Shown piece after piece: positions 1 to 64,000 of a stretch of DNA of 64,000 bases. A model generated the notes under the pieces. That model searched no databases. It was not told the origin of the DNA and saw nothing but the letters and a program-made list of their open reading frames with translations. Location: positions 1 to 64,000 of the forward strand of contig NZ_JAHEVJ010000002.1 of the NCBI RefSeq assembly GCF_018599245.1. The letters run 5' to 3'. Position 1 is the first letter of the stretch. Every line of letters starts with the position of its first letter. Position numbers and translations under genes: made by a program. The stretch is from Aliiroseovarius lamellibrachiae. GTDB taxonomy: Bacteria; Pseudomonadota; Alphaproteobacteria; Rhodobacterales; Rhodobacteraceae.

Positions 1-24
1 GGAGAGTAGGTCACCGCCAAACCT
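1..24 (+). rRNA. rrf: 5S rRNA, 3' end (partial)
   Basis: The first bases (GGAGAGTAGGTCACCGCC followed by AAACCT) match the conserved 3' arm of alphaproteobacterial 5S rRNA, which pairs with the molecule's GTTTGGTGGT-type 5' end. The rest of the gene and the presumed 16S-23S-5S operon lie to the left of the window. The exact 3' end is uncertain by a base or two. No tRNA follows before the next gene. Confidence 0.85.
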
Positions 25-72
25 AATAAAGTTCCAAAAAAACCTCTCTAATCGATATCAATCAATAATATA

Positions 73-101
73 AACGCCGTCAGCCAAAAGCTGGCGGCGT
101 T
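73..101 (+). terminator. Stem-loop after the rRNA operon
   Basis: A 12-bp stem (AACGCCGTCAGC with GCTGGCGGCGTT, one G-U pair) encloses a 5-base loop about 50 bases after the 5S end. The T-run after it is poor, so its terminator role rests on position and stem strength. The remaining bases up to the rfbC start hold nothing else I recognise apart from the presumed rfb promoter. Confidence 0.6.
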
Positions 102-202
102 ACTCGTTCCAAAAACTACTCAGATCCGCTTTTTTCCGTTCTTGCCCTATTGGCCAAACCTAAGCCATAAAGAGAGCAAGTACGATTTGAGGATGGTCTG
201 GT

Positions 203-775
203 GTGATCGACATACAAAAAACGGCTATCAAACATGTTCTTGTGATTTCGCCGCGAAAGTTTGAGGACCACCGGGGTTTCTTTCGGGAAACGTGGAACCA
301 GAGCGCGCTAAAAGATGCTGGCATCAATCTTGAATTTTGCCAAGACAATCAAAGCATTAGCTTTGAAAGAAACACAATTCGCGGGCTTCACTTTCAAACG
401 CCGCCGTATCAGCAAGCCAAACTTGTGAGATGTGGCCAAGGGGCGTTCTTGGATGTTGCGGTTGATATCCGCCGAGGTTCGCCAAGTTATGGAGCTTGGG
501 TCTCGGTCGAGTTAAGTGCGGAAAACGGCAAGCAAATGTTAATCCCGGAAGGGTTTGCGCATGGGTTTCGAACGTTGATGCCAAATACCGAAATTCTTTA
601 CAAATGCACTGCGGCTTACGCGCCGGAATGTGATCGAGCCATAAGGTTCGACGATCCTGATATTGGAATTGAATGGGGCATATCGCGCGATTTGGCGATA
701 TTGAGTGAGAAAGATGCGATGGCCGCGCGGCTTTCTGAATGCGGCAGCCCGTTCACTTGGGACCGTTCGCAATGA
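203..775 (+). CDS. rfbC: dTDP-4-dehydrorhamnose 3,5-epimerase
   Basis: Third-listed but first-transcribed enzyme of dTDP-L-rhamnose synthesis: it epimerises C3 and C5 of dTDP-4-keto-6-deoxyglucose in the cytoplasm. The 190-residue cupin protein has the family signatures FFRETW near the N-terminus, QDNQSIS, the RGLHFQTPP strand with its active-site His, and PEGFAHGF. The start is a GTG; the next gene's ATG overlaps the stop as ATGA, indicating translational coupling. First gene of rfbCBDA, which would supply activated rhamnose for lipopolysaccharide or other surface polysaccharide. Length is normal for the family. Confidence 0.95.
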
Positions 776-1812
776 AAATTCTGATCACAGGTGGCGCGGG
801 TTTCATTGGTTCCGCAGTTGTCAGATTGGCCATTTTGCAGGGGCATGAGGTGGTCAATCTGGATGCGCTGACCTATGCGGCCTGTCTGGAGAACCTGTCT
901 GAGGTGGAATCCAACCCTCGCTATCACTTTGAAAAAGAAGATATTTGCAACCTCCACGGGCTGAAAAAGGTAATCGCAAAGCACAAACCAGACAGGATTA
1001 TGCATCTCGCGGCGGAAAGCCATGTGGATCGCTCGATTGATGAGCCTGGGGCGTTTGTTGAAACGAATATCAATGGCACCTACAATCTTTTGCAGGCCGC
1101 GCGATCCTATTGGGAGCAGCAAGGCCGGCCGGACAATTTCCGATTTCATCACATCTCAACCGATGAGGTCTTTGGCAGTTTGGGTCTGGATGGCGTCTTT
1201 ACAGAGGATACGTCCTATGCCCCAAACAATCCCTATTCTGCGTCAAAAGCGGCATCGGATCATTTGGTTCGGGCTTGGTTTGAAACCTTCGGTCTGCCCG
1301 TTGTTCTGAGCAATTGTTCCAACAATTATGGTCCCTATCAATTCCCGGAAAAACTGATCCCTGTGGTGATCCTGAATGCTTTGGCCGGTCACCCCATTCC
1401 TGTTTATGGCACGGGGAGCAATGTGCGCGATTGGCTTTATGTTGAAGATCATGCGGATGCGCTTTTGACTGTTCTAAAACGCGGTCAGGTTGGGCGCAGC
1501 TACAATATTGGCGGCGAAAACGAGGTGCGCAATATTGATCTTGTCCGAATGGTTTGTGCGGTGCTGGATGAAATGCACCCCGGACCAGCGCCCTATGCTC
1601 AGAGCATCAAACTTGTCGCGGACCGCCCAGGCCATGATCAGCGCTATGCGATTGACCCGTCGCGCATTGGCGCGGAGCTGGGCTGGCGTCCCTCTGTTAC
1701 TCTGGCAGAAGGGCTGAAAAAGACAGTGCGTTGGTATTTGGAAAACGATGTTTGGTTGCGGTCGCTGTACGCTCGACATGGTGTCGGGGAACGGCTTGGC
1801 GGTGGTGTGTAG
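772..1812 (+). CDS. rfbB: dTDP-glucose 4,6-dehydratase
   Basis: NAD-dependent extended short-chain dehydrogenase that converts dTDP-glucose to dTDP-4-keto-6-deoxyglucose. The 346-residue protein opens with the Rossmann motif GGAGFIGS, carries the ESHVDRSID signature, the catalytic STDEVFG segment, [10 protein letters not shown] (YxxxK) and [15 protein letters not shown]. The ATG at 772 is chosen because it starts directly at [11 protein letters not shown] and overlaps the rfbC stop; an upstream in-frame start would only add a poorly conserved leader. Second gene of the rhamnose operon. Confidence 0.96.
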
Positions 1813-1813
1813 C

Positions 1814-2674
1814 ATGTTGAAGATTCTGGTCTTTGGCGCGGACGGACAGATTGGTCGGTCGTTGTCTGCGCGCGCCAGCTCTGATCTTGAGGTCATTTCC
1901 CTTGGCCGCAACGACGCCGATCTTGGTGTTGCCGAACACTGCGCCGCCCACATTCGACGCGCAGATGTCGACGCTGTCATTAACGCGGCCGCCTATACGG
2001 ATGTGAATGCCGCCGAGAATAACGAGGTTTTGGCCACACAGATTAATGGCCTCACACCGGGCGTAATGGCACGAGCATGCGCCGAAAGGGATCTGCCATT
2101 TTTACAAATTTCGACCGACTATGTGTTTGATGGTTCAGGCACTCGGGCTTTTGCGCCGGAAGCGTCCCCAAATCCAATCAACGCATATGGGAGAAGCAAA
2201 AAAATCGGCGAAGACCTTGTGCGTGCGGCAAAAGGGAAGAGCGCCATTTTACGCACGTCTTGGGTGTTTTCTGAGCACGGGACAAATTTCGTCAAAACCA
2301 TGTTGAATTTGGCAGAGACACAGAGTTCGCTGTCCATCGTGGGGGATCAGGTTGGTGGGCCGACCCCGGCAATCGAAGTCGCTGATGCGCTGGTTATCAT
2401 GGCCCGCGCGATGGTCGCGGGGCATCCCGGAGGGATCTTCCACTTTGCGGGTGAACCTGTGGTCAGCTGGGCAGAATTCGCGCGCGAGATATTTTCGCAA
2501 GCGGGTAAACATACAGACGTGTCGATCGTTGCGTCAGCGGATTTTCCCAGTGTGGCCAAACGTCCGTTAAATTCGCGGTTGGAATGCGCCAGTTTCACCA
2601 AGGGGTTCGGGCGCCCCCTACCGGACTGGCATCTTGATCTGAAACGGGTCATTAAGGTTTTAGAGCGAGGATAA
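1814..2674 (+). CDS. rfbD: dTDP-4-dehydrorhamnose reductase
   Basis: Last step of dTDP-L-rhamnose synthesis: NAD(P)H-dependent reduction of the 4-keto group. The 286-residue SDR-type protein has GADGQIG at the N-terminus, STDYVFDG, the catalytic YGRSK, and the C-terminal RPLNSRL segment. The start at ATG 1814 lies one base after the rfbB stop and directly precedes the Rossmann fold; an upstream in-frame codon exists inside rfbB but adds 22 unconserved residues. Four bases separate its stop from rfbA. Confidence 0.95.
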   Translation: MLKILVFGADGQIGRSLSARASSDLEVISLGRNDADLGVAEHCAAHIRRADVDAVINAAAYTDVNAAENNEVLATQINGLTPGVMARACAERDLPFLQISTDYVFDGSGTRAFAPEASPNPINAYGRSKKIGEDLVRAAKGKSAILRTSWVFSEHGTNFVKTMLNLAETQSSLSIVGDQVGGPTPAIEVADALVIMARAMVAGHPGGIFHFAGEPVVSWAEFAREIFSQAGKHTDVSIVASADFPSVAKRPLNSRLECASFTKGFGRPLPDWHLDLKRVIKVLERG

Positions 2675-2678
2675 CAGG

Positions 2679-3554
2679 ATGGCGCAGCGCAAAGGTATCA
2701 TACTTGCAGGTGGCTCTGGCACGCGGCTTTACCCGATCACTTTGGGCGTGTCGAAACAGCTTTTGCCAATTTATGACAAGCCGATGATTTACTATCCGCT
2801 ATCGGTTTTGATGCTGTCGGACATTCGAGAGATTGCCATTATTACGACGCCTCAAGACCAGGAGCAGTTCAAGCGGACGCTCGGGGACGGGCACCAGTGG
2901 GGGCTGGAGCTCAGCTATATCGCGCAACCAAACCCCGAAGGCCTGGCGCAGGCTTATGTTCTCGCGGAAGGTTTTCTGAACGGCGCGCCGAGTGCGATGG
3001 TGCTGGGGGATAATCTCTTTTTTGGACACGGCTTTCCGGAAATGCTCGTGGACGCAAATGCGCGGCCAGGTGGCACGGTGTTTTGCTATCGGGTGCAAGA
3101 CCCCCAGCGATATGGCGTATTGGAATTTAATGCGGCGGGGGGCGTCGACCGAATTGTGGAAAAGCCCGTGTCGGCACCATCGCCTTATGCTGTTACGGGG
3201 CTGTATTTTCTGGATGAAACAGCACCTGAACGGGCGAAATCGGTGCAACCCTCGGCGAGGGGGGAGCTGGAAATCACAAGCTTGCTTGAACTGTATTTGG
3301 CTGACGGCCTGTTAAATGTTCAGCAAATGGGGCGTGGCTTTGCGTGGCTGGACACGGGCACCCATGCAAGCCTTTTGGATGCCGGAAATTTTGTGCGTAC
3401 ACTCAGCGAACGTCAAGGACAGCAAATGGGTAGCCCAGAGGAAATCGCCTGGGGCAAAGGGTGGATCACCCGAGACGCATTGCGCGCGCGTGCGCGCGCG
3501 TTTGGGAAAAACGAATATGGATCATATCTGATGCGGTTGACCGAAGAGGGATGA
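2679..3554 (+). CDS. rfbA: glucose-1-phosphate thymidylyltransferase
   Basis: Transfers dTMP to glucose-1-phosphate, the entry step of the pathway. The 291-residue protein begins with the nucleotidyltransferase loop LAGGSGTRLYPIT and contains KQLLPIYDKPMIYYPLS, the GDNLFFG metal/nucleotide motif, EKP and WLDTGTH. An AACAGG ribosome site precedes the ATG. It ends the rfbCBDA operon; its TGA is immediately followed by the TCA that is the stop of the convergent gene, so no intergenic terminator exists on this side. Confidence 0.96.
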   Translation: MAQRKGIILAGGSGTRLYPITLGVSKQLLPIYDKPMIYYPLSVLMLSDIREIAIITTPQDQEQFKRTLGDGHQWGLELSYIAQPNPEGLAQAYVLAEGFLNGAPSAMVLGDNLFFGHGFPEMLVDANARPGGTVFCYRVQDPQRYGVLEFNAAGGVDRIVEKPVSAPSPYAVTGLYFLDETAPERAKSVQPSARGELEITSLLELYLADGLLNVQQMGRGFAWLDTGTHASLLDAGNFVRTLSERQGQQMGSPEEIAWGKGWITRDALRARARAFGKNEYGSYLMRLTEEG

Positions 3555-4430
3555 TCAGGCCCCGCCAGCAAGCCCTTGCATTTTGGCGATAGCCGCCTCA
3601 ACCATGGTGTTTAATGCGATGCGGGTTTGATCCACAAATTCCACATAGTGATCCAATGCGGGGGACAACGCGGGCAGGGCATCGCCCAGCAACGACGCAT
3701 AGACGTAAAGCCCCACAAACAAGGCAGCAATTACCACCACCATCAAGAAGCCACGCCGAAATCCCCCGCCGCTTGAAACAGCTTGAACAGGGGCCTCTTC
3801 CTCTTCGTCCACATGATCTTCGTGATTGGCATCTAGGGTCGAATTGATTTCTTCGATATCAGGCAACAGGTCGCGACCGCGCCCTTCGGGTAGGGCTTCT
3901 GTGGCTTCAAACTCATCCTCGGCCCCACGCAATCGGGCCATGCGTTCGCGGATCGACTGGCGATGTGCCTCGTCGGGGTTCACGTCGTCCAGGCCCATTT
4001 CGGTTTGGGTTTCCAACTGTTCCTGTTCAGATTGCCGTGCGTCCAATTCGCGTTCCGCTTCCTCTTGCAGGATAGAGGTCACATCCGGACTAAGCTCGCG
4101 TTGGTTCGGCGTGTCAGCTGCGGGGGCGCTTGGATCGTCTTCGGGATCAGCTGCGGCGTCGTCCCCAGCGGTGTCCGCCCCCTCGGAATTCTCGGTCTCT
4201 GTCGGGCGGGCAGGTGTCTCTTCGATGATCTCATGATCGGCTTCACCCGCTGCAAGGGGCGCGTCCGCTTCGGTCAGATCCGTGGCTTGCTCTTCCGCGT
4301 CCGCGCTATGAGGGCCGCGCTGAAACCACGCATGCCCACAAGCCGAACATTGCACATCTCGCCCGCCCTCAGGCATGACGCGATCGTCAACCTCGTACTG
4401 AGCACCGCAATTTGGACAAACCAATCGCAT
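3555..4430 (-). CDS. Zinc-ribbon (MJ0042-type) single-pass membrane protein
   Basis: 291 residues. The N-terminus is a classic zinc ribbon: CPNCGAQY at residues 5-12 and CSACGHAW around residue 28, so four metal-binding cysteines. A long acidic low-complexity middle (rich in E, D, A) follows, then one strongly hydrophobic helix near residues 225-245 and a C-terminal tail. This matches the zinc-ribbon/DUF3426-like proteins often found beside ftsEX in Rhodobacterales. Start chosen at MRLVCPNCG; an upstream in-frame codon would add 15 residues. The biochemical role is unknown; divergence from ftsE suggests a link to the envelope or division, by inference only. Confidence 0.8.
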   Translation of the reverse strand: MRLVCPNCGAQYEVDDRVMPEGGRDVQCSACGHAWFQRGPHSADAEEQATDLTEADAPLAAGEADHEIIEETPARPTETENSEGADTAGDDAAADPEDDPSAPAADTPNQRELSPDVTSILQEEAERELDARQSEQEQLETQTEMGLDDVNPDEAHRQSIRERMARLRGAEDEFEATEALPEGRGRDLLPDIEEINSTLDANHEDHVDEEEEAPVQAVSSGGGFRRGFLMVVVIAALFVGLYVYASLLGDALPALSPALDHYVEFVDQTRIALNTMVEAAIAKMQGLAGGA

Positions 4431-4588
4431 CTTCTCACCCGCTTTTTTGCCGCTATGGGCAAATTCACCTGCCACTTTCGGCTTTAATATGCGTTAGATA
4501 GACCTGAAAATCAAACTAAGGCAATCATTACGTTGAAACAATTACGCGTGTGGGGCAAAACTGTCGCCATATCAGGCGGGGGTATATT

Positions 4589-5263
4589 GTGATTGAGCTG
4601 ACACAAGTGTCATACGGGTATGGTGCCGGAACGCTTTTAAACGACATGTCGTTAAAGCTTGCGCCAGGGTCGTTTCACTTTCTTACGGGCCCGTCGGGCG
4701 CGGGAAAAACCACATTTTTGAAATTGTGTTACGGCGAACTCGTGCCGACTCAGGGCAGCATTTCGATCTTTGATCAAGATGCGCGCCACATGAGCCGCGA
4801 TGACGTGGCCTTGATGCGGCGACGCGTCGGCGTGGTGCATCAGGATTGCCAGTTCCTCAACCATCTAAGCGTGGCGGAGAACATCGCCTTGCCGCTGACG
4901 GTCTCGGGTCGCCCGATGCAAGACATGCGCGAATTGAACGAGCTTTTGGCATGGGTCGGATTGACCTCTCAGGCCGAAGCAAAACCGCCCGAACTGTCAG
5001 GGGGCGAACGCCAGCGGGCGGCCCTTGCGCGCGCTGTCATCATGTCCCCGGACGTGATTTTGGCGGATGAACCCACCGGCAATGTTGACTGGGATATGTC
5101 CATCCGATTGCTCACTCTGCTGATCGAACTGAACCGTCTTGGTAAAACCGTGATGATTGCCACCCACGACATGAACCTGATCCGACATGCGAAATCTCAT
5201 GTGCAAACGCGCGTGTTGCGGATTGCGGGCGGGCAATTGAACACGGCGGGGGCGGATTTATGA
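4589..5263 (+). CDS. ftsE: Cell division ATP-binding protein FtsE
   Basis: ABC ATPase of the FtsEX complex, which couples the divisome to periplasmic peptidoglycan hydrolases. 224 residues with Walker A GPSGAGKTTFLK, Q-loop, signature LSGGERQR, Walker B VILADEPTGNVD and the switch histidine in ATHD. GTG 4589 is preferred over a start 39 bases upstream because it is preceded by a GGCGGGGG ribosome site and gives the usual FtsE length. Overlaps ftsX by four bases (ATGA). Confidence 0.93.
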   Translation: MIELTQVSYGYGAGTLLNDMSLKLAPGSFHFLTGPSGAGKTTFLKLCYGELVPTQGSISIFDQDARHMSRDDVALMRRRVGVVHQDCQFLNHLSVAENIALPLTVSGRPMQDMRELNELLAWVGLTSQAEAKPPELSGGERQRAALARAVIMSPDVILADEPTGNVDWDMSIRLLTLLIELNRLGKTVMIATHDMNLIRHAKSHVQTRVLRIAGGQLNTAGADL

Positions 5264-6165
5264 GCATGCTCTTTTCCCAAGCCCGCAATTTTTTTGCCGC
5301 GGATGCGCAAGCGGACCGGGTTGTGCCGCCCACCGGATTTACCGCGCGTTTGACGATATTTGCAGCGGGTGCCATGGCGTTTCTTGCGGTGTTTGCTTTG
5401 GCGCTGTCACTGGCGTCTGGCCGGCTGGCAGATCGCTGGGGGGATGCGCTGGCCAAAAGTGCCACGATCCGGATCACTGCCCCCACAGATCAAATGGACA
5501 TCCAAGCGCTTGCCGTGATGGAGGTTCTGGCCACCACCCCCGGTGTGAAATCTGCGCGACCCTTAAGTGACGAAGAGCAACGTGCGTTGCTAGAGCCATG
5601 GTTCGGCCCGGACCTACCGCTTGACCGGCTGCCCATTCCGCGACTGATCGAACTGGTTGAGGATGAAAACGGTGTGGATGCCGACGGGCTGCGTGCGCGT
5701 CTGGCGGGCGAAGCGCCCGGGGCCGTGCTTGACGATCACAACCGCTGGCGCGAGCCGTTGGTGCGCGCCGCAGACCGTCTTAGAATGCTCGCTTACGTGG
5801 CGATGGTGTTGATCACCGCGCTGGCTGGGGTTGTTATCACCTTGGCCGCCTCGGCGGCACTGGCCGCGAATGAGCAGGTCATCAGGGTGTTGCGTCTGGT
5901 TGGCGCCCAAGACAGCTATATCGCGCGCGCCTTTGTGCGCCGTTATACGTTGCGCGCCCTGATTGGGGCCGCTGTGGGAACGATGCTTGGCATGATCGCG
6001 ATGCTATTGCTTCCCGCCACGGGCGATCAGGGCAACTTTTTGACGGGGCTGGGCTTTCAGGGCAGCCATTGGCTGGTGCCCGCTGTCATTCCCCCAGTCG
6101 CGGCCCTTGTCGCCTTTATTGCCACCCGACAGGCCGCATTGGCCACCTTGCAGGAGAAACGCTGA
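5260..6165 (+). CDS. ftsX: Cell division protein FtsX (permease-like)
   Basis: Membrane partner of FtsE. 301 residues with a short cytoplasmic N-terminus, a first transmembrane helix around residues 27-50, an extracellular/periplasmic domain of about 120 residues, and three more helices around 172-200, 230-252 and 270-292, the normal FtsX topology. Gene overlaps ftsE (ATGA) and its own stop overlaps the plsC start (TGATG), so the three are probably cotranscribed. The FtsX family is poorly conserved in sequence; the assignment rests mainly on ftsE and topology. Confidence 0.88.
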   Translation: MSMLFSQARNFFAADAQADRVVPPTGFTARLTIFAAGAMAFLAVFALALSLASGRLADRWGDALAKSATIRITAPTDQMDIQALAVMEVLATTPGVKSARPLSDEEQRALLEPWFGPDLPLDRLPIPRLIELVEDENGVDADGLRARLAGEAPGAVLDDHNRWREPLVRAADRLRMLAYVAMVLITALAGVVITLAASAALAANEQVIRVLRLVGAQDSYIARAFVRRYTLRALIGAAVGTMLGMIAMLLLPATGDQGNFLTGLGFQGSHWLVPAVIPPVAALVAFIATRQAALATLQEKR

Positions 6166-6899
6166 TGAAGAACGCCATTCAATGGGTGCGCTCGCTTTTG
6201 TTCATCATCCAGATGTATGTGGTCCTTGCTGTGATCGGTTTTGGCATGGTGCCGATGGTCTGGCTGAACAGGAAATACGCCTTTGTCGCCATTCACGCCT
6301 ATTGCAATTGGGTGCGCTGGACCGCGTCTTGGATGGTGGGGCTGAAATCTGAAATCCGTGGCGAGGTGCCGCAAGGCGAGGTTTTGGTGGCGGCCAAACA
6401 TCAAAGCTTTTTTGACATCCTTCTTCTGGCCAGCGTGCTGCCACGCCTGAAGTTCATCTATAAGAAACAGCTCAAATGGGCCCCTGTGATCGGGATCTAT
6501 GCGGTTTATACCAACTCGGTTCCTGTGGATCGTGGCAAACGGGGGGCCGCGATCAAACAGATGGTGGCAGAGGTGCGTGATGGGCGTGTCGAGCCGGGCC
6601 AACTCGTGATTTTCCCTCAGGGGACCCGCGTGGCCGCTGGCGCCAAAAAACCGTATAAAGTTGGCACTGGGGTCCTTTACAAAGAAACCGGGCAACCTGT
6701 TGTGCCCGCCGCGACCAACGTCGGTGTCTTTTGGAAACGTCACGGCATCATGCGCTATCCGGGCCTGGCGGTGCTTGAATTTTTACCTGCCATTGAGCCG
6801 GGGCAAGAAATTGGCGCGTTCATGAAACGCGTTGAAGAAGATGTTGAAACCACCTCGGATCGGTTGATGCAGGAGGCCGGGTTCACGCCGGACATCTGA
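6165..6899 (+). CDS. plsC: 1-acyl-sn-glycerol-3-phosphate acyltransferase (PlsC family)
   Basis: Acylates lysophosphatidic acid to phosphatidic acid at the inner membrane in phospholipid synthesis. 244 residues: N-terminal membrane helix (about 10-33), the acyltransferase HX4D motif as H79 to D84 in KHQSFFD, and the FPQGTR block near 150-155 that corresponds to the family's EGTR motif (P and Q replace the first position). Start ATG overlaps the ftsX stop; stop overlaps the next start. It could acylate another lysolipid; specificity cannot be read from sequence. Confidence 0.88.
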   Translation: MKNAIQWVRSLLFIIQMYVVLAVIGFGMVPMVWLNRKYAFVAIHAYCNWVRWTASWMVGLKSEIRGEVPQGEVLVAAKHQSFFDILLLASVLPRLKFIYKKQLKWAPVIGIYAVYTNSVPVDRGKRGAAIKQMVAEVRDGRVEPGQLVIFPQGTRVAAGAKKPYKVGTGVLYKETGQPVVPAATNVGVFWKRHGIMRYPGLAVLEFLPAIEPGQEIGAFMKRVEEDVETTSDRLMQEAGFTPDI

Positions 6900-7504
6900 T
6901 GGAATTCATTGAGGACATCACCGAACTTGAAGCGCTTTATGGCACCCCCGGCGAAGCGGCTTTGGTGAAAGTCGCGGGGACGCTTACCCCGACCTATCGC
7001 AAATGGATTATGGCGTCGAAGTTTTGCGTGTTGTCCACAATAGGCCCGGAAGGCACCGATGCCAGCCCGCGTGGCGATGATGGGCCTGTTGTGCAGGAAC
7101 TGGACGCGGGCCATCTTGCGCTTCCAGATTGGCGGGGCAATCAGCGGTTGGACAGCTTGCGCAATATCGTGCGTGATCCGCGCGTCTCGCTGATGTTTTT
7201 TGTACCGGGGTCTTTGAACGTGGTGCGCGTGAATGGCACGGCAAAACTGACCACTGACGACGCCCTTTTGGCACGGTTTGAACGGGCAGGGAAACGCCCC
7301 CAGACTGTGACGGTCATCCAGATACACGAGATCTATTCCCAATGCGCCCGCGCCATTATGCGTGCCGGCCTGTGGTCGTCTGGTGATCTATCTGAGGGGC
7401 TGCCGACGGTGGGTGATATGTTGAAAGAAATGACCTCAGGTGCGTTTGACGGCGAGTCCTATGACAAAGAGTGGCCAGAGCGTGCGGCCAAATCGCTGTG
7501 GTAA
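6899..7504 (+). CDS. PPOX-type FMN-binding flavoprotein (MSMEG_1061-like)
   Basis: 201 residues of the pyridoxamine-5'-phosphate-oxidase-like split-barrel fold. The pattern SPRGDDG, LPDWRGNQRLDSLRNI, a central hydrophobic strand FFVPGSLNVVRVNG and a C-terminal CARAIMRAGLW resembles the MSMEG_1061/alr4036 group, in which the arginine- and asparagine-rich block binds FMN. Substrate unknown. Fourth gene of the ftsEX-plsC run, its ATG overlapping the plsC stop by one base. Its coupling to membrane/division genes is not explained by known function. Confidence 0.8.
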   Translation: MEFIEDITELEALYGTPGEAALVKVAGTLTPTYRKWIMASKFCVLSTIGPEGTDASPRGDDGPVVQELDAGHLALPDWRGNQRLDSLRNIVRDPRVSLMFFVPGSLNVVRVNGTAKLTTDDALLARFERAGKRPQTVTVIQIHEIYSQCARAIMRAGLWSSGDLSEGLPTVGDMLKEMTSGAFDGESYDKEWPERAAKSLW

Positions 7505-7505
7505 A

Positions 7506-7543
7506 GAAAAGGGGCTGCAACCTTTCGATCACAGCCCCTTTTC
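7506..7543 (+). terminator. Terminator of the ftsE-ftsX-plsC operon (probably bidirectional)
   Basis: A 12-bp stem (GAAAAGGGGCTG with CAGCCCCTTTTC) with a 14-base loop lies directly after the PPOX stop and just before the end of the convergent accA. T-rich and A-rich flanks in both directions fit termination on either strand. Confidence 0.8.
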
Positions 7544-7565
7544 ACAAATGAAATAAGGTGTTCGT

Positions 7566-8531
7566 TTAAGCGGCCAAGCCTTTTGACCCAATTTTCAGGA
7601 ACTTCTCGCGACGCTCTTTGCGCATCGTGTCGCCTTTTGCACGGGCGGTGAGGGCTTTCAGCTCTGCTTCGATCGCTTTGCCGACCGCCTCAATGGTTTG
7701 GCTGCGATCGCGTTGGGCACCGCCCATTGGCTCTGCGATGATGGTGTCGCACACACCCAGCTTTTGCAAATCCTGGGCGGTCAGGCGCAGGGCTTCGGCC
7801 GCTTCGCGCATTTTCTCGGCGTCTTTCCACAGGATTGAGGCACATCCTTCTGGTGAGATCACCGAATAAACGGAATGCTCCAGCATCATGACCGTATTGG
7901 CGGTGGCCAATGCCACAGCGCCGCCAGAGCCACCTTCGCCAATGATCACCGAAATAACCGGGACATTTGCGTTCAGGCTGCGTTCAGTAGAACGGGCAAT
8001 CGCTTCAGATTGGCCGCGTTCCTCTGCCCCTTTGCCGGGATAGGCACCCGGCGTGTCGACAAGCGCCACAATCGGCAGGCCAAACCGGTCGGCCAGATCC
8101 ATCAGGCGGATGGCTTTGCGATAACCTTCGGGACGGGCCATGCCAAAGTTACGCTCGATGCGTGATTTGGTGTCATGGCCTTTTTCTTGCCCCATCACCA
8201 CAACGGCAGTGTCACCAATGCGGGCGAGGCCACCCATAATGGCGTGGTCATCGGCAAAGTTACGATCCCCTGCCAGCGGTGTGTATTCGGTAAACAGCGC
8301 CTCGATGTAATCTTTACAATGGGGACGTTCGGGATGGCGGGCGACCTGACATTTGCGCCATGCGGTCAGCCCCTCGTAAAGCTCTTTCAGCATGGTGTCG
8401 GCTTTGGCGTCGAGGGCCGCGGCTTCACCCTCCACATCCATCTCTTCATTGGCACGGGCCAGAGCGCGCAGCTCCTCCGCTTTGCCTTCGATTTCCGCCA
8501 AGGGTTTTTCAAACTCGAGATAATGTGTCAT
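7566..8531 (-). CDS. accA: Acetyl-CoA carboxylase carboxyltransferase, alpha subunit
   Basis: Forms the carboxyltransferase with AccD (encoded at 44969-45922) and transfers carboxyl from biotin to acetyl-CoA to make malonyl-CoA for fatty acid synthesis. 321 residues, the usual AccA length, with the N-terminal [14 protein letters not shown], the crotonase-fold [36 protein letters not shown] and [13 protein letters not shown] segments. Stands alone on the minus strand between two plus-strand genes. Confidence 0.96.
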
Positions 8532-8682
8532 GGCACCGCCTGATTAATGCGTGTTTTTTGCTATATGACGCTTGGGAAGCGGCATTGCAACTGGTGCGCG
8601 GGCCCAAGGGCGCGCAACTCAGCAAGATTTATGCACGTCACCTGTCGCAAGAACAGGGGGAAACGTAAAAAAGGACGCTCAG

Positions 8683-9510
8683 ATGCGATACGAAGACCGG
8701 CTTTTGCGGGTGTTGAATTACATTCACGACAATCCAAATGGGGACCTGTCGCTGGACAATTTGGCAGATGTCGCCGCGATGTCGCGGTTTCACTGGCATC
8801 GTGTGTTTCATGCGATGACAGGTGAGACATGCGCGCAGGCGGTGCGCCGGATGCGGTTGCACCGGGCGGCGGGGCGGATTGTGCGTGAGGATACGCCGAT
8901 TGATCAGATCGCCAAGGCTTGTGGTTATGCCAATCCGCGCAGCTTTGGCCAAACATTCCGGTCCAGTTATGGCCTGAGCCCAACTGCGTTTCGTTCTGCT
9001 GGCATAATTGATGCGCCAGCGCTTTTGCAACGAGAAGGAAGACATGAAATGCATACAATAGAAATCCGCGACATGCCCGCCCGCACCTTGATTGGGGTGC
9101 CGCATAAAGGCGCCTATATGGAAATCGGGAAAAGCTTTGAAAAAATGGGCGCGATGATTGCGGCGCGCGGTCTGTGGCCCCAATGTGGCCCCGTTTTGGG
9201 TGTGTATTATGATGATCCCGCAGCCGTGGCTGAGGCAGATTTACGCAGTTTTGCAGGTGCTGATTGGCGCGGGAATGACGCCCCGGAAGGATTTGACAGT
9301 GTTGAACTGGCGGCCGGGAAAATGGCGGTTCTGACCTATAAAGGCCCCTATGCGATGATCAAATCCGCCTATGACAAGCTCTATGGCGAGTGGTTGCCGC
9401 AGTCTGGCCAAACCCCCGCAGATGCCCCGTGTTATGAGGTGTATCTGAATGATCCGCGTGAGACAGCACCAGAAGACCTGTTGACGGAAATCTGCATGCC
9501 ATTGGCTTAA
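8683..9510 (+). CDS. AraC-family regulator with GyrI-like effector domain
   Basis: 275 residues: an N-terminal AraC-type double helix-turn-helix (about residues 5-105; LSLDNLADVAAMSRFHWHRVFHAMTGET and a second helix pair with GYANPRSFGQTFR), then a GyrI-like/AraC effector-binding domain (about 120-275) beginning near the IEIRDMPARTLIGV strand. Proteins of this build act as drug- or small-molecule-responsive activators. Start at ATG 8683 is preceded by AAGGAC; codons upstream give unconserved sequence. Target genes are not evident; accA is divergent but is a housekeeping gene. Confidence 0.88.
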   Translation: MRYEDRLLRVLNYIHDNPNGDLSLDNLADVAAMSRFHWHRVFHAMTGETCAQAVRRMRLHRAAGRIVREDTPIDQIAKACGYANPRSFGQTFRSSYGLSPTAFRSAGIIDAPALLQREGRHEMHTIEIRDMPARTLIGVPHKGAYMEIGKSFEKMGAMIAARGLWPQCGPVLGVYYDDPAAVAEADLRSFAGADWRGNDAPEGFDSVELAAGKMAVLTYKGPYAMIKSAYDKLYGEWLPQSGQTPADAPCYEVYLNDPRETAPEDLLTEICMPLA

Positions 9511-9526
9511 GGGGACATCCGAATTA

Positions 9527-9551
9527 TGTGGCGGGATTGGCACCCGCCACA
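9527..9551. terminator. Convergent stem-loop
   Basis: A 9-bp perfect stem (TGTGGCGGG with CCCGCCACA) with a 7-base loop lies between the AraC-type gene and the convergent periplasmic protein gene. Flanking T-runs are weak on both strands. Confidence 0.55.
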
Positions 9552-9557
9552 TTCAGT

Positions 9558-9977
9558 TTACATCGCTGACGCAAGCTCGATCAGTTTGGCAAACTGTTCA
9601 GGGCGCAACACTTCACGCCAATGGTCGGTGCAATTCGACCGCATCATCACAAGCTTTACTTCGTTGGCTCCGATTTTGTCTGCCAAGGCTTGCCGGGCGT
9701 CCACAGGTGCTCCATTGACAATCGCGGCCCTCATTTCCGCGCGCAATGCCACGGTTTCATCCTCAAGCGCTTTGCGGTGGGCCGGCATCGTTGCCACCCA
9801 GTTTTTCACATCTTCTTTCTGTGTGGCATCCAACCCAATGACATCTTGGTTTTTGTTCAGAATGCCCGTTAGGCGGATGACGGGCGCAGATAGTCCGGTT
9901 TTTGCTGGATTGGATTGTGCAAACACTGGGGCCGCCAGAACGGTTGCCAAAGCAGCGGCATAGAAAAACAATTTCAT
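9558..9977 (-). CDS. Small exported protein, CpxP/Spy-like (hypothetical)
   Basis: 139 residues. Starts with a clean Sec signal (MKLFFYAAALATVLAAPVFA, cut after AQ or FA), followed by a mostly helical, charged domain. A segment with LDATQKEDVKNWVATMPAHRKALEDETVALRAEM split over two helices resembles the LTxxQ-containing helices of Spy/CpxP-type periplasmic proteins, and a single cysteine is present in RSNCTDHW. Start chosen at the signal peptide; an upstream start would add 17 polar residues in front of it. Function unproven. Confidence 0.65.
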   Translation of the reverse strand: MKLFFYAAALATVLAAPVFAQSNPAKTGLSAPVIRLTGILNKNQDVIGLDATQKEDVKNWVATMPAHRKALEDETVALRAEMRAAIVNGAPVDARQALADKIGANEVKLVMMRSNCTDHWREVLRPEQFAKLIELASAM

Positions 9978-10078
9978 TGTGACCTCGTTGGTATGAGGCG
10001 TCCCTTTGGTGGTGGATGTCGTCATCATCCAAAGCCACAGTATGAAACAAATTCACAAAGCGATATGCGACAAGTTGT

Positions 10079-10110
10079 GCAAAAAAAAAGGCCCCGCACT
10101 TGGCGGGGCC
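10079..10110 (-). terminator. Terminator of mcl1
   Basis: Read on the minus strand, an 8-bp GC stem (GGCCCCGC with GCGGGGCC, loop of 5) is followed by a run of T residues (the A-run at 10079-10089 on the plus strand). A textbook intrinsic terminator just downstream of mcl1. Confidence 0.9.
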
Positions 10111-10128
10111 AGGTCGGGGTGTAATGCT

Positions 10129-11088
10129 TTACGAGCTGGCGATCAGCTCTGCTTGGGCGACAATCACCTCGGCTTGTTTGATCGATGCGATATCCACCAA
10201 ACGCCCCTTATAGACGGTGGCGCCTTCGCCATTTGCTTTGGCGGTTTCCATCGCGGCAAGGATCTCTTTTGCCTCAGCGACGGCCTCATCAGAGGGGGTG
10301 AACACCTCATTTGCCAATGCGATTTGCTTTGGATGGATTGCCCATTTTCCGACCATACCCAAAGTGGCAGAGCGTTTGGATTGGGCGATGTACCCTTCGT
10401 CATCTGAGAAATCGCCGAACGGGCCATCAACGGGCAGAACGCCATGTGTGCGACAGGCGGCGACGATGGCGGTTTGTGCCCAGTGCCATGGGTCTGACCA
10501 GTGTTTTTCACCGTCGCGCAACATGTAATAGTTTTCCTGCGTGCCGCCAATTCCGGTGGTTTGCATACCCATCGAGGCGGCGAAATCCGCAGCCCCCAAA
10601 GACATGGCTTGAAGACGGGGGGACGAAGCTGCGATGGCTTCTACGTGGGCAATACCGGCGGCCGATTCAATGATCACCTCAAAGCTGATTTGCTTGGTGC
10701 GCCCTTTGGCGCGTTCAATCGCGGTGACCAGCGCGTCAACGGCATACACGTCCTCTGCGCAACCGACTTTTGGGATCATGATCTGATCAAGGCGCTCGCC
10801 TGCTTGTTCCAGCAAATCCACCACGTCGCGGTACCAATAAGGGGTGTCCAGGCCGTTGATCCGAACGGACACATATTTGTTGCCCCAGTCGATGGTGTTG
10901 ATGGCTTCAATGGCGTTGGCGCGGGCCATGTCTTTGTCGGAGGGGGCCACCGAATCCTCAAGATCGATATTGATCACATCCGCAGCGGAGGTTGCCATTT
11001 TGGCAAACAGCTTGGTGTTTGAGGCTGGTCCGAACAGTTGGCAACGGTTGGGACGGGCTGGGGCGGCGGGTTGGATACGGAAGGACAT
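10129..11088 (-). CDS. mcl1: L-malyl-CoA/beta-methylmalyl-CoA lyase
   Basis: HpcH/HpaI aldolase-fold enzyme that cleaves beta-methylmalyl-CoA to glyoxylate and propionyl-CoA and L-malyl-CoA to acetyl-CoA and glyoxylate, in the ethylmalonyl-CoA pathway. 319 residues, matching the Rhodobacter enzyme's size. Visible motifs: INIDLEDSVAPSDK (metal and CoA site), VSVRINGLDTPYWYRD, IIESAAGIAHVEAIA with the metal-binding Glu, LGAADFAASMG with the metal-binding Asp, and GKWAIHPKQI. Divergent from the dgcN operon, sharing a 304-base control region. Confidence 0.92.
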   Translation of the reverse strand: MSFRIQPAAPARPNRCQLFGPASNTKLFAKMATSAADVINIDLEDSVAPSDKDMARANAIEAINTIDWGNKYVSVRINGLDTPYWYRDVVDLLEQAGERLDQIMIPKVGCAEDVYAVDALVTAIERAKGRTKQISFEVIIESAAGIAHVEAIAASSPRLQAMSLGAADFAASMGMQTTGIGGTQENYYMLRDGEKHWSDPWHWAQTAIVAACRTHGVLPVDGPFGDFSDDEGYIAQSKRSATLGMVGKWAIHPKQIALANEVFTPSDEAVAEAKEILAAMETAKANGEGATVYKGRLVDIASIKQAEVIVAQAELIASS

Positions 11089-11109
11089 AGGGGCGCCTTT
11101 GTAATGAAG

Positions 11110-11281
11110 TTGCGATTTTCTTGCGCATATCGTTATGAAATTGCGTGGCGGTGCGCAAGGAAATTCTGCACTTGCAGCATGAATGCCGCGCGGCGGCGTG
11201 GATGGTAAGGGATTCTTGCGTGCAGCCCATCATGACAGGAGAAAGTTGCGCCAAATCGCCAATGTGGCGGAATAACTTGCG
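11110..11281. promoter_or_regulatory. Divergent mcl1/dgcN control region with seven TTGCG motifs
   Basis: The 304-base gap between mcl1 and dgcN holds no gene. TTGCG occurs on the plus strand at 11110, 11121, 11141, 11216, 11246 and 11277, and once on the minus strand (CGCAA at 11154-11158). The sites at 11141 and 11154 form an inverted repeat with an 8-base spacer. Several spacings are near whole helical turns (11, 20, 31, 30, 31 bases). A regulator binding array is inferred; the protein is unknown. Confidence 0.45.
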
Positions 11282-11392
11282 ATAGTGTCGTGAAAAGTCG
11301 AAACTTCACAATGATTTTCGGTGATAGATCGTCAGAATGCCTGTTGAGACATGCAAACTACTTAACACTGAAGCGAGGAAAGGGCCTAGGCC

Positions 11393-12394
11393 ATGATTCA
11401 GACACCGTATCTTCTGTTCTTGGGCGATGCGCCCGATCAACTCGCTGTGAAAGTGGCGCAGGGCATCAAAGATTGGCGCCCGGAAAACGCCGTTGGCCAG
11501 TTCCGTATGGACGGCTGTCAGGCGGATTTGGGTTTGGCCGATATGACGCTGGCCGAGGCAAAAGCCGCTGGTGCCAAGACGCTGGTGATTGGCGTGGCCA
11601 ACCGTGGCGGTTTGATCTCGAAGGCTTGGAAAAAGGTTCTGGTGATGGCGCTGGAAGAAGGGTTTGATCTTGCGTCTGGCCTGCACAATCTTCTGACCGA
11701 AGAAGCGGATCTTGTGGCCGTTGCCGAAGCCACGGGTCAGGCCTTGCATGATGTGCGCGTACCAGAAGTGGATTACCCGATTGCCAACGGTAAAAAACGC
11801 ACGGGCAAACGGTGTCTGGCGGTTGGGACCGATTGTTCGGTTGGCAAAATGTACACCGCATTGGCGATGGACAAAGAGATGCGCGAGCGTGGCATGAAGT
11901 CGACGTTCCGTGCAACCGGCCAAACCGGCATCCTGATCACCGGGGACGGTGTGCCGCTTGACGCGGTGGTTGCCGATTTCATGGCGGGCTCGGTGGAGTA
12001 TATCTCGCCGGACAATGACGATGACCACTGGGATTTGATCGAAGGGCAGGGCAGCTTGTTCCATGTGTCCTATTCGGGTGTGACGATGGCGTTGATCCAC
12101 GGTGGCCAGCCGGACGCGTTGATCCTGTCGCATGAACCGACCCGCGAACATATGCGCGGCTTGCCGGACTATCAGCAGCCATCGTTGGAAGCGCTACGCG
12201 ATACCGCGCTGGGCCTTGCAAAAGTGGCAAACCCCGATTGCAAAGTGGTGGGTGTTTCGGTGAACACTCAGCACATGTCAGAAGCAGATGCGCTGGGCTA
12301 TTTGGCTGAGATTGAAGCTGACATGGGCCTGCCGGCCACGGATCCGTTCCGTTTCGGGGCGACGAAGCTGGTGGATGCGCTTGCAGCTCTGTAA
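11393..12394 (+). CDS. dgcN: DUF1611 protein, probable D-glutamate N-acetyltransferase DgcN
   Basis: 333 residues of the DUF1611 family. The C-terminal two-thirds has a P-loop-like segment VGTDCSVGKMYTALAM (near residue 145), TFRATGQTGILITG, and a conserved EGQGSLFHVSYSGVTMALIHG block. DUF1611 proteins next to an enolase-superfamily racemase were described in marine bacteria as DgcN, which acetylates D-glutamate, with DgcA racemising N-acetyl-D-glutamate to the L form. Here the same pair occurs in order, which supports the call. GCGAGGAAAGG precedes the ATG. First gene of a three-gene operon. Confidence 0.83.
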   Translation: MIQTPYLLFLGDAPDQLAVKVAQGIKDWRPENAVGQFRMDGCQADLGLADMTLAEAKAAGAKTLVIGVANRGGLISKAWKKVLVMALEEGFDLASGLHNLLTEEADLVAVAEATGQALHDVRVPEVDYPIANGKKRTGKRCLAVGTDCSVGKMYTALAMDKEMRERGMKSTFRATGQTGILITGDGVPLDAVVADFMAGSVEYISPDNDDDHWDLIEGQGSLFHVSYSGVTMALIHGGQPDALILSHEPTREHMRGLPDYQQPSLEALRDTALGLAKVANPDCKVVGVSVNTQHMSEADALGYLAEIEADMGLPATDPFRFGATKLVDALAAL

Positions 12395-12414
12395 GTTGAA
12401 ATAGAAACCGTTCG

Positions 12415-12467
12415 TCGGGGGCTTTTGTGGGAGCCTCCGGCGGGGATATTTTTGACAAGAAAAAACG
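12415..12467 (+). repeat. Roseobacter-type intergenic repeat, copy 1
   Basis: A hairpin (GGGGGCT with AGCCTCC) followed by GATATTTTTGACAAGAAAAA sits between dgcN and dgcA, ending a few bases before the dgcA start. A closely similar sequence lies at 16053-16108 on the other strand. From general familiarity, this kind of GC hairpin plus GATATTTTTGGCAAGA tail is scattered through Rhodobacterales intergenic DNA. Confidence 0.6.
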
Positions 12468-12478
12468 AGGTCGGGCGC

Positions 12479-13444
12479 TTGGAAATCTCAGTCACTCCGG
12501 ATGTGTTTAAGCTGGCGCAGGTGTTCACTATTTCACGCGGATCGCGCACGGAAGCCAAAGTGCTGACGGTGCGGGTCGAAGATGGGGATCACCAAGGCTG
12601 GGGCGAATGTGTGCCTTATGCGCGCTATGACGAGACGCTGGAAAGCGTGACGGATGAGATTATGGGCTTGCCCCGCGATGTCACCCGAGAGGCGCTCTAT
12701 GGTTTGCTGCCGGCTGGGGCTGCGCGCAATGCCGTTGATTGTGCACTTTGGGATCTGGAAGCCAAGCGCGCGGGCAAGCGGGTTTGGGAGTTGGCGGGGT
12801 TGACTGTACCAGGCCCAGAAATCACCGCCTATACGTTGTCCTTGGCAGAACCTGCTGAAATGCAGGCGCAAGCTGCGAAAAACGCGCATCGGCCGCTGCT
12901 GAAAATCAAGCTTGGCACGCCTGATGATATGCCCCGTTTGGAGGCCGTTCGTGCCGGTGCGCCAAAATCCCGGATCATCATTGATGCCAACGAAGGGTGG
13001 TCTGCAGAGGTTTACGCCGATCTTGCCCCACATTTGGTGCGCTTGGGGGTGGATCTTGTGGAGCAGCCTCTGCCTGCTGGTGACGATGATGCGCTGATTG
13101 GCATGGATCGGCCTGTGCCGGTTTGTGCTGACGAAAGCTGTCATGACCGGACGAGCCTGCCCAAGCTCAAGGGTAAATATGATGTTGTGAACATCAAGCT
13201 GGATAAAACCGGCGGCTTGACCGAGGCGTTGCGCCTGCGCGATGCGGCGCTGGCTGAGGGCTATCAGGTCATGGTTGGCTGTATGGTCGGATCATCCCTT
13301 GCGATGGCCCCCGCGACACTTGTTGCGCAGGGGGCGTTGGTGACAGACCTTGACGGGCCGCTTCTTCTGGCCGAAGACCGTGACCAACCGTTGGACTTTG
13401 ACGCAGATGGCGTACACCCACCCATCGCAGCACTTTGGGGCTAA
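12479..13444 (+). CDS. dgcA: Enolase-superfamily racemase, probable N-acetyl-D-glutamate racemase DgcA
   Basis: Dipeptide-epimerase-like member of the enolase superfamily. With a TTG start at 12479 the protein has 321 residues and all catalytic residues: K142-x-K144 (KIK), D169 (IIDANEG), E195 (VEQPL), D218 (CADES) and K240 (NIKLDKTGG). In the DgcN-DgcA pathway it converts N-acetyl-D-glutamate to N-acetyl-L-glutamate. No ATG is available near the N-terminus; TTG with GAGG about 9 bases upstream begins at MEISV, the expected family start, while TTG 12425 lies inside the repeat element. Called epimerase of L-Ala-D/L-Glu in many annotations. Confidence 0.8.
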   Translation: MEISVTPDVFKLAQVFTISRGSRTEAKVLTVRVEDGDHQGWGECVPYARYDETLESVTDEIMGLPRDVTREALYGLLPAGAARNAVDCALWDLEAKRAGKRVWELAGLTVPGPEITAYTLSLAEPAEMQAQAAKNAHRPLLKIKLGTPDDMPRLEAVRAGAPKSRIIIDANEGWSAEVYADLAPHLVRLGVDLVEQPLPAGDDDALIGMDRPVPVCADESCHDRTSLPKLKGKYDVVNIKLDKTGGLTEALRLRDAALAEGYQVMVGCMVGSSLAMAPATLVAQGALVTDLDGPLLLAEDRDQPLDFDADGVHPPIAALWG

Positions 13445-13454
13445 GGAGAGATTG

Positions 13455-14309
13455 ATGACCCGTACCGTTTACGTAAATGGCGAATACTTGCCGGAAAATG
13501 CCGCGACTGTTTCGATCTTTGATCGGGGCTTTTTGTTTGCGGATGCGGTTTACGAAGTGACCAGTGTTCTGGGCGGAAAGCTGATTGATTTTGACGGCCA
13601 CGCCGTGCGTTTGCAACGGTCGTTGACTGAGCTTGGCATGGAAAACCCCATTTCCAAGGAGGACCTGCTGGCGGTTCACCGCGAGCTGGTGCGCGCCAAT
13701 GAGATCGAGGAGGGTTTGGTTTATCTGCAAATCTCACGCGGCGCTGACAGCGACCGTGACTTTGTATTCCCAGATCCTGAAAAGGTGAAACCGACGGTGG
13801 TGCTGTTCACACAGAACAAACCGGGTTTGGCGGCGAATGTGAAGCCGGTCAAAGTGATTTCGGTCGATGACATCCGCTGGGGTCGTCGCGACATTAAAAC
13901 CGTTCAGCTGTTGTTCCCGTCGATGGGCAAAATGATGGCGAAGGCGGCTGGGGCTGATGACGCATGGCTGGTCGAAGACGGCTATGTGACCGAAGGCACC
14001 TCAAACAACGCGTATATCGTCAAAGGCGGTAAAATCATCACCCGCGCCCTGTCCAACGACATCCTGCATGGCATCACCCGCGCCGCGGTCCTGCGCTTTG
14101 CGCGTGAGGCCCAGATGGAAGTGGAAGAGCGCAATTTTACCATCGCAGAAGCACAAGAGGCGGATGAGGCGTTCTTTACCTCTGCCTCGGCCTTTGTAAT
14201 GCCGGTGGTGGAAGTGGATGGGGTGCAGGTTGGCACAGGCAAGCCCGGCCCAGTCATGACACGTCTGCGCGAGATTTATCTGGAAGAGAGCCTGAAAAAG
14301 GCGGAGTGA
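13455..14309 (+). CDS. dat: D-amino acid aminotransferase (class IV, PLP)
   Basis: 284 residues of the fold-type IV aminotransferases. Key features: VYVNGEYLPENAATVSIFDRG split at the N-terminus, the catalytic Lys148 in DIKTVQLL, and the TEGTSNN phosphate-binding loop. The enzyme swaps amino groups between D-amino acids and 2-oxo acids, with D-glutamate/2-oxoglutarate as a usual pair. AAGGAGAG precedes the ATG, 10 bases after dgcA. The context suggests that it collects nitrogen from D-amino acids into D-glutamate, which DgcN and DgcA would convert to the L form. A branched-chain aminotransferase activity cannot be excluded. Confidence 0.88.
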   Translation: MTRTVYVNGEYLPENAATVSIFDRGFLFADAVYEVTSVLGGKLIDFDGHAVRLQRSLTELGMENPISKEDLLAVHRELVRANEIEEGLVYLQISRGADSDRDFVFPDPEKVKPTVVLFTQNKPGLAANVKPVKVISVDDIRWGRRDIKTVQLLFPSMGKMMAKAAGADDAWLVEDGYVTEGTSNNAYIVKGGKIITRALSNDILHGITRAAVLRFAREAQMEVEERNFTIAEAQEADEAFFTSASAFVMPVVEVDGVQVGTGKPGPVMTRLREIYLEESLKKAE

Positions 14310-14330
14310 TCTACTTGGATGTTTAGATGT

Positions 14331-14360
14331 CATAACCCTGCGAGGAATCGCAGGGTTATG
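14331..14360. terminator. Perfect 12-bp hairpin between convergent genes
   Basis: CATAACCCTGCG and CGCAGGGTTATG form a perfect 12-bp stem around a 6-base loop, between dat and the convergent yccF-like gene. It lacks a T-run on the plus side; it probably ends transcription from one or both sides. Confidence 0.65.
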
Positions 14361-14374
14361 CTGATAACACTTAA

Positions 14375-14848
14375 TCAGGCATTTTCGCGGATTGCAGCCA
14401 GTTGATCTTGTGCATTTGACTGTCTCGCAGCTTGAGCCAATTCCTTTGTTACAACGCGACGTCCAACGGGCCAAAGCGAAATTCCAGCCAGCTTGAAAGC
14501 CTGGATACCGAACGGGATGCCAATAATGGTGATGCAGTTCAAAATCCCGGCAAAGATGTAAAGCACACATAGCGACCAGCCAAAAGTTAGCAGCCAAACG
14601 ATATTTGCAATAAAGCCAATCGTACCTGTTGCCGCGGTTGTCTTGGAAAGTTCTTTTCTGTCTAACTCGCGCACATGAACAACGTCTTTCCCAAATGGGA
14701 AGGCGCTCATCTTAGCCATCTCAAGAGCAGCTCGTGTCACAGGGAGGCCGATAATACTGATGGCGAAAATTACGGCGCCGATCAGCCAGTAGAGTGCAAT
14801 GACTGCACCACCTAAAATAAACCAAATTGCGTTTCCAGCAAATCTCAT
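14375..14848 (-). CDS. yccF: YccF-domain inner membrane protein
   Basis: 157 residues with two homologous hydrophobic units, each a helix pair ending in a IIGLPVTRAALEMA / IIGIPFGIQAFKLA type motif; this duplicated IIG(L/I)P pattern defines the YccF domain. Four predicted membrane helices. E. coli YccF is an inner membrane protein of unclear function. The polar C-terminal tail of about 20 residues is rich in A and Q. Isolated on the minus strand; no functional inference from neighbours. Confidence 0.82.
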   Translation of the reverse strand: MRFAGNAIWFILGGAVIALYWLIGAVIFAISIIGLPVTRAALEMAKMSAFPFGKDVVHVRELDRKELSKTTAATGTIGFIANIVWLLTFGWSLCVLYIFAGILNCITIIGIPFGIQAFKLAGISLWPVGRRVVTKELAQAARQSNAQDQLAAIRENA

Positions 14849-14922
14849 AAATCACCCAATAATTGAAAATTTCAACCATTGGTTAAGTCTCGATTTGTGG
14901 CTGTGTCAAGTAATATTGGTGT

Positions 14923-15384
14923 TTAGAAAGCCTGAGTTGAGGTTTCTGTACTGAGATGGCGCACCAACCCACCCACCGTCAGATCCTCAATCCCTTCCGG
15001 TGAACCACGCCCAATGCGCGCAATGATCCGGGGTAGAACCTCGGCAAACAACTCCTCAAGATCCAACATCAGATCGTTGATCACATGATCTGTGGGGCGC
15101 AACGGAAGCGGGTGGTTGGGGGACGAGCAGGTCGTCTGTATCTCTTCATAAACGGCACGCGCCACATCGGCATCCACTTCAGGCAACGCGGCGAGAAAAC
15201 TGGAAAAATCCTCGCCTTCACGGTCGCGGTACACCGCGAGCATTTTTTGCCCACCGTTCCAGATTGACACGCCCATCATCACCGCCCCACCAAGGGCAAA
15301 TATGCCCAGTAAGGGATGGATCATAAATCCGGCCGCAACGGACACGCCCGCCGTGGCCAACATAAGTAATGTGGCGCGGTTCAC
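14923..15384 (-). CDS. Conserved hypothetical membrane-anchored protein
   Basis: 153 residues, family not recognised. Two adjacent hydrophobic helices at about residues 4-20 and 25-43 form an N-terminal hairpin, followed by a soluble, acidic helical domain (about 50-150) with conserved-looking DLEELFAEVLPRIIARIGRG. The start codon overlaps the DUF1244 stop by four bases, so the two are probably cotranslated. No function assigned. Confidence 0.6.
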   Translation of the reverse strand: MNRATLLMLATAGVSVAAGFMIHPLLGIFALGGAVMMGVSIWNGGQKMLAVYRDREGEDFSSFLAALPEVDADVARAVYEEIQTTCSSPNHPLPLRPTDHVINDLMLDLEELFAEVLPRIIARIGRGSPEGIEDLTVGGLVRHLSTETSTQAF

Positions 15385-15698
15385 GGTTTCTCTTCACCCA
15401 CGTTCTCAGAGAATGCGACTTTGAACTCAGCCTGCTTCTCGGCGCTGGCATCTGTCTGATAATTGGCTTTCCATGCGTCCATGGTCATGCCGTAATAAAT
15501 CTCGCGCGCCTCGGTTTTGGTCATCTCAATTCCGCGCTCATTGGCGGCCTCTTGATACCAGCGCGACAGGCAGTTTCGGCAAAAACCGGCAAGGTTCATC
15601 ATGTCGATGTTCTGCACATCCGTGCGTTTTTCCATCAGATGTTCGCGCAAGGTGCGGAATGCGGCGGCTTCGATTTCGATACGGGTTTGGTCGTCCAT
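15381..15698 (-). CDS. DUF1244 family protein
   Basis: 105 residues. The whole length matches DUF1244: an EAAAFRTLREHL helix and the strongly conserved MNLAGFCRNCLSRWYQEAA centre with two cysteines four residues apart, followed by AREIYYGM. Start at the second of two tandem ATGs because GGAG then sits about 6 bases upstream; the first ATG (15701) would add one methionine. Family function unknown. Between a tautomerase-like gene and a membrane protein, all minus strand. Confidence 0.83.
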   Translation of the reverse strand: MDDQTRIEIEAAAFRTLREHLMEKRTDVQNIDMMNLAGFCRNCLSRWYQEAANERGIEMTKTEAREIYYGMTMDAWKANYQTDASAEKQAEFKVAFSENVGEEKP

Positions 15699-15710
15699 CA
15701 TGGGCTCCAA

Positions 15711-16043
15711 TTACATAAGGTCTTTGACATAGGACGGGCTGAGGTCGGCGACGTCAACCGACAGGCTGCCCACAGTTGGCAAATGCGCGCGCATGGTACG
15801 CAGGATCAGCTGCGCAAGCTCTGTCTTCACCCCATCCGCCCGCCCGGGCAACAGCTCAAGGCGTGCATGGGCAAAACTGTCCGGAAGGGTGCCGATCCGG
15901 TGGGCCTCACAACGACAACTGCGGATTTTCAAAGTTTCAGGATGCGGGATCGCGTCATGACCGGACAATGCTTCAAACACAGCCTCACACAGCGCGGACA
16001 TATCTGCGTCTGATCCAGAGTGTTCAATTCTTACATGGGGCAT
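15711..16043 (-). CDS. 5-carboxymethyl-2-hydroxymuconate isomerase-like tautomerase
   Basis: 110 residues. The N-terminus MPHVRIEHS is diagnostic of the CHM isomerase (HpaF) branch of the tautomerase superfamily, in which Pro2 becomes the N-terminal catalytic proline. The family acts in homoprotocatechuate degradation, but no other gene of that pathway is nearby, so the native substrate is uncertain. The start codon lies directly after the intergenic repeat at 16053-16108. DUF1244 follows with 12 bases between. Confidence 0.75.
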   Translation of the reverse strand: MPHVRIEHSGSDADMSALCEAVFEALSGHDAIPHPETLKIRSCRCEAHRIGTLPDSFAHARLELLPGRADGVKTELAQLILRTMRAHLPTVGSLSVDVADLSPSYVKDLM

Positions 16044-16052
16044 TTGCGCGCT

Positions 16053-16108
16053 CTTTTTCTTGCCAAAATATCTCGGGGTGAGACCGCAGGTCGAGGGGCG
16101 GCGCCCCT
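16053..16108 (-). repeat. Roseobacter-type intergenic repeat, copy 2
   Basis: On the minus strand: hairpin AGGGGC/GCCCCT (16094-16108), then GATATTTTGGCAAGAAAAAG (16053-16072), ending 9 bases before the tautomerase start. The tail matches copy 1 at 12446-12465 except for one missing T and one A/G change. The hairpin covers the stop codon of the upstream gene. Confidence 0.6.
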
Positions 16109-16859
16109 AAACCCCAGCCTCAACCAGTGTGTCGGTCAAAATTGGCGCAAGACGTTCGGCCCACCATTCCTGTTGGGCGTCGGTCACGATCAGGTCATTG
16201 CGGATCTCGATCAGCACATTGGCGTGGCCCTGCGCAAGCGCTTGGCGATCAATGCTGTCGCCATCCAAATGTCCGCCGTAAGGCTCATTTTCACCCACGC
16301 ACCATTCGCCCTCGGCCTTAAGTCGGGCAATCAGCGGGGTTGCGATGCGGCTGTCTTTTTCGTGCAGAACAGCGATATGCCAAGGGCGCATTTCACGGCC
16401 CTTGAGCTGCGGAGTATACGAATGCATCGCCAGCAACACAGGCGCGTCGCGCTGGGCAATCAGCCCGGCCATGGCATCGTGATACGGGCGGTGAAACGCG
16501 GCCAGACGGCGTTCGCGTTCGTCTGCGTCTGCGTGGCGATTTGCCGGAATAATTGACCCGTCATAAAGTTTCATCAAAACGGTGGGGTCGTCTTCGCCCC
16601 GGTTTGGATCAACCACGAGCCGTGAAAATCGGGACAGAATCGCAGGACTATTGAGCAGCCGCGACAAATGACGCGACACGCCCGCCGCCCCGACATCATA
16701 GGCGATGTGACGGGCCATATCCTCTTCCGGCAACCCCAGATCCCCGCCATTTACACAGGGGGGCACGCGGTTTGAGGCATGATCACATGTGATCAGCCAG
16801 CGTCCGGGCAGGGTTTCGCCAATAATCTCAAATGCGTCGTGTTGAATTGCGTCTTTCAT
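16107..16859 (-). CDS. N-formylglutamate amidohydrolase family protein
   Basis: 250 residues (PF05013-type fold, zinc amidohydrolase). Visible signatures: LITCDHASNRVPP near residue 22, HIAYDVGA, the RLVVDPNRGEDDP block, LLAMHSYTP and VLIEIRNDLI with putative metal ligands His, His and Glu. The family cleaves N-formyl-L-glutamate in histidine breakdown, but there are no hut genes here, and many roseobacter paralogs are uncharacterised. ATG 16859 is preferred; another in-frame ATG at 16913 would add 18 residues with a weaker match. Confidence 0.78.
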   Translation of the reverse strand: MKDAIQHDAFEIIGETLPGRWLITCDHASNRVPPCVNGGDLGLPEEDMARHIAYDVGAAGVSRHLSRLLNSPAILSRFSRLVVDPNRGEDDPTVLMKLYDGSIIPANRHADADERERRLAAFHRPYHDAMAGLIAQRDAPVLLAMHSYTPQLKGREMRPWHIAVLHEKDSRIATPLIARLKAEGEWCVGENEPYGGHLDGDSIDRQALAQGHANVLIEIRNDLIVTDAQQEWWAERLAPILTDTLVEAGV

Positions 16860-17049
16860 GAGGTCTCTGTCGTGGTGTGTCACGGAATTGTCGTGAATTT
16901 CAACGAGACCCATTTAAGACAGACAACACCAAAGTGCCAGTTCTAGTGATGAAACATTTCGATGTGAGCGCTAACATTTCGTTTCACAATCCAACAAAAC
17001 CGACTATAGACACCACAAACCACATGACGCCGAGGAATAGGAGCAACAC

Positions 17050-18495
17050 ATGAGACGCTTACGGAATGTAAAAATTGTTGCCACTTTGGGACCCGCGTCC
17101 AACGACTACGACACCATTCGCGCGCTGTTTGAAGCGGGCGCAGATGTGTTTCGCCTGAATATGTCGCACGGCACCCATGAGGAACAACGCGCGCGCCACG
17201 CGATTGTGCGCCAAGTCGAAAAAGATCTGGACCGCCCGATCTGTATCCTTGCTGATTTGCAGGGGCCGAAACTGCGCTGTGGTACATTTGCGGCGGGAGC
17301 CACCGAGATTGAGGAAGGTCAGCCCTTCCGCTTTGATCTGGATGAGGCGCCCGGGGAAAGCCACCGCGTATGCTTGCCGCATCCTGAGATTTTTGCAGCC
17401 CTTGAGGTTGGCTCAACTTTGCTCGTCAACGACGGAAAACTGCGCTTGAAGGTGACGGATTGCTCGCCCGAGCACGCCAATTGCATTGTCGAAGTTGGCG
17501 GCACAATCTCAGACCGCAAAGGTGTGAACGTGCCGGACGTGTTGCTGCCACTGGCGGCTTTGTCGGAAAAAGACAAAAAAGACCTCGAATTTGCTTGTCA
17601 GATTGGCGTTGATTGGTTGGCGCTGAGCTTTGTTCAGCGTGCAGAAGACGTGGAAGAGGCGCGCGTGTTGGCGGGGGGCCGCGCTGCGGTCCTGTCGAAG
17701 ATTGAAAAACCTTCAGCCGTTGATCGTTTCGAAGACATTCTGAAGGCGTCAGATGGCATTATGGTCGCGCGCGGTGATCTGGGTGTTGAACTGCCGGTAC
17801 AAGCTGTGCCGCCCATTCAAAAGCGTCTTGTGAATGCCTGCCGCATCGCCGGTAAACCGGTGATCGTGGCGACGCAAATGCTGGAAAGCATGATTGAAAG
17901 CCCAATGCCCACGCGCGCCGAAGTGTCAGACGTGGCCAACGCCATTTATGACGGGGCCGATGCGGTGATGCTCTCGGCAGAAAGTGCCGCCGGACAGTAC
18001 CCTATCGAAGCGGTGTCCACGATGGATGCCGTCGCGATTGAGGTGGAGCATGACCCAACCTACCGCGAGCAGATCGAAGCCAGCCGCAGCCCGCTGAAGA
18101 CGTCTGTCGCGGATGGAATTGTCGCCGCCGCACGCGAGATCGCCGAAACCACGGATATCAAAGCAATCTGTTGTTTCACACAATCAGGAACAACCGCGCT
18201 GTTGACCGCGCGGGAACGCCCGCGTGTGCCGATCATTGCCTTGACCCCACTAAAAGGCACTGCGCGTCGCCTTTGCATGTCTTGGGGAACGAATTGTTTC
18301 GTCACCCCTGGTGAGGTGGAGCGGTTTAAAGCCGCCGTTGTTTCAGCCGCCCGCGCGGCGCGGTCCGCCGGGTTTGCAACTGAAGAAGATCAGATCGTTG
18401 TCACAGCGGGTGTTCCCTTTAACGTTCCGGGCACCACCAACATCCTTCGGGTTGCCCCATGTGATGAACGGTTGATTTTCGCGACAGACACCTAA
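17050..18495 (+). CDS. pyk: Pyruvate kinase
   Basis: Converts phosphoenolpyruvate and ADP to pyruvate and ATP, the last step of glycolysis. 481 residues, normal length. N-terminal KIVATLGPAS and FRLNMSHG, B domain about residues 70-165, substrate loop with the catalytic Lys in AAVLSKIEKPSAVD, the MVARGDLGVELP metal site with Glu and Asp, ATQMLESMIESPMPTRAEVSDVAN split over the active-site helix, and the C-terminal effector domain from about residue 345. AGGAG lies 7 bases before the ATG. Probably followed in the same unit by the small membrane protein gene. Confidence 0.96.
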   Translation: MRRLRNVKIVATLGPASNDYDTIRALFEAGADVFRLNMSHGTHEEQRARHAIVRQVEKDLDRPICILADLQGPKLRCGTFAAGATEIEEGQPFRFDLDEAPGESHRVCLPHPEIFAALEVGSTLLVNDGKLRLKVTDCSPEHANCIVEVGGTISDRKGVNVPDVLLPLAALSEKDKKDLEFACQIGVDWLALSFVQRAEDVEEARVLAGGRAAVLSKIEKPSAVDRFEDILKASDGIMVARGDLGVELPVQAVPPIQKRLVNACRIAGKPVIVATQMLESMIESPMPTRAEVSDVANAIYDGADAVMLSAESAAGQYPIEAVSTMDAVAIEVEHDPTYREQIEASRSPLKTSVADGIVAAAREIAETTDIKAICCFTQSGTTALLTARERPRVPIIALTPLKGTARRLCMSWGTNCFVTPGEVERFKAAVVSAARAARSAGFATEEDQIVVTAGVPFNVPGTTNILRVAPCDERLIFATDT

Positions 18496-18527
18496 ATGAT
18501 CGTCGTATTGATTTCCGTAAGGACGAT

Positions 18528-18755
18528 ATGATGACCAATGATATTTATCTCGTGGTTGGAATGGTGGTATTGATCCTGTCGATCCCATCTATTTTGAGCG
18601 CATTTTTGGAGGGCCGCGCGCCCCGGTTCGCGGCGATTACCCTGTTGATCGGCGGGGGATTGGTCTATATCGCCATCTCACGTAAACCGGGCGGTTATCG
18701 GATCGAAGAGCTCCCGGATGTGTTCGTTCGCGTGGTCGGGCATTTGATCAACTGA
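18528..18755 (+). CDS. Small conserved membrane protein
   Basis: 75 residues from the first of two tandem ATGs (18528 or 18531; an AAGGA site favours either). Two hydrophobic helices at about 5-25 and 33-52 separated by a short basic loop, then a polar C-terminal tail ending VGHLIN. Family not recognised; it looks like the short roseobacter proteins found downstream of pyk. Function unknown. Confidence 0.65.
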   Translation: MMTNDIYLVVGMVVLILSIPSILSAFLEGRAPRFAAITLLIGGGLVYIAISRKPGGYRIEELPDVFVRVVGHLIN

Positions 18756-18777
18756 CCCGCCGTCGCGGGGCGCTCGC

Positions 18778-18801
18778 TTTTCGCGGTGTGGGCCGCGAAA
18801 A
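18778..18801. terminator. Stem-loop after the pyk unit
   Basis: TTTTCGCGG pairs with CCGCGAAAA around a 6-base loop. Because the T-run lies on the left arm rather than after the stem, it is not an ideal intrinsic terminator, but it separates the pyk unit from the ribosomal protein promoter. Confidence 0.45.
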
Positions 18802-18806
18802 AACAC

Positions 18807-18835
18807 TTGCCTCGCCCGCGATTCCCCCCTATGTG
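18807..18835 (+). promoter_or_regulatory. Candidate promoter of rpmI-rplT
   Basis: TTGCCT at 18807-18812 and TATGTG at 18830-18835, separated by 17 bases, lie about 75 bases before rpmI. The spacing is ideal for the housekeeping sigma factor, the -10 is imperfect. infC is not adjacent in this window. Confidence 0.5.
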
Positions 18836-18910
18836 CTGCACTTCGTACGCGCCCGGCTTAAGTGGCATGCCTCGCGCGTCGTAACGGAACCTCGAACTTA
18901 GGAGACCGAA

Positions 18911-19111
18911 ATGCCCAAGATGAAGACCAAATCGAGCGCCAAAAAGCGCTTTAAGGTGACCGCGACCGGTAAGGTCATGGGAGCCCAGGCTGGTAAACAG
19001 CACGGAATGATCAAACGGACGAAGAAATTCATCCGTAACGCCCGCGGTACAACCGCTCTGTCCGCCCCCGACGCTAAGATCGTCAAGGGCTATATGCCCT
19101 ACGACCGCTAA
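18911..19111 (+). CDS. rpmI: 50S ribosomal protein L35
   Basis: 66 residues, full length. Begins [15 protein letters not shown] and ends with the conserved [11 protein letters not shown]; the protein is highly basic as expected for L35, part of the large ribosomal subunit. TTAGGAG precedes the ATG. rplT follows after 14 bases. Confidence 0.97.
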
Positions 19112-19125
19112 GAGGAGATTGAACT

Positions 19126-19491
19126 ATGTCCCGCGTTAAAGGTGGTACCACAACCCACGCCCGTCACAAAAAAGTCGTCAAAGCCGCGAAAGGTTATTAC
19201 GGTCGCCGTAAGAATACCTTTAAGGTAGCCCGCCAGGCCGTCGACAAAGCCAACCAATATGCAACCCGTGACCGTAAGAATCGCAAGCGCAACTTCCGCG
19301 CGCTGTGGATCCAACGGATCAACGCTGCTGTGCGTTCGCATGACGAAGCTCTGACTTACTCGAAATTCATCAACGGCCTGAACATGGCTGGCGTTGAAGT
19401 TGACCGTAAAGTGTTGGCTGACTTGGCCGTTCACGAACCGGAAGCTTTCGGCGTTATCGTTGAAAAAGCAAAAGCTGCGCTGGCTGCTTAA
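19126..19491 (+). CDS. rplT: 50S ribosomal protein L20
   Basis: 121 residues, normal length. [29 protein letters not shown]-type N-terminus, the [18 protein letters not shown] block that contacts 23S rRNA, and [18 protein letters not shown]20 is required early in 50S assembly and in some bacteria represses its own operon; a leader able to do so is not obvious here. Pair with rpmI. Confidence 0.97.
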
Positions 19492-19523
19492 GTCGCGCTA
19501 ATTTGCAATCGAAGAAGACTTTG

Positions 19524-19555
19524 AAAGCCGCGGGGGAAACCTCGCGGCTTTTTCT
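19524..19555 (+). terminator. Terminator of rpmI-rplT
   Basis: AAAGCCGCG and CGCGGCTTT form a 9-bp stem with a 10-base loop, followed directly by further T residues. Located 33 bases after the rplT stop. Confidence 0.85.
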
Positions 19556-19603
19556 ATTCCACCGGTGTCGGCTGGGGGCGCATGCGATAGTAGCGGCGCG
19601 CGT

Positions 19604-19645
19604 GGCCTCTCTTTGGATGAAATGACCGTCACCAAAAAAGAGGCC
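19604..19645 (-). terminator. Stem-loop downstream of rpiB
   Basis: GGCCTCTCTTTGG can pair with CCAAAAAAGAGGCC (small bulge) across a 15-base loop, about 10 bases past the rpiB stop on the minus strand. It could serve as the rpiB terminator. Confidence 0.5.
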
Positions 19646-19654
19646 AAAGGGGGC

Positions 19655-20104
19655 TTAGCCCTCAATCGCGTCAATCATTCCGACGCGCGTGGCATGCCGC
19701 CCGCCTTCGAAATCGGCGTTCAGAAATGCGTCCACGATATCAAGTGCAAGCCCTTCGCCCACCACGCGTGCGCCTAAGGACAGCATGTTGGCATTGTTGT
19801 GTTGGCGGATCATGCGGGCCGAAAACGCGTCGGTGCAGACGCCGCACCGGATGCCTTTGACCTTATTGGCGGCCATCATGATGCCCTGACCAGTACCACA
19901 CAGAATGATGCCCAGATCGCAGTCACCTGAGGCAACAAGCCGCGCCGCCGCTTCACCATGCTTTGGGTAATGTGTGCTTTCGGGTGATGTTGGCCCGATA
20001 TCAACCACTTCCCAGCCCTGCGTTGAGAGATGATCGGCAATGACCTGGCGAAGGTCGATGGCGGCGTGGTCGCTGGAGAGGGTGATGCGTTTGTTGGTTG
20101 TCAT
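19655..20104 (-). CDS. rpiB: Ribose-5-phosphate isomerase B
   Basis: Interconverts ribose-5-phosphate and ribulose-5-phosphate (RpiB/LacAB type). 149 residues with LSSDHAAIDLR near the N-terminus, GPTSPESTHYPKHG, the active-site CGTGQG loop (Cys69, Thr71) and NMLSLGARVVGEGLA. Normal length. Single gene on the minus strand. Confidence 0.94.
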   Translation of the reverse strand: MTTNKRITLSSDHAAIDLRQVIADHLSTQGWEVVDIGPTSPESTHYPKHGEAAARLVASGDCDLGIILCGTGQGIMMAANKVKGIRCGVCTDAFSARMIRQHNNANMLSLGARVVGEGLALDIVDAFLNADFEGGRHATRVGMIDAIEG

Positions 20105-20293
20105 GGCGAGGTTGTCCCGTTTCCCAAGATGATTTTCTGGTCTGATGGCCTTAGATCACTTGTGCTCTGTGGCGTCAATTTTTCGGTTTCCGAATGGGGC
20201 TTTCGCGACGTGAGCGGTTCGGTTGCCCCCCGACCCGGGGGCGATGCCCGCAATTTGGAAGTTTTGCACCAGCCGAAATTTTTTGCCAAAAAA

Positions 20294-20320
20294 TGTCGAT
20301 TTTGCCGTTTCCCAAACGTC
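20294..20320 (+). promoter_or_regulatory. Candidate ECF-type promoter of the DGPF/sigma operon
   Basis: TGTCGA (20294-20299) and CGTC (20317-20320) are separated by exactly 17 bases, 60 bases before the DGPF-protein ATG. A TGTCGA-type -35 with a CG(A/T)C -10 is what has been reported for ECF42 sigma factors, which usually control their own operon. Confidence 0.6.
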
Positions 20321-20380
20321 TGGTACATAGAAAGGCCGTGACCTTTCCTGGAACTGCCCCAACGGATGGAAGGAAATCCA

Positions 20381-20731
20381 ATGCAATACATGCTTTTGAT
20401 CTACAATGCAGAAGACAACGGTCCGCAACCCGGCACCGAAGAATTCGGCCCCTATATGCAAGGCTATGTGGACTTCACCAAAGAGGTTCAGGATGCCGGA
20501 AAAATGCTGTCGGGGGATGCGTTGCAACCCACCGCAACCTCTTCCACCGTTTCTGTGCGTGGCGGCAAAACCGAAGTGATGGACGGCCCCTTTGCCGAAA
20601 CTAAGGAGCAACTCGGCGGGTTCTATATCCTCGATTGTGATGACCTGGATGAGGCGCTGGCCTATGCCGCCAAAATCCCAGATGCTGCTTATGGCCGTAT
20701 CGAAGTGCGCCCTGTGATGATCTTCGATTAA
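20381..20731 (+). CDS. YciI-like DGPF-domain protein
   Basis: 116 residues of the YCII/DGPF family (ferredoxin-like fold). The DGPF signature is present as VMDGPFAETKEQLGGFY near residue 72, followed by DDLDEALAYAAKIP and the terminal strand IEVRPVMIFD. GGAAGGAAATCC precedes the ATG. DGPF proteins typically sit next to ECF42 sigma genes, as here (three bases to the next start). They are proposed to be targets or partners in the ECF42 system; no enzymatic role is established. Confidence 0.85.
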   Translation: MQYMLLIYNAEDNGPQPGTEEFGPYMQGYVDFTKEVQDAGKMLSGDALQPTATSSTVSVRGGKTEVMDGPFAETKEQLGGFYILDCDDLDEALAYAAKIPDAAYGRIEVRPVMIFD

Positions 20732-20734
20732 CTT

Positions 20735-21970
20735 ATGCAGCCCCCAGTTGATGCACATATCACACGCGTGATCCGCGAAGATTGGGGGCGCATTCTCTCT
20801 GCGCTCACCGCGCATGTGGGCAATTACGCTTTGGCCGAGGACAGCTTGCAAGATGCGGTGGTGGTCGCATTGGACAAGTGGCAACACGGCCTGCCCGAAC
20901 ACCCCGATGCGTGGCTTTTAACCGTTGCCCGGCGCAAAGCGGTGGACCGATTGCGGCGCACCGCCAATGCCAGCCGCAAAGAACAAGAACTGGCGTTGTT
21001 TTTGGAACAGACCCGCCCAGATCAAGAAGAGGCGGGCGTCATTCCCGATCACCGGCTAGAGCTTATCTTTGCCTGCTGTCACCCCGCGCTTGAGGAAAAG
21101 TCCCGCACCGCCCTGACCCTGCGCGCCATCGGTGGGCTGACCACCCCCGAAATCGCCGCGGCGTTTCTGGATAAACCTGATGCCATGGCCGCCCGTCTGA
21201 CCCGTGCCAAACGCAAAATCCGTGATGCAGGCATCCCGTTTAAGTTGCCCGATGCGGCTGATTTGCCCGACCGGGTCGAGGCTGTGTTGCGGGTGATTTA
21301 CCTCATCTTCAACGAAGGGTTTCGCACAAACGGTGCGACGCTGACCCGTGCGGACCTGGCCGAAGAGGCCATTCGCCTTGGCCGCATCTTGTCTGCTTTG
21401 TTGCCCCAGGATGCGGAGGTAAAAGCGCTGTTGGCTTTGATGCTGCTTGGTGACAGTCGCCGCCACACCCGGATGGATGATGCGGGCGGCTATGTTCCGC
21501 TAGAGGGGCAAAACCGCGCCCGGTGGGATAAAGCCAAAATCCGCGAGGGCACTGCACTTGTGAAGCAGGCGCTCGCCGATGGTCCTGCTGGCCCCTATGC
21601 GCTTCAGGCCGCGATCAACGCGGTCCACGCCGAGGCCACGACCTTCGCCGCCACCGATTGGCCGCAAATCGCAGCACTCTATGACCTTTTGGCTGTCCGC
21701 GCCCCGAACCCTGTGGTTGCGATCAATCAAGCGGTGGCGCGATCCTATGTGGATGGCGCCGAGGCCGCCCTGTCCCTTCTGGATCAGGTGGCAAAGACCG
21801 CCCGCCTAGAGACCTATCAACCCTATCACGCCTGTCGCGCGGATCTGTTGTCGCGGCTTGACCGCCCGCTTGAGGCCGCCGAAAACTACCGTGCGGCGAT
21901 TGCGCTGTCCGCCTCCACCGCGGAAAAAGCCTTCCTTGCCCAAAGATTGGCCGCGTTAGACCCCACATAG
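20735..21970 (+). CDS. ECF42-type RNA polymerase sigma factor with C-terminal extension
   Basis: 411 residues, more than twice a simple ECF sigma. N-terminal sigma region 2 (about residues 10-75; LAEDSLQDAVVVALDKW, PDAWLLTVARRKAVDRLRR) and region 4 (about 110-165; LTLRAIGGLTTPEIAAAFL with a helix-turn-helix), then a long helical extension with the LQAAINAVHAEA and DWPQIAALYDLL segments typical of the ECF42 TPR-like domain. In that group the extension controls activity without a classical anti-sigma factor; none is encoded nearby. Cotranscribed with the DGPF gene. Confidence 0.88.
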   Translation: MQPPVDAHITRVIREDWGRILSALTAHVGNYALAEDSLQDAVVVALDKWQHGLPEHPDAWLLTVARRKAVDRLRRTANASRKEQELALFLEQTRPDQEEAGVIPDHRLELIFACCHPALEEKSRTALTLRAIGGLTTPEIAAAFLDKPDAMAARLTRAKRKIRDAGIPFKLPDAADLPDRVEAVLRVIYLIFNEGFRTNGATLTRADLAEEAIRLGRILSALLPQDAEVKALLALMLLGDSRRHTRMDDAGGYVPLEGQNRARWDKAKIREGTALVKQALADGPAGPYALQAAINAVHAEATTFAATDWPQIAALYDLLAVRAPNPVVAINQAVARSYVDGAEAALSLLDQVAKTARLETYQPYHACRADLLSRLDRPLEAAENYRAAIALSASTAEKAFLAQRLAALDPT

Positions 21971-22087
21971 CCCCTGCCTGACTTGCCTTTTCCCCTGCCA
22001 GTCGATAGCACTCGCACCTGAAAACGACAGGATTTGGTCACCAGATTGACCACAGCGGTTGGTCGACAATTTGGTCAGGGAATGAAC

Positions 22088-23161
22088 ATGGACGATCTGA
22101 GGCATAAATACATCGAAGCCGTGGCGGGTGCTGCGGATGAGGCGACACTGGAAGACATCCGGGTACAGGCCGTCGGCAAAAAGGGCGAAGTGGCGCTGAA
22201 AATGCGCGAGCTGGGCAAAATGACGCCCGAAGAACGCCAGATCATGGGCCCGAAACTGAACGCCCTGAAGGACGAGATTAACTCGGCCATTTCCGCCAAA
22301 AAATCGTCGCTGGCGGATGCCGCCCTTGATGAACGGCTGCGCACCGAATGGCTGGACGTGACCCTGCCGGGCCGCCCCGCGCGCCAAGGCAGCGTTCACC
22401 CGATTTCACAGGTCACAGAAGAGATCAGCGCGATCTTTGGCGACATGGGCTTTTCTGTCGCCGAAGGGCCGCAAATTGAAAGCGATTGGTACAACTTTGA
22501 TGCGCTCAACATCCCGCCGCACCACCCCGCGCGGCAGGAATTTGATACGTTTTACATGCACCGGGACGGTGCGGACGAGCGTGCGCCACATGTGCTGCGC
22601 ACCCACACCAGCCCCGTGCAAATCCGCGCGATGGAAAAGCAAGGCGCGCCCATTCGGGTGATTGCGCCGGGCCGCGTGTACCGATCAGATTACGACCAGA
22701 CCCACACGCCGATGTTCCATCAGGTAGAGGGGTTGGCGATCGACAAAGACATCTCGATGGCGAACCTGAAATGGACGCTGGAAGAATTCTGTCGCGCGTT
22801 TTTTGAAATCGACGGGATTGAACTGCGCTTCCGCGCCTCGCATTTCCCGTTCACGGAACCATCCGCCGAAGTCGACATTCGTTGTTCTTGGGAAGGCGGC
22901 ACGCTGAAGCTGGGCGAAGGCGACGACTGGATGGAAATTCTGGGCAGCGGCATGGTGCATCCAAAAGTGCTGCAATCGGCGGGCGTTGATCCTGACGTCT
23001 GGCAGGGCTTTGCCTTTGGCCTCGGCATCGACCGTCTGGCCATGCTGAAATACGGCATCCCCGACCTGCGCGCGTTCTTCGACAGCGACCTGCGCTGGCT
23101 GCGCCACTACGGGTTCAGCGCGCTTGACGTGCCAACCATGCGTGGGGGGCTGTCGCGCTAA
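22088..23161 (+). CDS. pheS: Phenylalanine--tRNA ligase, alpha subunit
   Basis: Catalytic subunit of the alpha2-beta2 synthetase. 357 residues: N-terminal coiled-coil arm (about 1-85), then class II core with [10 protein letters not shown], motif 2 around [18 protein letters not shown] (split here over two strands) and motif 3 in [25 protein letters not shown] 22088 is used because AGGGA lies 7 bases upstream; ATG 22082 is too close to that site. Its TAA overlaps the ATG of a 49-codon ORF. Confidence 0.96.
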
Positions 23162-23310
23162 TGCCCATTTGGTTGAACATCCTTCTGGTGCTGGCGCTGT
23201 GCGGGCTTGTCCTGTGGGGCATGCGTGGCCTTGCCAGATCCATTGATCAATCGATGGAAAACTCAGAGACGGATGAAGGTGCAGCGGATGGTAAAGAGGG
23301 CGAGCAATGA
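23161..23310 (+). CDS. 49-residue single-pass membrane protein between pheS and the ASCH gene
   Basis: ATG at 23161 overlaps the pheS stop (TAATG) and its TGA overlaps the next ATG (ATGA). The translation has one hydrophobic helix at about residues 3-21 (WLNILLVLALCGLVLWGM) followed by an acidic polar tail. The tight coupling on both sides is the main argument that it is translated. No family recognised. Confidence 0.62.
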   Translation: MPIWLNILLVLALCGLVLWGMRGLARSIDQSMENSETDEGAADGKEGEQ

Positions 23311-23729
23311 CCGATGACATGGAAGACCTGCAAGTCACTTACCCCGGTGCGGGGACGTTTAAGTTTGGCGACAGCGCCAAGCTCTCGGCCCGGTTGCTGG
23401 ACCTTGTGCGCGAGGGCAAAAAACGGGCCACTTGCGGCGCGCTGGCGGAGTTTAAAGACGATCCCGACGCGATGCCAAAAGTGGGCCGCACCGATATCGC
23501 CGCCAATTGGGATGGCACCCCGGCGCTGGTGATCAAAACGGTGAAGGTCGAAGAAATCCGCTTTTGCGATGTCACCGAAGAGATGGCTTTGGCCGAGGGC
23601 GAAGATGAAACACTCGCCGGATGGCGCAAGGGCCACGAGGCCTATTTTACCCGCAACGGCGGGTTTGACCCTGAAATGATGCTGGTGTTTGAGCATTTTG
23701 ACCTGATTGAGGATTTGGCAGACCGCTGA
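23307..23729 (+). CDS. ASCH-domain protein
   Basis: 140 residues. The domain pattern fits ASCH: a substrate-binding GKKRATCGAL loop near residue 38, the long strand region TPALVIKTVKVEEIRFCDVTEE (broken by a turn) and an EDETLAGWRKGHEAYF helix near 105. ASCH proteins have a PUA-like fold and are thought to bind RNA; some hydrolyse modified cytidines. Embedded between pheS and pheT, which hints at cotranscription with the synthetase rather than a shared reaction. Confidence 0.8.
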   Translation: MTDDMEDLQVTYPGAGTFKFGDSAKLSARLLDLVREGKKRATCGALAEFKDDPDAMPKVGRTDIAANWDGTPALVIKTVKVEEIRFCDVTEEMALAEGEDETLAGWRKGHEAYFTRNGGFDPEMMLVFEHFDLIEDLADR

Positions 23730-23752
23730 GCGGTGCCGACGGAGGATACGAC

Positions 23753-26149
23753 ATGAAATTCACTCTTTCCTGGCTGAAAGATCACCTTGAAACCACGGCA
23801 TCCGTGGATGAGATCGCCGAGGCCTGCACCGATCTGGGGCTTGAGGTCGAAGAGATTTCGAACCCGATGGACCGCCTGGGCGCGTTCACGTTGGCCAAGG
23901 TCACACACGCCGAAAAGCACCCCGATGCGGACCGTTTGCGGGTTTGTACGGTTGCGACCAATGAAGGCGATAAAACCATCGTTTGCGGTGCACCAAATGC
24001 GCGCGAAGGCATCACCGTGGTGCTGGCGAAACCCGGCGACTATGTGCCGGGCATCGACGTCACACTGTCTGTCGGCAAAATCCGCGGTGTCGAAAGCCAC
24101 GGCATGATGGCGTCGGAACGCGAACTGGAATTGTCCGACGAGCATGACGGTATTATCGAGCTGCCCTCGGGTGAGGTTGGCGATCGCTTTGTCGATTGGC
24201 TGGCGGAACACAACCCCACCAAAGTCGACCCGGTGATTGAGATCGCGATCACGCCGAACCGGCCCGATGCGCTGGGCATTCGCGGCATTGCCCGCGATCT
24301 GGCGGCGCGCGGTCTGGGCGAGATGAAGCCGCTTAAGGAACACAAGGTCGAGGGCCGTTTTGACAGCCCAATCAATGTGACCATCGCCGATGACACCGCT
24401 GAGGATTGCCCCTTGTTCATGGGGCGCCTGATCAAAGGTGTGAAAAACGGGCCCAGCCCCGCGTGGTTGCAGGCCCGTCTGAAGGCGGTTGGTTTGCGGC
24501 CGATTTCGGCGCTGGTCGATATCACCAACTTTTTCACCTATGACATGAACCGGCCGCTGCATGTGTTCGACGCGGACAAGGTGACGGGCGATCTGATCGT
24601 GCATCGCGCCAAGGGTGGCGAGACGTTGGTTGGCTTGGATGAGAAGGAATATACCTTCGGCGAGGGCATGGTTGTGATCTCGGATGAGGCGGGTGTGGAA
24701 AGCATCGGCGGCATCATGGGGGGCCTGTCCACGGGCTGTACTGAGGACACCACCAATGTGTTTCTTGAGGCGGCGTTTTGGGAAAATATCCAGATCGCCA
24801 AAACCGGCCGCGCGCTGAAGATCAACTCCGATGCGCGCTATCGCAATGAGCGTGGGATTGATCCTGCGTATAACGCGCCCGCGATCGAGGCTGCGAGCCA
24901 GATGATCCTTGATCTTTGCGGTGGTGAGGCGTCCAACGTGGTTGTGGCCGGGGCCGAACCGGATGTAAGTCGCGCCTATAAGCTTGATACCGACCGGGTG
25001 CAAAGCCTTGTCGGCATGGACATTCCGGCGGATGAGCAACGCAAAACACTGACCGCGCTGGGCTTTGTGCTTGATGGCGATATGGCCCAAGCGCCCAGCT
25101 GGCGTCCAGATGTGTTGGGGTCGGCGGACCTGGTGGAAGAGGTGGCGCGGGTGGCCTCCCTGACCAAGCTGGTGGGCAAACCCTTGCCGCGTACCCATGT
25201 GGGGGTGCCAAAGGCGATCCTGACGCCGATGCAGAAACGCGAAGGCATGGCGCGCCGGACTGTGGCCACATTGGGCTACAACGAATGTGTGACCTATAGT
25301 TTCATCGACCAAGAGGGGGCGGCCCGGTTTGGCGGCGGCACCGATGCGGTCAAACTGGCCAATCCGATCTCGTCTGAAATGAGCCATATGCGCCCCTCGC
25401 TTCTGCCCGGTCTGTTGGCGGCGGCGGCGCGCAACCAATCGCGCGGCTTCATGGATTTAGCGCTGTTTGAGGTCGGCCCGGTGTTTCACGGCGGTGAGCC
25501 GGATGAATATGAGGTGATGGTCACCGGGATCCTTGTGGGCCACACCGGCCCGCGTGATCGTTTTGGCGCGCGTCGCCCTGTGGATGCGTTTGACGCCAAA
25601 GCGGATGTCGAGGCGGTGTTGGCCGCAATCGGCGCGCCCGCCAAGCTGACCTATGTGCGTGAGATGAACGAATGGTGGCACCCGGGGCGCGGGGCCAAAC
25701 TTGGTCTTGGGCCGAAAAACATCCTTGGCGCCTTTGGCGAATTGCACCCGAAAACCATCGAACAGTCTGGTGTGAAGGGCCCGGTTGTGGCCTTTGCGGT
25801 GCATCTGGCCAAAGTGCCCTTCCCGAAAGCCAAGGGAACCGGGCGTGGCGCTTTGGATGCATCGGATCTGCAACCGGTGGAACGTGACTTTGCCTTTGTG
25901 GTCGACGACACGGTTGAAGCGATCAAGCTGGTGAATGCCGCCGCGGGAGCGGACAAAGCGTTGATCGCTGACGTGAATGTCTTTGACGAATTCATTGGCG
26001 GATCCTTGGGCGAGGGTAAGAAATCGCTCGCGATCACCGTGCGCTTGCAACCGCGTGACGCGACGCTGACCGACAAAGATATTGAGGCGGTCAGCACAAA
26101 GATCGTGCAAAAGGTCGAAAAGGCCACCGGCGGCGCGTTGCGCAGTTAA
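23753..26149 (+). CDS. pheT: Phenylalanine--tRNA ligase, beta subunit
   Basis: 798 residues, full-length bacterial PheT. MKFTLSWLKDHLET start, EMAP-II-like tRNA-binding domain (about 40-150), B3/B4 editing domain around residues 210-370 (ALVDITNFFTYDMNRPLHVFDADK spread), B5 domain about 400-475, catalytic-like core and a C-terminal FDX-ACB anticodon-binding domain (about 703-798, SDLQPVERDFAFVV). GGAGG is 9 bases before the ATG. Ends the pheS-x-ASCH-pheT operon. Confidence 0.96.
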   Translation: MKFTLSWLKDHLETTASVDEIAEACTDLGLEVEEISNPMDRLGAFTLAKVTHAEKHPDADRLRVCTVATNEGDKTIVCGAPNAREGITVVLAKPGDYVPGIDVTLSVGKIRGVESHGMMASERELELSDEHDGIIELPSGEVGDRFVDWLAEHNPTKVDPVIEIAITPNRPDALGIRGIARDLAARGLGEMKPLKEHKVEGRFDSPINVTIADDTAEDCPLFMGRLIKGVKNGPSPAWLQARLKAVGLRPISALVDITNFFTYDMNRPLHVFDADKVTGDLIVHRAKGGETLVGLDEKEYTFGEGMVVISDEAGVESIGGIMGGLSTGCTEDTTNVFLEAAFWENIQIAKTGRALKINSDARYRNERGIDPAYNAPAIEAASQMILDLCGGEASNVVVAGAEPDVSRAYKLDTDRVQSLVGMDIPADEQRKTLTALGFVLDGDMAQAPSWRPDVLGSADLVEEVARVASLTKLVGKPLPRTHVGVPKAILTPMQKREGMARRTVATLGYNECVTYSFIDQEGAARFGGGTDAVKLANPISSEMSHMRPSLLPGLLAAAARNQSRGFMDLALFEVGPVFHGGEPDEYEVMVTGILVGHTGPRDRFGARRPVDAFDAKADVEAVLAAIGAPAKLTYVREMNEWWHPGRGAKLGLGPKNILGAFGELHPKTIEQSGVKGPVVAFAVHLAKVPFPKAKGTGRGALDASDLQPVERDFAFVVDDTVEAIKLVNAAAGADKALIADVNVFDEFIGGSLGEGKKSLAITVRLQPRDATLTDKDIEAVSTKIVQKVEKATGGALRS

Positions 26150-26156
26150 GACATAA

Positions 26157-26190
26157 AAACGGTCCCCAGACATCTGCGGGGCCGTTTTCA
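26157..26190 (+). terminator. Terminator of the pheS-pheT operon
   Basis: AAACGG-CCCC pairs with GGGG-CCGTTT (one bulged T) across a 10-base loop, followed by TTCATTT, eight bases after the pheT stop. Confidence 0.75.
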
Positions 26191-26205
26191 TTTGGGAGGA
26201 CTGAC

Positions 26206-26655
26206 ATGACTTTATCCGTATACCTATCTGGTGAAATTCACACCGACTGGCGCGAACAAATCATCGAAGGGGCCAAAGGGCTCGATGTGACATTCTCCGC
26301 CCCAGTGACCGATCACGACGCGTCTGATGATTGCGGTGTTGCCATCCTTGGCGAAGAACCCAACAAATACTGGCACGACCATAAGGGCGCGATGGTGAAC
26401 GCCATCCGCACCCGCAAAGGGATTGAGGATGCGGATGTGGTGGTGGTGCGTTTTGGCGAGAAATACCGCCAGTGGAACGCGGCTTTTGATGCCGGTTATG
26501 CTGCCGCGAAAGGCAAATCGCTGATTGTTTTGCAACTGCCCGAACATGATCACGCGCTGAAAGAGGTTGACGCCGCCGCCCTTGCCGTCGCCCGCGAGCC
26601 GGGACAAGTGGTTGAGATTTTGCGTTATGTCCTCACAGGTTCGCTTCCCACCTAA
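26206..26655 (+). CDS. ytoQ: YtoQ family protein
   Basis: 149 residues matching YtoQ through its whole length: SVYLSGEIHTDWREQI at the start, FSAPVTDHDASDDCG, EPNKYWHDHKGAMVNAIRTR split by a turn, DADVVVVRFGEKYRQWNAAFDAGYA. The fold is like nucleoside 2-deoxyribosyltransferases, with a Rossmann-like beta-alpha layout, but the YtoQ reaction is unknown. GGGAGGA precedes the ATG. Monocistronic by appearance. Confidence 0.83.
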   Translation: MTLSVYLSGEIHTDWREQIIEGAKGLDVTFSAPVTDHDASDDCGVAILGEEPNKYWHDHKGAMVNAIRTRKGIEDADVVVVRFGEKYRQWNAAFDAGYAAAKGKSLIVLQLPEHDHALKEVDAAALAVAREPGQVVEILRYVLTGSLPT

Positions 26656-26764
26656 GGGGAGCCAGCGCGCGCGTTTCCCCTATTTCCCAACGACAACTTG
26701 GGGCAAGTTTGGTATTGTATAACTGCAGGGAAAACCTGTGCGCGAACAAACTGAAGGGGACAAC

Positions 26765-27193
26765 ATGCTTAAAGAATTCAAAGATTTCATTGCCAAGGGC
26801 AATGTCATGGATATGGCCGTCGGTATCATCATTGGGGCAGCCTTTACCGCCATCGTGAAATCCATGGTGGGGGATCTGATCAACCCGTTCATCGGGCTTT
26901 TCATGGGCGGCGTGGACTTTAACAATATGTATGCCGTGCTGGCCGGCGATGTGGCGGCAGGGGCGTCACTGGAAGCCGCGCGTGAAGCGGGCGCCGCTGT
27001 CTTTGCTTACGGTGCCTTCATCATGGCCATCATCAACTTCCTGATCATCGCCTTTGTGGTGTTCATGTTGGTGCGCTACGTGAACAAAGTGAAAGAGGCC
27101 ACCGCCAAGGAAGAAGAGGTCGTTGAAGCGGCCCCCGCTGGCCCAAGCGAGGTCGATTTGCTGACCGAGATTCGCGATGCATTAAAGAAATAA
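26765..27193 (+). CDS. mscL: Large-conductance mechanosensitive channel
   Basis: Pentameric inner membrane channel that opens on osmotic downshock. 142 residues with [20 protein letters not shown], the pore-lining first helix [22 protein letters not shown] (in two parts), an extracellular loop with a small insertion (residues about 52-75), a second helix at about 82-103 and a C-terminal charged helix with [18 protein letters not shown] precedes the ATG chosen; a start nine codons upstream has no family support. Confidence 0.94.
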
Positions 27194-27213
27194 TCTCGCA
27201 AAATTGCGAATTC

Positions 27214-27248
27214 AAAGGGCACCGGGATCGTGGTGCCCTTTTTTTTGT
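27214..27248 (+). terminator. Terminator of mscL
   Basis: AAAGGGCACC and GGTGCCCTTT form a 10-bp stem with an 8-base loop followed by a further run of Ts. Strong intrinsic terminator. Confidence 0.92.
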
Positions 27249-27289
27249 GCTCACGTATGATTTCTTGGGGCGAAAGGCGCAATTTCCAT

Positions 27290-27318
27290 TTGACACCGCG
27301 CGCCCTGCGGCCTACTTA
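27290..27318 (+). promoter_or_regulatory. Promoter of the tRNA-Met gene
   Basis: TTGACA (27290-27295), a 17-base spacer and TACTTA (27313-27318), placing the start about 10 bases before the tRNA. Consensus -35 and ideal spacing. Confidence 0.75.
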
Positions 27319-27336
27319 CCGCCCACGATATGAGAC

Positions 27337-27413
27337 GGCGTGGTAGCTCAGCTGGTTAGAGCACAGCACTCATAATGCTGGGGTCGGTGGTTCAAGTCCA
27401 CCTCACGCCACCA
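27337..27413 (+). tRNA. tRNA-Met (CAT), elongator
   Basis: 77 bases including an encoded CCA. Acceptor stem GGCGTGG with CCACGCC-type pairing, D-loop AGCTCAGCTGGTTAGAGC, anticodon stem CAGCA/TGCTG around CTCATAA with anticodon CAT at 27371-27373, and T-loop GGTTCAAGTCC. The G1-C72 pair excludes an initiator tRNA, and the body differs from tRNA-Ile(CAT), so elongator methionine is favoured. Confidence 0.92.
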
Positions 27414-27454
27414 TATCAGGCCAGGTCCGGCGCAAGCGGGAAACCAGCAAAAGA

Positions 27455-27485
27455 AAGCCCCGCCAATTGGTGGGGCTTCTTTTGT
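27455..27485 (+). terminator. Terminator after tRNA-Met
   Basis: AAGCCCCGCC pairs with GGTGGGGCTT (one G-U) around a 4-base loop, followed by CTTTTGTTTT. It is also positioned to stop transcription from the convergent DUF1801 gene. Confidence 0.85.
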
Positions 27486-27493
27486 TTTAGCGG

Positions 27494-27901
27494 CTATTTC
27501 AAATGATATGTCAGCGCGCGTGAAATCAAAAATCTTAGCTTTTCCAAGGGCAGATCATCCCCGGCGCTAAACACGACAGCACGGTTGCCATCAAAGGTGA
27601 AATCATTGGGAAACAGGGCCTGAAAATCAGACATGATGCTGGTTTGGCAATGGGTGAAAATCGCAAACCCGCCCGACTTTGGACAGCCCAACCGAAGTGT
27701 GCTGCCCGCCTTGGTTTTCTCGGTCAAATAGGACGGTTGCCCCCATTTTAGGGTCTCAGTAATTGGCCCAACGCCCGGGGTGTTTGCCGCTGTCTCGAAA
27801 ATCAATTGCCGAAGGTCACCCAACGGGTCTTGTACGTCTGGTGGCAAGTCTTCAAATGCGCGGGCAACGTCTTTGGGTGGGGCGGGAGGTTTGGGTGTCA
27901 T
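27494..27901 (-). CDS. DUF1801 (YdhG/Frataxin-like fold) protein
   Basis: 135 residues. Helical N-terminus with LPPDVQDPLGDLRQLI, then the DUF1801 core: ETLKWGQPSYLTEKTKAGSTLRLG (in two strands), FAIFTHCQTSIMSDF and the C-terminal VFSAGDDLPLEKLRFLISRAL. The family has a frataxin-like fold of unknown biochemical role. Lies downstream of the MDR oxidoreductase on the same strand with about 60 bases between. Confidence 0.82.
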   Translation of the reverse strand: MTPKPPAPPKDVARAFEDLPPDVQDPLGDLRQLIFETAANTPGVGPITETLKWGQPSYLTEKTKAGSTLRLGCPKSGGFAIFTHCQTSIMSDFQALFPNDFTFDGNRAVVFSAGDDLPLEKLRFLISRALTYHLK

Positions 27902-27960
27902 CCCGTCAGCATAGGGTCCGGGTCGACCGTCGCAAGCCCCACCCCCCCGCGCTCCTGACG

Positions 27961-28953
27961 TCAGCTGTCATCTGTGACCACCACAACGTTCCCGCGTTTG
28001 TGCCCTGCCTCCATATGGCGATGGGCGTCAATGAGGTCGGACAGCGGATAGCTGCGGCTCATGACAGGGGCCAGCAGACCCGCATCAATGGAGGACAAGA
28101 TTGCGTCCAACATCTGTCGCAGCTTGTCAGGCGGCAACAATCCGGTGGCCGAGAAGCGTGCTTTGCGCGCCCCAAAACAAGACGTGCGCAGCATGGCCCC
28201 CACCAACGGTAGGCTCAGAACCGGACAGACATACCGCCCCTGCGCGGTCAGGGCGTGTTTGGCGTTGGCATAAGAACTGACGCCAAGAGTGTCATAAATC
28301 ACATCAAATTGCGCGGCTTGGTCCAGCGCATCCTCGCGGGTGTAATCCACCACATGTGCGGCCCCGAGCGCGGCAACCATCCCCGCATTTTTTGCGCTAC
28401 AAGTCCCGGTGACATCTGCGCCAATGTCATGGGCGATTTGCACCGCTGCGCTGCCTAGGCTGCCGGATGCGCCAAGGATCAACACACGCTCCCCCGCCCG
28501 CAATTGCGCCACATGGTGCAGGAAATTCCACGATGTCAGCACGCCGTCACATAGGGTTGCGGCTTGATCATGGGGAAGGGTGGCGGGCTTAGGCAGGATG
28601 ACACCCTCTTGGCTATGGCAAATATGGCTTGCGTTGGCGCCAAACTGCGTTCCGGCCTCGCCAAATACGGCCTCGCCCAGCGTGAAGCGTGTGACGTCAG
28701 GGCCGACCGCGATCACCTCGCCAGAAAATCCGGTTCCAACCAAGTCATTGCGCGGGCGGCGCAGCCCCAGAAAAAGGCGGGCAAACCGCGGCGTGCCGGC
28801 GCGCATCATGCCATCCGCACGCGTGACGGCAGAGGTGTGGATGCGAATGAGCACCTCGTTCTTCTGCGGTGTGGGTATGGGACGGGTCACGGGCACCATC
28901 ACCTCTGGAGCGCCGTAGTTTGTGATTTGCCATGCGGTAAAATGGGCGTGCAT
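27961..28953 (-). CDS. Zinc-free MDR-family NAD(P)-dependent oxidoreductase (quinone oxidoreductase-like)
   Basis: 330 residues of the medium-chain dehydrogenase/reductase superfamily. N-terminal GroES-like half with PTPQKNEVLIRIHTSAV and VGTGFSGEVIAVG, then a Rossmann half with LILGASGSLGSAAVQIA and an adenine-side Ser/Lys in TCSAKNAGM. The structural-zinc cysteine cluster and the catalytic zinc ligands of classical alcohol dehydrogenases are missing, so a QOR/enoyl-reductase-like activity is likely. Divergent from a LysR regulator that probably controls it. Confidence 0.82.
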   Translation of the reverse strand: MHAHFTAWQITNYGAPEVMVPVTRPIPTPQKNEVLIRIHTSAVTRADGMMRAGTPRFARLFLGLRRPRNDLVGTGFSGEVIAVGPDVTRFTLGEAVFGEAGTQFGANASHICHSQEGVILPKPATLPHDQAATLCDGVLTSWNFLHHVAQLRAGERVLILGASGSLGSAAVQIAHDIGADVTGTCSAKNAGMVAALGAAHVVDYTREDALDQAAQFDVIYDTLGVSSYANAKHALTAQGRYVCPVLSLPLVGAMLRTSCFGARKARFSATGLLPPDKLRQMLDAILSSIDAGLLAPVMSRSYPLSDLIDAHRHMEAGHKRGNVVVVTDDS

Positions 28954-29048
28954 CTTTTGATCCTTTCGCTGTTGAAAAGGATTTAGTGGACAAATTGCGC
29001 CCCAAACACTGGCGGAAATGGTCCAGTACGGTTAAAATATGTTCCACT

Positions 29049-29930
29049 ATGCTTGATTGGAAATCTCTTCCCGCGTTTCTCGCCGTGGCCCGCCACGGGT
29101 CATTGCGCGCCGCTGCTGAACAGATGGGCGCAACCCACGCCACGATGCGACGTCAGGTTGAAGCGTTAGAGGCACGCCTTGGCGCGCAACTCTTTCGGCG
29201 CGGGACGGATGGGTTTCACCTGACAGCCGCCGGGCGCACGTTGTTGCCGGATGCACTTGAGGCGGAAAGCGCGCTGCTCAAGGGGTTCAACGCCGTGCAA
29301 GGGTTGGATCGCGAGGCGTCAGGCCGTATCCGATTGTCCGCCGATCCGATGACCGCGCATTTCTTGCTGGCGCCTGTGTTGGCTGATTTTTCGGCGCTGT
29401 ATCCCGATATTGAGATTGAGCTGAACCTGTCTTTTGATATCACATCGATTGAAAAGCTGGAAACGGATGTGTCGATCCGGCATGTGACGAAGGTCGATGA
29501 GGATGTGGTGGGGCGCATGCTTTTCCCGCTGTCGATCGGTATTTATGCAGCACGAGAGTATCTGGACCGCGCGCTTCCAAAGGCTGGCCCAAAGGGGCAG
29601 GGGCTGACCTGGATCGGCTATGGCCCTGTGCCTGAATTGCAGCATTTCATTGATACGTCCCCCTTTCCAAAAGCGCGGGTGCGCCACCGGGTTCCGGACC
29701 CGGAAATGCACCTGCATATGGCGCGTGCGGGTGCAGGGATGACGGTGCTTGCGTCCTGGGTTCAGGCGCGTTTTCCGGAGTTGCAGCGCGTGCCCGGCAC
29801 CGATCTTGATACGCGCCGGTCCACTTGGGTGCTGTTGCACAGCGATCTGCGCCGTGTGCGGCGGGTACGTCTGTTTGTTGATTACCTTTGTGCGGCCCTG
29901 ATGGAGCGACGGGCGGATTTTATTGGGTGA
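29049..29930 (+). CDS. LysR-family transcriptional regulator
   Basis: 293 residues. N-terminal winged helix (about 1-60: MLDWKSLPAFLAVARHGSLRAAAEQ in part, TMRRQVEALEARLGAQLFRR) and a periplasmic-binding-type effector domain (about 88-290). The ATG at 29049 is the standard LysR start; a longer reading adds 21 basic residues with no match. Shares a 95-base gap with the divergent MDR oxidoreductase gene, the usual arrangement for a LysR regulator and its target. Confidence 0.88.
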   Translation: MLDWKSLPAFLAVARHGSLRAAAEQMGATHATMRRQVEALEARLGAQLFRRGTDGFHLTAAGRTLLPDALEAESALLKGFNAVQGLDREASGRIRLSADPMTAHFLLAPVLADFSALYPDIEIELNLSFDITSIEKLETDVSIRHVTKVDEDVVGRMLFPLSIGIYAAREYLDRALPKAGPKGQGLTWIGYGPVPELQHFIDTSPFPKARVRHRVPDPEMHLHMARAGAGMTVLASWVQARFPELQRVPGTDLDTRRSTWVLLHSDLRRVRRVRLFVDYLCAALMERRADFIG

Positions 29931-29939
29931 TGCAAAAGA

Positions 29940-29965
29940 AAACGGGCACCCGAAGGCGCCCGTTT
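29940..29965. terminator. Convergent terminator between LysR and usp genes
   Basis: AAACGGGC pairs with GCCCGTTT; the inner CC/GG extends the stem past one mismatch. T-rich on both flanks, fitting both converging genes. Confidence 0.75.
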
Positions 29966-29987
29966 GTTGGTGATAAAGCGTGCGGTT

Positions 29988-30419
29988 TTACCGAACCACG
30001 TAAACCGAAGCATCCGAGTGGCGCACAATGCGCGCCGCATTTGGCCCCAGAAGATAGTCTTTGAAATCTGGGCGATGCGCCCCAATCACAATCAGATCTG
30101 CTTTGTTCAGTTTGGCGGTTTGCAGCACTTTTTCGTAGACCGAGCCAATGGCGACCACACGGCGCGCCCTGGCGTTTTCATCCGCTCCTAATGCATCCTC
30201 TACCATTTTGGACAAAAGCTCGTTTGCTTTGTCTTTGGCGGTCGAGATGTGGTGCTCTTCGAAATAGGCCCCTACAACGCTTGCCCCAAAGTCTGGCACA
30301 ACGGTGATCACATCAAGCGACGCCCCATCCAATGCGGCCAGCTTGGCGGCGATTTTTAGAACTTTTTGGTCCTCTTCGGGGCGGTTGATGTCAACGGCAC
30401 ATAGAATGGTTTTGGTCAT
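29988..30419 (-). CDS. Universal stress protein (TRAP-associated, UspF/G-like)
   Basis: 143 residues: MTKTILCAVDINRPEED start, VITVVPDFG strand, and the C-terminal IVIGAHRPDFKDYLLGPNAARIVRHSD block. The G-x2-G-x9-G-S/T nucleotide loop is of the variant DYLLGPNAARxVRH type seen in USPs linked to TRAP transporters; TeaD, which modulates the ectoine TRAP system TeaABC in Halomonas, is the studied example. Start overlaps the permease stop by four bases, so it is the last gene of the TRAP operon. A role in tuning transport is inferred. Confidence 0.87.
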   Translation of the reverse strand: MTKTILCAVDINRPEEDQKVLKIAAKLAALDGASLDVITVVPDFGASVVGAYFEEHHISTAKDKANELLSKMVEDALGADENARARRVVAIGSVYEKVLQTAKLNKADLIVIGAHRPDFKDYLLGPNAARIVRHSDASVYVVR

Positions 30420-33028
30420 GCTGTTGCTCCTTGGGTTTCAAGTTTGCGGGCGCGTCCGGTTTGCAGGAACGCAACCAAAGCCAAAAGCAGAAGGGCCGGA
30501 ATAAAGATCAGCTCTTTTGGCATTTGGATGGCGGTTGCTTGCACGCTTGTGATGGCCACAGGATCGTCACCGTAGAAGTCAAATGACGACAGTTTATCCG
30601 ACAGCTCGGTGCCAAAGGATGGCTCGTCCAGCTTTTGAACGTCGCCTTCAGGAACCAGTATCAGGCCAAGGGCGGCCATCCGGGCGTCTGCACCATCGGC
30701 ATCTGGAACAATCAGTGGCACGGTCAGGTCTTTCACCTCAAGCGTGTCAAAGTCTGGGCCCGATATCACTGTGCGCAGTTGGCTACCGGGTTCAGCGTCT
30801 GCCAAGGCTTGTGCAAAGCTTGCCGGGGCGATGTCGTCAAACGGTGGCTGGATTTGGTCCATGAAGAACCCCGGCCGGAACAGCGCAAAGGCGACAACCA
30901 GCAAGGCCACGGTTTCCCAGACTTTGGTTTTGGTCAGGAACCAGCCCATCGTCGCCGCGGTGAACACCAGAATGCCGACGGTTGCGACGATAAAGACGAT
31001 TACGCCTTGATACCAGGTGACATCAATCAGCAAGAGGTCCGTGTTGAAGATGAACACAAAGGGCAAGGCGACGGTGCGCAAACTGTAGAAGAACGCGATG
31101 AAGCCTGTACGGATGGCATCGCCACCAGACACAGCCGCCGCCGCAAAACTTGCAAGTCCCACAGGGGGCGTCACATCCGCCATGATCCCAAAGTAGAATA
31201 CAAAGAGATGCACGGCGATCAGCGGCACAACCAGCCCAGATTGCGCGCCAAGTTCCACGACCACGCCAACCATAAGCGAGCTGACCACGATATAGTTCGC
31301 GGTGGTCGGCAGGCCCATGCCAAGGATCAGCGACAGGATCGCCACAAAGATCAGCATGAGGATCAGATTGCCGCCCGAAAGGAACTCTACAAAGTCCGCC
31401 ATAACCTGACCAATACCGGTCAGCGATACGGTGCCCACGATGATCCCAGCGGTGGCCGTTGCAAGGCCGATGCCGATCATATTGCGCGCACCATCAATCA
31501 TGCCTTCGATCAGGTCCATAACACCTTCGCGCATGCGGGAAATGGCGTTCAGCTCGCCCCGGAACATTGCCTTCAGGGTCTTTTGCGTCAGCAAAATGCC
31601 AAACAAAAGCATGGTGGCCCAGAATGCGGACAGCCCGGGCGACTTTCGTTCAATCATCAGAAAGTAGACCAGCACGATGATGGGCATCAGATAGTACAGG
31701 CCGGATTTGTAGATCTTGGCCACATCAGGAAGCTCAACCACTTCTGCGTTGGGATCGTCTGGTTCCAGATCTTCGGTTTGCGCCGCGAGATAAACGAGGC
31801 CCACATAGATGACCAAAAGCAATAGCGTTAGAACCAGGCCTGACCCTGCTGGAAACAAAGATACGATCCAACCCACGGGGAATTGCGTTGCGTAACACAG
31901 CGCCGCGAAGCCCGCGAAAAACACGAACATGCCGCCAATGGTGCGGCCCATCGAGACCACTTTGTTGCCGATGGTCGGCATGTTGGTTTTCACCGCTTCA
32001 AGGTGCACGATGTAGACCAACGCGATGTAAGAAATCACGGCGGGCAAAAAGGCGTGGGTGATCACTTCGACATAAGAAATGCCCACATATTCCACCATCA
32101 AGAACGCCGCCGCGCCCATCACGGGGGGCATGATTTGCCCATTCACGGACGAGGCCACTTCGACCGCACCCGCTTTTTCAGCGGAAAACCCAACACGCTT
32201 CATCAAAGGAATGGTGAAGGTCCCGGTGGTGACCACGTTTGCGATCGATGACCCTGAAATCAGGCCGGTGGCGGCAGAGCCAACCACAGCTGCTTTTGCC
32301 GGGCCGCCGCGCAGGTGACCCAACGCGCCAAACGCCATTTTGATGAAATAGTTGCCCGCGCCAGCCTTATCCAAAAGCGCGCCGAAGAGCACAAACAGGA
32401 AGACAAATTTGGTCGAGACACCCAAAGCGATGCCAAAAACACCTTCGGATGTGATCCACATATGGCTCATGGCTTTGCGCAAAGATGCGCCCGCCCAGCG
32501 GATCTGATCCGGCACCACCTCTGAGGACCCCCAGAACACATAGCACAGAAACACAATCGCCAAGCCGACCATAACCGGACCCAAGGTGCGGAACGCGGCA
32601 ATGAATAAAAAGATCAGGCCAGCCAAAGCGAAATAGGCATCTGACGCATCCGCCAAGCCACCGTTGCCAACGATCTTTTCATAAAAGAAGAACCCGTACA
32701 TGGCCAGAAACGCCCCGCCGAGCCCCAACGCCCAATCATACCACGGGATGTGGTCGCGTGGGCTGGATTTGAACAGTGGATAGGCCATTGCTGCCAGAAA
32801 GACCGCAAATGCCAGATGGATTTGGCGTGCATTGTTGATCAAGTCGCCGCTGAGCACATAGTTGGAAATGGGCGATGCCAAAAGCACCTGAAAGACGGCC
32901 CAAACCAAGGCCACACCCGCAATCATCAATCCGACCCAGCCGGTTGGTGCGCGTGCGCCGCTGTCGCTTGCGGCCACCAGTTCCTGAAGCTCTTCTTCGC
33001 TTAAGGCGCGATTTTCGCTGTCAGCCAT
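30416..33028 (-). CDS. TRAP transporter fused permease (4TM/12TM, TAXI type)
   Basis: 870 residues. Small-subunit-like helices at the N-terminus (about 30-210) run into a large DctM-like domain with motifs such as FGALLDKAGAGNYFI, GGPAKAAVVGSAATGLISGSSIANVV (split), MPPVMGAAAFLMVEYVG and LGMGLPTTANYIV. About 18-20 membrane helices and a soluble segment near 750-840. The fused architecture is characteristic of TAXI-TRAP systems, which use an ion gradient and a periplasmic binding protein. Encoded between its binding protein (upstream, 100-base gap with a hairpin) and a USP. Confidence 0.93.
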   Translation of the reverse strand: MADSENRALSEEELQELVAASDSGARAPTGWVGLMIAGVALVWAVFQVLLASPISNYVLSGDLINNARQIHLAFAVFLAAMAYPLFKSSPRDHIPWYDWALGLGGAFLAMYGFFFYEKIVGNGGLADASDAYFALAGLIFLFIAAFRTLGPVMVGLAIVFLCYVFWGSSEVVPDQIRWAGASLRKAMSHMWITSEGVFGIALGVSTKFVFLFVLFGALLDKAGAGNYFIKMAFGALGHLRGGPAKAAVVGSAATGLISGSSIANVVTTGTFTIPLMKRVGFSAEKAGAVEVASSVNGQIMPPVMGAAAFLMVEYVGISYVEVITHAFLPAVISYIALVYIVHLEAVKTNMPTIGNKVVSMGRTIGGMFVFFAGFAALCYATQFPVGWIVSLFPAGSGLVLTLLLLVIYVGLVYLAAQTEDLEPDDPNAEVVELPDVAKIYKSGLYYLMPIIVLVYFLMIERKSPGLSAFWATMLLFGILLTQKTLKAMFRGELNAISRMREGVMDLIEGMIDGARNMIGIGLATATAGIIVGTVSLTGIGQVMADFVEFLSGGNLILMLIFVAILSLILGMGLPTTANYIVVSSLMVGVVVELGAQSGLVVPLIAVHLFVFYFGIMADVTPPVGLASFAAAAVSGGDAIRTGFIAFFYSLRTVALPFVFIFNTDLLLIDVTWYQGVIVFIVATVGILVFTAATMGWFLTKTKVWETVALLVVAFALFRPGFFMDQIQPPFDDIAPASFAQALADAEPGSQLRTVISGPDFDTLEVKDLTVPLIVPDADGADARMAALGLILVPEGDVQKLDEPSFGTELSDKLSSFDFYGDDPVAITSVQATAIQMPKELIFIPALLLLALVAFLQTGRARKLETQGATA

Positions 33029-33092
33029 GAACGTTCTCCCCGTTCGATATGTAAATTTTTAATTGTACGTTTTTGGCCCCCAAAAAGGGCAG

Positions 33093-33120
33093 CTGGGCCA
33101 GAGGTTCCCCCCCGGCCCAG
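33093..33120 (-). promoter_or_regulatory. Intercistronic hairpin between TAXI binding protein and permease
   Basis: CTGGGCC and GGCCCAG form a 7-bp stem with a 14-base C-rich (plus strand) loop, just past the binding protein stop. There is no following T-run on the minus strand immediately, so it may protect the upstream mRNA or partially end transcription, giving more binding protein than permease. Inferred. Confidence 0.45.
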
Positions 33121-33128
33121 TCGTTTGC

Positions 33129-34097
33129 TTATTTGATGATACCAGCTTCGCGGTAATACTTCTCAGCGCCGGGATGCAGTGGGGCTGACAGACCGGCAGT
33201 CGCCATTTCCTTGGGGTCAAGGTTGGCAAAGGCAGGGTGCAGACCTTTGAAGTCATCGATGTTTTCAAAGACCGATTTCACCAGCGCATACACAACATCA
33301 TCCGATACTTTGTCTGAGCTGACAAAGGTTGCGCCCACACCAAAGGTGGCCACGTCCGCGTCATTGCCGCGATACATGCCACCCGGAATGGTGGCCGCAC
33401 GATAGAAGGAATTGTCCTCGATCAGTTTGGCAACTTCGGGGCCGGACACTTCTACAAGCACGGAATCACAGGCTGTGGTTGCTTCTTGGATCGAACCCGA
33501 TGGGTGACCAACGGTGTAAACCATTGCGTCGATTTGATTGTCGCAGAGGGCTGCGGACTGTTCGGACGCCTTCAGCTCGGTGGCCAAAGCGAAATCATCC
33601 ATGGTCCAGCCAAGGGCGTCGACCAGAACTTCCATCGTGCCCCGCTGACCAGAACCAGGGTTGCCGATGTTGACGCGTTTGCCTTTCAGGTCGGCAAAGG
33701 TTTTGATGCCACTGTCGGCACGGGCCACAACGGTAAAGGGCTCTGGGTGTACGGAAAATACGGCGCGCAGACCTTTGAATGGGCCAGCATCTTTGAATTT
33801 CGAGGTACCGTTATAGGCGTGGTACTGCCAATCAGACTGCGCCACACCAAATTCCAGCTCGCCTTCGCGGATGGTGTTGATGTTGTAAACCGAGCCGCCG
33901 GTTGATTCGACCGAACAGCGCACGCCGTGTTCTTTACGGCCTTTATTCACCAGGCGGCAAATCGCACCGCCGGTTGGGTAATAAACACCCGTCACGCCAC
34001 CGGTCCCGATGGTGATGAATTCTTCGGCAAAGGCTGCCGGGGCCATGAGACCCGCAGCGGCCAGGCCGATTGCGGTGATTTTCAGCTTGTGGAACAT
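33129..34097 (-). CDS. TAXI-family TRAP transporter solute-binding protein
   Basis: 322 residues. Signal peptide at about 1-24 (KITAIGLAAAGLMAPAAFA), then the TAXI fold: FITIGTGGVTGVYYPTGGAI (in part), ELEFGVAQSDWQYHAYNG, and FADLKGKRVNIGNPGSG. Exported to the periplasm, where it would capture the substrate for the adjacent fused permease. Characterised TAXI proteins bind organic acids or glutamate-like compounds, but the ligand here is not predictable. Two cysteine pairs (near 47, 60 and later) could form disulfides. Confidence 0.9.
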   Translation of the reverse strand: MFHKLKITAIGLAAAGLMAPAAFAEEFITIGTGGVTGVYYPTGGAICRLVNKGRKEHGVRCSVESTGGSVYNINTIREGELEFGVAQSDWQYHAYNGTSKFKDAGPFKGLRAVFSVHPEPFTVVARADSGIKTFADLKGKRVNIGNPGSGQRGTMEVLVDALGWTMDDFALATELKASEQSAALCDNQIDAMVYTVGHPSGSIQEATTACDSVLVEVSGPEVAKLIEDNSFYRAATIPGGMYRGNDADVATFGVGATFVSSDKVSDDVVYALVKSVFENIDDFKGLHPAFANLDPKEMATAGLSAPLHPGAEKYYREAGIIK

Positions 34098-34113
34098 TTA
34101 ATTTCTCCCCTGT

Positions 34114-35001
34114 TCACTTGGTTGCTGATGTAACTGTCTCTTCGTCCGAAACCTCGGACAAAAGACGGTTGCTATCCTCGACGTCCGCGATGCGCAAGCG
34201 GGCCTTTTCGCCGGATCGGCTGACAAGTTTGCCAATCAGGACCTCCGCTAGAAACAACGTGGAAACGTAAGAAGAATAAAAATGCGGGCTATCTGAGGGA
34301 ACCACAAATCCCGCATGAGCGTGGCTGAGCGCGGGGCAGCTGTGCACATCTGTGATGACAATCACATAGGCTCCGCGTGCGTGCGCAATTTCGGCGGCTT
34401 TAATGACGTGGGCCGCAAAGGGCGGTTTGGTCACAACAATCAACGCGTCTTGCGATGAGATGTTGCTTAAACCGCTTCCCAAAGAGGCGCCCATCCGGCC
34501 CAGAAGCTGCCAGTTTTCGACACACATATTGGCCATGTAGCTCATGTATTCGATGATCCCAGTCGACCCCAATGCGCCAAGCAAATTGACGCGCCGTGCC
34601 TGACACAGCCTATCCACGGCGCGATTTAAAAGCTCATGGTCAATGCTTTCGGACAGCTGATTCAGATTTCCCTGACAGGCGGACAGATGCGCCGCCATAA
34701 AGTCAGATTTTCCGACACCATGGTCGTCCTGAAGGCGCTGGGCGCGATCGGCGAAATTATCAATCCGGCGGCCGATCTTTTGGCGAAATTCTTCGCGCAG
34801 ATCATCAAGGCCATCATATCCCAATGCACGGGACAAGCGCGTGTAAGCCGCTGGGGATCGTCCACTGGCCTTTGCAATCGCTCGAAGCGGACGGGTTGCT
34901 ATGTCGACCGGATTTTGCAGCACAAAATCCGCCGCCCCCTGCAACGTATCCGTTAGGTCGCCATAGCGGGCGGCCAATCTTTGTTCGAACGTTTTGGTCA
35001 A
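34114..35001 (-). CDS. MurR/RpiR-family transcriptional regulator
   Basis: 295 residues: N-terminal HTH_6 domain (about 1-80; ATRPLRAIAKASGRSPAAYTRLSRALG with the recognition helix) and a SIS sugar/acid-isomerase-like domain (about 130-260; VNLLGALGSTG, ALIVVTKPPFAAHVIKAAEIA). The start is a TTG preceded by a strong GGGGGGAA site. Lies upstream of the TAXI-TRAP genes on the same strand and divergent from the aminotransferase gene, so it likely controls both directions through the repeats at 35034-35093. Confidence 0.87.
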   Translation of the reverse strand: MTKTFEQRLAARYGDLTDTLQGAADFVLQNPVDIATRPLRAIAKASGRSPAAYTRLSRALGYDGLDDLREEFRQKIGRRIDNFADRAQRLQDDHGVGKSDFMAAHLSACQGNLNQLSESIDHELLNRAVDRLCQARRVNLLGALGSTGIIEYMSYMANMCVENWQLLGRMGASLGSGLSNISSQDALIVVTKPPFAAHVIKAAEIAHARGAYVIVITDVHSCPALSHAHAGFVVPSDSPHFYSSYVSTLFLAEVLIGKLVSRSGEKARLRIADVEDSNRLLSEVSDEETVTSATK

Positions 35002-35008
35002 GCTTCCC

Positions 35009-35093
35009 CCCTGAAATGGCAGCCTGCGACGTATTGTTTCAGGGATTGTTCATTTTGTTTCACTCCATGTCAACTCTTGACTGATTTGTTTCA
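35009..35093. promoter_or_regulatory. TTGTTTCA repeat array (candidate RpiR operator)
   Basis: TTGTTTCA occurs exactly at 35034-35041, 35055-35062 and 35086-35093 (steps of 21 and 31 bases, two and three helical turns), with a shortened TTGTTCA at 35046-35052. CCCTGAAA (35009-35016) and TTTCAGGG (35037-35044) add an inverted repeat. All lie between the divergent rpiR-type regulator and the aminotransferase. Confidence 0.6.
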
Positions 35094-35125
35094 ATCGCGC
35101 TATGGCGAATGGGAATGAGGACGCC

Positions 35126-36445
35126 ATGACACATATATTTCCACGCCACACCAAGCTTAACCCACCCGTCGCAGAGCGCGGAGAGGGCATCTATCTCATT
35201 GATAAATCAGGAAAGAAATACCTTGATGGGTCCGGCGGTGCGGCTGTGTCATGCTTGGGGCACTCTGATCCCGATGTGCTGGACGCCATGCGCGCGCAGA
35301 TGGAGAAGCTGTCCTTTGCGCACACGGGGTTCCTGACATCCGAACCCGCCGAATCGCTTGCGGACCGTCTGATTGCCCATGCGCCAGAGGGCATTGAACG
35401 GGTCTATGTGGTGTCCGGCGGGTCAGAAGCGGTCGAAGCGGCGCTTAAGCTTTCGCGTCAATACATGATTGAAATCGGTCAGCCACAGCGCAGGAAATTC
35501 ATTTCGCGCAAGCAAAGCTATCACGGCAATACGCTGGGGGCTTTGGGCACCGGCGGCAACATGTGGCGCCGTGAACCGTTTGATCCGGTGATGGTCTCGG
35601 CCAGTCATATCAACGCCTGTTACGAATATCGCCTGCGCGAAGAGGGCGAAACCGAAGAGGACTATGGCCTGCGCGCGGCAAATGAGCTTGAGGCCGAATT
35701 GCTACGCCAAGGCCCCGAAACCGTGGTGGCCTTTTTGGCCGAACCTGTTGTGGGCGCAACCGCTGGCGCGGTGCCCGCCGTGAAAGGGTACTTCAAACGT
35801 ATCCGCGAGATTTGTGATCAATATGGCATCCTGTTGATCTTGGATGAGGTCATGTGTGGCATGGGCCGCACGGGCACGCTGTTTGCTTGCGAACAGGATG
35901 AGGTGTCGCCAGATATCTTGACCATCGCAAAGGGACTTGGCGCGGGGTATCAGCCGATTGGTGCGATGCTGTGCTCCGGCAAGATCTATCAGGCGATCGA
36001 AGAGGGATCCGGTTTTTTTCAACACGGTCACACCTATATTGGCCATCCCATTGCCGCTGCCGCCGCAGATGCGGTTGTGAAAAAACTTACCGAAGGCGGG
36101 ATGGTCGCGCGCTCGGCGCAAATGGGTGCGGTGCTGCAAAATGCGTTGCTGGCAGAGTTCGGCCAGCATCCAAATGTGGGGGACATTCGCGGGCGCGGCA
36201 TGTTCCGTGGGTTAGAACTGGTGCAGGATCGCGACAGCAAAACCCCCTTTGATCGCAGCTTAAACGTTGCGGCTCGGCTGAAGAAACAAGCGATGGCCAA
36301 TGGGTTGATCTGTTACCCGATGAGCGGAACCATTGATGGTCAATCAGGTGATCATGTCCTGCTCGCCCCGCCGTTTATCATCACCGAGGATCAAATCGCC
36401 GAGCTTGTCTCGAAGCTGACGCAATCACTGAGGGACGTTCTGTGA
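35126..36445 (+). CDS. Class III (omega/beta-amino acid type) PLP aminotransferase
   Basis: 439 residues of fold-type I, class III. Features: GEGIYLIDKSGKKYLDGSGG, the SGGSEAVEAALKLSRQY phosphate-binding region, KQSYHGNTLGALGTGG, the ILDEVMCGMGRTG cofactor Asp, and the PLP lysine in TIAKGLGAGYQP. ATG 35126 is preferred over ATG 35102 because AGGA lies just upstream and the family starts here. The class uses omega-amines, beta-amino acids and related compounds; annotation as aspartate aminotransferase family is only a broad label. Stop overlaps the BKACE start (TGATG). Confidence 0.87.
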   Translation: MTHIFPRHTKLNPPVAERGEGIYLIDKSGKKYLDGSGGAAVSCLGHSDPDVLDAMRAQMEKLSFAHTGFLTSEPAESLADRLIAHAPEGIERVYVVSGGSEAVEAALKLSRQYMIEIGQPQRRKFISRKQSYHGNTLGALGTGGNMWRREPFDPVMVSASHINACYEYRLREEGETEEDYGLRAANELEAELLRQGPETVVAFLAEPVVGATAGAVPAVKGYFKRIREICDQYGILLILDEVMCGMGRTGTLFACEQDEVSPDILTIAKGLGAGYQPIGAMLCSGKIYQAIEEGSGFFQHGHTYIGHPIAAAAADAVVKKLTEGGMVARSAQMGAVLQNALLAEFGQHPNVGDIRGRGMFRGLELVQDRDSKTPFDRSLNVAARLKKQAMANGLICYPMSGTIDGQSGDHVLLAPPFIITEDQIAELVSKLTQSLRDVL

Positions 36446-37215
36446 TGGCGTTGCCGCGTATCATGGTTGCCCCCAATGGGGCGCGAAAGTTGAAAGCCGA
36501 CCACCCCGCTGTGCCCCTGACCGAAGATGAGATTGTCGCCTGCGCGCGCGATTGTTTCGTGGCGGGTGCGGATGGGTTGCATCTGCATATTCGTGACGCG
36601 GATGGTGGGCATTTGTTGGACGCAAAGACGTACCAATCTGCGGTCAGCGCGGTGGCGCGTGCGGTGCCGGACATGGCCATCCAGATCACCACCGAGGCGG
36701 TTGGGACTTACGGAACCGAGGTGCAAAAACAGGTGGCGTTGAATTCCGGCGCCAGCATGGTGTCGGTGTCCATCGCTGAGATGTGTCGCGATGGTGAGCA
36801 TGCGGCACAGTTGTTTTACGCAGAATGCGCCGCCCGAGGGATTGCCGTTCAGCACATTCTTTATGACGTCGCGGATGCCGCCCTGTTGGCCCGTGTGCTG
36901 CCTGAAGCTTTGTTCCGGGCGGGGGCTTTACAGGTGTTGTTTGTGTTGGGGCGTTACAGCGAAAGCCAAACCTCTGACCCGGACGAATTGACGCCGTTTT
37001 TGGATTGGATGTCGCAAGAAGACCTTTCCCCGGATTGGGCGCTGTGTGCCTTTGGTCCACGAGAAACGGAGTGTCTTGCGCGCGCGTCCGAGGCCGGGGG
37101 GAAATGTCGGATCGGGTTTGAAAACTCGCTTTTTATGGCGGATGGGCGTGTGGCCAAAGACAATGCGGAACGTGTGGCGGAATTGGTCGCACGGCTCGCG
37201 TCGGACGGTCGGTAA
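36445..37215 (+). CDS. Beta-keto acid cleavage enzyme (BKACE, DUF849; Kce-like)
   Basis: 256 residues, TIM-barrel zinc enzyme. It carries the metal-binding HxH in GLHLHIRD (near residues 45-47), ITTEAVGTYG, and the C-terminal Glu ligand in IGFENSLF. BKACE enzymes condense a beta-keto acid with acetyl-CoA and release acetoacetate plus a new CoA ester; Kce of lysine fermentation uses 3-keto-5-aminohexanoate. At 256 residues it is a little shorter than typical members. Coupled to the upstream aminotransferase, which presumably makes its beta-keto acid. Confidence 0.85.
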   Translation: MALPRIMVAPNGARKLKADHPAVPLTEDEIVACARDCFVAGADGLHLHIRDADGGHLLDAKTYQSAVSAVARAVPDMAIQITTEAVGTYGTEVQKQVALNSGASMVSVSIAEMCRDGEHAAQLFYAECAARGIAVQHILYDVADAALLARVLPEALFRAGALQVLFVLGRYSESQTSDPDELTPFLDWMSQEDLSPDWALCAFGPRETECLARASEAGGKCRIGFENSLFMADGRVAKDNAERVAELVARLASDGR

Positions 37216-37230
37216 GTTACCCCAAAACAA

Positions 37231-37266
37231 AAAACGCCGACAGGATGCTGCCGGCGTTTTTCTTTG
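37231..37266. terminator. Bidirectional terminator between BKACE and ald
   Basis: AAAACGCCGACAG pairs with CTGCCGGCGTTTT (one A-C mismatch) around a 4-base loop. T-runs on the plus side and, by the leading A-run, on the minus side fit both convergent genes. Confidence 0.88.
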
Positions 37267-37282
37267 GTGGAGGGGGGCTGGA

Positions 37283-38401
37283 TCAGATTTCCAGAGCTTG
37301 CTCGCCGGTGATGCTTTCCATACCTAACGCCTCGCCAACGGCCGCATAGGTCAGTTTGCCCGCGTGTACGTTCAAGCCGTTCAAGAGGTGCTTGTCAGCA
37401 GCACAAGCGGCTTTCCAGCCTTTGTCGGCCAAGGCCAGCATGAAAGGCATGGTCGCATTGCCAAGCGCGATGGTCGAGGTGCGTGCAACGGCGCCCGGCA
37501 TGTTGGCCACGCAATAATGCATCACGCCGTCCACTTCATAGACAGGGTCTGCGTGGGTGGTGGCTTTTGAGGTTTCAAAGCACCCACCTTGGTCGATTGC
37601 AACATCCACCAGAACCGCGCCGGGTTTCATGGTCGACAGCTGCGCGCGGCTGATCAGTTTGGGGGCCGCCGCACCCGGGATCAGAACCGCACCGATGACC
37701 ATGTCGGCGGTGGTGATCAGTTCAGCCGTGGCCGCAGCGGTGGAGTATTGGTTCTTGAAGGTACCGCCGAAAACGTCGTCAAGATAGCGAAGGCGTGGGA
37801 TTGAACGATCAAGGATGGTCACATCTGCGCCCATGCCAGCGGCGATTTTCGCAGCATGCGTGCCAACGACGCCACCGCCGATCACAACCACTTTGGCCGG
37901 ACCAACACCGGGAACGCCACCCATCAGAACGCCGCGACCGCCATTGGCTTTTTGCAAGGTCCACGACCCAACTTGGGGGGCCAAACGACCGGCAACTTCG
38001 GACATTGGGGCCAGCAAAGGCAGGCCGCCACGGTCGTCGGTTACGGTTTCATAGGCGATGCAGGTCGCGCCAGAAGCGAGCAGATCTTTGGTTTGCTCGG
38101 GGTCGGGGGCGAGGTGCAGGTATGTGAACAACAGCTGACCTTCGCGCAGCATCTTACGCTCAATCGCTTGGGGTTCTTTCACCTTTACGATCATGTCGGC
38201 TTTGGCGAACACTTCTTCCGCGGTGGCGATGATTTCAGCACCAACCGAGGTGTAATCTTCGTCAGAAAACCCAGCGCCCATGCCGGCGTTGGTTTCAACA
38301 ATCACCGAATGACCGCGGCCAATGGCTTCATGTGCGGCGGCGGGGGTCAGCCCCACACGGAATTCTTGGGGTTTGATTTCTTTCGGGCAACCGATCAGCA
38401 T
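37283..38401 (-). CDS. ald: Alanine dehydrogenase
   Basis: NAD-dependent oxidative deamination of L-alanine to pyruvate and ammonia. 372 residues: [20 protein letters not shown] start with substrate Arg, KVKEPQ with the catalytic Lys region, TYLHLAPD with active-site His, and Rossmann [23 protein letters not shown] site lies just before this ATG; a longer reading frame upstream has no family similarity. Divergent from an Lrp-type regulator, the standard ald arrangement. Confidence 0.95.
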
Positions 38402-38525
38402 GGGAAAATCCTCCGCTCCCTGAGCATTGTTTTTAAACTGCCCTAATTTTGTGCAGATCCCCCGTGCAATTGCTTTGTAAATTACACCGCATTTCCACTG
38501 GTATTGACGAAGGAATGAGCGTAAA

Positions 38526-38542
38526 TTGCGTGTTCTACGCAA
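38526..38542 (+). promoter_or_regulatory. Candidate Lrp-type operator upstream of lrp
   Basis: TTGCGTGTTCTACGCAA is a perfect inverted repeat (TTGCG-N7-CGCAA) about 16 bases before the regulator's start, overlapping its ribosome-binding region. Suggests autoregulation and control of divergent ald. Confidence 0.5.
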
Positions 38543-38557
38543 GGAATGTGTGAGAAT

Positions 38558-39016
38558 ATGGAATTAGACAGCATAGATCGTCGTATCCTTGGGGTGCTTC
38601 AGAAGACCGGAAGAATCTCTAATGCGGACCTGTCAGACCGGGTGAATCTGTCGCCATCAGCCTGTCATCGGCGGGTTCAGCGGCTCGAGGCGGAGGGGTT
38701 TATCAAAGATTATGTGGCGCTTTTGGATGCGCGCAAAATGGATTGCCCCTCGACGATCTTTGTCGAGATCACCTTGTCGGGGCAAGCGGACGAGCTGTTG
38801 GATGCGTTTGAGCGCGAGGTCGCTTTGGTGCCGGACGTTTTGGAATGCCACTTGATGGCGGGCAAGTCGGATTACCTGTTGAAGGTGGTTGCAGAAGACA
38901 CCGAAGATTTTGCCCGCATCCACCGACAGTATCTCGCGCGCTTGCCGGGGGTGCAGGGCATGCAATCCAGCTTTGCCCTGCGCACTGTGTTTAAAACCAC
39001 GGCGCTGCCGGTCTAA
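38558..39016 (+). CDS. Lrp/AsnC-family regulator (probable activator of ald)
   Basis: 152 residues. N-terminal winged helix ([24 protein letters not shown] in two helices, [19 protein letters not shown] recognition helix) and a C-terminal RAM/ligand-binding domain (about 70-150) with [20 protein letters not shown]. Usually senses alanine or other amino acids when beside ald. ATG 38558 begins at the family N-terminus; ATG 38546 would add four residues and has an AAGGA site too close. Its TAA stop is also the first bases of the repeat element that follows. Confidence 0.87.
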
Positions 39017-39129
39017 AGCGTTTCGAGATTAAGTTGGATCACAACTTGATTTCGAAACGCCCACATCATGGATAGGTTCCGCGCGTTTCGACATATTGTC
39101 GTGCCTCAACAATAAGTCGAAATGCTTTA
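39014..39129. repeat. Palindromic repeat element between lrp and MFS stops (REP/BIME-like)
   Basis: The 116-base gap is bounded by inverted ends: TAAAGCGTTTCGA on the left and TCGAAATGCTTTA on the right. Inside are two stem-loops: 39018-39036 with 39042-39060 (19 bp, two G-U pairs, 5-base loop) and 39083-39099 with 39109-39125 (17 bp, two mismatches). The terminal TAA on each side is the stop codon of the convergent genes. It probably acts as a bidirectional terminator; a mobile or REP-like origin is inferred. Confidence 0.65.
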
Positions 39130-40380
39130 GGCGATGCGCGCTTTCAGGGCGACCTCTTTCACCGGCAAATGCACAATTGCAGAAAACGCCCCGACGCCCA
39201 CGCCGATCCACCACACAAAGGTATAGTCGCCAAAGGTGTCATACATGCGCCCACCGAGCCAAACGCCCATAAAGCTGCCCAATTGGTGGCTGAAAAAGAC
39301 GATGCCATAAAGCGTGCCCATGTACCGAAGCCCATAGATATGCGCGACGAGACCAGATGTCAGCGGCACCGTCGCCAACCAAAGCGACCCCATGGTGATC
39401 GAGAAAAGGATCACGGTGGTCGGTGTGATGGGCATCAGGATGAAGGCCGCCGCAACGATGGTGCGCAGGGTGTAAATGATCGCCAGCAGGTATTTCTTGG
39501 AATAGGTCTTGCCCAGATATCCCGCAAACAAAGTGCCGCCGATATTGGCCAGACCAATCAAGGATATCGAAATCGCCCCAAGGGCTGAGGTGGTGGACAC
39601 GCCCAATGAGGCAAGCGTGCCTGACGGATCAATGCTGCCGCACATCTCGGTCACAAATGCCGGGAAATGCGCGGTGATAAACGCGAGCTGATAGCCGCAG
39701 GAAAAGAAACCAAGGAAGATCAGTGAGAAACTGGGATCACGTAATGCTTTGACAAGGATCTGGCCAAGGCTGTCTTCCAGCTCGGCTTTGCTGGCCACCT
39801 CGTCGGTTTTCATCAGCGGTAGCAGCGCAAGGATCGCAAGGATGGCCGCCGCAAACACCACAAAGACGTTCTGCCACGACATTATGCCCAGAAGATACTC
39901 TGCCAGCGGGGCGCCAAACACTTGGCCAGCAGAGCCCGCCGCCGTGGCAATCGCCAGCGACATGGAGCGGTTTTCATCGGATGAGGCACGGCCCACAACG
40001 GCCAAAATCACCCCAAAGCCCGTTCCCGCAATACCAAAGCCAACGGCAATTTCCCAAAATTGGTGGGCCTCCGGCGTGACCGCAAAAGATGAGGCCACCA
40101 AGCCAACAGCATAGATCAAGGCGCCCATGATGATGGCTTTTCGGTCGCCCATCTTTTCGGCAATGGCCCCAAAAATCGGTTGGCCGATGCCCCACGCAAG
40201 GTTTTGGATCGCAATCGCCAATGAGAACTCGGCCCGAGGCCAGTTGAATTCTGTCGCGATCGGAATCTGAAACACGCCAAACGACGCCCGGATCGCAAAG
40301 CTGACAAGGATGATAAGACAGCCGGCCACAAGGACGGGGGTCAAAAGCGGCGCGCGCGCGGGGGACATGTTCTGGGTCAT
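39127..40380 (-). CDS. Major facilitator superfamily transporter (OFA-like)
   Basis: 417 residues with 12 predicted membrane helices in two bundles. Motif A-like GAIAEKMGDRKAI lies after helix 2, and its counterpart GYLGKTYSKKYLL in the second half. The N-terminus and the ASFGVFQIPIATEFNW segment resemble monocarboxylate/oxalate-formate antiporter relatives common in roseobacters. Substrate unknown. Its stop codon is part of the palindromic element that separates it from lrp. Confidence 0.85.
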   Translation of the reverse strand: MTQNMSPARAPLLTPVLVAGCLIILVSFAIRASFGVFQIPIATEFNWPRAEFSLAIAIQNLAWGIGQPIFGAIAEKMGDRKAIIMGALIYAVGLVASSFAVTPEAHQFWEIAVGFGIAGTGFGVILAVVGRASSDENRSMSLAIATAAGSAGQVFGAPLAEYLLGIMSWQNVFVVFAAAILAILALLPLMKTDEVASKAELEDSLGQILVKALRDPSFSLIFLGFFSCGYQLAFITAHFPAFVTEMCGSIDPSGTLASLGVSTTSALGAISISLIGLANIGGTLFAGYLGKTYSKKYLLAIIYTLRTIVAAAFILMPITPTTVILFSITMGSLWLATVPLTSGLVAHIYGLRYMGTLYGIVFFSHQLGSFMGVWLGGRMYDTFGDYTFVWWIGVGVGAFSAIVHLPVKEVALKARIA

Positions 40381-40477
40381 TTGATTAACATCGCAAAATT
40401 GTCCGCGCGGTCAATTCTTTGTTTTTGATGTCTCGGTTCACCTTTCCTTATCTGACGTGGCGTTTTATGCATTTCAC

Positions 40478-41572
40478 ATGAGCAGTTTGTCAGAAATTTA
40501 CCAAGATCTGGTCCAAAAGGGCGCGATCACACCCGATCCCGCGCAGGTGGCCGTGCTGCCCGCGTTGGAAGATATTCGTTGCCATCTAGAGGCCGTGCCG
40601 AAGCGGAAACGGGGCATTTTGGGCGGGCTTTTTCATAAACCCGCAAATGTGCCGCAGGGGCTGTACCTATGGGGCGGCGTTGGGCGGGGCAAATCCTGGT
40701 TGATGGATCTGTTTGTTGAAAACCTGAACATCCCCGGTAAGCGCCGCGTGCACTTCCATGCGTTTATGCAAGAGGTGCACGAAGGCATGAATGCGGCGCG
40801 CAAAACCGGTGTGGATGACCCGCTGGCCCCGGTGGCTGAGAAGATTGCCGCAGATGTGCGCCTGTTTGCATTTGATGAGATGCAGATCACCGACATCACC
40901 GATGCGATGATTGTCGGCCGGCTGTTTGAAAAGCTGCTTGAGGCGGGCGTTGTGGTCGTGACCACCTCAAACCGCCACCCGGACGAGCTTTATAAACACG
41001 GGCTAAATCGCCAATTGTTCCTGCCGTTCATTGCGACCCTCAAAGAAGAGATGGTGGTGCATGAGCTGGTCAGCCCAAATGATTACCGCCAGGATCGGCT
41101 GGCCGGGGGGCAAGTGTATTTTACCCCTGCCAATTCCGAGGCTCGCGCGGAAATTGACGCGATCTGGTCTGACCTTTCGGGTGGTGCCGCCGAGCCTTTG
41201 ATCTTGACCATAAAGGGTCGAGAGGTGGTCATTCCAGCGTTTCGCAATGGGGCCGGGCGCGCGCGGTTTCATGACCTGTGTGGCGCTATGTTGGGGCCGG
41301 GGGATTACCTCGCCATCGCAGCCGCGCTTAAGGTTCTGGTGTTCGAAGACATCCCGCGTTTGTCACGTTCAAACTTCAACGAAGCCAAACGCTTTGTGAC
41401 GCTGATTGACGCGCTTTACGAGGCAAAGGTCCGCTTGATCGCCTCTGCCGCCGCCCAGCCTGAAATGCTTTATGTCGAGGGCGAAGGCTCGTTTGAATTT
41501 GAACGCACCGCCAGCCGATTGCGCGAAATGCAAGACAAGGATTGGGGCGATGACGATGGGGAACACCCATGA
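40478..41572 (+). CDS. zapE: Cell division protein ZapE (AFG1-like ATPase)
   Basis: 364 residues. Walker A GGVGRGKSWLMDLF near residue 70, the conserved RRVHFHAFMQEVH, Walker B VRLFAFDEMQ, sensor ATTSN-type VVVTTSNRHPDELY, and C-terminal LRSFHD-type DIPRLSRSNFNEAKRFVTLIDALYE split. ZapE is an ATP-dependent Z-ring-associated protein in bacteria. Starting at ATG 40478 (MSSLSEIYQ) fits the family; GTG 40457 would add seven residues. Isolated gene. Confidence 0.92.
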   Translation: MSSLSEIYQDLVQKGAITPDPAQVAVLPALEDIRCHLEAVPKRKRGILGGLFHKPANVPQGLYLWGGVGRGKSWLMDLFVENLNIPGKRRVHFHAFMQEVHEGMNAARKTGVDDPLAPVAEKIAADVRLFAFDEMQITDITDAMIVGRLFEKLLEAGVVVVTTSNRHPDELYKHGLNRQLFLPFIATLKEEMVVHELVSPNDYRQDRLAGGQVYFTPANSEARAEIDAIWSDLSGGAAEPLILTIKGREVVIPAFRNGAGRARFHDLCGAMLGPGDYLAIAAALKVLVFEDIPRLSRSNFNEAKRFVTLIDALYEAKVRLIASAAAQPEMLYVEGEGSFEFERTASRLREMQDKDWGDDDGEHP

Positions 41573-41721
41573 CCCCTACGCCCCCCCCCGCGTGATCGCG
41601 CCGGTGCTTGGCCGATGTTTCGTCCGTCGCGGATATGTTGTCCCGCGCATCACCCTGAACACCCTCTTCACCGCGGACTGAGCGCATTGGGGCGCGCTTT
41701 TAGCCGATGAACAATGCGGCC

Positions 41722-41785
41722 ATGGGGGTAAAAAGGGGGGGGGCAAAAAGGGGGCAAAAAAATGGGGCCACTCGAAAGTGACCCC
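41722..41785 (-). terminator. G/A-tract region with terminator of the LysM gene
   Basis: Read on the minus strand, GGGG-CACT/AGTG-CCCC (41764-41785, one mismatch, CGAA-type tetraloop) is followed by seven Ts. Beyond it on the plus strand are alternating G and A runs (G5, A5, G9, A5, G5, A7 from 41724 to 41762), an unusual low-complexity patch in the gap between zapE and the LysM gene. Confidence 0.8.
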
Positions 41786-41840
41786 TGGGTCGGTATTCCA
41801 GACTGCTCGTTAGGCTTCCGACCGTATTCCAAATGTAGCG

Positions 41841-42641
41841 TCAGACACCCGTGATCGCGGGGATGGTCAAACGCTGCCCTACCCGGATTTGATCCGGTCC
41901 CGGCAACAAGCGCCGGTTGGCTTCGTAAATTTGGGTGAACTTCGCAGCGTCGCCGTAAAACTTATGGGCGATGGCGCCAAGGCTGTCGCCGCGTTGCACG
42001 GTGTAAAACCGGTATTGTACGGTTTTGCCCGCTTGTTGAACCACGCGCACCTCAACCCCCGCGCCACCGGCAATCACATCGTCACTCGGCGCTTCGGCGG
42101 TTTCTCCCGCTGCGGCGCGGGCCAGTTGCGCGATCATTGTTGCTTTGTCCACTTCGCCTTCTGCGGTGCGCAAAGATTTCGGCACTTCGATCAAACCGCG
42201 ATCAATCGCCACGCTCAGCAACGCGCGGATCTCTGCGTCTGACTGGCCGTTGCCCAAGGGGGTGGCCTGTGTAACGTCGCCCGTATTTTCCGGAATCGGA
42301 GCGATGCCCAAGCCCGCCAGAACCGACGAGGTCATGGCCCGCATTTGATCTTCGCCTGCGTTGGCGCTTGGCGCGGGTTCACTTTTTTTCACGCCCAGAC
42401 CGGCCAGAACTGAATTGGTCATATCCAGCAAATCAGAGCTGGTGTTTGCCGTCTGTGGCGGCACTGCGCTGACCGTGGCGGACACATTTGCCACATTGGT
42501 GATCGGTTCCGCCATTTCCGCAGGGGCAGCTTGCGGGACGGCTGGCAAAGCCGCGCTTTCATCCGTCTTGCCGGGCTGCAAAAAGACCAAGCCAGCGATC
42601 GCAACGGAAAACCCGCCTGCGATGATCATGTATTTGTACAT
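41841..42641 (-). CDS. LysM-domain envelope protein
   Basis: 266 residues. An N-terminal uncleaved signal or anchor helix (about 4-20), a long low-complexity, A/P/T-rich middle with two similar segments (SVLAGLGVKK and SVLAGLGIAP), and one C-terminal LysM domain (about 214-262; YTVQRGDSLGAIAHKFYGD, RVGQRLTIP) that binds peptidoglycan. ATG 42641 lies 14 bases past the rhodanese-like gene's stop. Probably periplasmic and cell wall-associated; the internal repeat could be a binding motif. Confidence 0.82.
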   Translation of the reverse strand: MYKYMIIAGGFSVAIAGLVFLQPGKTDESAALPAVPQAAPAEMAEPITNVANVSATVSAVPPQTANTSSDLLDMTNSVLAGLGVKKSEPAPSANAGEDQMRAMTSSVLAGLGIAPIPENTGDVTQATPLGNGQSDAEIRALLSVAIDRGLIEVPKSLRTAEGEVDKATMIAQLARAAAGETAEAPSDDVIAGGAGVEVRVVQQAGKTVQYRFYTVQRGDSLGAIAHKFYGDAAKFTQIYEANRRLLPGPDQIRVGQRLTIPAITGV

Positions 42642-42655
42642 TGTGCGATCTTCAA

Positions 42656-43285
42656 TCAATTGTTCGCCCCCGTCATGGTCAAACCCAGCAGCTTCCAAAC
42701 TTGGATGCCGCCGCGATAATATTTAATTTTGTCAGCGGGATAGCCCGCATCCAATAATCCGCGAATGGCGCGGGGGCTTTGATCGCACCAAGGGCCATTA
42801 CAAAAAAGAAGAAGGTCGGTGGCGGCCGCAAAGGTCCAGCTGTCACCATTTTGCACCCCGCCAAAGGCGCGCAAAATCTCGTTGCGATAGGGGTTCTTGG
42901 GCTCAAGCGTTTCCGACGGCACATTCAACGCCCCGGGGATGGAGCCTTTGGAAAACCAATCTGGCGTGCGGGTGTCCAAAAGAAGCCCGGTGCCAGAGGA
43001 CACGGTTGTTTTCAGAAAGTCGATGACTTCCAGCTCGCCAACCGTCGCAACGCCGTCTGCGGCGCTGATGGGGGTCACGCAAGACGGCGGACACGCGCGC
43101 GAGGTTTTTGAAAACTCGGGATCAATAAGATGGGCGGGGTCCTGGTTGCGTTGGATTGTGACGGTTTGCCCCTTTACCGGGAAACTTGTTTCCGCCATGT
43201 CCGCCGTAATCTTTACGCTTTGAGCGTAGATCGGCGCACTTGTGATCACAAGCGCCAAAGCGGCGCTTTTTAACACACGAACCAT
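42656..43285 (-). CDS. Exported rhodanese-like protein
   Basis: 209 residues. Signal peptide (RVLKSAALALVITSAPIYA, cut near residue 21) then a rhodanese domain (about 85-205) with GTGLLLDTRTPDWFSKGSIPGALNVP and the active loop LLFCNGPWCDQSPRA, where the first Cys is the catalytic candidate. A pair of cysteines also occurs in ACPPSCV near residue 65. Periplasmic sulfurtransferase-like proteins of this type have unknown substrates. The start is preceded by GGGGGG. Probably cotranscribed with the LysM gene. Confidence 0.82.
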   Translation of the reverse strand: MVRVLKSAALALVITSAPIYAQSVKITADMAETSFPVKGQTVTIQRNQDPAHLIDPEFSKTSRACPPSCVTPISAADGVATVGELEVIDFLKTTVSSGTGLLLDTRTPDWFSKGSIPGALNVPSETLEPKNPYRNEILRAFGGVQNGDSWTFAAATDLLLFCNGPWCDQSPRAIRGLLDAGYPADKIKYYRGGIQVWKLLGLTMTGANN

Positions 43286-43569
43286 GAGACCCCCCAGTCT
43301 TCTGTACTGCTCGACAGGCCTGTTCGCTAAGTGAACTATTATGCCCGTAGAATGGTCCATATATAGAGTTTAACAGGGTAACTCGTCAACATTATGGGGT
43401 GATTTCCAGATGTGCCTTGCCGAAGGCGGAAAAAGCGAGTCGTTTCAGTGGGATGAGTCGCAAAGCTCATTTGTCTTTGAATCGAAACGGAAATTTTTTT
43501 TGTGATCACGGATCCCAAAAAACAGAAAATTTGCTGTATTCGCCCCCGCCATCGGCTGATTTGCGCAAA
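43286..43569. other. 284-base gap between rhodanese-like and folC genes
   Basis: No gene is visible. It must hold the promoter for the rhodanese/LysM unit; an AT-rich stretch CCATATATAGAG lies at about 43359-43370. The right part has T- and A-runs (43493-43520) but no clear terminator. Confidence 0.4.
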
Positions 43570-43576
43570 TCAGCCG
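43553..43576. repeat. 24-bp perfect palindrome at the folC stop
   Basis: CGGCTGATTTGC is followed directly by its exact reverse complement GCAAATCAGCCG, with no loop. It covers the folC stop codon (43570-43572). Symmetry without a spacer suggests either a dimer-binding site or a terminator stem. Confidence 0.6.
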
Positions 43577-44850
43577 TTCCGTTTCAAGACATCGCCAGCC
43601 AGATAAAGGGACCCGCAAATCAGGATGCGACAGGCCGGATCCGCTGTGGTGAGTTGTTCGATGGCATGCTGCACGCTGTCCGCGGTTTGGGCGGCCATCC
43701 CGACGTTCTGTGCTTCTTGCGCGGTCACCTCGGCGGGCAGCGTGTTGGCTTCACCGGGAATGGACACAGCGGTCAGGCTGTTGGCCACAGCAGCCAGTGG
43801 GCGCAGGTATCCAGCGATGTCTTTGGTGTTGAGCATGCCGCAGATCAAATGTGTGGGGCGTTTGGGCAAATCACCAAGCACTTTGGCGAGCGTTTCCCCC
43901 GCCGCGGGGTTGTGTCCGCCGTCCAGCCAAAGGTCTGCACCCCCTGCTGCGTCAATAAGGGGCCCGTATTTCAGGCGCTGCATCCGCGCGGCCCAGGTGA
44001 CGTTGGTCATGGCGGCCTCGCAGGCGCCCTCGTCAAAACCTAGCACACGCAATGAAGCAATCGCGGCCCCGGCATTTTCAATCTGATGTGGGCCGATCAA
44101 GGCAGGTAGGGGCAGGTCGAGCAAGCCGTTTTCATCTTGGAAAATCAGCCGACCACGCTCTTCCCACATGTGCCAGTGCTGACCGTGGACAAACAGGGGA
44201 CAGCCAAGGCGCGCGGCTTTTTCCTCGATCACCTCAAGGGCCTCGTCCGGTTGCGGTCCAACCACGCAAGGCACGCCACGTTTCAAAATGCCCGCCTTTT
44301 CGCCAGCAATTGCCGTCAGGGTGTCGCCCAGAAACTGGGTGTGGTCGATGGAAATGGGGGTCAACACGGTCAGGGCCGGTGCCTTTACCACATTTGTCGC
44401 GTCCAACCGTCCGCCCAGCCCGGTTTCCAGCAGGGTGTAGTCGCCGGGGGTTTCAGCAAAAGCCATCAACCCCGCCACGGTGGTGATCTCAAAATAGGTG
44501 ATATTCTCGCCGTTGTTTTTCGCATAGCAACGATCAAGCACTTCACTGAGCGCGTCTTCGGAAATCAACTCTCCCGCCAGCATGATACGTTCGTGAAACC
44601 GCGCCAGATGCGGCGAGGTATAGGCGTGAACGCGTTTGCCCGCCCCCTCAAGCCCGGCGCGGATCATCGCTTGCGTAGATCCTTTGCCATTGGTGCCAGC
44701 CAGGTGAATGACCGGCGGCAAATTGTCTTGCGGATTGCCCACGGCGTCCAGCAGGCGCCATACCCGATCCAACGTCAGATCAATGATCTTTGGGTGCAGG
44801 GCCATCATGCGATCAAGGATAAGGTCAGAGCTGGGCGCGGGCGTGGTCAT
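43570..44850 (-). CDS. folC: Bifunctional folylpolyglutamate synthase/dihydrofolate synthase
   Basis: Adds L-glutamate to dihydropteroate and to folates. 426 residues with the P-loop HLAGTNGKGSTQAM near residue 46, YTSPHLARFHERI, the TPISIDHTQFLGDTLTAIAGEKAGI block (in part) with the lysine that is carbamylated in Mur-type ligases, and DGGHNPAA near residue 310. Located just downstream of accD on the same strand, a common pairing. The last codons lie in a perfect palindrome. Confidence 0.94.
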   Translation of the reverse strand: MTTPAPSSDLILDRMMALHPKIIDLTLDRVWRLLDAVGNPQDNLPPVIHLAGTNGKGSTQAMIRAGLEGAGKRVHAYTSPHLARFHERIMLAGELISEDALSEVLDRCYAKNNGENITYFEITTVAGLMAFAETPGDYTLLETGLGGRLDATNVVKAPALTVLTPISIDHTQFLGDTLTAIAGEKAGILKRGVPCVVGPQPDEALEVIEEKAARLGCPLFVHGQHWHMWEERGRLIFQDENGLLDLPLPALIGPHQIENAGAAIASLRVLGFDEGACEAAMTNVTWAARMQRLKYGPLIDAAGGADLWLDGGHNPAAGETLAKVLGDLPKRPTHLICGMLNTKDIAGYLRPLAAVANSLTAVSIPGEANTLPAEVTAQEAQNVGMAAQTADSVQHAIEQLTTADPACRILICGSLYLAGDVLKRNG

Positions 44851-44881
44851 GGCGGGATCTCATGTGAGTGGGTTTGAATGT

Positions 44882-44911
44882 GAAAAGGGGCCACCCTTTC
44901 GGTCTGGCCCC
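44882..44911 (-). terminator. Stem-loop between accD and folC
   Basis: On the minus strand TGGGGCCA-type arm (GGGGCCA at 44905-44911 read in reverse) pairs with TGGCCCC (44887-44893), followed by TTTTC. It could terminate accD transcripts or reduce read-through to folC. Confidence 0.65.
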
Positions 44912-44968
44912 AATTTGGCCCGAAGTTATGCGGGCAAGTATGGTGATTTGCGACAGATCAGGCGCCGG

Positions 44969-45922
44969 TTACGCTTTGGCGGGCGTGTCATCTTTGTCGC
45001 CATCCGAAGCCTCGGGGGCTTCAACCGCTGGCACATCCTCAGGCTTTGGCAGATCGCCTTTGATGGCGGGGCCAAGGCCGGTGAGCATGCGCAGAATGGT
45101 GACCAGCTCGTCTTTCATCTTGCCGCGGTGTGTCACCCGGTCAAGCATGCCGTGATCCAGCAGATATTCGGCGCGTTGGAACCCTTCGGGCAGTTTTTCG
45201 CGGATGGTTTGTTCGATCACGCGTGGACCCGCAAAGCAGATCAGCGCGTTCGGTTCTGCAATATGAACGTCGCCCAGCATCGCGTAAGACGCGGTCACAC
45301 CACCGGTGGTGGGATGGGTGAGCACAACGATATAAGGAAGGCCTGCTTCTTTCAGCATCTGCACCGCAACCGTGGTGCGCGGCATTTGCATCAGGGACAA
45401 GATCCCCTCTTGCATCCGGGCGCCACCTGCGGCGGAGAAAAGAACAAGCGGGCGTTTGGCGGCGACAGCGCGTTCAGCGGCCGCGATGATTGCGTTGCCC
45501 ACATACATGCCCATAGAGCCGCCCATGAAGCTGAAATCCTGGGCGGCAGCAACGATTGGCGTGCGACCAATTTCGCCCTCGGCCACCAGCATCGCTTCCA
45601 TTTCACCGGTCGCTTTGCGGGCACCTTTCATGCGCTCAGGGTATTTTTTCTGATCCTTAAAGGTCAGCGGGTCGTCAACCGGGGCAGGCACCGCCACCTC
45701 GGTGAAAATGCCGCCGTCAAACAGCCCAATGAAACGTTCACGCGGGGTGATGGCCATATGGTGATCGCAATTGGTGCAAACATTCAGATTATCGGCCAGT
45801 TCCCGGTGGAACAGCATGGTGCCGCATTCTTTACATTTGGTCCAAAGGTTCTCAGGCACCTCGCGGCGCGAAAACAGCGAGTTGATCCGCGGACGGACAT
45901 AGTTCGAGATCCAGTTCATCAC
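44969..45922 (-). CDS. accD: Acetyl-CoA carboxylase carboxyltransferase, beta subunit
   Basis: Partner of AccA (7566-8531). 317 residues: an N-terminal zinc finger with Cys30, Cys33, Cys49 and Cys52 (CKEC, CTNC), the [12 protein letters not shown] region, and the crotonase-fold [37 protein letters not shown] and [11 protein letters not shown] segments. C-terminal tail of about 25 residues is acidic/alanine-rich, typical for alphaproteobacteria. accD-folC is a common order. Confidence 0.95.
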
Positions 45923-45944
45923 CTAATCCTCTACCGGTTTCGCC

Positions 45945-46904
45945 CTAGTTAGTGTCCTTGGGCGGGTTTTGCAATTCCTCGACGTCAATTGAGGCCGCAT
46001 TTGCTTTTTGACGCGTCATATGCCGCCAGATCACAAAAGCCACAACCATTGAAATGGTTTGCATCACAATTGAGATGCCCACAAAGGGCCCGTCCAACTG
46101 TGGTGTGGTCAGATAAAGCGACAACCCATCCAAGCTGCCGGCATTCCCGAGCACCAAAAGCATTGCATTGTTGGCCATATGCAAGCCTGCCGCCGCACCA
46201 ATATTGCCCGTTTGTATCGTGATCAAAGCAAGAATGATCCCCACCACACTTGTATGTAGCACATAGAAATAGGCGTTTACACCATAGGTGCCGGGGTCGA
46301 AATGAAGGGTGCCAAAGATGAGCGATGGGACGACGGCCCAAATCCAGACAGACGAAAATCGCGCTCGTAGCTGTTGTAACAGATAACCGCGAAAAACGAG
46401 CTCCTCTGCCATGATCTGAATGAAGATCAAGGCTACCGTGGGGACCAGCAACATGACCCATATCATAAGGGGCATGTTCTGAATTGTCTCAATCTCGCCT
46501 CCTTCTGGCACGGGAAAAAGACCTGTCGCTTCCAGCCCAGAGGTGATTGCAGACAAGGTCCAAGCTGCCAGCAGGCCAAAGAGAAAATGTCGCCAGTTTA
46601 CCCGTCCAAGTGCGCCAAAAAGGCTGCGATAGGGACGTTTGTGCAAATATCGGGTCACCAGCCAAAGCCCAAGATGATAGCCAAGGAAGGTGGCGAAAAA
46701 CACCATTGCCTTAGCGGGCGTGTTGGCCGCGACAATTCCCTGCGGTGTGACGCCAATCGACCTTGCCCCCACCAGGATGATGCCAAAAGTGGCTGCAAAA
46801 AAGGCCAGATGGATCAGGAAAAGACCCAAAAGGCTGCGCCAAATCTCGGCGCGTTTCACGGCAGGCTGCCAAAATGGCTGAGGGGTTAGATTAGAGTTTG
46901 GCAC
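45945..46904 (-). CDS. CPBP-family intramembrane glutamic endopeptidase
   Basis: 319 residues with about eight membrane helices. The three CPBP motifs are present: AEELVFRGYL (EExxxR), FGTLHF, and HMANN. These Rce1-like proteases cleave membrane proteins or prenylated peptides and in some bacteria process bacteriocins; the target here is unknown. A GTG at 46904 with AAAGGA 7 bases upstream is preferred to a TTG at 46928 that lacks such a site. Adjacent to accD by 22 bases. Confidence 0.83.
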   Translation of the reverse strand: MPNSNLTPQPFWQPAVKRAEIWRSLLGLFLIHLAFFAATFGIILVGARSIGVTPQGIVAANTPAKAMVFFATFLGYHLGLWLVTRYLHKRPYRSLFGALGRVNWRHFLFGLLAAWTLSAITSGLEATGLFPVPEGGEIETIQNMPLMIWVMLLVPTVALIFIQIMAEELVFRGYLLQQLRARFSSVWIWAVVPSLIFGTLHFDPGTYGVNAYFYVLHTSVVGIILALITIQTGNIGAAAGLHMANNAMLLVLGNAGSLDGLSLYLTTPQLDGPFVGISIVMQTISMVVAFVIWRHMTRQKANAASIDVEELQNPPKDTN

Positions 46905-47032
46905 AAGGCGTCCTTTGAATTTCTTCAAACCTTACCGGGCTTTGCGGGTATGGCAACGGGGAAAACGATGAAAATGTCGACTTGTCCGGGCAGGGTCACT
47001 CGGCTATGTCAGTTCGGAATTTGGAGGGGCCG

Positions 47033-47746
47033 ATGTTGCGTTTGCTTGTTGTATTTGTTGTGTTGATTGGTCTGGCGGGCTGCATGGGCAATCGGGATGG
47101 TACCGCGGGTGGGGCTGGGTTTTTGTCCGGGATTGGCGCATCGAAAGCCACGCAGCCCAAGCTAAAAGTACAAAAGCACCGCGCAGTTTTAGGGGGCGCT
47201 ATTACTGTCGCTGGTCCGAAAGGCTATTGCATTGACCTGTCTGGCGTAAGCGACACCGAAAGCGGAGCGTTTGTGCCTCTTGGGGCCTGCGCAGCCATTT
47301 CCGGTCGCCGCACGGATGGTGCCCCGAAGACCCTTCGATTTTTGGCTGCTGCGATCCGGCCTGTGTCACCTGACGCCTTGATGGCGGCGCCTGATCTTGT
47401 GCCTGCCGCCCGTCGTGCGATGGAGGATGAAACCGTGCTTGCGGCCCTCTCACAAGGCGACAATACCGCCAAGATTGTGACGCTGCGTGGTGAAGGGCAG
47501 GCCCTGATTGCCAAAACGCAGAATGCAAATGGGCGTGACGGGCTGGCCGCAGAACAATGGCGCGCAATGTTCTTGACGCGAGGTCATGTGGTGGGGCTGA
47601 CCGTTTCTGGCTTTGCTGGGCAACCCGCGTCAGAGGATGGCGAAACGGTGTTGATCGCCTTTTTGAACGCGATGCAAGCCGCCAATCCCGAGGGAAAAAT
47701 CCACACAAAGGGTGTGGCGAAATTTTTCGGTCGTTTGCTGAATTGA
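47033..47746 (+). CDS. Putative lipoprotein
   Basis: 237 residues. N-terminal lipobox: hydrophobic stretch then LAGC with Cys17 as the lipidation site; the next residue is Met-Gly, so no aspartate inner-membrane retention signal. The body has a conserved-looking strand KGYCIDLSGVSDTESGAFVPLGAC (in two parts) with a probable disulfide pair and a helical C-terminus. GGAGGGG precedes the ATG. No family recognised; similar lipoproteins are common in roseobacters. Function unknown. Confidence 0.7.
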   Translation: MLRLLVVFVVLIGLAGCMGNRDGTAGGAGFLSGIGASKATQPKLKVQKHRAVLGGAITVAGPKGYCIDLSGVSDTESGAFVPLGACAAISGRRTDGAPKTLRFLAAAIRPVSPDALMAAPDLVPAARRAMEDETVLAALSQGDNTAKIVTLRGEGQALIAKTQNANGRDGLAAEQWRAMFLTRGHVVGLTVSGFAGQPASEDGETVLIAFLNAMQAANPEGKIHTKGVAKFFGRLLN

Positions 47747-47822
47747 AACTATTAGGTTTGAAAATGGAAACAATCGCCATAAAGATGGCAATGTCAAAAA
47801 GTTAACACGAATCTGATCCCGT

Positions 47823-48614
47823 ATGTCCAAACGTGAAACCGGCCTTCGACATCGTATTATCCATTGGCGCGCCATGCGTCATTGGGGGCGTCTCGCCCGT
47901 AAAGTTAACCAATACGATTTGTCCACCCTGCGCTCTCTGCGTGCTGCCGCCCGTCAATTGCGCGGGCAGCTGGATCAAGTGATCCGAGTGGCGGACAGCA
48001 GATTGGCGTTGCCAATGATCGGCTCTAACGCTTTTCCCAAACCGCTTTATTGCGATTGGTCCTACCGGCCAGAGCTTTGGCGTATGCCCATCACACCAAT
48101 CGGCATTGCCGCGGCAGAAACCAAATCAACATTTGGCGAAGAGATCATGTTGTTTCATGATTGCCGCAGCTCAGAACTCACCGTGCGTCAGGTGCGGAAT
48201 ACGCGCGAAAGCGATCTTGCCCCTTTCGGGCTTCGCATGGACGTGTTCCGTTTTGATGGGTCATTCTTGTCGCTGGTGATCGAATTGCCCAGCGCCGCAG
48301 TCGAGGGGCTTCAACGTCGCCATCTTGTACGTCTGTCCGCTGTGGTCGAGATGGAAAAAAAGCTTGAAATCTTCGCGCGGCTAAACATCAAGCACGGCCC
48401 CAACACCGAACAATTGGTGCGTGAGCTGCCGTTTGGCGACCTGGATGACGCGGGCCGGGCTGAGATCGAGGTGGAATTTGACCTCGCCTACACAAAAATG
48501 AACGAAAAACGCGTTGAGCGGATGTGGGTGGACCTGGTGATTGAAAATCCGGAAATGAGCCAGGTCGTGATCCGCGATCTGAATTTCAGCCGTCGCCCTC
48601 GTGCCGAAGTCTGA
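47823..48614 (+). CDS. DUF6478-like conserved protein (Rhodobacterales)
   Basis: 263 residues, soluble. A basic N-terminus (RETGLRHRIIHWRAMRHWGRLAR in two parts), an aromatic DWSYRPELWRMP patch, a beta-rich centre (FGLRMDVFRFDGSFLSLVIELP) and a C-terminal strand pair. I associate this with the Rhodobacterales DUF6478 family, with moderate certainty. The role is unknown. It heads a short unit with the next protein (31-base gap) and a DUF523 gene, all plus strand. Confidence 0.62.
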   Translation: MSKRETGLRHRIIHWRAMRHWGRLARKVNQYDLSTLRSLRAAARQLRGQLDQVIRVADSRLALPMIGSNAFPKPLYCDWSYRPELWRMPITPIGIAAAETKSTFGEEIMLFHDCRSSELTVRQVRNTRESDLAPFGLRMDVFRFDGSFLSLVIELPSAAVEGLQRRHLVRLSAVVEMEKKLEIFARLNIKHGPNTEQLVRELPFGDLDDAGRAEIEVEFDLAYTKMNEKRVERMWVDLVIENPEMSQVVIRDLNFSRRPRAEV

Positions 48615-48645
48615 TGGGCAACCGACCCGCTTGAAGGAGAATGCA

Positions 48646-49023
48646 ATGTCCGAGATGACCTTGACCAAAGCCCGTATCCAAGCAGGCGTGTGGGAAGGTG
48701 TGCTGGCTTTGGGCGCGCACACGGATCTGCCACAGCTGGAGCTGACCCATCTAGCCAAGCCCATTGCGGGAATGAGCGTTGAGGAGGATCCGGACCATCG
48801 CGGACAATATCTGGTGCGGGTGCCAATCCCGGTGGAATTGCTGTCCGATGGGGTGCAGACATTTGTCATCTCTGCTGTGGAAAGTGGCGAAAAGCTCACC
48901 CATTTCTCGGTCATCACCGGACAGCCGGTGGGGGATGATATCATTGCGGAAATGGATCTTTTACGCGCCGAACTTGATATGCTGAAACGTGCCTTTCGTA
49001 AGCATTGCCTGGAAACGATGTAA
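48646..49023 (+). CDS. Conserved hypothetical protein (125 residues)
   Basis: Compact, mixed alpha/beta, with an ARIQAGVWEGVL helix, PIPVELLSDGVQTFVI strand, and a C-terminal leucine-rich helix (AEMDLLRAELDMLKRAF) that may form a coiled coil. GAAGGAG precedes the ATG at 48646 (a nearby ATG at 48641 is out of the same frame). No family recognised. Encoded between the DUF6478-like and DUF523 proteins with only three bases to the latter, implying cotranscription. Confidence 0.6.
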   Translation: MSEMTLTKARIQAGVWEGVLALGAHTDLPQLELTHLAKPIAGMSVEEDPDHRGQYLVRVPIPVELLSDGVQTFVISAVESGEKLTHFSVITGQPVGDDIIAEMDLLRAELDMLKRAFRKHCLETM

Positions 49024-49026
49024 CCT

Positions 49027-49530
49027 GTGGCGCCGCCATTTCGCCTTTTGGTCAGCGCCTGTTTGATGGGGCAAAAAGTGCGCTATGACGGGCGTGCAAA
49101 ATCATCCCCCACCGATGATTTGAACCGCTGGAGGGATGAAGGGCGTTTGGTGATTTTTTGCCCTGAAGTGGCAGGCGGATTGCCGACACCTCGATTGCCG
49201 GCAGAGATTGAACCCGGTTTTGATGGTGCGGATGTTCTGGCAGGACGTGCGCGTGTGATCGACAGCGAAGGCGGGGACGTCACCGATGCCTTTATCAATG
49301 GCGCAAAAAAGACCGTGACCTTTGCACAATCCGAGCGATGTACGCACGCTGTTTTAACCGAGGCCAGCCCATCATGTGGATCCGCACTGCTCTACAGTGG
49401 TCGGCATGACGGAAAACAGCGCGGTGGTTTCGGTGTCACCACAGCGGCTCTCCGTGAGGCGGGCGTTGAGGTGTTTGCCCCAGACGCTTTGCCCGATGTG
49501 CTCCGGATCCTCGCAAAAACGCCGATCTAA
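49027..49530 (+). CDS. DUF523 family protein
   Basis: 167 residues, full DUF523. LVSACLMGQKVRYDG near the N-terminus, FCPEVAGGLPTPR, and LTEASPSCGSALLYSG with the conserved Cys. Conserved cysteines in SACL and SPSCGS suggest metal or thiol chemistry; the family function is unknown. Start is a GTG, three bases after the previous stop. Last gene of this small unit. Confidence 0.85.
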   Translation: MAPPFRLLVSACLMGQKVRYDGRAKSSPTDDLNRWRDEGRLVIFCPEVAGGLPTPRLPAEIEPGFDGADVLAGRARVIDSEGGDVTDAFINGAKKTVTFAQSERCTHAVLTEASPSCGSALLYSGRHDGKQRGGFGVTTAALREAGVEVFAPDALPDVLRILAKTPI

Positions 49531-51645
<2,115 letters not shown>

Positions 51646-51689
51646 TCTTTCAACCAAGACCAGACGGCGCATGATTGCATGAGGGCGCT

Positions 51690-52604
51690 ATGGTCTTTGT
51701 TTCGATATTTCTGGGTCTCCTCCCCTCGTTCCTCTTGGTGGGGCTGGGTGGGATTGTGCGTGGTCGGCTGTCGGCAAATGCTTGGCAGGGGTTGGATCGC
51801 CTGAATTTTGAGATCTTGTTCCCGGCGCTTTTGTTTGTTGCGGCCTCTGCCCGTCCCATTGCGCTGACCGATGTTGCGGTGATGGGACCGGCGGTTTGGG
51901 CCATTCTGACCGCTGGATTGGCGTTGGGCTGGTTGGCGCGCCCTGTGGGGCCACAGCGTTTTTTGGATTTTGCAGGCGCGTGGCAAGTGAGCTGGCGCTT
52001 TAATACGGCTGTGGGCTTGGTTGCCGTGTCTCTGTTGTCGCGTGGCGGGGTGGCGGAAATGGCGGTGGCCGTTGGGCTGGCCGTGCCGGTCGCCAATGTT
52101 TTCGCCGTGTCAGCCCTTTCGCGCGGTGGCGCGATGACCGTGGGGGCCACGTTGCGTAAGGTGGCGTTAAATCCGTTTCTTCTTGCGTCCTTAAGTGGTG
52201 TGATTATCGGGCTGATGGGATGGCAATTGCCTGCGCCGGTTCTGGCCCCGCTTGAAATGCTTTCACGAGCTGCCATTCCGGTTGCCCTGCTGTCGATCGG
52301 TGCCACAATGAATTGGCGCGCGCTTGCGCGACTGGACCGCTTCGACGGTGCGATTTGTGCGATTAAACTGTTGATCTTACCCGCTTTGGCGCTTGCGGGC
52401 GGCCTGATGCTGGGGCTGGATCCCGCGATTGGAACGGTGCTGGTGTTATTTGCGGCCCTGCCAACAGCTTCTGCCGCGCATGTTTTGGCATCTGGCTTTG
52501 GCGCAGACCGCGAACTGGTGGCCACATTGATTGCCCAAACCACACTACTGTCCGCAATCAGCCTGCCGGTATGGATCACATTGGCCGAGCTTTTGTTTCA
52601 GTGA
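51690..52604 (+). CDS. AEC-family (auxin efflux carrier-like) transporter
   Basis: 304 residues, ten predicted helices in two fivefold units typical of the AEC/bile-acid-symporter fold. LVGLGGIVRGRLS in the first unit and PTASAAHVLASGFGADRELVA in the second match family motifs. Bacterial members export or take up malonate/malate-like acids or other anions; substrate unknown. The chosen ATG has GAGGG upstream. Its last seven bases overlap the end of the convergent Hint-domain gene. Confidence 0.82.
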   Translation: MVFVSIFLGLLPSFLLVGLGGIVRGRLSANAWQGLDRLNFEILFPALLFVAASARPIALTDVAVMGPAVWAILTAGLALGWLARPVGPQRFLDFAGAWQVSWRFNTAVGLVAVSLLSRGGVAEMAVAVGLAVPVANVFAVSALSRGGAMTVGATLRKVALNPFLLASLSGVIIGLMGWQLPAPVLAPLEMLSRAAIPVALLSIGATMNWRALARLDRFDGAICAIKLLILPALALAGGLMLGLDPAIGTVLVLFAALPTASAAHVLASGFGADRELVATLIAQTTLLSAISLPVWITLAELLFQ

Positions 52605-53590
52605 GACGGGGTCAGCAACAGCGCGGCTTCGTGTTTGCGCAGCACCCGACGAGCCGTGACATAATCGGCGAATCCGGTTGTTGCGAACTCTGGAAACAGG
52701 GCTCCAAACTCGCAACGTGCATCTTCTGACAAACCTGCACTGTCACCAGGAAGATAGCTTTCGGTTGCAACCCCCTCGGAATAGATCACCTCGTGGCGAT
52801 CAAACATCAGGTGGTAGTAGGTGACCTCGCCGCCCGGCTTTCGAAAGCCCAAGCCAATGTCCGCGAGATAAAGCGCGGGGGCCATCACCTCGGTTTCGCC
52901 AAACAACAATTCTGCGCGCGGGCCGGACAGCAGCACCCGGTGTTGCGCAGACAGCACCAGGTCGCGATCATTGCCGATCGCACCCTTCGGCAGAACCACC
53001 GGGGCGAAATTGCCTTGGGCAGGTACGGTGCGATGGGCCACCCAGCGCAAAGCCTGCGCGCCGTGATCATGGGTCGTTACCAAATCGCCTATCTGAAGAT
53101 CCTCAATGTTTACCCGCCCGGTTGGGGTTTCAATCAAAGTGCCGCGTGCGAAGCACGCAACATATTCATTATATTGGTTGCCCTGACGATAAGACGAGCG
53201 TTCGACGTTAAAGGAATAGCTTTGCCCAGCGACCAAAGGTGCTGTCGATGCCAGCCCTTGTACAGCCCCTTGTTGATACCCATCGCCACCAAAGTGCAAC
53301 GTGGTAACTTTCAACCCGGATCCCGAGTTGATCAGATCATACGCCGCATGTACGTCCGTGCCAGCGCCATAGGTCGTGCCGCCAATCGTGACATCGGCGA
53401 CCAAGCTCTGGCTGTCGTTCACCTCTTGGAACGTCCCTTCGTCGTCCTCAATGGCGATCAAGGTCGGGGTGGCCCCTGGTTTTAGCGTGAGGGTGAACGT
53501 GGGGGTGCCCAGGGCCGCCCCGTTTTGCTCATTTGGTACACCGCCCACAAAATCAGACGGGCTGTAGACGTAGAGATAATGAACAGACAT
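52598..53590 (-). CDS. Hint-domain protein
   Basis: 330 residues. N-terminal half (about 1-145) is a beta-rich domain without a recognised family; then a Hint domain (about 146-300) beginning at Cys146 in VACFARGTLIETPTG, with IEDLQIGDLVTTHDHGAQALRW and the LSAQHRVLLSG motif. This is the roseobacter Hint_2 group, related to inteins and hedgehog autoprocessing domains. Cleavage at Cys146 is possible but the sequence lacks a C-extein, so splicing is not expected. No signal peptide is obvious. Function unknown. Confidence 0.8.
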   Translation of the reverse strand: MSVHYLYVYSPSDFVGGVPNEQNGAALGTPTFTLTLKPGATPTLIAIEDDEGTFQEVNDSQSLVADVTIGGTTYGAGTDVHAAYDLINSGSGLKVTTLHFGGDGYQQGAVQGLASTAPLVAGQSYSFNVERSSYRQGNQYNEYVACFARGTLIETPTGRVNIEDLQIGDLVTTHDHGAQALRWVAHRTVPAQGNFAPVVLPKGAIGNDRDLVLSAQHRVLLSGPRAELLFGETEVMAPALYLADIGLGFRKPGGEVTYYHLMFDRHEVIYSEGVATESYLPGDSAGLSEDARCEFGALFPEFATTGFADYVTARRVLRKHEAALLLTPSH

Positions 53591-53910
53591 GTCTTCGATC
53601 CTTTGGCAGCTACATGGTTAAGGGCGTTGTCTTGTTGCTTGGTTAAAATTTGGGATTGGGTAAGGAAATGTCAGGGGGAAAACCTGCCCCGTGTTGGCAG
53701 ATTACGACTTGAATGTGATGGGTGCGGATTAACTTATTGAAATATAACGTTAAAATTGATGGTCGCGGTTGGGCGCCATTTTGAAAGAATTTCGAAGACA
53801 TAAACGATCCGCGGTAATATCACGGTATTGTCCATTCACGATCACAGTCTTGCCCCATTTGCCCGCGATACAATTCCTCGTTGGGGACAGTATTGTAGAA
53901 AGAAAACAAA
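53591..53910. other. 320-base gap between Hint and LysR genes
   Basis: No gene seen. It is the shared promoter region for divergent transcription; an AT-rich block at about 53730-53760 is the only compositional feature. I could not define a -35/-10 pair with good spacing. Confidence 0.4.
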
Positions 53911-54816
53911 ATGGATCGACTGACCGAAATGGAAGCCTTTGCCACCGTGGTGGACCAAGGCGGATTTACGGACGCGGCACGGAAGATGGGGATTTCAAAA
54001 TCCGCCGTCTCCAAACATGTCTCCAGTCTGGAAGCGCGTTTAGGCGCGCGCCTTTTGAACCGCACCACTCGGCGCGTTAGCCCAACTGAAATTGGGTTGG
54101 CCTATTATGACCGCGCCCGTCGCGTTCTGAATGATGCGGGCGAAGCGGACTCTTTGGTGACATCCATGCAATCTGCCCCCTCGGGCATGTTGCGTATTTC
54201 AGTTGCGACTGATTTTGGCGTGAACCACCTGAGCCCGATTTTGGGTGACTTCTTGCAAGAATTCCCGGACATCAATGTAAACATGGTGCTGAACAACCGC
54301 TATGTTGAACTGATCAGCGAAGGTTTTGATATGGCGATCCGCGTCGGCGAGCTGGAGGACAGCTCACTGCGGGCGCGCAAAATCTCGGCCACCACGCGCC
54401 GGATGGTCGGCAGCCCCGAGTATTTTGAGAAATACGGCCGCCCCGAACGCATTGACGATCTGAATGAACACAAGCTTTTGCATTATTCGAGCCAGAGTTC
54501 GGGCAATATGTGGAAGATCCCCGCACCATCGGGTGAAATTCGCCAAGTGCGGTCAGCCGGTTGGTTGTCAGTGAACGACGGGCAGTCCCTATTGAATGCG
54601 GCCATTTCGGGCCTCGGTATCGCCTATTTGCCCAGCTTTCTCTACGCAGATGCAATGGATCAAGGGTTGATCGAAGATGCGATCCCCGAGCTTCCGATGG
54701 ACACGCAAGGCATCTATGCCATCTATCCACCCGGCCGGTTCACCCAGCCAAAAGTCCGCGCATTTATTGATTTCCTCGTCCACGCCTTTGCGGAAAAAGG
54801 GCCTGACCACTGGTAA
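53911..54816 (+). CDS. LysR-family transcriptional regulator
   Basis: 301 residues. N-terminal winged helix (MDRLTEMEAFATVVDQGGFTDAAR in two helices, SKSAVSKHVSSLEARLGARLLNR) typical of the CrgA/DsdC-like subgroup, and an effector domain (about 90-295; LRISVATDFGVNHLSPILGDF, FDMAIRVGELEDSSL). Target genes are not evident; the nearest divergent gene is the Hint-domain protein. Confidence 0.9.
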   Translation: MDRLTEMEAFATVVDQGGFTDAARKMGISKSAVSKHVSSLEARLGARLLNRTTRRVSPTEIGLAYYDRARRVLNDAGEADSLVTSMQSAPSGMLRISVATDFGVNHLSPILGDFLQEFPDINVNMVLNNRYVELISEGFDMAIRVGELEDSSLRARKISATTRRMVGSPEYFEKYGRPERIDDLNEHKLLHYSSQSSGNMWKIPAPSGEIRQVRSAGWLSVNDGQSLLNAAISGLGIAYLPSFLYADAMDQGLIEDAIPELPMDTQGIYAIYPPGRFTQPKVRAFIDFLVHAFAEKGPDHW

Positions 54817-54876
54817 TCCCAGCGGTCCGCCCGCGACGTCAATCCGAACACTGCCTGTCCTGAAATTGGGACAACT

Positions 54877-54912
54877 GAGCGGCCAAGCCTTTGCTTGTGT
54901 CGCTCTTTTTTT
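54877..54912 (+). terminator. Terminator of the LysR gene
   Basis: GAGCG..CAAGC pairs with GCTTG..CGCTC (small internal loop) around a short loop and is followed by seven Ts. Good plus-strand terminator. Confidence 0.75.
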
Positions 54913-54930
54913 GATTGAGGTATTCTGTGG

Positions 54931-55845
54931 CTACGGCGCTGTGTTCAAGAGGACCGCCTCTACCCGTCGATTGGCATCTTGCCCGGCTTGTGTGAGGTTG
55001 GTGGTGATTGGCGCCAAATACCCGACACCTTCCGCTTGCAAGCGATCACCAGAAATGCCGTGACGTTCGATCAGTCTGGCGCGCACACTCGCGGCGCGTT
55101 TTCTGGACAGGGCGGTGTTCGCGTCCAGACCGCCGACAGCATCGGTATGCCCGACCAAAGCGATGCGCCGATCTGGGTTGGCGGCCAGGTAGCTTGCCAA
55201 TTCTTTCAATCGCGCGATGGACCCTTCGGACAGGGTGGCGGAGCCGGTGTCAAAGTTGACGCCGTCCAAAACGACATGGCCGCGGTTTTCCAAGGCTTGC
55301 CCCAAACTCCCATCGGAGACACGCGGGATATGCGCTGAGGGGGCGGTTGTGGTGATCTCTCGCAGTGCGCTGTTTTGGCTGATCTGCACAAACCCATCGG
55401 ACCCACCATGGCTGACGAGCAGCCCAACGTAGGCATCGCCCTTACGCAACGTGGCATAATGATAGCGGCCCAAATCAATGAACAGATCGGGCGGTGCAAA
55501 CTGTCCCACCGCAAAGCGAAAGTCATAGCCCCCGCATGACACGGCCTGACATTGAAATACAATCTCATGTCCCTCCGCCACGAGCTGTTCTGTCAAAGAG
55601 GTGATCAGTTGGTAATTGGTTTGGGCATCACCTTCGATACGCCAAGCTTGCAGGTGCAGTGTGCCCGGTGCGGTTAACATTGGCACGCCTGCGCCATCAA
55701 ACGGCGCGCGCGCAAAAGTGGCAGGCGCATTTTCGCTCTGGGCGGTCATTTCCGCGCCAGAGGGAAAATCTAATGCGCACACGGGGCCGGCAAACAAAGT
55801 GCCAACCAACGCGCAGCTGATCAAAAAAGTGCGGCTTGAAATCAT
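54931..55845 (-). CDS. OmpA-family outer membrane/peptidoglycan-associated protein
   Basis: 304 residues. Signal peptide (about 1-24, ISSRTFLISCALVGTLFAG), a central domain of about 150 residues of unknown type, and a C-terminal OmpA domain (about 195-300; VNFDTGSATLSEGSIARLKELASYL in part, IALVGHTDAVGG, SRKRAASVRARL) that binds peptidoglycan. Start overlaps the upstream AhpD-like gene's stop by four bases. The tail end of a four-gene minus-strand unit. Confidence 0.87.
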   Translation of the reverse strand: MISSRTFLISCALVGTLFAGPVCALDFPSGAEMTAQSENAPATFARAPFDGAGVPMLTAPGTLHLQAWRIEGDAQTNYQLITSLTEQLVAEGHEIVFQCQAVSCGGYDFRFAVGQFAPPDLFIDLGRYHYATLRKGDAYVGLLVSHGGSDGFVQISQNSALREITTTAPSAHIPRVSDGSLGQALENRGHVVLDGVNFDTGSATLSEGSIARLKELASYLAANPDRRIALVGHTDAVGGLDANTALSRKRAASVRARLIERHGISGDRLQAEGVGYLAPITTNLTQAGQDANRRVEAVLLNTAP

Positions 55846-56417
55846 CGATGTAGGGCGTGGTACGCGTCGTTAGGTTGCATCCCCACCGCAGAGGCCATGC
55901 GGTTGGACATTGAGAAGAAGCCGACCGTTGCGGCAATGTCCCAAATGTCTTTGTCGGTGAAACCGAGAATGCGCATCGCCTGACGGTCGTGTTCATCGAC
56001 TTCGCTGGATGTCTTGGCGACCTTTTCGGAAAAGGCCAACATCGCGTGTTGCCGGTCGTCTATGTCTGCCATGCGCCAATTCATGACCATCGCTTCGCCC
56101 AACAGTGGATTGCCCGACAATTCGCGCACCGCAGCCCCATGGGCCACCTGACAATACCAGCAATTGTTGATTGAACTGACCACCACCGCGATCATTTCGC
56201 GTTCCAGTTTCGAAAGCCCCGACTCGCCCAGCATCAGCTCGTTATACATCGCCATGAACGGGCGCAGCTTTTCCATGTCAAAGGCATAAGCCTTAAGGAC
56301 ATTTGGTACGAGCCCAAGCTTTTCGTCACAAATATCGAAATACTTCTGAATATCTTCGGGTAAGGGGGTGACCATTGGCAGATCCAGCGCCGTGACCCCG
56401 TTATTGTTCTGCGTCAT
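55842..56417 (-). CDS. AhpD-like peroxidase-related (carboxymuconolactone decarboxylase) protein
   Basis: 191 residues, all-helical. The CxxC redox motif with the proton-relay His is present as CWYCQVAHG near residue 75, preceded by MIAVVVSSIN, the AhpD/CMD active-site layout. Such peroxidase-related enzymes reduce hydroperoxides using an unknown donor. Overlaps the OmpA start; preceded by the GNAT gene with a 9-base gap. Confidence 0.86.
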   Translation of the reverse strand: MTQNNNGVTALDLPMVTPLPEDIQKYFDICDEKLGLVPNVLKAYAFDMEKLRPFMAMYNELMLGESGLSKLEREMIAVVVSSINNCWYCQVAHGAAVRELSGNPLLGEAMVMNWRMADIDDRQHAMLAFSEKVAKTSSEVDEHDRQAMRILGFTDKDIWDIAATVGFFSMSNRMASAVGMQPNDAYHALHR

Positions 56418-56426
56418 ATCTGCCTC

Positions 56427-57158
56427 TCAGGATTGTTTCATGCGATAATGATAATGTCCCACCAGATGCATCCCCATATTGGCATAGAGCGGATTGGCGG
56501 CGTGATTGCCCTTGGTCACAATCAAAGACAGGTATTTCGCCCCTTTTTCTTCTGCCCAACGGGCGGCCTGACGCAATAGGTTCTGCGCGGCCCCTTTGCG
56601 GCGCAGGGCTTCGTCCACATGCAGCGCATGCACCATCGCAATCCCATTGTGAATGCCGACAAACCCAACGCCGGCGGGGGTGTCATCGGTGCGCGCCAAT
56701 AGGCCGGTTTTTACGCAATCTGCACGCGCCATCACCGCGCGGCGGTTGGCATTGATGGCCCCGCGTTCCCACAACTCGTTCATAATCGACAGAGGAGGCC
56801 AGACAGCAAAGGCGGACACAGGCGGGGGAGCTTCGCGGGTTAATTCGGCAATTGACATGACCCAAATATTCACCACATCCACCTTGGCATAACTGTGCTG
56901 GGCCAGCATGTCGTCCAGATGTTCGTCGCCTGCACGGATCTGGAACAAGGGGTCTTGGCCGATGGCGCGCATGGCCTCTTCGGCGGCGGGCAAGTCGGCC
57001 TCGGTGGTAGGCCAGTTTTCGGTTGCGGCAGAGACACGTTTGCCGCCGCCTTTGCCATCGCGTATGGCCCAGGCGCCCACCCGTTGGGTGTCGGCGGCGG
57101 GCCAGGTGGCTTCGCACACGTCAATCAGCGTTTCGGGGCTGGGCATATCTTGGATCAT
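56427..57158 (-). CDS. GNAT-family N-acetyltransferase
   Basis: 243 residues: a C-terminal GNAT domain (about 150-240) with AMVHALHVDEALRRKGAAQNLLRQA as the acetyl-CoA-binding Q/R-x-x-G-x-G/A loop (here RRKGAA) and a terminal YANMGMHLVGHYHY strand; the N-terminal 140 residues form a second, degenerate half. Acceptor unknown. GGAGG precedes the ATG. Overlaps the CinA-like gene by four bases. Confidence 0.82.
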   Translation of the reverse strand: MIQDMPSPETLIDVCEATWPAADTQRVGAWAIRDGKGGGKRVSAATENWPTTEADLPAAEEAMRAIGQDPLFQIRAGDEHLDDMLAQHSYAKVDVVNIWVMSIAELTREAPPPVSAFAVWPPLSIMNELWERGAINANRRAVMARADCVKTGLLARTDDTPAGVGFVGIHNGIAMVHALHVDEALRRKGAAQNLLRQAARWAEEKGAKYLSLIVTKGNHAANPLYANMGMHLVGHYHYRMKQS

Positions 57159-57895
57159 GTGTCCTCCGGAAAGGTCTGGGTCAGGGCCGTGGTGGCGCGT
57201 TTTAATTGTTCGGCGTCTACACCGCGCAACACGATATTTGCACCATAAACCCCTTCGTGGTGAAATGGGTAGGACCCGATGGAAATCTCGGGAAATTTTG
57301 CGGCCAGATCGCCCAAAGGCCCGGCAATATCGCCTTCGCCCCGGTTTATCTGAATGGTTTCGGACAAAAGCGGCGCACCACCAGTCAGGCGGGGCAGCAC
57401 GCTGTCGACCATGGCCCGAAAGACGCTGGGCACGCCGGCCATCACATGCACGTTTTGCACAGAGAAACCGGGGGCAACGGAGACCGGATTGTCGATCAAT
57501 GTGGCACTGTCCGGGATGCGGGCCATGCGTTGACGGGCGGCGTTAAACTCTTTTCCGCCTTGCGCATAATGGGCGGCCAAAAGGTCGTAAGCATCAGGCC
57601 GGACATCGATCTGATCGCCGAACGCCTCGGCGATGCAATCGGCGGTGATGTCATCATGGGTGGGGCCAATGCCGCCGGATGTAAACACATGGTCGAACCC
57701 TTTCGACAGGGCTTGCACAGCGCGGATGATCGCTGGCGCATCGTCTGACACCACACGGACCTCTTTCAGATCAATGCCATGTTCGGTCAGCCGACCTGCC
57801 AAATGATACATATTGGCGTCACGGGTGCGACCCGATAGGATCTCGTCTCCGATTACCAACATTGCAGCGGTTGGGTTTGTCACAGAGTTTGCCAT
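57155..57895 (-). CDS. CinA-type molybdopterin-binding domain protein
   Basis: 246 residues, only the MoCF/COG1058 half of CinA. AMLVIGDEILSGRTRDAN start, FTSGGIGPTHDDITADCIAEAFG in part, and IYGANIV-type C-terminal strand. The C-terminal NMN deamidase domain of full CinA is absent. Members of this short type act in pyrophosphate/nicotinamide nucleotide repair or are of unknown role. Head of the minus-strand unit cinA-GNAT-ahpD-ompA. Confidence 0.88.
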   Translation of the reverse strand: MANSVTNPTAAMLVIGDEILSGRTRDANMYHLAGRLTEHGIDLKEVRVVSDDAPAIIRAVQALSKGFDHVFTSGGIGPTHDDITADCIAEAFGDQIDVRPDAYDLLAAHYAQGGKEFNAARQRMARIPDSATLIDNPVSVAPGFSVQNVHVMAGVPSVFRAMVDSVLPRLTGGAPLLSETIQINRGEGDIAGPLGDLAAKFPEISIGSYPFHHEGVYGANIVLRGVDAEQLKRATTALTQTFPEDT

Positions 57896-57933
57896 CGCTT
57901 GCTCCTTTGTCTCCTTCGGTATAGGCCTCAGAC

Positions 57934-58644
57934 ATGGAGTTTCCCACCCCCCTTATACCCGCCCGGCTCATTCGTCGCTATAAACGTTTCCTTGCGGATG
58001 TGACGCTTGAAGATGGTCGCGAAGTGACCGCACATTGTGCCAATCCCGGATCCATGATGGGGCTGGCGGACCCCGGTTGTAAAATCTGGTTGGAACCCAA
58101 TGATGATCCGAAGAAAAAGCTGAAATTTGGCTGGCGTTTGGTGGATCATGAAAACGGCCACTTTACCGGCGTGGACACTTCGGTGCCCAATCGTGCGTTG
58201 AAAGCGGCCCTTGAGGCGCATGAAATCCCTGAGCTCGGCCCCTATGAGACCGTGCGCCCTGAGGTGAAATACGGCGAAAACTCTCGTATTGATTTCTTGC
58301 TGGAAGGGGCCGCGCCTGAAACAGGCCTGACCTATGTCGAGGTGAAATCTGTGACGCTCAACCGCACGCCCGGTCTGGCCGAATTTCCCGACAGCGTGAC
58401 CAAACGGGGCGCTAAACATTTGGCAGAGCTGACCAATATGATGCGCGAAGGCCACCGTGCCGTGATGCTTTATCTCGTGCAGCGGACCGATTGTGATCGG
58501 TTTGATCTGGCGCGTGACATTGACCCAGCCTATGCCGCGGCCTATGAAATTGCCCACGCCGCCGGGGTCGAAGTGATCTGCTACGGCACCAACATCACGT
58601 CCCAAAGCATCGAAATTGGCAAGCCTCTGGCGGTTTTGGCGTGA
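57934..58644 (+). CDS. sfsA: SfsA-family DNA/RNA nuclease-like protein
   Basis: 236 residues, full-length SfsA. The OB-fold N-terminus with LIRRYKRFLADVTLEDG and AHCANPGSMMGL, and a PD-(D/E)XK nuclease-like core with RIDFLLEG, YVEVKSVTL and FPDSVTKRGAKHL. First described as a sugar fermentation stimulator in E. coli; now viewed as a nucleic-acid-binding nuclease. Followed by map with a 39-base gap. Confidence 0.93.
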   Translation: MEFPTPLIPARLIRRYKRFLADVTLEDGREVTAHCANPGSMMGLADPGCKIWLEPNDDPKKKLKFGWRLVDHENGHFTGVDTSVPNRALKAALEAHEIPELGPYETVRPEVKYGENSRIDFLLEGAAPETGLTYVEVKSVTLNRTPGLAEFPDSVTKRGAKHLAELTNMMREGHRAVMLYLVQRTDCDRFDLARDIDPAYAAAYEIAHAAGVEVICYGTNITSQSIEIGKPLAVLA

Positions 58645-58683
58645 ACACCCTATTTAGGGCGAAAGAGAACAAGGAATGCGTCG

Positions 58684-59532
58684 ATGGATGACAAAATGCG
58701 TGTAACCAAAGAAGGCATCCGCCTTTACAACCCCGAAGATTTCGCGGGCATGCATGTGGCGGGAAAACTGGCAGCAGAAATCCTCGACCGGATCGCGCCA
58801 ATGGTTGGCCCCGGTGTGACAACCGCCGAAATTGACGCCGCGATTGAAGCGATGGTGGACGAGGCGGGCGCGGTCTCTGCGACCATCGGTTATAAGGGCT
58901 ATCGGCACGCGTCCTGTATCTCGCTGAACCACGTTGTGTGTCACGGCATTCCTGGGTCCAAAACCCCAAAAGGCAAAAACGAAAAGTCCAAACGCAAACA
59001 TGATGAGCTGATCGACGGCGACATCCTGAATGTGGATGTGACGGTGATTGTTGATGGGTGGTATGGCGACACGTCGCGCATGTATAAAGTTGGCAAGTTG
59101 AAACCCTTTGCGGATCGTTTGGTGCAGGTCACCCATGATGCGCTGATGCTGGGAATTGAAGCGGTCAAGCCGGGCAATACCTTCGGCGATATCGGCCACG
59201 CAATCCAAACCTATGTCGAAGATCAGCGCATGTCTGTCGTGCGTGATTTCTGTGGTCACGGTCTGGGTCGCGTCTTTCACGCGCCGCCCAATGTGCTGCA
59301 CTATGGCCGCGCTGGGTCCGGTCCGACGCTGGAAGAGGGTATGTTTTTCACCATCGAACCGATGGTCAATCTGGGGCGACCCGACACGAAAATCCTTGGC
59401 GATGACTGGACCGCAATCACGCGTGATAAATCGCTGTCTGCCCAGTTTGAACACTCCATCGGTGTGACGGCAGATGGGTGTGAAATCTTTACCCTGTCGC
59501 CAGCGGGCAAGTTTCACCCGACGTGGGGTTAA
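58684..59532 (+). CDS. map: Methionine aminopeptidase type I, with basic insertion
   Basis: Removes N-terminal Met from nascent proteins. 282 residues with the five metal ligands: two Asp in NVDVTVIVDGWYGDTS, His in FCGHGLGRVFH, Glu in FTIEPMV and Glu in SAQFEHSIGV; the catalytic His is in CHGIP. Between HGIP and GDILNVDV there are 21 residues, versus about 8 in E. coli Map; the extra 13 or so (residues about 91-107) are Lys-rich. N-terminal extension of about 20 residues. Start at ATG 58684 has a weak ribosome site. Confidence 0.94.
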   Translation: MDDKMRVTKEGIRLYNPEDFAGMHVAGKLAAEILDRIAPMVGPGVTTAEIDAAIEAMVDEAGAVSATIGYKGYRHASCISLNHVVCHGIPGSKTPKGKNEKSKRKHDELIDGDILNVDVTVIVDGWYGDTSRMYKVGKLKPFADRLVQVTHDALMLGIEAVKPGNTFGDIGHAIQTYVEDQRMSVVRDFCGHGLGRVFHAPPNVLHYGRAGSGPTLEEGMFFTIEPMVNLGRPDTKILGDDWTAITRDKSLSAQFEHSIGVTADGCEIFTLSPAGKFHPTWG

Positions 59533-59565
59533 GAAAGCATGGGCTGATTGCTGGGGCGCGGCGGG

Positions 59566-60135
59566 TTACTCCGCCACCTCGCAAATCGACATAACGGTGT
59601 CGCCATAGCGTCGCGTGTCGAGCAGCTCGATGCCGTCGGGCAGCGTGACCTCGGCGTTTTCTTCCCAGACGATCAACGCGTCAGGGGCCAGCCAGCCCCC
59701 GGCCATCGCTGCTGCCAACGCCTTTTCTCCCATTGCCTTGCCATAGGGAGGGTCGAGAAAGATTAGGTTGTGTGGTGTGCCGTTGGATCCCAATGGCGGC
59801 AGCCTCGTCGCGTCTCGGCTTATCACGGTGATTTCATCCCCACAGCGGCATTTTTCAACGTTTTCCCGGATCAAAGACAGCGCCTTGCGTCCGTCGTCGA
59901 CCAGTGTCACATGGGCCGCTCCGCGCGACAACGCCTCTAGCCCCAAGGCACCGGTGCCCGCAAATAGATCCAGCACATGCGCACCCTCAATCGGGTCGCC
60001 AAATCGCCCGCCGGCCAGCATCGAAAACAGGCTTTCACGCACCCGATCTGTGGTCGGGCGCAAATGCGCACCTGCATCCCCCTTGCCAACACTCGCCAAA
60101 GCCAAGCCGCGAAATCGCCCAGAGATAATACGCAT
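59566..60135 (-). CDS. rsmD: 16S rRNA (guanine(966)-N2)-methyltransferase RsmD
   Basis: 189 residues. MRIISGRFRGLAL start, RPTTDRVRESLFSML, SAM-binding LDLFAGTGALGLEALSRGA and the catalytic FLDPPYG motif. Methylates G966 of 16S rRNA in the small subunit. Normal length. Its ATG overlaps the upstream oxidoreductase stop (TAATG). Confidence 0.95.
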   Translation of the reverse strand: MRIISGRFRGLALASVGKGDAGAHLRPTTDRVRESLFSMLAGGRFGDPIEGAHVLDLFAGTGALGLEALSRGAAHVTLVDDGRKALSLIRENVEKCRCGDEITVISRDATRLPPLGSNGTPHNLIFLDPPYGKAMGEKALAAAMAGGWLAPDALIVWEENAEVTLPDGIELLDTRRYGDTVMSICEVAE

Positions 60136-61340
60136 TACATCAAGGACTTAAGTTCAATGTTTGTGTCCGCCACAGACCCACGGTCGGGGGATTTCCCGCC
60201 CTCAATCAATCGTTTTCCGATCATATAGGCGCGGGGGTCATTCATTGCATCAACAGCCAAAAGAGTGTCGCCCTGATAATACCAATAACTGACCGATCCG
60301 TCCTTGTCGCCGGGGCGCGTGACCACATTGTCATATCCGCTGTTCAGCCCGGCAATTTGCAATTTCACATCGTATTGGTCAGACCAAAACCACGGTTTTG
60401 CGACGTAATCTGCGCCCTCACCCATCATGTTGCGTGCGACGACTTCTGCCTGATCAATGGCGTTTGGTACACTTTCCAACCGAATGCGCCCGCCGCGATA
60501 TGGGAAGGATGCGCAGTCGCCCGCCGCCCAGATTGCCGGGTCAGAACTGCGCCCCTGCGCATCAGTTTTGATGCCATTGTCAATTTCAAGCCCAGCGGCG
60601 TCCGCCAGCGCACTGCCTGGTGCGATGCCCACGCCGACGATCACAAAATCCACCTCAAGTTCAGTGCCATCTGACAAGCGGGCACCTGAAACGCGCCCCT
60701 CACCGGTCAAGGTTTCCAACCCTACGCCCTCAATGATGTTCACCCCGTGTGACGTATGCAAATTGCGAAAATAATCCGAGGTTTCCGGTGCCGCGACCCG
60801 CTGCAAAATCCGGTCGGCCATTTCGACCACGGTCACAGCCACACCCTTTTTGGACGCAACCGCGGCGGCCTCGAGTCCGATGTAGCCGCCCCCCACGATC
60901 AACACCCGACGCCCTTTCGAAAACTCAGGCTCGATCCTGTCAACATCTTCCAACGTGCGCACCACATGCACACCATCTAGCGCGCCACCGATTGCTGCGG
61001 GCAGCCGACGCGGCGTTGACCCTGTGGTCAGGGCCAATTGGTCATATTTCAAACGTTCATCGCCAATCACAACTTCGCGCGCATTTCTATCAATGGCGTC
61101 GACCCGTGCGCCCAATCGAAGGGTGATGTCGTTGTCGGCATAAAAGCTCTCTGGGCGCAGGTACAACCGTTCCAGGGTCATCTCGCCGAGCAAATAGGCC
61201 TTGGACAAGGGGGGGCGTTGATAGGGCGGGGCGGTCTCTTCGCCAATCAAAGTCACCCGCCCGTCAAACCCGGAATTGCGCAGTTTTGCAACCAAAGATG
61301 ACCCGGCCTGACCGGCCCCAATTACAACAATATGGCTCAT
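60135..61340 (-). CDS. Ferredoxin reductase-like FAD/NAD(P) oxidoreductase
   Basis: 401 residues of the rhodocoxin/putidaredoxin reductase group. FAD-binding VVIGAGQAGSSLVAKLR near the start, YQRPPLSKAYL, second Rossmann GRRVLIVGGGYIGLEAAA, and the FAD-contacting IWAAGDCASFPYRG. Would pass electrons from NAD(P)H to a ferredoxin or monooxygenase partner; none is adjacent, so the partner is unknown. Linked by overlap to rsmD, a pairing without clear functional sense. Confidence 0.88.
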   Translation of the reverse strand: MSHIVVIGAGQAGSSLVAKLRNSGFDGRVTLIGEETAPPYQRPPLSKAYLLGEMTLERLYLRPESFYADNDITLRLGARVDAIDRNAREVVIGDERLKYDQLALTTGSTPRRLPAAIGGALDGVHVVRTLEDVDRIEPEFSKGRRVLIVGGGYIGLEAAAVASKKGVAVTVVEMADRILQRVAAPETSDYFRNLHTSHGVNIIEGVGLETLTGEGRVSGARLSDGTELEVDFVIVGVGIAPGSALADAAGLEIDNGIKTDAQGRSSDPAIWAAGDCASFPYRGGRIRLESVPNAIDQAEVVARNMMGEGADYVAKPWFWSDQYDVKLQIAGLNSGYDNVVTRPGDKDGSVSYWYYQGDTLLAVDAMNDPRAYMIGKRLIEGGKSPDRGSVADTNIELKSLM

Positions 61341-61437
61341 CGTTTGTTCCTTTGCTCGGCATGATTTGCACAGCCTAAACCGGGGGGATTACAATTGACA
61401 ACGACCGACCGCGCCTATTCTGTGTCTCTTAGGTAAA

Positions 61438-61731
61438 TTACCCGGCCAACACGTCCATTTTTTTTGCCAATTTCACATCCCGCCCGCTGAGTTCGCCCAC
61501 GTCATGTGAGGTGAGCGTGACCTCTACTCGGTTGTAAACATTGGACCATTCCGGGTGGTGGTTCCATTTTTCGGCAAAAAGTGCAGCACGGGTCATAAAC
61601 CCAAACGCCTCAACAAACCCAGTGAACTTATATGTCTTCACAATGGCGTCACGCCCGTCAATCAACACCCATCCGTTGGTCAAAAGTGGGGGCAGGGCGG
61701 CTGTGCGTTCCTCTTGGGTCAAAAGGCTCAT
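61438..61731 (-). CDS. phhB: 4a-hydroxytetrahydrobiopterin dehydratase
   Basis: 97 residues, full-length PCD/DCoH. The active-site block is present as [16 protein letters not shown] with paired His, then [17 protein letters not shown] (TSHD where the family often has TTHD). Recycles the pterin cofactor of aromatic amino acid hydroxylases, though no hydroxylase is nearby. Start overlaps the stop of the upstream FemAB-like gene (ATGA). Confidence 0.92.
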
Positions 61732-62963
61732 GGGTCATCCTCTGTTTTGCGAAACGGGCCCATTTCAGCCAGCGCTTCAATGTCATTGCCAATCATTTGG
61801 GCCTCTTGCGCGACAAAGCGCTCAACGGCGCTGCGAAAGCCTGCGTCGCGGATCCAATGTAGGGAATGGGTCGCAACTGGGGCATACCCACGGGCGCGTT
61901 TGTGATCCCCTTGCGCACCGGCCTCGACACGGGAAAGCCCGTTGGCGATCGCATAATCAATGGCCTGATAGTAACACAGTTCGAAATGCAGGCAGGGATG
62001 GTGTTCGGTGGCGCCCCAATAGCGACCAAATAGCGTGTCACGGCCAATGAAGTTCAGCGCCCCCGCCACAGCCTCGCCGTTGCGTATGGCGAGAACCAAC
62101 AGCACATCATCGCGCATTGTGTCCTGTACCAGATCGAAAAAGGCACGGGTCAGATAGGGGCTGCCCCATTTGCGGGCGCCGGTATCTTGATAAAACCGCC
62201 AAAACGCGTCCCAATGTGCCGGCTTCAGATCGCCGCCCGTCAGCGAAACAATCTCGCCGCCGAAGGACTGTGCGCTGCGCCGCTCTTTGCGGATGGCCTT
62301 GCGTTTGCGCGAAGTCAGGCTCGTCAGGAAGCCATCGAAATCCCGAAAGTTGTTGTTTTCCCAGTGATATTGCAACCCAACCCGTGGCAACAATCCCATT
62401 TCCTCGCCCGCTTGCGCTTCGTCTTCTGTGCAGAAAGTAATATGCAGCGACGATAGGTCGTTGTCCGCGGCGGTCTGCACCGCACCTTGCACCAACGCAG
62501 CCTGGCCGATGGTTTCAAACCCCGGACGCACGAGCAGCCGTCGTCCGGTGACGGGGGTGAAAGGAACCGCGAGCTGTAGCTTGGGGTAGTAGGATCCACC
62601 CGCGCGTTCAAACGCCTCGGCCCAACCATGATCAAACACATATTCGCCTTGGCTATGGTGTTTTACGTAGAGTGGCGCACAGGCAATGACACGACCGTCG
62701 ACCTCAACCGTGAGATGATGTGGATGCCAGCCGCTTTGCCCCCCAACGCTGGCGGAACGTTCAAGGGCCGATAGGAAACGGTGCGTTGTGAACGGGTCAA
62801 TTGCGCGACCATTTTCAGCCTCTGGACAGGCACAGGCATCCCACGCCTGCGCGGAAATAGACGCAAGATCGGGGTGGGCGCGGATCTCGACCTGAGTTTG
62901 TGTGTTCGCGGGTTCAGTCACCGGCGCATTGGGGCAGGTGGCGCGGTTTTGGTCAAGGCTCAT
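61728..62963 (-). CDS. FemAB-like GNAT-superfamily protein (DUF482)
   Basis: 411 residues. Double GNAT-like fold of the peptidogalycan/FemAB type: [22 protein letters not shown] in the first half, [14 protein letters not shown], and [31 protein letters not shown] (in part) in the second. ATG 62963 with GAGGG upstream overlaps the GDPD gene's end by 11 bases; a farther start is less likely. The family is predicted to transfer acyl/aminoacyl groups; substrate unknown. Confidence 0.83.
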
Positions 62964-63738
62964 AGCCCTCAAATGTGATATTATCTGCGACGGCACGCGC
63001 GATCGTCTCGACCTCTTGCGATCGAACGGTCCAGCAGAGGATCGATGCGCCGGCTTCCTTCAACCGGGTCACAGCCGGGTTGGACAGGTCATCCACATCA
63101 TGGCTGATAAAGCTTGCGCCAACACGGTCAAAATCAGGGATGTCACGCAGAAATTTGCGGGTGGCGGCAGGTATAAAGGGCCATTCGCCCTGCAAATAGG
63201 CGCATGTGGTCAGGCCCAAAGGCAAATCATTGCGGTGTTGGGCAAAGCGGGCCACGGAATTTGGGTTGAATGACATTACAGCCACCTCCCCATCATACCC
63301 CTTCAATTCGCGCGCGGCGACCTCTTCCAAATCCCCGGTGCGTGGCCCCATGGCGCCATCCTGGTCTTTGATTTCGACCAAAAGCGGCACCCGGCCAGCG
63401 ACCAAATCCAGCACTTCGGCAAAGGTGGGAATGCCCTCATCCCCACCCAGCAATGCAGTTTTTCGCAAGGTGTTAGCATCGACCTGCCGGATTGCCCCCT
63501 TACCGTCGGCCAGCCGTGCAAGATCATAGTCGTGAAAGACCATGGCCTGCCCATCCTTGGAAGGTTGCAGATCAATCTCAATGCCATAGCCTCGTTCAAT
63601 CGCTGCCCGGATCGCCGCACGCGAATTCTCAGGTCGCCCGGCAGCCACATCGTGAAACGCGCGGTGGGCAATGGGTGTGGCTAAGAACGACTGGGGCAAA
63701 GCCGTGCGAGCGGTCTCGGGCAGGGAGATTTGGGTCAT
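62953..63738 (-). CDS. Glycerophosphodiester phosphodiesterase family protein
   Basis: 261 residues, TIM barrel. Metal and catalytic residues: His in IAHRAFHD, Glu in PENSRAAI, EIDLQPSKDG, His in MVFHDYDLARL, and VLLVEIKDQ-type Glu (PLLVEIKD). Hydrolyses glycerophosphodiesters to glycerol-3-phosphate and an alcohol. Lacks a signal peptide, so cytoplasmic. Start overlaps the RidA stop by ATGA; part of ridA-gdpD-femAB-phhB run. Confidence 0.9.
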   Translation of the reverse strand: MTQISLPETARTALPQSFLATPIAHRAFHDVAAGRPENSRAAIRAAIERGYGIEIDLQPSKDGQAMVFHDYDLARLADGKGAIRQVDANTLRKTALLGGDEGIPTFAEVLDLVAGRVPLLVEIKDQDGAMGPRTGDLEEVAARELKGYDGEVAVMSFNPNSVARFAQHRNDLPLGLTTCAYLQGEWPFIPAATRKFLRDIPDFDRVGASFISHDVDDLSNPAVTRLKEAGASILCWTVRSQEVETIARAVADNITFEGYEP

Positions 63739-64000
63739 TTAATCTGAAAAATCCCTTCGATTTCAACGGCGACACCAAAGGGTAAACTTGCGGCAGAGAC
63801 TGCCGAACGGGCGTGACGGCCCGCTTCACCTAGGGCTTCAACCATGAAGTCTGATGCGCCGTTGATAACTTTGGGCTGCTCGCCAAAATCGGCGGTCGAG
63901 TTCACAAACCCCACCAGTTTTACGACGCGCACCACGCGGTCCAAATCGCCCCCGCAAGCGGCTTTGGCTTGAGCCAGCAGACCAATGGCGCAGGTTTTGG
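63735..64000 (-). CDS. RidA family protein (N-terminus cut by the window end)
   Basis: The last 87 or so residues are visible, running off the window's right edge. KTCAIGLLAQAKAACGGDLDRVV-type helix (in parts), VVKLVGFVNSTADFG, the conserved FGEQPKVINGASDFMVEALGE segment (in part) and a GVAVEIEGIF terminal strand identify the YjgF/RidA fold. RidA proteins hydrolyse reactive enamine/imine intermediates. The active Arg of classical RidA (in the R-S-A position of GRHARSAV) is present. Overlaps the GDPD start. Confidence 0.88.
   Translation of the reverse strand, partial: KTCAIGLLAQAKAACGGDLDRVVRVVKLVGFVNSTADFGEQPKVINGASDFMVEALGEAGRHARSAVSAASLPFGVAVEIEGIFQIK

Follow-up and report, generated by a model that had tools for sequence, protein, structure and literature searches.

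We identified a conserved composite site at 35056–35093, between divergent rpiR and class III aminotransferase genes of Aliiroseovarius lamellibrachiae, that is with good confidence the operator of the adjacent RpiR regulator, placing the rpiR–TRAP–usp and aminotransferase–BKACE operons under joint control, probably by repression. This prediction is grounded in the conservation of the site, its spacing, its linkage to rpiR and its overlap with a consensus promoter. All coordinates refer to the window, the whole stretch of 64,000 nucleotides that was analyzed.

The site lies in a 124-bp gap (35002–35125), both sides of which are likely operon heads. The genes around the gap are:

29988–30419, minus strand: universal stress protein gene (usp), overlapping the end of the permease gene
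30416–33028, minus strand: fused TRAP permease gene with a C-terminal DUF3394 domain
33129–34097, minus strand: gene for a TAXI-family TRAP solute-binding protein, 16 bp beyond rpiR
34114–35001, minus strand: rpiR, encoding an HTH_6 + SIS regulator, with a TTG start
35126–36445, plus strand: class III aminotransferase gene (NCBIfam NF005685, 758.4 bits, cut-off 485)
36442–37215, plus strand: member of the BKACE family (beta-keto acid cleavage enzymes), overlapping the stop codon of the aminotransferase gene

The likely aminotransferase start at 35126 is preceded by GAGG. The original prediction had placed the targets on the aminotransferase side, which we retain, and we add targets to the left, namely the TRAP genes and rpiR itself. 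The BKACE gene is followed directly, at 37283–39016, by another small regulated pair, an alanine dehydrogenase gene and, divergent from it, one for an Lrp/AsnC-type regulator.

Three exact copies of TTGTTTCA were found on the same strand of the gap (35034–35041, 35055–35062 and 35086–35093), with spacings of 21 and 31 bp, precisely where they had been reported. The octamer was over-represented in the window (11 matches vs 3.52 expected; 0 of 100 shuffles reached 11), and it was the sole window octamer with three non-overlapping same-strand copies within 60 bp. Such a triplet of any octamer occurred in one of 100 dinucleotide-shuffled windows, none with TTGTTTCA, and in none of 5000 shuffles of the 124-bp intergenic stretch; the TTGTTTCA triplet is thus unusual, beyond what shuffling yields. 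Two further copies, 167 bp apart, stand on the plus strand at 18171 and 18338. The elements of the gap are:

35009–35044, no strand: CCCTGAAA/TTTCAGGG inverted repeat
35034–35041, plus strand: octamer 1, outside the conserved site
35045–35050, minus strand: -10 hexamer AACAAT of the predicted rpiR promoter
35048–35053, plus strand: degenerate half-site D1, GTTCAT in the window, 9 bp before D2
35055–35062, plus strand: octamer 2 (half-site D2), inside the spacer that separates the hexamers of the predicted rpiR promoter; averages 1.64 bits of information per position over 41 loci
35056–35093, plus strand: predicted composite operator TGTTTCA-N5-TGTCAA-N13-TGTTTCA, 0 mismatches to the pattern in the window
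35068–35073, minus strand: -35 hexamer TTGACA of the predicted rpiR promoter, which is the constant composite center TGTCAA read backwards
35078–35085, minus strand: eroded left arm of the D4 palindrome, TGACTGAT, 5/8 match to TGAAACAT
35086–35093, plus strand: octamer 3 (half-site D4), on the aminotransferase side; mean information 1.68 bits (41 loci)

Relatives of rpiR (E ≤ 1e-40) were present in 36 of 198 family genomes, each of another genus, and in 20 of the 21 genomes of the window's genus. Conservation was counted over 72 rpiR loci (L002–L050 and L086–L108) out of 96 distinct rpiR places, the other 24 being the lowest-scoring; a divergent aminotransferase or BKACE gene was present in 66 of the 72. 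Two loci were dropped before counting: L001, identical to the window, and L051, a likely duplicate from a Rhodobacteraceae MAG (UBA2553) whose printed region and identity values equal those of G205 (L032). Upstream of the rpiR relatives, the pattern GTTTCA (in part of the loci)–3 bp–TGTTTCA–5 bp–TGTCAA–13 bp–TGTTTCA was found in otherwise variable intergenic DNA. Octamers 2 and 3 contain the two TGTTTCA elements, which are the constant ends of the composite.

Over the 20 fixed bases of the composite, the 66 linked loci showed 0 mismatches in 43 cases, 1 in 8 and 2 in 4, giving 55 of 66 with at most two; the rest had 3 (five loci), 5 (four), 7 (one) or 10 (one). The six loci lacking an aminotransferase or BKACE neighbor had 2 mismatches (two loci) or 3 (four loci), and the best composite match inside each of the 72 rpiR bodies, used as a control, had 6 to 10. 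The pattern had been derived from the first 49 loci, and the fair test is thus the 23 loci fetched later, of which 16 had at most two mismatches (0 in 14, 1 in one, 2 in one), with 3 mismatches in three and 5 in four. A regulator-type site conserved upstream of orthologous rpiR/aminotransferase pairs, as the original prediction had proposed, is therefore borne out by these 55 loci, and the phylogenetic footprinting that it had suggested as a check found octamers 2 and 3 kept within the composite. The composite lies next to rpiR and is conserved with it, as expected of an RpiR operator. Across 41 loci, the elements carried 1.64–1.69 bits per position vs 0.19–0.21 for the flanks, values that lean high because L020, L030 and all loci lacking a divergent aminotransferase or BKACE gene were omitted. 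An exact GTTTCA was present at D1 in 8 of the 21 non-genus family loci among these 41. No site was found upstream of rpiR in L020, and L030 had the palindrome only, with the rest of the composite absent. Conservation within the genus partly reflects kinship.

The spacing of the octamer pair around the center was 31 bp in 53 of the 66 linked loci, 32 bp in 4 and only 40 bp in 3, with no pair in 6. All 20 loci of the window's genus had the 31-bp spacing. The four 32-bp loci (L103, L105, L106 and L108) were all the fetched loci of genus g211, with the same elements and 5 mismatches each. Among the six loci without an aminotransferase or BKACE neighbor, the pair was 40 bp apart in five and 31 bp apart in one. 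Taken alone, two spacings close to whole helical turns are weak evidence of phasing; of the proposed pair, the 31-bp interval is conserved, and the 21-bp interval was present in 2 of 72 loci, namely the window and the relative that is 95% identical to it. Octamer 1 was likewise confined to the window and this closest relative (2/72), so it was rejected as a conserved part of the site and the triplet does not hold as a functional unit. The nearby CCCTGAAA/TTTCAGGG inverted repeat (arms at 35009–35016 and 35037–35044), which had been noted beside the octamers, was found only in the window among the loci examined (1/72), being broken even in the 95%-identical relative; it was rejected as a conserved element and is probably accidental. 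By eye, its left arm adjoins a C-run that is the complement of the likely rpiR ribosome-binding site.

A search for the composite (≤2 mismatches) in the 198 family genomes recruited 25 sites in 24 genomes, 23 of which adjoin rpiR by position, while the reversed pattern gave a single match. The zero-mismatch composite in G176 (L059) was rejected as a chance match inside an open frame (1146–1724), and the second composite in G013 (L076, 2 mismatches) was also taken as chance; neither locus had a match to seven window proteins (tblastn, E 1e-3). The aminotransferase (E ≤ 1e-165) was found in 113 of the 198 genomes, 34 with rpiR and 79 without it (rpiR E ≤ 1e-40). The composite was present in 21 of the 34 vs 0 of the 79 (Fisher p = 2.6e-14, not corrected for kinship, so that the independence of these related genomes is overstated); at ≤2 mismatches it was not found in the other 13 genomes carrying both genes. 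Presence of the site tracks the regulator more closely than the target. In the window's own genome, TTGTTTCA-N10-15-TTGTTTCA and the composite each occurred once, and a search for more targets with TGAAACNNNNGTTTCA (1 mismatch) gave 9 places vs 14 for the reversed control, no excess. At E ≤ 1e-60, rpiR was found in 52 of 390 genomes drawn from the order (the family make-up of the 390 was not given), all 52 in the window's family. In L024 (2443–3840), an rpiR relative faces an FAD-type oxidoreductase gene, and the site there holds TGAAACAGATGTTTCA. Inspection by eye of L018, L027, L028 and L029 showed the same neighbor, and these loci, like L024, keep a TGAAAC-N4-GTTTCA-like palindrome.

Eight loci of the 79 genomes with the aminotransferase and no rpiR were read, picked among those of highest identity. 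One of them, L109 (G105:C24:178400-184500), has the cluster with no rpiR between the divergent operons, at identities to the window's cluster of 77% (aminotransferase), 83% (binding protein), 84% (permease) and 71% (usp). Its site keeps TTGTCAA, with AGTTTCA as the left element and TGGTTGA, with two bases changed, as the right (3 mismatches in total), and this locus is probably a natural loss of the regulator with a partly decayed operator. The decay is modest, since 5 of the 66 linked rpiR-bearing loci likewise have 3 mismatches. The seven other rpiR-less loci had 5 to 11 mismatches to the composite.

The composite and the predicted rpiR promoter overlap, octamer 2 standing in the spacer and D1 on the -10 box. 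This promoter, TTGACA-17-AACAAT on the minus strand, was the only promoter-like match found (10/12), a single match mildly above the shuffle mean of 0.3. TTGTCAA was present in 62 of the 72 rpiR loci, with ATGTCAA as the window's variant. On the aminotransferase strand there was no promoter among the computed matches. Two candidates there were set aside: TTGACT(35077)-17-CTATGG, which is weak, not conserved and outside the computed matches, and TTGTCA-17-TTCAAT, an alternative noticed by eye that was not convincing.

From this arrangement we infer how RpiR would bind, in which oligomeric state, with which sign of control and in answer to which ligand. Two GTTTCA half-sites stand three helical turns apart, so that they would present one DNA face on either side of the shared TGTCAA. 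RpiR, probably as two dimers or a tetramer, would bind both, with octamer 2 and the degenerate D1 covering the predicted rpiR promoter and octamer 3 covering the start region of the aminotransferase operon. Phased sites on both operon heads, together with a regulator family of dimers or tetramers, point to joint repression of rpiR–TRAP–usp and aminotransferase–BKACE with autoregulation, which a substrate or intermediate of the pathway would relieve by binding the SIS domain.

Alternatively, RpiR may be an activator that sits beside promoter elements and recruits RNA polymerase when bound to its ligand, which we regard as improbable. Excerpts of a preprint (PMC12713135) provide a precedent in SpNanR, an RpiR-family protein that regulates the sialic acid operons of Streptococcus pneumoniae, whose site TCTGAAAGTACTTTTAGA is a similar near-palindrome and for which bridging to a degenerate half-site 23 bp away was proposed; its authors call this activator a unique case, the other family members being repressors. 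The lack of a computed promoter match on the aminotransferase strand would also suit a weak, activated promoter. Octamer 2 inside the predicted rpiR promoter, however, favors polymerase exclusion, and G105, which keeps both operons without rpiR between them, may point the same way.

Binding of the repeats by another protein, such as ParB at a half parS or a LacI-type regulator with TGAAAC/GTTTCA half-sites, is far less probable. A parS site consists of the facing arms TGTTTCAC/GTGAAACA, and TGTTTCAC in the window resembles one half of it; here, however, it is followed by TCCATGTCAA, with no facing arm, the two constant elements are in direct orientation, and 23 of the 25 composite sites adjoin rpiR. 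That the repeats are chance or promoter-only sequence is hardly credible, for although TTGTCAA is a promoter part and persists in the rpiR-less G105, the TGTTTCA elements stay the same where the intergenic DNA around them is not conserved, and the composite is absent from 79 of 79 genomes with the aminotransferase and no rpiR.

The form of the RpiR site varies between related loci. In many of them, octamer 3 forms the right half of the inverted repeat TGAAACAT|ATGTTTCA. The left arm of this repeat is eroded in the window, where it agrees with TGAAACAT at 5 of 8 bases; in the 20 genus loci it agrees at 1 to 5 of 8. The 49 RpiR proteins placed in a quick tree fell into two supported sides. In the loci that group apart from the window, the left arm adjoining octamer 3 mostly resembles TGAAACAT, which gives a palindrome (exceptions L011 and L020); in those that group with it, this arm is for the most part GATTCAT-like or eroded (exceptions L009 and L013), with the two direct elements constant. 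A bolder reading, which we hold less likely than not, is that RpiR in the window's clade has largely dispensed with palindromic recognition. Each dimer of a tetramer would place one HTH on one of two direct half-sites exactly three turns apart, so that the protein clamps the -35 box lying between the two divergent operons, and its SIS domain, which has no phosphate loop, would respond to a ligand resembling an amino acid.

The regulator belongs to the RpiR/MurR family by its Pfam domains HTH_6 (30.0 bits, cut-off 28.3) and SIS (37.5 bits, cut-off 25). Six named RpiR equivalogs of NCBIfam matched, all below their cut-offs, among them SapR (52.2/500), HexR (45.9/296) and AlsR (36.7/400). Its SIS loop (residues 189–198) reads TKPPFA, vs the Ser/Thr-rich SSSGST of 4ivn (VvNanR). 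All 30 printed loop variants (55 of 72 loci) fit T/S-K/Q/M-x-P-F/Y. The protein is thus without the Ser/Thr-rich phosphate loop of sugar-phosphate-sensing RpiR regulators, a trait of that subgroup and not of the family. Because the loop reads TKPPFA, its ligand is probably not a phosphosugar, and the sequence suggests a non-phosphorylated one. BKACE enzymes act on beta-keto acids, and therefore a beta-amino acid resembling glutamate, such as beta-glutamate, which yields 3-oxoglutarate on transamination, would fit both the enzymes and the transporter. The closest solved relative of the TRAP binding protein by sequence is VcGluP (PDB 8S4J, E 1.3e-138), which excerpts of PMC11574862 describe as a glutamate-specific TAXI TRAP binding protein of Vibrio cholerae. 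According to PMC12632250, a TAXI system serves glutamate uptake in Cereibacter sphaeroides. The likely ligand class is a glutamate-like or beta-amino acid, or its keto acid, and the two operons would serve to take up and degrade a nutrient of amino-acid-like character.

Among the matches listed, no publication described this operator by title or abstract. Like SpNanR, the system combines an RpiR-family protein with a TGAAA-type near-palindrome, poor in the window, and in SpNanR a second, degenerate half-site at a set distance led to a proposal of tetramer bridging; RpiR regulators or their SIS domains are tetrameric in crystal structures, as excerpted from the same preprint (PMC12713135). SpNanR differs in being an activator with a phosphosugar ligand, a half-site 23 bp off and a Ser/Thr loop that holds the phosphate; in the window, direct half-sites flank a -35 box at a distance of 31 bp, and RpiR lacks such a loop. 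RccR of Pseudomonas, as described in excerpts of PMC5489143, is an RpiR-family regulator that uses one half-site sequence with two linker lengths, in TGTAGT/ACTACA inverted repeats of 15 or 28 bp at several loci, with KDPG as ligand, whereas in the window one local site was found and its half-sites are in direct orientation. HexR, a glucose catabolism repressor, similarly has sites in intergenic regions that include that of its own gene (zwf/hexR), but its site is TTGT-N7-8-ACAA and its pathway one of sugar acids (the same excerpts of PMC5489143).

The type of switch is familiar, and the predicted operator for an unstudied regulator is new. It provides a precise predicted operator and a set of two target operons for this regulator, which belongs to a single bacterial family. 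Direct half-sites set three turns apart and the class of the ligand are the features that deserve experimental work, and the loci with a palindrome in one clade and direct half-sites in the other offer a series for studying how the sites of dimeric regulators evolve. With the operator predicted, the ligand of RpiR, and hence the substrate of the TAXI-TRAP/aminotransferase/BKACE pathway, becomes findable by reporter or gel shift.
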